Shown here piece by piece: positions 1-22,869 of a stretch of DNA of 22,869 nucleotides. Positions within the stretch are counted from its first letter, which is position 1. Every line of letters starts with the position of its first letter. A program made the translations under genes and the position numbers. The stretch covers positions 1 to 22,869 of IMG/VR virus record IMGVR_UViG_3300027749_000493; one strand, given 5' to 3'. The notes below the pieces were generated by a model. The model searched no databases and had not been told where the DNA came from. It saw only the letters and a list, made by a program, of their open reading frames with translations. The stretch is from a virus.

Positions 1-703
1 ATTTTATCGTTTGACCTCCACTTCCTGTAATTAAATAGCTTGGAACAGATAATGTAGTTAATGTTATTTGAGTGCCACTTGCAGCAACGCTTATAAACCC
101 ACTATAAAAATTATTAGCAGTTAAGTTGCTTGCTATTGTATCTACTGTTAAACCGTTTGTGTACCCTATTTTATTCATTCCATTCCAATATGTTATAGGC
201 ACAACAGATGATGTAATAGTAGGTGAGTTGCCAGTAATACTACCCTTTGCATTTATTGCATTATAAATATTTGTTCTTGATGTATCAGAGCGGTATTTTG
301 TGTAATATATTGTATTGCTATCAGTATTATTAACTTTCAAAGCTAAGTTATTTTTTATTTTAGAACTATCCCACCTTTTTTGAATACTGTCTTTTATATC
401 TGTTGAGCTGTCATATTTTGATAAAAAATATGTAGGCTTACCTGTAATGATATTCCAACTAGGTGCGGCGCCTTGATTTACACCAATCCAATAAGTGCCG
501 TTACCCATATAAAGGTTATTTCCAACCTCTGCAATACCGCTCTTTGAATATATAGTGTCGGTTGGTATTCTCAATACTTTATTAGCCCATATTCTAGGGT
601 ATTGAATGCCGTATGTATTTGGGTACTTAGTGTACTTTGTTGTGTCGTCGCTTTGCCCAAAACAAATAATTGGAAGTAAGAATAGTATAATTATTTTTTT
701 CAT
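1..703 (-). CDS. Fibre-like protein with N-terminal signal peptide (3' end cut by window edge)
   Basis: The frame starts with ATG at 703 and stays open for 234 codons to the window edge, so the C-terminus is missing. Residues 1-16 form a typical export signal: two lysines, a hydrophobic core (IIILFLLPII) and a likely signal peptidase I cut at CFG/Q, a form common in Bacteroidota. The Cys at 14 is preceded by Ile, so a lipoprotein reading is less likely. The mature part is rich in Thr, Ser, Asn, Tyr and Gly, with strand-like stretches such as YWIGVNQGAAPSW and SVVPITYWNG, which suits a tail fibre or other beta-rich structural protein. The gene starts 3 bases after the stop of the minor structural gene, at the end of the head-connector block, where phage fibres often sit. 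No family was recognised; the fibre role is inferred from composition and position. Confidence 0.72.
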   Translation of the reverse strand, partial: MKKIIILFLLPIICFGQSDDTTKYTKYPNTYGIQYPRIWANKVLRIPTDTIYSKSGIAEVGNNLYMGNGTYWIGVNQGAAPSWNIITGKPTYFLSKYDSSTDIKDSIQKRWDSSKIKNNLALKVNNTDSNTIYYTKYRSDTSRTNIYNAINAKGSITGNSPTITSSVVPITYWNGMNKIGYTNGLTVDTIASNLTANNFYSGFISVAASGTQITLTTLSVPSYLITGSGGQTIK

Positions 704-706
704 AAA

Positions 707-1429
707 TTAGTAGTTTCTGTATAACAATAAGAACCTTTCGCCAGGTACAGCTTCAGTATTTACTTCTAATCCTAAAGTTATAGTATTGCCATCAAATATA
801 AACTCAGTAGTATTCGGGTTGTTAGATACTTCATACTGTACCATACTTTCACGTGTCAATAATAGTAATTTTTTACCAACTATTTCGGGAATATTTAAAA
901 CATTACCTTCGCCGCCATTACTTATGTATATCATATCATTTACATATTTTGTGTCTTGGTCAATATATATAGGTGTATTTGTAAATGGAATTGCGCACTT
1001 GTCACGATTAAATATTACTTTAATAGTAAAGTCAACCGTAACTCCTGCAATAAAATCATTCTCATTCTCAACTACAAATTGTGTTGGATTATCACTGCTA
1101 AATCGCCAATCTATATAAATAAATGATGATAGTTGCGCAATTAAATCAATAGCAATTAACATGCAGTCGCTAAAAACGTCTTGCTCATTTAGTTTAGTAT
1201 CGCCTGCCAAATGAACTAAGTCTAGTATATATAATCTAAATGAGTACGATGTGCTTTTATCGGTAATAGATATACTACCACTACCATTGTCAGATAAGAA
1301 AGCCGAAGGATAAAGGGTTGTTTTATTTACTAAAAAGTCTGTCACTAATCCCTTGTAGCAGTTTCTTATCTGCCTGTGAGATTGTGTTACATCTTTTATT
1401 CGCTTTATTATCTGATTGTAAGTATTCAT
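707..1429 (-). CDS. Minor structural / tail-completion-like protein
   Basis: This 240-residue protein starts MNTYNQIIKRIKDV, an N-terminus like that of minor structural proteins found after the connector gene in Bacteroidota prophages. The first ~145 residues look like an alpha/beta domain ending near RDKCAIPF. The remaining ~95 residues look like an added beta domain (KLLLLTRESMVQYEV, then GERFLLLYRNY), similar in style to short particle-surface modules. It lies between the connector and the fibre-like gene, which suggests a neck, tail-completion or decoration role. Its first 107 bases overlap a short gene in another frame (1323-1487). The ATG at 1429 is kept because the N-terminal segment matches the family style and no later Met gives a sensible start. 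The function is inferred from position and general resemblance only. Confidence 0.75.
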   Translation of the reverse strand: MNTYNQIIKRIKDVTQSHRQIRNCYKGLVTDFLVNKTTLYPSAFLSDNGSGSISITDKSTSYSFRLYILDLVHLAGDTKLNEQDVFSDCMLIAIDLIAQLSSFIYIDWRFSSDNPTQFVVENENDFIAGVTVDFTIKVIFNRDKCAIPFTNTPIYIDQDTKYVNDMIYISNGGEGNVLNIPEIVGKKLLLLTRESMVQYEVSNNPNTTEFIFDGNTITLGLEVNTEAVPGERFLLLYRNY

Positions 1430-1487
1430 TTTTTTGTAAGTATAATTTTAGCTTTTCTTGATTCTTTATATTTGTTTTTTTACTCAT
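1323..1487 (-). CDS. Small basic protein overlapping the next gene
   Basis: This is a 54-codon frame starting with ATG at 1487, one base after the connector stop (1489-1491), the same tight spacing as elsewhere in the operon. The product starts MSKKTNIKNQEKLKL, is rich in Lys, Gln and Asn, ends DKKLLQGISDRLFSK, and is probably mostly helical. Its last 107 bases are shared in a +1 frame with the start of the 240-residue gene. A longer version from 1574 would run deep into the connector gene and is not preferred. It is not recognised. It may be a true small gene, or a leader that couples translation of the connector to the next gene. The spacing argues for it; the large overlap argues against it. 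Confidence 0.45.
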   Translation of the reverse strand: MSKKTNIKNQEKLKLYLQKNEYLQSDNKANKRCNTISQADKKLLQGISDRLFSK

Positions 1488-1488
1488 A

Positions 1489-2103
1489 TCAGCTTTGATA
1501 TGGCTGACCGTTAAATCCGCCGGGGTTACAAAATGGGTTATCTGGTTTTCTATGCCCGTCACCGTATTCGTCAAATGTTCCCAAATACATAGGCATTGTG
1601 AATGTTCTCATTTCGGGTACAACTGTATCTATTGTCATACCCGGATTAAGGTATTCTGTAAACATTTGTGGAGCGTTTTGAATGATATACAATTTCATTC
1701 TATTACCATAGTATTCAGCCTTTTTCAAATAGTTTTGTGATATAGCCACTAATTCACTCATTGAGGGTAACTCCGTATCTTGCCCTTGCTTTCTAACAAC
1801 GCCTTTATTCCAAAGTTGATAGCTAATATTAACCGGTAACTCTGAAAGAGTGTAGTACATTAAAGCGTCTACTAGATAATTGTCTAAAAGGTTTTTATAA
1901 TTTACATTATCCCCATTACTGATTGTTCCGTCACTTATAATTGTTTGAAACTTATTATAAAGTCTTGTTCCAAGTATAGGCAATATCTTACTATCCTGTG
2001 CAAATTTTATTTCTGGATAAATTAATTGGGGGTCTATGTTGCCGTGTATGGCAGTTCGCTCCTTAATCATTGTATCAGATATGAATAGAATATTCAAGCT
2101 CAT
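1489..2103 (-). CDS. Head-tail connector (adaptor) protein, DUF6712-like
   Basis: The 204-residue product begins MSLNILFISDTMIKERTAIH, followed by a GNIDPQLIYPEIKFAQD stretch and LPILGTRLYNKFQ. This pattern is that of head-completion/connector proteins of Bacteroidota phages, which form a ring under the portal and join head to tail. A helical core (LLDNYLVDALMYYTLSELP) fits the all-alpha connector fold. The C-terminal ~45 residues are rich in Pro, Gly and Asn and look disordered (NPFCNPGGFNGQPYQS). It starts 10 bases after the portal stop, and connectors normally follow the portal directly. The family assignment is from recalled sequence style. Confidence 0.75.
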   Translation of the reverse strand: MSLNILFISDTMIKERTAIHGNIDPQLIYPEIKFAQDSKILPILGTRLYNKFQTIISDGTISNGDNVNYKNLLDNYLVDALMYYTLSELPVNISYQLWNKGVVRKQGQDTELPSMSELVAISQNYLKKAEYYGNRMKLYIIQNAPQMFTEYLNPGMTIDTVVPEMRTFTMPMYLGTFDEYGDGHRKPDNPFCNPGGFNGQPYQS

Positions 2104-2113
2104 AGTCCTTTAT

Positions 2114-4180
2114 TTATTTTTTTACTACAATATTAGATTGCCATCTATGCCTGCAATAGGGTGTAATCAATCCGTCCTTGTGTCTCCAAAAACCTCCGCG
2201 TCTATCAAATACACTATAGCCTAGCCTTTCGCTTATTTTTTCAATATCCTTTCGAGAATAGAACCTATTAAGTTGCATCATCTTTGCACAAAATGGACGG
2301 TTACGGCTGTCTTCTGGTCCATCATACGAGTACATAATTTTCACCGTATCAAGTGGCGTTTTTTTAATCGGCGGTATATCTGCCGTTGGCGGTACTTTAC
2401 GTATTACTTGTACATCTTCGCCTATCGTTGTAGTGGTTGCCTCAATATAGCCTTTTGCTTCAAATTGTTTTAATTTGCTTTCAACAAAGCTAACTGACTG
2501 CCCAATATTTTTTGCAATAACCTCAGGCGTAATTTTAGGGTCTTTTTTTAGTAAGTCTAGTATTTTACTTTCAGTAATAGTTAAATCTGTAGCCGTTTTA
2601 AATGCCTCTTGTATATATATATCTTCATCATCTATAGCATCTCCCAACTGTGAAAAACCTACCTTCTTTGATTTTAAAATATCGTAGTCAATTTTACTTT
2701 CACCGCAACTATCGAACATTCCTATTATGGTACTTTCTTGCTCTTCAAATGCCATAGCCTGCATTGGCTGTATGCCTAATAAATCATTAATGTCACTTTC
2801 GGCTAATCCATAACCTGTACGTAACATTGCCTTAGCCGCAACCTCTGTTAGCTGACCTTTAGAATATTGGCGAATAATTCGCATAACTTGCTGATGCTGC
2901 TTTGCAGTTAGGTTGCGAATAGCATCGTTTGACTGTGGCAAATCAGATACAGCCTGAACTTCATTACTAGGTTTTATTGCTATTGGCGAGCTTGATGTTA
3001 AGCTACCAATATTTTGTAGCTCCCACATTTCTTTTGGTATGCCCAATTTTTCAAATACAAATTCCTTTGGTAAAGCATTTATTACGTCCTTAACATCGAA
3101 CTGAATACCTATCGGGTCTATTTGCGATAACTCATACTTCTGTCCTGCCCAAATAGAGCAACCCAGTATAAAGTTAAACTCTTTAGATGTACTTATTGCC
3201 TTAGGCTTTGCATAGGTATTTACAAATGCTTCATAGCTTGTTTTAAGCTCTGTTATACCGCCTAATTGCCCCTCTGTTTTTATACCAAATAACATTGGAG
3301 ATGTTACTTTGTGACCGCTAAAAATCTCTTGTTGGCACAAATTATTAAGCCCGTCCATGTGCTTATCTAAATCACTCGCTGATAAGTCATCTATTTGAAC
3401 TGCTTTATTGTTAGCGTTCCCGTTGAACACCATAAAGAACTTGCCCGCATTTTCGCTGCCTGAAAACTTCTTTTCTAGTCGCGCCTCAATCTCTCTTTTT
3501 TTGTCATCTGTTGGTTCGCCTGTGAAAAATTGTATCATTTTTGAAGGCATCATGCCATTTCTGATACAGCTTAAATAGTACTTACTAATTTCAATATCGG
3601 TTTCAATGTAATTATTTGAACCAATATACATTGGAAGTGGGTAATATTTAACGTTTGGTCTATACTCAGCGAAAGAGTATATTTGTGAGCCAACTGGATT
3701 ATAGTGGTTAAACTCCTCAATATATCTTTCATCTTGCTTGTTTAGTAAATCCCAATTCTCTTTATAATAATAACCTTTACTTTTACCTTTTCGTAAGCTA
3801 GTATAATCTACATGATATATTTCGCATACTTGACCACGTTGATTATATATTAATTCTACATACCAACCTCCAAATATTTCCCTATCTAGTATGCATTTTT
3901 TAGCTATATCGTTTAGGCTTTCTTCAAGTCTATTAACAATAAAGTCTCCATTTTCAAATCCCCCTCCAAATATGTAGTCTGCCTTTCCAGTAACTATAGC
4001 GTTATGCTTACTTGACTTATTGAATAGATATGTTAAATATTGAGGGTAATCGTTTTTCTCTCCATATTTAATATAGTCCTTATTTCGCTCTTCTTTAAAT
4101 CTTGGCACTCTGCTGTCCGCAAATTTTAAAACTAAAAGTTCAGGTGATGCGCCGCTATCTTTAATTATATTACTATCCAT
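2114..4180 (-). CDS. Portal protein with C-terminal winged-helix-like and MuF-like segments
   Basis: The portal is the dodecameric ring at the capsid vertex through which the terminase pumps DNA. The first ~400 residues fit a Bacteroidota phage portal: YGEKNDYPQYLTYLFNKSSK near the N-terminus, AIVTGKADYIFGGGF, then QQEIFSGHKVTSPMLFGI in the region that usually precedes the portal crown. Two extra parts follow. Residues ~533-580 look like a winged helix (TESKILDLLKKDPKITPEVI, then SKLKQFEAKGYIEA). Residues ~614-688 carry Cys and His in PFCAKMMQLNRFYSRKDI and end with PYCRHRWQS, like the C-terminus of MuF-type minor head proteins. I chose ATG 4180 (MDSNIIKD, 688 aa): the frame is open back to 4231, but that start would overlap the upstream gene by 59 bases, against 8 bases here. 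Confidence 0.86.
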   Translation of the reverse strand: MDSNIIKDSGASPELLVLKFADSRVPRFKEERNKDYIKYGEKNDYPQYLTYLFNKSSKHNAIVTGKADYIFGGGFENGDFIVNRLEESLNDIAKKCILDREIFGGWYVELIYNQRGQVCEIYHVDYTSLRKGKSKGYYYKENWDLLNKQDERYIEEFNHYNPVGSQIYSFAEYRPNVKYYPLPMYIGSNNYIETDIEISKYYLSCIRNGMMPSKMIQFFTGEPTDDKKREIEARLEKKFSGSENAGKFFMVFNGNANNKAVQIDDLSASDLDKHMDGLNNLCQQEIFSGHKVTSPMLFGIKTEGQLGGITELKTSYEAFVNTYAKPKAISTSKEFNFILGCSIWAGQKYELSQIDPIGIQFDVKDVINALPKEFVFEKLGIPKEMWELQNIGSLTSSSPIAIKPSNEVQAVSDLPQSNDAIRNLTAKQHQQVMRIIRQYSKGQLTEVAAKAMLRTGYGLAESDINDLLGIQPMQAMAFEEQESTIIGMFDSCGESKIDYDILKSKKVGFSQLGDAIDDEDIYIQEAFKTATDLTITESKILDLLKKDPKITPEVIAKNIGQSVSFVESKLKQFEAKGYIEATTTTIGEDVQVIRKVPPTADIPPIKKTPLDTVKIMYSYDGPEDSRNRPFCAKMMQLNRFYSRKDIEKISERLGYSVFDRRGGFWRHKDGLITPYCRHRWQSNIVVKK

Positions 4181-4532
4181 TGTAAGTCTTAAATGATGTT
4201 GAAGTATTGTATTTTGTAAAGGCAAAATCAATACCTCTATTTAATATAAGTTTGCCAAATTCTAAAATGATACCTGTTTGTTGCTCTGTTACAACGTAAT
4301 GCCACTCGCCTACTTGGTAGCTGCCAAATATTGATATAGGGCTTATCTCAAATTCATTGTATCTATTCTGGTAATTACTAAAGTCATCATCTGGTATTTT
4401 ACTAAATGATACTACGTCTTTAGTTACCGTATGAGTAAAGTTAAACTCATAGATAGGCTCTGGAATAGTTGTTAATTCCGTTAGTGTTAATATAATCCTT
4501 TCGCTTGCACTATCTATCTTAAACTCTAACAT
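4173..4532 (-). CDS. Small structural protein of unknown role, upstream of portal
   Basis: This 119-residue protein is beta-rich: MLEFKIDSASERIILTLTEL, then FNFTHTVTKDVVSFSKIPDD, SYQVGEWHYVVTEQQTG and ILEFGKLILNRG. Proteins of this style occur among the structural genes of Bacteroidota phages, where a GEWHY-like motif in a small beta domain recurs, but I cannot name the family. It is the first gene after the strong terminator at 4573-4604, so it probably heads the portal transcript, and its 3' end overlaps the portal start by 8 bases. The location suggests a head decoration, neck or tail-related component. No promoter matching the Bacteroidota consensus could be picked out in the A/T-rich 4533-4572 stretch. 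Confidence 0.68.
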   Translation of the reverse strand: MLEFKIDSASERIILTLTELTTIPEPIYEFNFTHTVTKDVVSFSKIPDDDFSNYQNRYNEFEISPISIFGSYQVGEWHYVVTEQQTGIILEFGKLILNRGIDFAFTKYNTSTSFKTYNG

Positions 4533-4572
4533 CTATTTATAAATGTAATTAATTGCATTTTGTTTCAAAATA

Positions 4573-4604
4573 AAAAACCTCACTAAGTTAATAGTGAGGT
4601 TTTT
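4573..4604 (-). terminator. Strong rho-independent terminator after the tail-tube gene
   Basis: The two arms at 4573-4585 and 4592-4604 are perfectly complementary over 13 bases (core CCTCACTA / TAGTGAGG) around a 6-base loop. The minus-strand transcript has a U run after the 3' arm (six A on the plus strand at 4572-4577, part of it in the stem). The structure is symmetric and could stop transcription either way, but all genes here read leftward. It closes the capsid/tail-tube transcript just before the portal block. Confidence 0.88.
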
Positions 4605-4625
4605 ATAAATGTGTCTTAAATTAAT

Positions 4626-5138
4626 CTATGATTGTAAGGTAGCTTGTGTTGAGCTGTCAACAAAAGGGGCTAGATCTACTTCGTTGCCTACTAATGTCAA
4701 TGTGTACCCATTTCTATCTCCCCATGCTGTACCTGTAGCTGCTTTAGCAGTAGTAAGCATTAAACCTTGTATCCGACCATATAGCTTACCTACTCCATTA
4801 TTATCAATTGCAACAGCTACAAGTCTATTCTTACCAATTAAAAGTAACTCATTTCTAACAGAAGCCTGCTGCTTGTTTAAAATAATAGTACCCGTTTGAG
4901 TAACGTATAAAGTACCATTTTGACGATTACCTGTTAGGTCTTCTTCAAATGTAGACGTATCTAATTCTAATTGATACTTTCTAAATATTTTACCCGTTGC
5001 CTTAGTAATAGCAGTAATAGTTCCGCTACTTTCAGTAATATTAGTGATGTTGCCTAATTCTATTAGGTATATTACTTTTAAACCGCCTATGTTATCTCGG
5101 CAATCTAAATTAAAGTCTTGTGTTAATGCACATGGCAT
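4626..5138 (-). CDS. Probable major tail tube protein
   Basis: The 170-residue product starts MPCALTQDFNLDCRDNIGG, with Cys at 3 and 13, and continues KVIYLIELGNITNITESSG, a start seen in probable tail-tube proteins of Bacteroidota siphoviruses. The rest is strand-rich with turns (LELDTSTFEEDLTGNRQNG, NELLLIGKNRLVAVAIDNNG, GYTLTLVGNEVDLAPF), as expected of the beta-sandwich tail tube that stacks as hexamers around the tape measure. It follows the major capsid gene and is closed by a strong terminator, which fits a high-copy virion protein. An alternative is a capsid decoration protein, since it sits next to the capsid rather than next to the tape measure. Confidence 0.72.
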   Translation of the reverse strand: MPCALTQDFNLDCRDNIGGLKVIYLIELGNITNITESSGTITAITKATGKIFRKYQLELDTSTFEEDLTGNRQNGTLYVTQTGTIILNKQQASVRNELLLIGKNRLVAVAIDNNGVGKLYGRIQGLMLTTAKAATGTAWGDRNGYTLTLVGNEVDLAPFVDSSTQATLQS

Positions 5139-5152
5139 AGTATATAATTTTT

Positions 5153-5180
5153 AAAAAGGGAGCAGCCTCTCAGCTACCCC
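5153..5180 (-). terminator. Weak intergenic terminator/attenuator after major capsid gene
   Basis: In the 50-base gap after the capsid stop, GGGAGC (5158-5163) pairs with GCT and CCC (5173-5175, 5178-5180) with a 2-base bulge and a 9-base loop. On the minus strand the hairpin is followed by five U (A run at 5153-5157). It is probably leaky and would leave more capsid than tail-tube message. The bulge and short stem lower certainty. Confidence 0.5.
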
Positions 5181-5188
5181 CTAATGAA

Positions 5189-6163
5189 TTAAACTAATTT
5201 GAATGATACGACTTGGTCAGGGAATGCAACATTTACACCTTGTTTAAATTGAGCTTTAAAGCGGATGTAATCTTTAAATTGGTCTTGCATCATAACGAAT
5301 GTATCTTCTTCATTCTCCATATCTACTCCTAAGTAGAAGTTAGGCATGTAAGTAGAGAATAACCTGTTTGTACCGTCCAAACCGTGAACCGCTGTAAGTT
5401 TGTAGTTTGTACCTGGTATGATAACCACACCATTTGCAGCACTTACTTCACTTCCTTCTGGTGCAAAGTTGAATAAATTTTGGTCTGTAAATGCATTTAT
5501 AAATTTGTTAAACACATCCCACCCACAGAATATACGAATATCATCTCTACCTGTTACATCCGCTGGTAATGCTAACCACATTGCATTTATAACCGATTTA
5601 ACGTTTGCAATAGTAATTCCCACTGCTGTTGTGATAGCCGTTCCTATACCGCCTAGAATACCGTTAGCAGTTACGGCTACTGTACTTGCATCAATTAATT
5701 TGATTAAGCCATCGAACTTATTAAGGTTAGCGTTAACGCTTGACAAATCACCCTGCCATAATGCAATCTCATCTTGTTTTGCAATTGTTGCCGCTTTTAA
5801 ATCGGTGTATTCTTTCTCGAAAGCTAAGGTATCTTCGTAAGAACCTTTAACCATCGACTTACTTAGAAAAGTTCTACGCAAATCCTTTACACAAATATCT
5901 TCTACTACTGCAATGTTACCTACTGTAACTTGTCTTTGAGTAATCGAAGTAGTGCCACTAGATACTCTAGTACATCCTGCTCCACTTTGAAAAATTGCAT
6001 CGGTTGCTAGAACATTAATTTGTTCAGCGAATTTAATGCCCGTTAATACATTACCTTCTTCGCTAATTAAAGAGGCCGTTCTTGAACCAAATAAACTACG
6101 AGCTACGAGTAAATTTTCGTTTTCAATAACGTAACTTACAAGGGTTGATACATCAAATGCCAT
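5189..6163 (-). CDS. Major capsid protein
   Basis: The 324-residue protein starts MAFDVSTLVSYVIENENLL and continues VARSLFGSRTASLISEEG, the N-terminal pattern of Bacteroidota phage major capsid proteins that probably take the HK97 fold. Downstream features fit: VVEDICVKDLRRTFLSKSM, a long helix-like stretch (EDTLAFEKEYTDLKAATIAK) that could be the spine helix, and a C-terminus with VMMQDQFKDYIRFKAQFKQG before VAFPDQVVSFKLV. The length suits an HK97-type capsid subunit without a long delta domain. It directly follows the scaffold-like gene and precedes a terminator, as expected of a very abundant virion protein. The start is preceded by A-rich sequence with no Shine-Dalgarno motif, like other strong Bacteroidota starts. 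Confidence 0.9.
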   Translation of the reverse strand: MAFDVSTLVSYVIENENLLVARSLFGSRTASLISEEGNVLTGIKFAEQINVLATDAIFQSGAGCTRVSSGTTSITQRQVTVGNIAVVEDICVKDLRRTFLSKSMVKGSYEDTLAFEKEYTDLKAATIAKQDEIALWQGDLSSVNANLNKFDGLIKLIDASTVAVTANGILGGIGTAITTAVGITIANVKSVINAMWLALPADVTGRDDIRIFCGWDVFNKFINAFTDQNLFNFAPEGSEVSAANGVVIIPGTNYKLTAVHGLDGTNRLFSTYMPNFYLGVDMENEEDTFVMMQDQFKDYIRFKAQFKQGVNVAFPDQVVSFKLV

Positions 6164-6184
6164 GTTGTTAATTTTTAAGTTTTA

Positions 6185-6889
6185 TTAATTAATTTTTTTA
6201 CGTTTTTTTGCTTCTGAAATAGCCTCAGCCATTTTCTGCAACTGTGCTTCTTTTCTAGAATTAAATCCTTCTTTTTTATTTTCAGGTAGCGTTGCTGGTA
6301 TGGATGTAGGTACATTTGCAACCATTTCAACAAGCTCTAATACTTGCTTGCTAAATGCTTCTTGATTTGTTAATTTAGCTTCTAGTTCTAAAACTTTAGC
6401 CTTTAATGTATCTTGTGAGGCATACATTTGTTTCATGCTTTCTGGCGTAACAGCCGCAGGTTTAACTGGTACATCTGTAGTTGTAGGTGGTGGCGGAACC
6501 ATGCTTTCCTTTGCTGCTTCAATATCCACATCAGGTAATGGTTGACCTGCTCCCGTTCCGCTAGGGTTTGTAATATTTGTTATGCAACCTCCAGTAACAG
6601 TAAACCCGAAATCAGTACCCGTAACGTTGTAAGTGCCATCAGGATAAGGTGTTCCCATTGACTCGTCAGTAAATACATAATCATTAGCGTCAAGCCCTGC
6701 AATGCTATCATCTGAAATATCAGTATAAATTGGCATACCGCCGTCTACTGGATAGCCAACTAAATTAGCTGTCATTGCGGCTGGTGCGATATTATCCTTA
6801 GCTGCTAATGGTGCTGGACTTGGTGCTGGTGGCGGCGCTGTGTTAAATAGTGCTTTAATTGCTAGTAATTTCTCTTTAATACTCGACAT
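6185..6889 (-). CDS. Capsid scaffold-like protein
   Basis: The 234-residue protein has the layout of a scaffold. A Pro/Ala-rich linker follows a short N-terminal helix (TAPPPAPSPAPLAAKDN). Next comes a beta-rich middle with repeating turns (GGMPIYTDISDDSIAG, TPYPDGTYNVTGTDFGFTVT). A second Pro-rich linker (VPPPPTTTDVPVKPAAV) leads to a coiled-coil-like stretch (~160-200: QDTLKAKVLELEAKLTNQ) and a basic C-terminus (SEAKKRKKIN). Scaffolds guide capsid assembly through coiled-coil and basic ends and are then removed by the prohead protease. The gene lies between the protease and the major capsid protein, the standard order. The DGTY-type middle repeats occur in many Bacteroidota phage scaffold-like proteins. 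Confidence 0.78.
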   Translation of the reverse strand: MSSIKEKLLAIKALFNTAPPPAPSPAPLAAKDNIAPAAMTANLVGYPVDGGMPIYTDISDDSIAGLDANDYVFTDESMGTPYPDGTYNVTGTDFGFTVTGGCITNITNPSGTGAGQPLPDVDIEAAKESMVPPPPTTTDVPVKPAAVTPESMKQMYASQDTLKAKVLELEAKLTNQEAFSKQVLELVEMVANVPTSIPATLPENKKEGFNSRKEAQLQKMAEAISEAKKRKKIN

Positions 6890-6916
6890 AATTAGTTATC
6901 TCTTTATAATTAAATG

Positions 6917-8263
6917 TTAGTCATTAAAATCTGTTTCACTTAAAATCGCCTCAATTAAACTTTGCGCTTGTTCTGGCGAATACTTTTTACTTGTTGTAGA
7001 TTGGATAGGTATGTAGTTAAATATTCCTTCTACTGAAAAACCCCTAAGCTCTCCTGTCTTAACACGCTGCCAAACTGCATCATTATTTACTTTAGCTGAA
7101 ATAAACCAGCTACCATTTGCACAATCTTCAAATCCTTCTGGTGGATTAATCCCTAATTCTGTATTAGATATAAAAGAATTAAATATTGTTACATCACTAA
7201 CTGCTTCGGTTTCCTCATGAAATAAATTAAAGTTATTCATGAACCCTTTAGCCGAAAATTTTTCGACAATACATTGAATAGATGCAGCATCGAATATTAC
7301 ATAGTACTCGCCTAATACATCATCCTTACGATATATAGGCATATCAGCAATCATAGCTGCTCCGCTTATAATCTTCTTTTCTTCATTAATAGCAAATCGC
7401 ATTGCATTAGATATAAACTTTTGACCTATTCCATTTGGTAGCATTTTAATAACGTCGGCATTATCATCGTAATGTTTGGCAATATCTAATTCTTTTATTT
7501 TAGATACTTTGCCATTAATGCTGCCCGTTGCATATACATTTTTAGAAGGTATTTTAAGCTCTTTTGCAGTTGTCAATAACTCATCTTTACTATTTCGCGC
7601 TGAAATAATATAAACATCATTCCCTTTGTCTAATTCTTTTTGTGCTAATTCTTTACCCTTAGAGGTGATTAATGTATTGTCATAATCAAATGATATTTTT
7701 TCAAAAACGGCAAAGTCATCCTTATTAATTTTGCTTTCGCAATATCTAAGCATTGATTCGCCACCCCATAGAAGGTAGCTAATTGTTCCACACGACTCTG
7801 TATCTTTTGGATTGTAATATTCCGAAGCCCTACTAAGATATGAAAATGTTCTTTTTATTGTTTCTTTTGAAAGCGATTCGCCGTTGGCTATCTGTTGCGC
7901 TCTTACTTTTCCTACTTGTGTTGCGCACTTATTATTAATTTTTTCATTTAGCTTTATCCCACGAGCAGCATCATCCTTTGCAGATTGTGGGTAGTCACTA
8001 TAACTATCACTTGCAAAGTGCTGTTCCCACATAGTATTGCATATTGCAATTGCTTGTTCTTGGTCTTTGCCTTCGTCAATTATGTACGATATACAACGCG
8101 GTATAAAAGCATCTTTGCTTTCTTTTGTATTTGGTTCTACAAATTTATTGAATGCTAAAAAGTTTTTTTCTATAGCTGGTTTATCTACTAATGCAATGTA
8201 GTTTACTTCTACATCAGACATTAAATCTGGATTAATTACAGCTTTATAAATAGGGTATTCCAT
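6917..8263 (-). CDS. XkdF-type prohead protease interrupted by inserted modules including a HAD-like domain
   Basis: This 448-residue protein has an XkdF-type protease split in two. Residues 1-44 (YPIYKAVINPDL, VNYIALVDKPAIEKNF) match its start; from 288 onward (MRFAINEEKKIISGAAMIAD, YYVIFDAASIQCIVEKF) it resumes, with H349 in FHEETEAVSD and S410 in RGFSVEG as the likely catalytic pair. Between them lie three parts. Residues ~50-80 have a Cys-containing helical motif (FIPRCISYIIDEGKDQEQAI). Residues ~88-180 resemble a module from phage head proteins (YPQSAKDDAARGIKLN, SYLLWGGESMLRYC). Residues ~188-280 look like a HAD phosphatase: D193-Y-D195-N-T197 (FDYDNTLI) and HYDDNADVI around D266-D267. 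It sits just before the scaffold gene. The protease presumably matures capsid or scaffold; the purpose of the insertion is unknown. The start codon lies in a strong hairpin. Confidence 0.83.
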   Translation of the reverse strand: MEYPIYKAVINPDLMSDVEVNYIALVDKPAIEKNFLAFNKFVEPNTKESKDAFIPRCISYIIDEGKDQEQAIAICNTMWEQHFASDSYSDYPQSAKDDAARGIKLNEKINNKCATQVGKVRAQQIANGESLSKETIKRTFSYLSRASEYYNPKDTESCGTISYLLWGGESMLRYCESKINKDDFAVFEKISFDYDNTLITSKGKELAQKELDKGNDVYIISARNSKDELLTTAKELKIPSKNVYATGSINGKVSKIKELDIAKHYDDNADVIKMLPNGIGQKFISNAMRFAINEEKKIISGAAMIADMPIYRKDDVLGEYYVIFDAASIQCIVEKFSAKGFMNNFNLFHEETEAVSDVTIFNSFISNTELGINPPEGFEDCANGSWFISAKVNNDAVWQRVKTGELRGFSVEGIFNYIPIQSTTSKKYSPEQAQSLIEAILSETDFND

Positions 8264-8289
8264 ACACTTAAATGTAGAATACCCTATTT
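8248..8289 (-). promoter_or_regulatory. Hairpin enclosing the start codon of the protease gene
   Basis: A perfect 13-bp inverted repeat (8248-8260 and 8277-8289, GAATACCCTATTT type) flanks a 16-base centre. Inside, four more pairs form (8273-8276 with 8263-8266) around a 6-base loop. On the minus-strand transcript the A of the start codon (8263) is paired and the U and G (8262-8261) sit in a 2-base bulge; the 3' arm is codons 2-5. No U run follows the hairpin, so a terminator is unlikely. The structure should hinder initiation unless opened by ribosomes ending the tape-measure gene 40 bases upstream or by a bound protein. The repeat is directly visible; the regulatory role is inferred. Confidence 0.62.
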
Positions 8290-8302
8290 TGTTTATGATA
8301 CT

Positions 8303-10621
8303 TTATGATAGACGTGCAGCCCTTGTAAGCCTTGACTGCCTCTCACCACTACTTTTAATATCGCTATCTAATACGAATGAACGACCAACTCCTGCACCTG
8401 CCGCGTTGCCCACACCTTGAATGCTTGCAGCATCTAACTTAGTAGATGTTTGAGTAGGTGCTAGTGGTGCGCTTGGTGCGCTTACCGAACCGCCGCCGCC
8501 GCCGCCGCCCGGAACTTGAACGCTCAATATTTTTTGCACATTAGCCACACCACTTGCAATTGCTAAACCTGCATAAACGGGGGCTATGAATGGACCAATA
8601 TACGGGATTTCCATTCCTCTTTGATATGCTTGTTGCGCGGATGTTATTGTAGATATTGTTGCAGATATTACTGCCATTGCCTTACCTACTGCCGTTTGTT
8701 CACCTACTAACTTAGATGTTTGCATTAAAACATCCGCTACACCGTTTGCCGCTTCTATTTTAGCGTTCATTTCAGCCCTTGCAAGTTCTTTTCGCGCCTG
8801 CGTTTGCGCTGCTAAATCTTCTGTGTACTTTTGGTCTAACTCTGCTTTTTTCTGCGCAGTTAGTGAAGCATCGCTTATCTCACGCTCATATTGCGCTTTA
8901 ATTAAATCGCCTTTTTGATTCAATAATTGTTCTTGTAATTTAAAACTTTTCTTAGCTTGTGATTGCTCAAATGCTATCTTTTTAAAGCTAAGTTGTTCTG
9001 CTGCTTTCCTATCCTCATCCTCAAATTTTTTTTCTAGTGCTTTTTTTGCTATATCTTGTTGAATATAAAGTTGCGTTCTAATTTGACCTTCCTTTGCAAT
9101 ATCATCTTTATATGCCTCAGCCGTTTGAGCAAATTTTTCGGCAAATGATATCTCTAATTGTTTTCTTTCTTTTTCTCTAATATCAGTTATTCCTGCTAGT
9201 TGTATTTCTAGCTTTATTTTATTTAAATCAGTTTCAAACTTTCTTTCTTCCGATATTTTTTTATCATTGGCATCCTTGTCAGATTTTATTTTTTCATCGG
9301 CAAACTTTTTTTCTACTTCTTTCTTTTTTTCATTAGCAATATTTAATTCATTTAAGTTTAAAATATCTGCTTGCTTTTTTGTTAATTTTTTTTGCTCTAA
9401 TAATAATTTATTGCCTCTTAATTCGTCTTGGTATGCGTTATCTATTATTTTTAATTCCTTTTGCTTTGCATTTGTTATACCAGCTAATTCTAATTCTTGC
9501 TTTTGTTTTAAATCTTTTAAAATAAATTCTTTTAAGTTTTCAATTCTTTCTTTTTCTTGTTCTTTTGCTTTTTTATCAGCTTCTGCTTTATCTGCTTTGT
9601 CTTGTTTTTCTAATTGTTTTCTTTGCTTATTTAATTTAGTCTCTATTTGCGCATTTTCTTGTTCTGCTTCATTTCTAGCTATTGTTAATTCCCTTACATC
9701 TCCATTAAGTTTTTTTGCGTTTTCACTTTCCAAACCAAATGCTTTTTGCTTATCTTGTATTATTCTTAAATCTTCATTAGCAATTCTTACGCGTTCCGCA
9801 CTGGCTTTTGTTTCGGCATCAGTTACTAACTTTAATGCTTTTCTTTTTTCTTCAATAGTTGCGTTTTCATCAGTTAATATTTCCCTTGACTGCACTAATA
9901 GCTTATTAGATTCAGATGTAACTACGGCTGCTTTTTTTCTTGCAACATCATTTTTTTGTTGAGCTTTTTCTAAATCTGCAAATTTCTGTAATGTACCATC
10001 TGTTATTTTACCAAATTCCTTTAATGATCCGCTGGCTTCATCGCCTGCTTTTTTAAATGATTCGGCAGCTCCCTTAAAATCTAAAGTTATAAATTTAAAC
10101 GCGGCAACATACATATCTATTATTGCCCTGCCTAACCCAAATATTGCGTCTTTTAAAATTGTTCCTGCTGCGTCAACGGCTGCAAATACTTGTTTTAATT
10201 GCTTGCCACCTTCAACGCTGCTTGCAAATGCTTCGTAAAGAAAACCAATTGCGGCAACTATTCCAGTCAATATTAATATAATTGGACTGGAAGCCAATAG
10301 CTTTAATTGTGCCCCAAAAGATTGAACGCCACCTTCTGCACTTTTTAATCCAGGTACTAATCCTTGAACTTTTGATTTAAGTAAACTAAAAGATTCTGCG
10401 TTTTTTTCCTTTTCAGTTTTTGATTCTGAAATTGCTTTTGTTAATTCTTTTTCTTGTGTTTTAAGCTGTGACTGCGCCTCTTTATACTCATTGCTGCCAA
10501 CTTTAGCATCTTGTAATGCCTTTTTGCTTTCCCTAATAGCGGCATTAAGTTCGTTCATGCTTTTTGTGCTTGCCGATGTATCTACCTTAACCGTTGCCGC
10601 TACTACTGTATTTTCTGCCAT
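8303..10621 (-). CDS. Tail tape measure protein
   Basis: The 772-residue protein is the longest here. It begins with a helical, repeat-like N-terminus, has a hydrophobic membrane-like segment at ~107-129 (ASSPIILILTGIVAAIGFLY), and then a very Lys/Glu/Gln-rich coiled coil over most of residues 200-610. A second hydrophobic stretch (ISATISTITSAQQAY, then PFIAPVYAGLAIASGVA) precedes a seven-Gly run and a Ser/Pro/Ala-rich tail ending SGERQSRLTRAARLS, a C-terminus typical of Bacteroidota tape measures. The protein sets tail length as a rod inside the tail tube and may take part in DNA entry. At the usual ~1.5 angstrom per residue it would suit a tail of about 115 nm. A unit with QLAGIT/ELAGIT recurs near residues 377 and 475. 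The start overlaps the stop of the upstream gene (TAATG). Confidence 0.9.
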   Translation of the reverse strand: MAENTVVAATVKVDTSASTKSMNELNAAIRESKKALQDAKVGSNEYKEAQSQLKTQEKELTKAISESKTEKEKNAESFSLLKSKVQGLVPGLKSAEGGVQSFGAQLKLLASSPIILILTGIVAAIGFLYEAFASSVEGGKQLKQVFAAVDAAGTILKDAIFGLGRAIIDMYVAAFKFITLDFKGAAESFKKAGDEASGSLKEFGKITDGTLQKFADLEKAQQKNDVARKKAAVVTSESNKLLVQSREILTDENATIEEKRKALKLVTDAETKASAERVRIANEDLRIIQDKQKAFGLESENAKKLNGDVRELTIARNEAEQENAQIETKLNKQRKQLEKQDKADKAEADKKAKEQEKERIENLKEFILKDLKQKQELELAGITNAKQKELKIIDNAYQDELRGNKLLLEQKKLTKKQADILNLNELNIANEKKKEVEKKFADEKIKSDKDANDKKISEERKFETDLNKIKLEIQLAGITDIREKERKQLEISFAEKFAQTAEAYKDDIAKEGQIRTQLYIQQDIAKKALEKKFEDEDRKAAEQLSFKKIAFEQSQAKKSFKLQEQLLNQKGDLIKAQYEREISDASLTAQKKAELDQKYTEDLAAQTQARKELARAEMNAKIEAANGVADVLMQTSKLVGEQTAVGKAMAVISATISTITSAQQAYQRGMEIPYIGPFIAPVYAGLAIASGVANVQKILSVQVPGGGGGGGSVSAPSAPLAPTQTSTKLDAASIQGVGNAAGAGVGRSFVLDSDIKSSGERQSRLTRAARLS

Positions 10622-11319
10622 TACTTTATTGCTTTAATTTGTTTTTCTAAATATTTTCCCTTTGCCTTTAAATATGCTAAATCATTAAGCGCTTGTGTAA
10701 TTGGCAAATCAAATGTTTTGTCAAGTGCTAAACGTTCATGTTCCGCTACTTGTGTTGCCGAGAATATCCAACCATACCGCTTAGTAAATGTATCTTCTTT
10801 TTCTTGATATTCCCTACCACTATCATCTATTCTAGTAACACCAAATAGCCCTTTATATCCCTTGTTAAATTGCTCAAAGTTTTTTGATATTTGCATCGCG
10901 CTACCTAGTATATGCTCAATAGGTTTATTTAAAAAGTATTCCGCTTTTTTAGAGTGTGATATTTTTGTCATTGATTTACTACAACTAGCTACAATTAAAT
11001 GTGCGTTATTTAATACTCCTTCTTGTAGAAAGTAGGCTATTTCTATGTATTGCCCAAATGACAAGGATGAGATATTGTAATTTATATAGTATGGTGCTAT
11101 TATCTTTTTTGCCGTAAAATTTGGTATTGTATTAAGTAATTTACTTACTTTCAATATCTTTCTAGCAGCTTGTTTTGGGTTCATAGTGTCTAACGTATTT
11201 TCGCTAATCCCATAAACTATACACGTAGAAAAAAGTAATTTATCTTCATCTGATATATTGCGATTATTTATTTCTTCAAGTCGCTTAAACTTTGATAGTG
11301 TTATACATTTCCAATTCAT
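10621..11319 (-). CDS. Tail assembly chaperone candidate
   Basis: The 232-residue product sits immediately before the tape measure, where tail assembly chaperones (lambda gpG/gpGT type) keep the tape measure soluble and recruit tail-tube subunits. It has an N-terminal helical part (ITLSKFKRLEEINNRNISDE, then CIVYGISENTLDTMNPKQAA) like Bacteroidota chaperone N-domains. The C-terminal part (RYGWIFSATQVAEHERLALD, then ALNDLAYLKAKGKYLEKQIK) resembles the second domain of such proteins. I chose ATG 11319 (MNWKCITL), one base after the upstream stop (11321-11323). The frame extends to 11373, but that part overlaps the upstream gene and does not look conserved. No slippery heptamer was evident, so both domains may be made as one protein. 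Assignment rests mainly on position. Confidence 0.62.
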   Translation of the reverse strand: MNWKCITLSKFKRLEEINNRNISDEDKLLFSTCIVYGISENTLDTMNPKQAARKILKVSKLLNTIPNFTAKKIIAPYYINYNISSLSFGQYIEIAYFLQEGVLNNAHLIVASCSKSMTKISHSKKAEYFLNKPIEHILGSAMQISKNFEQFNKGYKGLFGVTRIDDSGREYQEKEDTFTKRYGWIFSATQVAEHERLALDKTFDLPITQALNDLAYLKAKGKYLEKQIKAIK

Positions 11320-11320
11320 T

Positions 11321-13459
11321 TTAGTATATTTTATTAATAATTTTAATAAGCTCGACACTACATGTATCTTCATTAGTTGCGTTAAAATCTATTATCTTAT
11401 TAATCCTAAATAGGCTTCCATCTATGTAGATGTATTTTGAAAAGTCCAAATTATTAATATCTTTTAACGCAAGTTTAAATGTGGCTGTTAATAGTTTGGC
11501 ATCTTTATCGGTTATTTCTGCTAGGTAACTGCTCCAATATAGATTAAACTGATTAACATTAATTGATCCTGCGAGTAATGTAAAGAATAGCTCTTGGGGA
11601 ACACCATAGTTTAAATCATTGCTAGGTGCGTCGGGGTCATCGAAGTGACCTGCATAAGGATAGTCGGTATAGCTGCCTAAAACAGTCGTTCCATCCGATG
11701 CCAAAATATCCCAACTTGCAACACCCGTAACTAGCTTGGTTTGCAATATGCGAATGTTACTATCTACTGTTTCTTCTACGGGTGCGCTGTCTGTACCTGT
11801 TCTTTTAAAGATGCTGCTATAAACTTTATCTTCGCCTTGATAGCCTACTATTGGCGTTCCGCTAAATATAATTTCAACCTTTTGACTTTCCTCGCTTAAC
11901 TGATAGTTACTGTCATATTTATAACTGCCATAAGTCAAGTTATATCTTTTATTATAAATATCATTCCAATAGTCGCTATCTTTTTTATAGTCAAATTGGT
12001 AATATCTTGCAGTTAGTTCCGACATTGGTTTTATCTTAATAGGCTTTGAACGGTCTAGTTTATAAGTCCAATCTATCGAGGTTGATAAATTAAAGAAATC
12101 TACATAGGGCTTAATCTTTAAATGTTTATCTTTCTGTGGGTCTTCGTAAATATATAAATTAAATAACTTACAAATGCTACTGATAAAGTCTTTTTGTAGG
12201 ATGTTGGAAGGGATTGTGTCGTTAATTGGTATAGGTTCGCCTATGTTGATGGGGTTCTTTTCAACTGAACTACCACTAATTATTAGTTGACCTTCTGAAA
12301 TTGTTAAGTCTTCATCATCAGATTGTGATGGTGTATTGCCATCTATCTCAAAAACTATAGTTAAATAATCCCCATTTTGTACTGATAAATTTATTGTAGT
12401 TGATTCTCCAAATGCTTCAATTCCTGTAGTCCTACTCAATAATGCAGAAGCTAGTAGTAAATAATCGTTTTTATAAACACTTACTCTATTATTATATCCG
12501 TATAGTCCTGCAAAAGATATCTTTAATTTTACATAAAAGTTGCCTATAAAGTCTGAACCACTATATGTAAATTTAGTATTACCTAGTGACGGAGTGAAAC
12601 CTCCTAATGTAGTAAGCGTATTAAAGTGAAGTGGAAAAAATTTTTCAGGACCTTTTGGGGAATATGTATAAGGAATAGGAATAGATATATTTAATTTATC
12701 TCCACCTAATCTAGTTAACTCTTTTTGATTTAACGGCATTATTAACCCCTTAAACCTAGCCGTATTAACTAATGGACAATCGTATGTATATCCCGTACCC
12801 TGAAATATTTTATCCCAATACTCTTTTACATGCAAAGCTGGTCGAAATGTTTTGTACATCCAACTATGCTTACCGAATGCAGTATGAGTTGCATTTCTTC
12901 CATACGTTCCGTAATCAATTAAAGGATAAACTACACCACTTCCGATGCCTATATTACTCTTACTACCTACAATATTAGCTAGTGTGTAATTTTGATTGTA
13001 CGCACTAAAATCTAAATCTAATGCAGTATTAGGCGTTCCGTTGGTGTTCATATTGCCGCTTAATAACCTAGAACCTAACTTAGCGGCAAAGCCTGCAAGC
13101 TCACCAAATATCCCTACTTCATATTCAATAAAGCTATCATCATAGACTACTTCTAATAACTGTAATACACCTTTAACACATTGTATATTATTATTAAAAA
13201 CTACTACACTAGCATTTACTGAAGCATTAAAATTTATGCCTACATTTTTTGCATTAGGATTATAATCATTGCTTACACTTACATCGAATATGTTGCCAAA
13301 CAACTGATTATTATTTTTCGTGCCGGGCAATATAACAGTTTTTGAGAATGTAGTATTCTTTGCGCCAAAGTCTTTCACATCATCTATAGCATAGGATAGT
13401 AGCATGCTGAACTCTGCATTTACATCTAACTTTTGCCCTTCAATAAATATCTCTAACAT
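11321..13459 (-). CDS. Large tail protein (distal tail / tail-tip type)
   Basis: The 712-residue protein starts MLEIFIEGQKLDVNAEFSML, then SYAIDDVKDFGAKNTTFSKT and VILPGTKNNNQLFGNIFDVS. This N-terminal pattern (DDV.D...KNT.FSKT..LPGT..NN.LFG) is common in large tail proteins of Bacteroidota siphoviruses, which probably belong to the distal tail or baseplate hub. The remainder is beta-rich with many Tyr and Asn residues (SELTARYYQFDYKKDSDYWN) and ends with an RINKIIDFNATNEDTCSVEL stretch. The start overlaps the stop of the preceding tail gene (TAATG), so the two are translationally coupled. It is also next to the chaperone and tape-measure genes. The exact place in the tail is inferred; no enzymatic motif was seen. 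Confidence 0.75.
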   Translation of the reverse strand: MLEIFIEGQKLDVNAEFSMLLSYAIDDVKDFGAKNTTFSKTVILPGTKNNNQLFGNIFDVSVSNDYNPNAKNVGINFNASVNASVVVFNNNIQCVKGVLQLLEVVYDDSFIEYEVGIFGELAGFAAKLGSRLLSGNMNTNGTPNTALDLDFSAYNQNYTLANIVGSKSNIGIGSGVVYPLIDYGTYGRNATHTAFGKHSWMYKTFRPALHVKEYWDKIFQGTGYTYDCPLVNTARFKGLIMPLNQKELTRLGGDKLNISIPIPYTYSPKGPEKFFPLHFNTLTTLGGFTPSLGNTKFTYSGSDFIGNFYVKLKISFAGLYGYNNRVSVYKNDYLLLASALLSRTTGIEAFGESTTINLSVQNGDYLTIVFEIDGNTPSQSDDEDLTISEGQLIISGSSVEKNPINIGEPIPINDTIPSNILQKDFISSICKLFNLYIYEDPQKDKHLKIKPYVDFFNLSTSIDWTYKLDRSKPIKIKPMSELTARYYQFDYKKDSDYWNDIYNKRYNLTYGSYKYDSNYQLSEESQKVEIIFSGTPIVGYQGEDKVYSSIFKRTGTDSAPVEETVDSNIRILQTKLVTGVASWDILASDGTTVLGSYTDYPYAGHFDDPDAPSNDLNYGVPQELFFTLLAGSINVNQFNLYWSSYLAEITDKDAKLLTATFKLALKDINNLDFSKYIYIDGSLFRINKIIDFNATNEDTCSVELIKIINKIY

Positions 13460-14586
13460 TATCTAAATTGTGTTTTAAATGTGCTGCCTAATTCAAATTC
13501 CAATTCTAGTGTATTCCAATTGTCTATCTCTATTTGCTTAACCTCATAATTAGATTGAGATATAACTGCTGGGTATAAAGTTGCACCATCTTGTAAGTAA
13601 ATTAATGGCGAATCTATCAGCTGCTCTAAAAATATCCAATCTGCATTATTAAGTAAATTACTTTGAACCTTAATTTTTTCTTTGAACTTAACACCAAACA
13701 TAGTGATTTGCTCGTTCATTATATTTCCTGTCTTAATATACATAGAACCGCTTCCGCTATCTATTCTATACGGCAACTGCTTATAATTTTTTCGCTCAAT
13801 CTCAAATGTTTGCCTATGTGCTTTATAAAAATTAAATGTTTCAAAACCGCCGTATTTATTTAAAAAGTGAACGGGGTAATTAGTATGTACAGGCTCACAT
13901 ATTACTTTACAATTATAAGTTTTACCGCCAACTGCAATTGTATAATCGCTATTAATTAAATTAGTGTACTCGTTATTAATTGCTACAGGTGAAATGTTTA
14001 GTTGCGTTAATGAATGTGCAGTTAAGTTATTAATTGTCTTTGTAGTCGTTCCGTTTATTACTACATTAAAGTTTCCAGTACTTTCAGAAAAGTATGGTAA
14101 AAAGAAATAGTTGTTATTCTGAAAAACCTCGATATTTATTTGTCTATCGCTTAATGGTTTATTACCTAGTGATGCAAGTATTGTTAATTCACTTGTTCTT
14201 CCATTGTAGTGATTATAAAAGTACCTATAACTATCTGTTGCAATAACACCTCCTCGCGTTCCATTATACTCCTCTTTAAACTTTATTTGAACTATAGCAT
14301 GAAAGTCATCTATTTCCATTATCTTAGAAACTATATTATTACCTATGTTTAATAAACTAGCATTAATATACTCTCTAATTTCTGCGCTAAAATCAAATAC
14401 TCCGTAGTTATTAGTAGGGTCTTGAAACTTTGCAGATGTTGCAACTAAATTATTGTTAACATAGCACTCAGCTACATATTTATAATTAGGGTAATTAGTT
14501 GGGTCTATACTATGAGGGTCATAAACTACCCAAATCAATTGTTCATTTACGCTACTGTATGCAACAGGATAACTTTTAATTGTCAT
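13459..14586 (-). CDS. Tail structural protein
   Basis: This 375-residue, strand-rich protein has the motif HFLNKYGGFETFNFYK near its middle and KKYKQLPY-like basic stretches (ERKNYKQLPYRIDSGSG). The HFLN..GG.ETF signature recurs in tail proteins encoded beside the large tail protein in many Bacteroidota prophages. The C-terminus (WNTLELEFELGSTFKTQFR) resembles the last strand of a beta sandwich that closes a ring-forming tail protein. It starts inside the end of the preceding gene (11-base overlap) and ends overlapping the start of the next (TAATG), placing it in one translationally coupled tail unit. A distal-tail or tail-tip role is likely but cannot be fixed from sequence. Confidence 0.72.
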   Translation of the reverse strand: MTIKSYPVAYSSVNEQLIWVVYDPHSIDPTNYPNYKYVAECYVNNNLVATSAKFQDPTNNYGVFDFSAEIREYINASLLNIGNNIVSKIMEIDDFHAIVQIKFKEEYNGTRGGVIATDSYRYFYNHYNGRTSELTILASLGNKPLSDRQINIEVFQNNNYFFLPYFSESTGNFNVVINGTTTKTINNLTAHSLTQLNISPVAINNEYTNLINSDYTIAVGGKTYNCKVICEPVHTNYPVHFLNKYGGFETFNFYKAHRQTFEIERKNYKQLPYRIDSGSGSMYIKTGNIMNEQITMFGVKFKEKIKVQSNLLNNADWIFLEQLIDSPLIYLQDGATLYPAVISQSNYEVKQIEIDNWNTLELEFELGSTFKTQFR

Positions 14587-15193
14587 TTCTTAAATTATTT
14601 TCTACGTCTATTCTTAATGCCACGCCTAATTGTTTTTCTACTTTACTGCTAATAGTATCTATAGCCTTGTCCATGAATGACGTTGTTTTAATACCATACT
14701 TTTTTATATTCTTAGCCGCTCCCCAGACCGCTGAATCGCTTACAGTTGCGTTTTTCTTTTCATTTTGACTTATTGTTTTTTTAGTATCTATATTGCTTAT
14801 CTTTTTTGTAGCGCGTCCTTTTCCTTGCTCTAGTGACTTTATAAATGCTGCAGATACACCTAAGTTCTTAAAAGCATAATTAGCAGTACTACTACCGCTT
14901 ACAACACCCTTTACACCTTTATTAACGAATTGCCCGTAGTATAACATTGTAACTTTAGTACTGTATATTGAGCCCTCTTTTGTTAGCTCTGTAATTTCTA
15001 TACTTTCGGAAAGCCTTCCGCTTGCAGTATTTTTAACTAAATTCTTTTGCGCTTCTTTTGCTATGCTGCCCGCAATTAGCTCTACTTGGCTAAGTAGCTT
15101 AACTGGTCTAAATAGTGTCTTATCATTCCCCTGCCTATCTAAAAATCCTTCTGCATCTGCCTCCGCTTGAGCTTGCGAAATACTCTTTGCCAT
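14576..15193 (-). CDS. Neck / tail-completion protein (HK97 gp10-like)
   Basis: The product of 205 residues has the centre LYYGQFVNKGVKGVVSG, a form of the YG.FVN.G.KG signature found in tail-completion (HK97 gp10-type) proteins, which seal the tail end facing the head. Before it comes a helical part (VELIAGSIAKEAQKNLVKNT) with SGRLSESIEI, again usual for the family. The later part is basic (KGRATKKISNIDTKKTISQN) and ends with a helix. ATG 15193 (MAKSIS) is preferred over the TTG at 15208. It is the first gene after the terminator at 15232-15257 and so probably heads the tail transcript, although no promoter could be identified. Confidence 0.72.
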   Translation of the reverse strand: MAKSISQAQAEADAEGFLDRQGNDKTLFRPVKLLSQVELIAGSIAKEAQKNLVKNTASGRLSESIEITELTKEGSIYSTKVTMLYYGQFVNKGVKGVVSGSSTANYAFKNLGVSAAFIKSLEQGKGRATKKISNIDTKKTISQNEKKNATVSDSAVWGAAKNIKKYGIKTTSFMDKAIDTISSKVEKQLGVALRIDVENNLRNDN

Positions 15194-15231
15194 ACTTATA
15201 AATGACAATTATCACATTTTGTTTTTTGCAT

Positions 15232-15257
15232 AAAAAAGCCCGTGTAAAAACACAGGC
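15232..15257 (-). terminator. Rho-independent terminator after the ferritin-like gene
   Basis: Arms at 15238-15245 and 15250-15257 form an 8-bp stem with one G-U pair in the minus-strand RNA around a 4-base loop, followed directly by six U (A run 15232-15237). It lies in the 90-base gap between the ferritin-like gene and the tail block, and ends the terminase-containing transcript. Confidence 0.88.
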
Positions 15258-15283
15258 GATTTAATAAATAATCCAACAAAAAA

Positions 15284-15640
15284 TTATTTTAAAGTAAGCA
15301 TGTATAATGCTCTATTAACTAATCCTTTTAAATCTGCTACAACATTTAACAAGTCTGAATTACCTGCAATGCTTGTTTCTACTTGATTTAAAAAATCGTA
15401 TAGGCTACGAATATAAACATCGCTTACAATGCTTGTATCAGCTACTATTGAAATCTTACCTTCAATCCTTACTGCAAACCTGCCCTGATACTTTTCTATA
15501 AATTCATCTGCTGATTCTAACCACTCGTCGTAAAATTTACCTAGTGCCTTATGCTCGGCAAATGACTTAGTATGAAGATGCAATAAATGTATTGTATCCC
15601 TTGCTTCAAAAAACTTCTGTAAAATTTCTATAGATTCCAT
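15284..15640 (-). CDS. Ferritin-like four-helix protein (DUF5856-type)
   Basis: This 118-residue protein looks all-helical: ILQKFFEARDTIHLLHLHTK, then SFAEHKALGKFYDEWLESAD, EFIEKYQGRF and a C-terminal helix pair. The pattern H-L-H..T.S..EH.AL..FYD...D..DEFIE.YQG matches the small ferritin-like (Dps-like) proteins called DUF5856, which occur in many marine and Bacteroidota phages near packaging or head genes. Acidic and His residues (E13, H18, H21, H29) could bind metal as in Dps, but whether the site works cannot be judged. It follows the lipoprotein gene by 3 bases and is closed by a terminator, so it is the last gene of the terminase transcript. The role in the phage is unknown. Confidence 0.75.
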   Translation of the reverse strand: MESIEILQKFFEARDTIHLLHLHTKSFAEHKALGKFYDEWLESADEFIEKYQGRFAVRIEGKISIVADTSIVSDVYIRSLYDFLNQVETSIAGNSDLLNVVADLKGLVNRALYMLTLK

Positions 15641-15643
15641 AAA

Positions 15644-15997
15644 TTAAAATTGACAAATTCTTTCGCTACTTATCCAATTACTACCATTATTTCTTACTAC
15701 ATTAAACCTATAACGAAAATAATATAGAAAGCAATATCTATCATTTAGCAAACCTATTGCAGCTATTTGTGGCTTCCAGCCTTTGCCATCATTAGTATTT
15801 AATTCTAAGTTAGCAGATTTACAATTATTAATTAAAAAGTATAAATGAAAACCTGCTTCGGGCGTTACAAACTTAATAGCCTTTTCCTTACTAATAAATG
15901 AGGTATCGGTATTATTTGTTTCGCTTATTAAATCAGCTTTCTTTGAGCAACTAAATAGCGTTATAGTTAATATTGATATAAGTATTATTCTTTTCAT
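15644..15997 (-). CDS. Small lipoprotein of unknown function
   Basis: From ATG 15997 the 117-residue product begins MKRIILISILTITLFSC: two basic residues, a hydrophobic core and a lipobox LFSC with the lipidated Cys at 17. The mature part starts SKKADL and lacks the acidic export tag known for surface lipoproteins of some Bacteroidota, so it may face the periplasm. It contains three further Cys and an aromatic stretch (DRYCFLYYFRYRFNVV) and ends SNWISSERICQF. The frame extends back to 16024, but those nine residues would precede the signal peptide and overlap the terminase end. The gene sits between large terminase and the ferritin-like gene. A superinfection-exclusion or lysis role is possible, but no family was recognised. 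Confidence 0.72.
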   Translation of the reverse strand: MKRIILISILTITLFSCSKKADLISETNNTDTSFISKEKAIKFVTPEAGFHLYFLINNCKSANLELNTNDGKGWKPQIAAIGLLNDRYCFLYYFRYRFNVVRNNGSNWISSERICQF

Positions 15998-16017
15998 TTT
16001 ACAAAGATATATTATAT

Positions 16018-17274
16018 TTACCACACACTCGGGCCATTACCTTGCATATTAGCAAACTTAAATGCTTCACGAGCTAATGCTAATGCACATACATCGTCAT
16101 CATGGTCACCTTCTGGAGCTGAGTAGCTTATTCCCATTCTAGTATAAATTGTTTCGTATTTTTCAAGTTGACTTCTTAGCCTACCAGTTCCATTAATTAT
16201 ATCCCCGTCGTTAGCTATTACTATTTTTCTTTGGTGAAAGTCAAGCTCTAATCCCTCCATCAATCTTTGCTTGCTGCCTTGTGTAAATATATATCCTTCT
16301 AAATTATTTTTAAATGTTTTTAATTGGTCTACTACTACGTCTCCTAATCCAGTAGCATCTACTCTAGTAGTAACATCAGGTAATGACTTTATCTTATCAA
16401 TAGTGATTTGCCAATTCTTTTTATTCCAAGTATCATAATAACTTTGTGTTCCCCATTGATCGAAACCTATTACTGATACATAATCTGATTTTTTACCTAA
16501 GTCGATTCCAAAACAAACAGTTGGATTTGTAGATAGTGAAGGCTGGCAACTTAATTCAATAAACTTTAATCCAAATGGATGACTTCCACTTTCGCTTGGT
16601 TCCGCTAAATATAATTCAGCAAATACGCTAGGGGGTAAATCGTTTTTTGCGCTTTCAATTTCTTCAATAAATGGTCGCCCGTCTTTAGTTAGCATTCCAG
16701 CATTTGCAGCATCATAAGCAGTTATTTTAAAAAATTGATACTCGCCACCTACCTCAATGTTCTTTGTTGACTTTGCCGTATTAGCTAACTTATTGCCCCA
16801 ATTTTTGTTATCTTTCGCGTTACCTATAAACTTACATTGCCCTGCTGTTGATGTTAGCGTAGAACGCAACGCAAACCATGCTGATTCTCTAGCACGAGTA
16901 AATTCATCAAAAACGGCTGCATACACGTCGTCTCCATATAGATTATCTGGTTTTTCTGCCGTCTTAAATTCAATCTTTGCCCCCGTTATTAATGTAATAA
17001 TAAGATTAGTTTCATTGGCTTTGAATAGGTTTTTATCTGTAATTTGCACCTTCATTCTATTGTAGGCTATTTTAGCCTGCCCAAATGTTGGGGCTATCCA
17101 CCAAACAGAATGATTTGCTTTACAATCTAATGCTTTCTCGAATAACCAAACTATATGACTAGCAGTTTTACCGCACTTAGTAGCCGCTAACGTTACCGTA
17201 TATCTAGCTTTGCAATCTAGTATTGCGGTTTGATATGGGTAAAGAAATGGTCGTGTATAGTTTATTATTGGCAT
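16018..17274 (-). CDS. terL: Terminase large subunit
   Basis: The 418-residue motor packages DNA into the prohead. The ATPase domain has a Walker A at 30-37 (AATKCGKT), in which the usual Gly after the lead is replaced (ATKCGKT rather than GxGxxGKT), and a Walker B at D123-E124 (VYAAVFDEF). The nuclease domain has the RNase H-like acidic residues in CFGIDLGKKSDY (D258), RVDATGLGDVV (D306) and GDHDDDVCAL (D390-D394). The length is typical of the compact terminases of this group. The ATG overlaps the stop of the upstream glycosyltransferase-methyltransferase gene (TAATG), so translation is coupled to it. The enzyme should work with the small subunit encoded 4.5 kb upstream at 21750-22088. Confidence 0.95.
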   Translation of the reverse strand: MPIINYTRPFLYPYQTAILDCKARYTVTLAATKCGKTASHIVWLFEKALDCKANHSVWWIAPTFGQAKIAYNRMKVQITDKNLFKANETNLIITLITGAKIEFKTAEKPDNLYGDDVYAAVFDEFTRARESAWFALRSTLTSTAGQCKFIGNAKDNKNWGNKLANTAKSTKNIEVGGEYQFFKITAYDAANAGMLTKDGRPFIEEIESAKNDLPPSVFAELYLAEPSESGSHPFGLKFIELSCQPSLSTNPTVCFGIDLGKKSDYVSVIGFDQWGTQSYYDTWNKKNWQITIDKIKSLPDVTTRVDATGLGDVVVDQLKTFKNNLEGYIFTQGSKQRLMEGLELDFHQRKIVIANDGDIINGTGRLRSQLEKYETIYTRMGISYSAPEGDHDDDVCALALAREAFKFANMQGNGPSVW

Positions 17275-18575
17275 TATTTCACCCTTTTAAAAACCCTATT
17301 ATGAACTACGCTAAATACTTCCTCAAACATATCATTTGGCAATAAGCTATCTACTGCATCACTTACCTCTACGTGACCGCAAAACATCCCATCTGGTAAA
17401 TTGTACTTTATTGCGCTGTCATCTATAACCATGTAACCGCCTATATTTACAAGTGGCGAATAGTTAATTATATCTTTTCTGCATTCGTCGTATGTGTGAC
17501 CGCCGTCTATATAAAGTAAGTCGTATGTTTTTTTGCTTGCTTCTTTGATTATATTTTGGTCACTCGAAAAACCTTTTAATAAAGTTGGTTGCTTCAACTT
17601 AAACTTTTCGTGTAAAAATTTTACATCGGCTGCATAGTCACCATCCCAATATCCTCCTGCATTTGTTAATGGGCTTATTCCCGTCACATTAGCATCTTTG
17701 CTTAGTAGTTTTATTGCACCTAATATTTGACCTCGAAAAACCCCTATTTCTAAGAAATTAAACTTTTGCGGAATTTCATCCACTAATAGTTTCCACAACC
17801 AAATAAAAGAGCGTTCACCGAAACCAAATACATTTTGCTCAATAAAGTCGCGATATTCTTTTAGTGGTCGCGTTTCGTTTACTTTCTTGCAAAATGTGTC
17901 GTGTATGTACTTATGACTTTCGGGAGTGTCGCGCCAAATATTTACATAATCATTTAATTTCATTGGTAGCATATTATAAATGTATGACATATCTGTTCCG
18001 CCGTTACCATGAAAAAAGATTGCATCTTTGTTTATTTGTTCTGGTGTACAAAATGCTATTGATTGAAATATATTGCAATCATAATCTAGTTGCAATTTAT
18101 ATCTATTACTTAAAAACAAATCTGTTAAGTTAGCTTGGTCGTTATCGCTGTCGGCTATTGGATTAGCCTCAAACATTTCTATAAACAAGGGGACTGAAAC
18201 AAAGCAAAGTCCACCATTAAGATAAGGAAAGTTTGCGCTTTGATTAGGATATAAAATAGCTTTTTCGGGATAGGGGTAGCAGCCTTTTTCTGCATTAAAT
18301 ATCATTACATCTTTATTCTCAATCCTATGCAGTGCATCTTGCATTGTGTCATTTACAAATACATCATAGGCATCAGATATGAATAAGTGAGTGCAGTCTG
18401 TTTTTTTTGCATATTCATAAGCATTTCGCATCTTAGAACCGTATGCAATATAGTTGTGACTTAGTATTTCGTAATCCCAACCATACGCATCTAACGAACG
18501 TTTAAATTGTTTAAATCCTTCATGTTCTAAGTTAGTAGCGGTTGCTATTAGTTTACATTTAAACGTCTGATTCAT
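17274..18575 (-). CDS. PLOD-like glycosyltransferase fused to a SAM-dependent methyltransferase
   Basis: The 433-residue protein has two parts. Residues ~1-190 resemble the glycosyltransferase domain of procollagen lysyl hydroxylases (PLOD): HEGFKQFKRSLDAYGWDYEI, then LFISDAYDVFVND (around residue 66, possibly the metal-binding DxxD-type site) and FPYLNGGLCFVS (around 115). After ~250 residues comes a class I methyltransferase of the Methyltransf_24 type: FNFLEIGVFRGQILGA (motif I, ~272), YDLLYIDGGHTYDECRKDI (~350) and NIGGYMVIDDSAIKYNL. This suggests transfer of a sugar and a methyl group by one chain, possibly to make a methylated glycan. It closes the glycosyltransferase cassette, overlaps the upstream gene by 17 bases and is coupled to the terminase. 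The target is unknown. Confidence 0.8.
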   Translation of the reverse strand: MNQTFKCKLIATATNLEHEGFKQFKRSLDAYGWDYEILSHNYIAYGSKMRNAYEYAKKTDCTHLFISDAYDVFVNDTMQDALHRIENKDVMIFNAEKGCYPYPEKAILYPNQSANFPYLNGGLCFVSVPLFIEMFEANPIADSDNDQANLTDLFLSNRYKLQLDYDCNIFQSIAFCTPEQINKDAIFFHGNGGTDMSYIYNMLPMKLNDYVNIWRDTPESHKYIHDTFCKKVNETRPLKEYRDFIEQNVFGFGERSFIWLWKLLVDEIPQKFNFLEIGVFRGQILGAIKLLSKDANVTGISPLTNAGGYWDGDYAADVKFLHEKFKLKQPTLLKGFSSDQNIIKEASKKTYDLLYIDGGHTYDECRKDIINYSPLVNIGGYMVIDDSAIKYNLPDGMFCGHVEVSDAVDSLLPNDMFEEVFSVVHNRVFKRVK

Positions 18576-18807
18576 AACCTTTTATTTGATTTAATACCAT
18601 TTCTTTTAAATTATTAAAATCTACTTCAATAAAATCTTTTGCATAAAACGCAGTAAATTCTATTTCTTGCACAGACGTATAAAATACTAATACATGATAA
18701 TCTTGCATCCTTTCAAATAATATTTTACTTGTATCATTAATAACCTCTTTTGGCATGTTAAATGGCACTTGAACTATAAATATTGGTTTTGAATTAATCT
18801 GCTCCAT
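18559..18807 (-). CDS. Small hypothetical protein
   Basis: This is an 82-residue frame, MEQINSKPIFIVQVPFNMPK, with an alternating strand/helix pattern (PIFIVQVPF, DYHVLVFYTSVQEIEFTAF) and a C-terminal helix. It overlaps the GT2 gene at its start (14 bases) and the next gene at its end (17 bases). The tight packing and the fact that it fills the gap support a real gene. No family was recognised; its small alpha/beta form and position suggest an accessory of the glycosyltransferase cassette, but nothing in the sequence shows a function. Confidence 0.7.
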   Translation of the reverse strand: MEQINSKPIFIVQVPFNMPKEVINDTSKILFERMQDYHVLVFYTSVQEIEFTAFYAKDFIEVDFNNLKEMVLNQIKGYESDV

Positions 18808-19576
18808 AATAAATTGGTTTAATTCCGTTATACATATCCCTAACTAATTGTATTATCCTTTGTGTTTGTTCGCCGCTATGACGTTCTTTCCATCCTTGAT
18901 ATTCTGTCGCGCCCGTGTCTATGTGGTCTATTTCAATATGTGGTAAAAAGCAACTATAAAAACCTGCTAAGTGTGTTCTGTGCGACATCAATACGTCGTC
19001 ATATCCGTATAAACTCGTTTGATATAAGTACCCTACTTTGTCAAGTAAAGCGGCTGAGTGCATCACACATGTTCCTATAATGTGTTTTGCTTCCTCTACT
19101 ATTAACCACTTTTCACCTGGTACATGTGGCAACATTTTTAAAGTACTTTTAAAGTCATTGTTTTTGTGTGCAGGATGTTCCCAGCAATCTTTTCTTTTTA
19201 ATCCGACTTGACCTATTTTCGGGTCGCGTCTTATTGCTTCTTCCATTTCATCAACCCAACCGCTTGAATGTATAACTACATCGTTATCCATTTTAATGCA
19301 GTGTTCACCTTCATTGCGTAGTTTCCATGCTTGGTTTATTGCTCTTGCTGTGCCTATGTTTTCGGGTAGTGTTATTACATGTATTCTCTTTGTATTGTAG
19401 TATGATGCAAATTGCTTTAAAAAGTCTTTAGTTTCTTGGCAGCTATTATTGTCCACTATAATTAAACGGTGCTTAATTAAGTCAACCGTATTAATTACAC
19501 TTTCTAATGTTTTTCTAGTATATTCCGTTCTTTTATTTTCGATTGTATCGAAACAAGCCATTGCGATAAGTGCCAT
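18794..19576 (-). CDS. Family 2 (GT2-type) glycosyltransferase
   Basis: The 260-residue enzyme has the GT-A fold features of family 2: an N-terminal strand and helix (MALIAMACFDTIENKRTEYT), RLIIVDNNSCQETKDFL, ENIGTARAINQAWKLRN and the metal-binding D97-N-D99 in HCIKMDNDVVIHSSGW. The C-terminal part has GTCVMHSAALLDKVGYLY and SLYGYDDVLMSHRTHLAG, where DD is the usual site of the catalytic acidic residue, and ends HIDTGATEYQGWKERH. It should transfer a sugar from a nucleotide-sugar donor. No membrane segment is visible, so it acts in the cytoplasm, perhaps on virion proteins, DNA or a glycan precursor. It starts 1 base after the small Cys-motif gene and overlaps the next gene by 14 bases. Confidence 0.88.
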   Translation of the reverse strand: MALIAMACFDTIENKRTEYTRKTLESVINTVDLIKHRLIIVDNNSCQETKDFLKQFASYYNTKRIHVITLPENIGTARAINQAWKLRNEGEHCIKMDNDVVIHSSGWVDEMEEAIRRDPKIGQVGLKRKDCWEHPAHKNNDFKSTLKMLPHVPGEKWLIVEEAKHIIGTCVMHSAALLDKVGYLYQTSLYGYDDVLMSHRTHLAGFYSCFLPHIEIDHIDTGATEYQGWKERHSGEQTQRIIQLVRDMYNGIKPIYYGAD

Positions 19577-19577
19577 T

Positions 19578-19811
19578 CTATTTATTATTTTTTAACCATT
19601 CATCAAATAACCTATAACATAGTCGTAACATATCCATACAGCATTGGGGACACCACAAATCTGCTGAATATCCTTTTATCCAATATTCGCCTATAATTAG
19701 CTGCATTTTGCTTCGAGTGTTACCGTCTAAGTATCTTACTTGTCCTGCATTAACTAGCATATTGTAGTGGTGCCTATTTGATTCTAAGAAGTCTATGTCT
19801 TGCTGTTTCAT
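19578..19811 (-). CDS. Small protein with a CxxC motif
   Basis: The 77-residue protein MKQQDIDFLESNRHHYNMLV has the motif LWCPQCCMDMLRLCYRLFDE near its C-terminus: C..CC and one more Cys, suitable for zinc or another metal. An N-terminal helix with HH is followed by a mixed stretch (RYLDGNTRSKMQLIIGEYW). Similar small proteins occur in Bacteroidota phage operons beside glycosyltransferases, but I cannot name a family. It overlaps the upstream gene by 4 bases (ATGA) and precedes the GT2 gene by 1 base, so it is translationally linked to the cassette. Confidence 0.72.
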   Translation of the reverse strand: MKQQDIDFLESNRHHYNMLVNAGQVRYLDGNTRSKMQLIIGEYWIKGYSADLWCPQCCMDMLRLCYRLFDEWLKNNK

Positions 19812-20026
19812 AATAAATAAATTGATTTAGCTGCTTCAATAATACAATGTAAGCAAACCCCTGTTGAATCATAGCCCCCTTGATTTGATGCTATTACCAT
19901 TGCTGGCAATTTATCATTTATTACATGAGGGCAAATATTTTTTTCATCACTATCTAAATCGTAATCTGTTTCAATTAAAAAATTTGCATTATCCCAAAAA
20001 CCGCCTACTTTTATTTCGTGTTTCAT
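19808..20026 (-). CDS. Small protein with paired Cys motifs
   Basis: The 72-residue protein has KNICPHVINDKLP in its middle and GVCLHCIIEAAKS near the end, so Cys/His pairs (CPH, CLHC) that could bind a metal. The remaining sequence is short strands and loops (GGFWDNANFLIETDYDLD). It overlaps the glycosyltransferase stop and the next gene start by 4 bases each (ATGA), so translation of the three is coupled. No family was recognised. The pairing with the next small Cys-rich protein suggests related roles, but this is inference. Confidence 0.72.
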   Translation of the reverse strand: MKHEIKVGGFWDNANFLIETDYDLDSDEKNICPHVINDKLPAMVIASNQGGYDSTGVCLHCIIEAAKSIYLL

Positions 20027-21006
20027 AATTCAAATATTTGTTTCCTTAAATTGTTTATCTTCTCAAAGTTAAAATGTTTGTCGCAATACTCCTTTAATTC
20101 TTTGCCACGTTCTTTTTGAGCTTTTTTACTTTCAACTAAAGTCTTTATATGCTTTACCCATTCTTTAGGATTATTTGCGTAAAGTATTGGTAAATCTAAG
20201 TAAGGGTTAACCTTTGATGCAATTACTGGCAGCCCTAAATTAGCTGCCTCTAATACTTTTAAATTAGATTTGTATTGATTAAAATTACTATCTAATAAAG
20301 GCACTAAACATATATCTGCTTCCTTATACGCTTCGTAGTAATTAGTCACTTGTTGCGCTTCTATTATCATTAGTGATAACATCCTACCACTCGTGTAATT
20401 ATGAACCATTGACTGCCATTCTTCGCCTCCGTTATACCCTGCCATAACCATTTTGCATTGCGGTAGCTTATAGTATATTTCATTAGCAACTGGTTTTAAT
20501 ATCGCAATATCTTTTCTATGAGTTTCGGATCCTTGCCAAAATAAACGAGGTTGTTTACTTGGTGTTCGCTCTATATCAAACTGCCCTTGTTTCGGTATTG
20601 CGTTTGGTAGTATATGTACATTACTATTATAAGGTTTTATTTTGGGTGCAAGTCTATCATTTGTAGTTGTGATAATATCTGAAAATTGCAAACACTCTAT
20701 TTGACTTTCAGCAAAATTATTATCTAAGTAAGATTGATATAAAATGTGGTGTTCGTCTAAATGCCAATAGTCATCAACATCGCAAACTATTTTAAAGCCA
20801 TATTTTAGCTTTAATTCTAATAGCTTACTCATTGCCTCATTTGGTATAATTCTATTGAATACAACTACATCGCAGCCCTTTTCAAAGTCTTTTTCTTCTA
20901 GGTTGTTTGTTACATAAACATCAACGTCTTTCATTAATAACAATGGAACTAATATGCGATGATAACTTACTCCTGTAACTCCTTGAATGTAGCCGATTAT
21001 TCTCAT
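20023..21006 (-). CDS. GT4-type glycosyltransferase
   Basis: From ATG 21006 the 327-residue protein begins MRIIGYIQGVTGVSYHRILV, a common start of GT-B fold enzymes acting with nucleotide sugars. It has DVDDYWHLDEHH in the first domain, HILPNAIPKQGQF near the domain junction, RLFWQGSETHRKDI, and the C-terminal donor-binding signature YKSNLKVLEAANLGLPVIAS with E253, followed by a KEWVKHIKTLVES helix. These features suit family 4. The start is chosen because this ATG overlaps the upstream stop (TAATG); the frame extends to 21132, but that part lies in the preceding gene and has no resemblance to the family. It is probably cytoplasmic and part of the cassette with the GT2 and PLOD-like enzymes. 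Confidence 0.86.
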   Translation of the reverse strand: MRIIGYIQGVTGVSYHRILVPLLLMKDVDVYVTNNLEEKDFEKGCDVVVFNRIIPNEAMSKLLELKLKYGFKIVCDVDDYWHLDEHHILYQSYLDNNFAESQIECLQFSDIITTTNDRLAPKIKPYNSNVHILPNAIPKQGQFDIERTPSKQPRLFWQGSETHRKDIAILKPVANEIYYKLPQCKMVMAGYNGGEEWQSMVHNYTSGRMLSLMIIEAQQVTNYYEAYKEADICLVPLLDSNFNQYKSNLKVLEAANLGLPVIASKVNPYLDLPILYANNPKEWVKHIKTLVESKKAQKERGKELKEYCDKHFNFEKINNLRKQIFEL

Positions 21007-21221
21007 TATAAATATCTCATTTGTATTGCTGAAAATATTGCACCAACAAAAACGCCGATAGGTAAGTATAAAATACCTGCCCAGCCATAGCTTATACACC
21101 CTATTATTAGGGCTATCCAACCGGTTAAACACTTAGTGCAATTAAATGGCTTAATAGGTATTAAATTAATAAACTCAACCCAACAAAAAGATATTGCTAA
21201 ACTTGTAATGATAATTCGCAC
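21006..21221 (-). CDS. Small membrane protein with CxxC motif
   Basis: The 71-residue protein has a first hydrophobic segment (MRIIITSLAISFCWVEF), a CxxC loop (IPIKPFNCTKCLTGW) and a second long hydrophobic stretch (IALIIGCISYGWAGILYLPI, then VFVGAIFSAI), so two to three membrane helices. The F-N-C-T-K-C-L-T-G-W pattern resembles small membrane proteins of the DUF1360 style, seen in phages and bacteria, with unknown role. The gene starts inside the sigma-like gene (25-base overlap) and its stop overlaps the glycosyltransferase start (TAATG). The site suggests an accessory to the cassette, perhaps in membrane tethering, but a holin-like role cannot be excluded. Confidence 0.72.
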   Translation of the reverse strand: MRIIITSLAISFCWVEFINLIPIKPFNCTKCLTGWIALIIGCISYGWAGILYLPIGVFVGAIFSAIQMRYL

Positions 21222-21748
21222 CTGATTTTATTTATGCTTTTTTTAATGTTCTGGTATATACTTGCGAATGGTATGTTTGTTTCTTTTTCAACAGCCCTAT
21301 AATTACCTAGCTTTATATAAAGTTTTAACAATTCGCTGCTATACCAATCTAATGTATTTATTTTTTCAATAGCTAAGTCCTCTAATTTTTCCCTTTCGTT
21401 TCGTTGTTCTATATCTGTTAACTCAAAATAGCTCGTTTGTTGTAATGGCTGATCTTCCCTTATATCTACAAATGTAAATTCCTGATGTAGTTCTTCGTTT
21501 GTTAGCTTATATTTTTTAAAGAAATTATTAGTACTGCTTTTTGCCATTGATAAAATAACCCTTACGACATAGAATATAAGCTCACCTCTTTCGTGCAATC
21601 CTTTTAACTTAATTTCATCTAATTCACATACAACCAAAATAACCTCAGCCTTTAAATCATCTTGCAACTCTATTGGCTGCATTTTACTAATGCAATCATT
21701 GAAATTTTTAGATAAATAAAGCTGCTCAATTATTTGCTCTTTGTTCAA
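21197..21748 (-). CDS. Sigma-70-like transcription factor (late regulator candidate)
   Basis: The 183-residue protein has an N-terminal helical part (MNKEQIIEQLYLSKNFNDCI, then LKAEVILVVCELDEIKLKGL) that resembles sigma region 2, and a C-terminal helix-turn-helix of region 4 type: LDWYSSELLKLYIKLGNYRA, then KETNIPFASIYQNIKKSINK. Such short sigma-like proteins follow the small terminase subunit in many Bacteroidota prophages. In this position it may act with host RNA polymerase on late promoters or act as a DNA-binding accessory. It starts 1 base after the terminase small subunit stop. It lacks the extended region 2 motifs needed to be confident of promoter opening, so sigma function is inferred. 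Confidence 0.75.
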   Translation of the reverse strand: MNKEQIIEQLYLSKNFNDCISKMQPIELQDDLKAEVILVVCELDEIKLKGLHERGELIFYVVRVILSMAKSSTNNFFKKYKLTNEELHQEFTFVDIREDQPLQQTSYFELTDIEQRNEREKLEDLAIEKINTLDWYSSELLKLYIKLGNYRAVEKETNIPFASIYQNIKKSINKIRCELSLQV

Positions 21749-21749
21749 A

Positions 21750-22088
21750 CTAAGACAAGTTTAAGGTTACTTTATATTCAACATCATTATTATCCTTATC
21801 TACTTGACGGTTTTCTTGGCGTTCAACATAACCTCTATGTTTTGCTTTTGTTTTAAGATAAAAAATGGTCGCTACTGTGTTACCTTCTTTTATTTGCTTA
21901 TGTAAATCACTTTCAACTGTATCAATTATATATTCTTCTATATTTTCTACGTGAGATTTAAACTCAATATCTTTACTAATCCAATCGTAATATGTTTGCC
22001 TAGATATATTGCAATTTTGACATGCTTTAGTTATGTTACCAAAATTAACATGTAAAGATTCTATAAATGTTTTTCTTTTTGCGTCCAT
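21750..22088 (-). CDS. terS: Terminase small subunit
   Basis: The 112-residue protein binds the viral DNA and directs the large subunit to it. It starts MDAKRKTFIESLHVNFG and has the helix-turn-helix NITKACQNCNISRQTYYDWI, followed by a helix (HVENIEEYIIDTVESDLHKQ) and FYLKTKAKHRGYVERQE, the signature of the phBC6A51-type small subunit. The basic KAKHRGY and the charged end suit DNA contact. The ATG at 22088 gives the usual family start and a 20-base gap to the upstream gene; a TTG at 22115 would add nine residues that overlap the upstream gene. The large subunit lies 4.5 kb downstream, separated by the sigma-like gene and the glycosyltransferase cassette, which is unusual. Confidence 0.9.
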   Translation of the reverse strand: MDAKRKTFIESLHVNFGNITKACQNCNISRQTYYDWISKDIEFKSHVENIEEYIIDTVESDLHKQIKEGNTVATIFYLKTKAKHRGYVERQENRQVDKDNNDVEYKVTLNLS

Positions 22089-22108
22089 ATTGTCAAATTT
22101 AGTAAATT

Positions 22109-22729
22109 CTACCAAATATAGCCCGATATTGTTTCTTCTTTATTATTTGAATTGAAAACTTTATTAAGCGAATTATTAACAATTGTTGAACTAGCAGTAA
22201 ACCCTTTGGGCATGTTTTCAAATATACCATTTAAAAATGATTGATAAAAATTAAATATTTCAATATTGTCATCTATTTCATAATTTTCACATGTTTTATT
22301 AGCATTCAAATTCATTGAAGTTCTAATAACAACATTAAACTTATCATTTTTAATTAATGTGAATTTAGCATGTATTTCAGTAGTTGCAATATTTTCTTTA
22401 CCAAACAAACCTTCTAAAGATATGGCATATTGTTTTTGTCTAGTTACATAGCTGTGGTCTGTAACTATTTTAAACAAATTAATATTACCATCATTTTTTA
22501 GTTTGTACATTTGTTTTGCATCTTTAATTCCAGCACTCCATGTACAACATATAACATCAGCTTTACCTGTTTTCTCCAAAATAGCGGTTATTAAATCAAT
22601 TAATGAAAATTGACCTCTAGTAAGACCTATTATCCTACAATTTTGCTCAAAACAATCAATAGTTGTTTTTGCATTTTGATACCCGTATAAACCTAATGTA
22701 GCTGTTTTGCTTAATACTTTATTTATCAT
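22109..22729 (-). CDS. PLD-like (HKD-type) protein of the packaging module
   Basis: The 206-residue protein has one phospholipase D-like motif: H120-A-K122 (EIHAKFTLIKNDKF), followed by VVIRTSMNLNANKTCENYEI, which matches the usual strand and N.N...E part of such enzymes. In members with one motif, two chains join to form the active site. The Asp normally found 7 residues after the His is displaced here, so activity is uncertain. N-terminal LYGYQNAKTTIDCFEQNC and WSAGIKDAKQM complete a single alpha/beta domain. Proteins like this sit directly before the small terminase gene in other Bacteroidota prophages. A nuclease role in packaging or DNA handling is possible but unproven. The gene follows a terminator and probably starts a transcript. 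Confidence 0.75.
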   Translation of the reverse strand: MINKVLSKTATLGLYGYQNAKTTIDCFEQNCRIIGLTRGQFSLIDLITAILEKTGKADVICCTWSAGIKDAKQMYKLKNDGNINLFKIVTDHSYVTRQKQYAISLEGLFGKENIATTEIHAKFTLIKNDKFNVVIRTSMNLNANKTCENYEIDDNIEIFNFYQSFLNGIFENMPKGFTASSTIVNNSLNKVFNSNNKEETISGYIW

Positions 22730-22746
22730 TACTTTTTATTTTAAAT

Positions 22747-22774
22747 AAAAGCGGAATAAGAATAAACCGCTTTT
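22747..22774 (-). terminator. Terminator between upstream gene and PLD-like gene
   Basis: AAAAGCGG (22747-22754) and CCGCTTTT (22767-22774) form an 8-bp perfect stem with a 12-base loop. On the minus strand the 3' arm ends in four U followed by a further U-rich stretch. It lies 23 bases after the stop of the upstream gene and 17 bases before the start of the PLD-like gene. No promoter matching the Bacteroidota TAnnTTTG box was found between it and the start. Confidence 0.7.
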
Positions 22775-22797
22775 TGAACGTCAATAAATATTATAAA

Positions 22798-22869
22798 TTA
22801 AATCCAAAGAGAAGTTCTATTTAAAGCGGTAGTACCCATAAATTGCATATTAGTAACTGGAACTAATAC
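22798..22869 (-). CDS. C-terminal end of an upstream gene (5' part outside window)
   Basis: On the minus strand one frame is open from the window edge (22869) through 23 codons to TAA at 22798-22800; the other two frames have stops within the first few codons. The visible end reads VPVTNMQFMGTTALNRTSLW followed by Ile. A terminator follows it, as expected for a gene end. The piece is too short to recognise and the gene identity is unknown. Confidence 0.5.
   Translation of the reverse strand, partial: VLVPVTNMQFMGTTALNRTSLWI

Follow-up and report, generated by a model that had tools for sequence, protein, structure and literature searches.

The linker between the two halves of an XkdF-type prohead protease is a recurrent and fast-changing insertion site for several kinds of modules. 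In the window, i.e. the whole stretch of 22,869 nucleotides analysed here (IMG/VR virus record IMGVR_UViG_3300027749_000493), three of them (module A, module B, and a capless HAD domain) occupy about 245 residues between the protease halves. This arrangement is beyond chance, as it recurs in dozens of independent contigs. We assign a probability of about one half to our preferred explanation, namely that the protease is a carrier that would bring the putative HAD phosphatase together with A and B into the procapsid; its activity, delivery, and substrate, as well as any cleavage that frees the modules, are inferred. Sequences of this kind are already in UniProt, where related proteins of uncultured phages are named ‘Phage-like element PBSX protein, XkdF’ or ‘HAD-like domain containing protein’; what is new, as far as the open-access literature shows, is the recurrent and fast-changing insertion bay. 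No description of HAD inserts in prohead proteases, of XkdF inserts, or of DUF5824 was found in the open-access literature searched.

Two halves of one protease

The gene is a minus-strand open reading frame running from position 8263 to 6917 of the window and encoding 448 aa, exactly as located in a preliminary description of this DNA (Table 1). Judged by its sequence, it is a prohead protease of the Peptidase_S78_2 (XkdF) type with a predicted role in the cleavage of head proteins. Pfam PF14550 matches residues 294-414 (E 3.8e-10, 40.3 bits vs. a cut-off of 24), PHROG 24921 matches residues 291-432 (E 4e-28), and several head maturation protease PHROGs match as well, while a direct sequence search with the whole protein against solved structures gave no match. 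The preliminary description had proposed an XkdF-type protease that starts at residues 1-44, resumes at 288, and carries H349 and S410. These profile matches bear it out, its numbering of both residues is right, and the two are found in 100% of 151 distinct protease cores. Residues 1-40 and 289 onwards adjoin in uninterrupted relatives, and from this contiguity the two halves are read as a single protease and not as parts of different proteins. The first gene of Nonlabens phage P12024L (PF14550) resembles the window protein in its His/Ser core, N-terminal element, and position in the head cluster, but it has only a short linker where the window protein holds its inserted residues.

Table 1. 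Features of the protease gene and its downstream neighbours in the window (positions of the window; residues of the protease).
Feature	Position	Strand	Remarks
XkdF-type prohead protease gene with inserted modules	6917..8263	-	448 aa; Pfam, PHROG
N-terminal element, residues 1-40	8144..8263	-	V26, P29, A30, I31, F38 conserved
Module A, residues 41-84	8012..8143	-	two helices; invariant C57 and C75
Module B, residues 87-182	7718..8005	-	all-helical; conserved C113 and C158; W166-G-G motif
Capless HAD domain, residues 185-284	7412..7711	-	D193, D195, S221, K252, D266
Protease catalytic core, residues 289-418	7010..7399	-	holds H349 and S410
Scaffold-like gene, next downstream of the protease	6185..6889	-	weak PHROG match, E 0.04
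Major capsid-like protein gene, same cluster	5189..6163	-	PHROG

The protease gene belongs to a head gene cluster, where it is followed by genes for a scaffold-like and a major capsid-like protein and, further downstream, by that for the portal. The scaffold-like product is likely the substrate of the protease, given its position and its weak PHROG match. The portal (2114-4231, minus strand) is extended at its C-terminus, and this extension contains both a winged helix-turn-helix (PF13412, residues 551-597) and a CRHRW module. Elsewhere in the window, three glycosyltransferase genes (17274-21132, minus strand; PF25342 with methyltransferase PF13578, PF00535, and PF13692) are flanked on one side by an HTH gene resembling a terminase small subunit (21750) and on the other by the gene of the large terminase (16018). 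The host of the phage is probably a member of the Bacteroidota, because one relative was found in a Bacteroidetes MAG and the nearest isolate phages infect Nonlabens/Persicivirga. This MAG is the only clear record among cellular genomes, next to two weak partial ones.

Relatives were taken from IMG/VR and are almost all metagenomic contigs, many of them incomplete; L-numbers are the labels of their records. They were annotated with five profiles for parts of the window protein, i.e. PN (residues 1-40), A (41-84), B (87-182), HAD (185-284), and PC (289-418). Two scans with the protease core as query yielded 145 distinct proteins with both halves, and the 104 among them that are plain PN-PC with a short linker do not amount to a census, since such scans retain the closest relatives of the protein used as query. 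Of the other 41, 40 have an insert at the PN-PC linker and one is a PN-PC protein fused to a scaffold part.

Exchangeable modules in the linker

Between PN and PC, the modules occur in many orders: A-HAD, A-B, B, A, HAD, A-B-HAD (the window), and A-HAD-B, and further B-A-HAD, HAD-A, B-HAD-A, and B-A. Other inserts found at this site are a Cys-rich module (L018, L023, L280, L289), DUF3721 (above the cut-off in L048, just below it in L234), DUF5824 (L207), and a stretch matching the C-terminal part of portals (L048, L193, L234). The latter, as found in L048 and others, corresponds to the CRHRW module at the end of the window portal. The largest insert belongs to a 770 aa protein (L234, 2324-4633, plus strand), where B, A, a DUF3721-like stretch, and a portal-type CRHRW module add up to about 587 residues between PN and PC. 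The preliminary description regarded a phosphatase-like domain inside a maturation protease as no ordinary design. The interruption by a HAD domain is real, but it concerns recurrent, optional inserts and not one odd protein.

How fast the linker changes is best seen in close relatives. Five proteins with PC identities of 91-97.5% to each other's reference have no insert (L117), B (L196), A-B (L204), DUF5824-B (L207, its N-terminus cut by the contig end), or A-HAD-B (L189). On the downstream side of the insert, the contigs of L117 and L189 share 91.6% identity across 2,476 bp, and on its upstream side 90.9% across 208 bp. In L016 and L030, this gene differs by a single clean insertion that contains B and is ~102 codons long, between flanks of 84-89% nucleotide identity. 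In linkers, a polar residue followed by Phe is frequent, an impression without statistics from which we claim no recurrent cleavage motif at module borders.

The Cys-helix motif (A) and the head-protein module (B) pointed out in the preliminary description are each found in other phage proteins as well. In 66 of 85 distinct HAD proteins, A is the recognised module that most closely precedes the HAD domain. B is found at the XkdF C-terminus in 35 distinct proteins and also at the C-terminus of undoubted portals (L208, L229). A fold search for A and B gave no clear relative among solved folds (best Z 4.8). Their Cys pairs (C57/C75 in A, C113/C158 in B) are kept at 97-100% in relatives, with a predicted intracellular or capsid setting. 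B was also seen in isolate phages. A 975-codon gene of Roseobacter phage CRP-821 (L009, 3974-6898), annotated as major capsid protein, opens with B followed by a stretch that looks DUF5824-like by eye, and is possibly a protease-capsid fusion. In Vibrio phage K459 (L010, 3941-4717), a gene named “DNA methyltransferase” consists of B and then a part resembling the XkdF protease core; this name is probably wrong, because PHROG 1530, which bears the same name, matches the protease core of the window too.

The HAD domain inside and outside the protease

All four HAD motifs are present in the window protein: I (DxDxT/V), II (S221), III (K252), and IV (D266). Across 71 distinct HAD domains, D193, D195, K252, and D266 are invariant, S221 is kept in 99%, and position 197 is T in 96% and T or V in 99-100%. 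From the preliminary description of a HAD-like core, D193, D195, T197, and D266 thus hold, but D267 lies outside the signature (Asn in 96% of relatives), and motifs II and III had been overlooked. An AlphaFold2 model from a 132-row alignment (pLDDT 86, pTM 0.48) has an alternating strand-helix Rossmannoid core at residues 189-282, the very feature whose absence would have spoken against a HAD-like domain, and its combination of a high pLDDT and a low pTM is consistent with domains joined by flexible linkers. The domain appears capless, because only single helices are predicted at the C1 and C2 cap insertion places. The best structural matches, both with automatic names only, are the BFVD/UniProt entries A0A6J7WUA4 (335 aa, uncultured Caudovirales phage, named XkdF; E 3.8e-41) and A0A6J5MPA4 (142 aa, “HAD-like domain containing protein”, uncultured Caudovirales phage; E 2e-12), which look like additional members of the same protease and HAD sets. 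Part of the query was also matched by a BFVD entry that bears the name ‘Zeta toxin domain’.

Fold comparison with VIA-align gave Z 11.0 over 101 residues to the phosphatase part of T4 polynucleotide kinase and 10.6 to Pnkp1, next to 11.8 for phosphoserine phosphatase and 11.9 for universal stress proteins. The latter have the general Rossmann layout in common with HAD but not its chemistry, so the fold match names no substrate, and scores on the predicted model do not tell HAD subtypes apart from other proteins of Rossmann fold. Neither Pfam nor NCBIfam yielded a HAD model match, and matches to HAD-type sequences in PHROGs and the PDB are weak. The assignment therefore combines conserved motifs and predicted fold, and the phosphatase activity is putative. 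The domain is under purifying selection: pairwise comparison of the HAD copies within the protease gives dN/dS of 0.04-0.30, with a median of 0.17 as against 0.12 for the protease core. These are rough values because many pairs are near saturation at synonymous sites.

The same domain also exists in trans, with catalytic residues invariant in both cis and trans copies. The free-standing genes (47 A-HAD and two A-HAD-B) all precede the large terminase gene by 277-1964 bp and share its strand (49/49), in L058 with a GP3-type small terminase in between. Nineteen of 21 records with a free A-HAD gene have an XkdF core elsewhere, none with HAD inside, and most of these XkdF ORFs are insert-free (about 194-217 aa). 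In another arrangement, the protease gene is uninterrupted and its end is overlapped by an ORF with HAD alone (L051, L056, L057, L063, L065, L067, L068, and the Bacteroidetes MAG L274). Conversely, no second HAD copy was found in 12 records with HAD inside the protease, several of which are short contigs. Among phages picked by the protease core or by B, HAD is absent in 29/30 and, in a second set, in 16/22, the remainder of which consists of four with HAD in cis and two in trans. A HAD tree implies seven changes between locations, though it is poorly resolved and compatible with a single origin of each. Thus, HAD is an optional single-copy part, fused or separate, and nearly always in or next to head or packaging genes. 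Flavobacterium elemoviruses, likewise phages of Bacteroidota, encode a stand-alone HAD hydrolase (118 aa ORF) that matches the A-HAD query weakly (33% identity over 55%, E 0.02); here, no annotated protease or terminase adjoins in the stretch shown and no A module was seen.

Proposed roles: carrier or assembly enzyme

In the explanation we prefer, the protease would fold from its two halves, with the modules hanging from a loop as separate domains on flexible linkers. In other phages, prohead proteases become part of the procapsid interior along with the scaffold, and the C-termini of portals point inward. We propose that the modules enter the procapsid as passengers of the protease, which is itself built into it; modules common to protease and portal would therefore share an interior address. 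There, or after ejection with the DNA, HAD might remove phosphate from a macromolecule, with DNA or RNA ends as a first guess. Fusion would not be needed for this, because other phages supply the same domain separately, either in an A-HAD gene close to the terminase or in a HAD-only ORF that overlaps the protease gene. The preliminary description also suggested processing of a modified capsid or scaffold, sensing of a nucleotide, or excision during maturation, each of which is conceivable. The carrier explanation is backed by near-identical protease cores with and without insert and by the many module orders at one site, as well as by the invariant motifs, dN/dS, the predicted fold, the portal-shared modules, and the proximity of HAD to head and packaging genes. 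It is weakened by the absence of HAD from most related phages and by the free A-HAD genes on the terminase side, which fit a packaging or assembly enzyme equally well.

Such an enzyme is the main rival, possible but on balance rather unlikely. HAD would then do its work inside the infected cell while heads are assembled or DNA is packaged, e.g. on DNA termini or a phosphorylated head protein, and would never be delivered, with the fusion serving for placement only. The constant position of free A-HAD just upstream of the terminase, including the case with the small terminase in between, and the HAD-only ORFs overlapping the protease gene agree well with this. However, it leaves the portal-shared modules, several without enzymatic signature, unexplained, and no phosphorylated head protein is known here. 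A polynucleotide 3'-phosphatase of the T4 PNKP type, virion-borne or late, that heals ends damaged by host nucleases would be a specific form of either explanation and not exclusive of them, yet we consider it doubtful. Capless HADs typically act on macromolecules, the HAD core aligns over about 100 residues with the phosphatase domains of T4 polynucleotide kinase (1rc8) and Pnkp1 (4xrp) at Z about 11, and the L002 copy weakly matches a PHROG polynucleotide kinase (E 0.006), although matches to this type by sequence (PHROG 415) lie only at E 0.006-0.15. On the other hand, phosphoserine phosphatase and universal stress proteins score as high, sequence similarity is weak, and the phosphatases in 1rc8 and 4xrp are fused to a kinase. 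A kinase partner that would make up a PNKP was sought and not found, as a PF06414 (Zeta-toxin-type kinase) profile search had no match in 42 of these records and a Walker-A scan of ORFs with A, B, or HAD gave two chance-like matches only.

That the modules merely set size or space, whether through their bulk or through binding to scaffold or capsid, with HAD chemistry as a relic, appears quite improbable. The site does tolerate inserts of very different size and content, but the bare spacer considered in the preliminary description is disfavoured by the invariance of the catalytic residues, by a dN/dS of about 0.04-0.3, and by the fact that proteases most commonly have no insert; moreover, HAD also stands alone. 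An artefact of assembly, frame shift, or ORF calling has a negligible chance. The window is a metagenomic contig, but the same layout is repeated in many independent contigs and the protease is one open frame without stops, so we rejected a mis-joined contig.

MuF and portal proteins are described to carry enzymatic domains (Iyer et al. 2017, PMC5512222); the text of that study does not mention phosphatases, and prohead protease appears only in a reference title. The MuF and portal fusions and polyvalent proteins treated there are likewise interior head proteins with exchangeable extra domains, whereas the carrier here is the maturation protease and the domains are inserted within it. The window protein and its relatives share with them the exchangeable domains on a head protein of presumed interior location; the modules may likewise be present in the virion and delivered to the host. 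Extending the carrier explanation, the linker might be a general cargo bay of environmental phages, a fixed site by way of which interchangeable modules, among them an active phosphatase, would get into the procapsid, be cut loose by the protease, and leave together with the genome. This we put forward as a speculative and unlikely generalisation. If true, the maturation protease would stand next to MuF and portal as another kind of carrier for virion effectors.

In these phages, entire domains are gained and lost at a single point of a maturation protease whose active site is retained. Natural pairs with and without insert that are otherwise >90% identical make the role of each module testable. 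If the modules are delivered, searches for virion-borne effectors would have to include proteases among the carriers, and unnamed families (A, B, DUF3721, DUF5824, and the CRHRW module) would gain a testable place of action.
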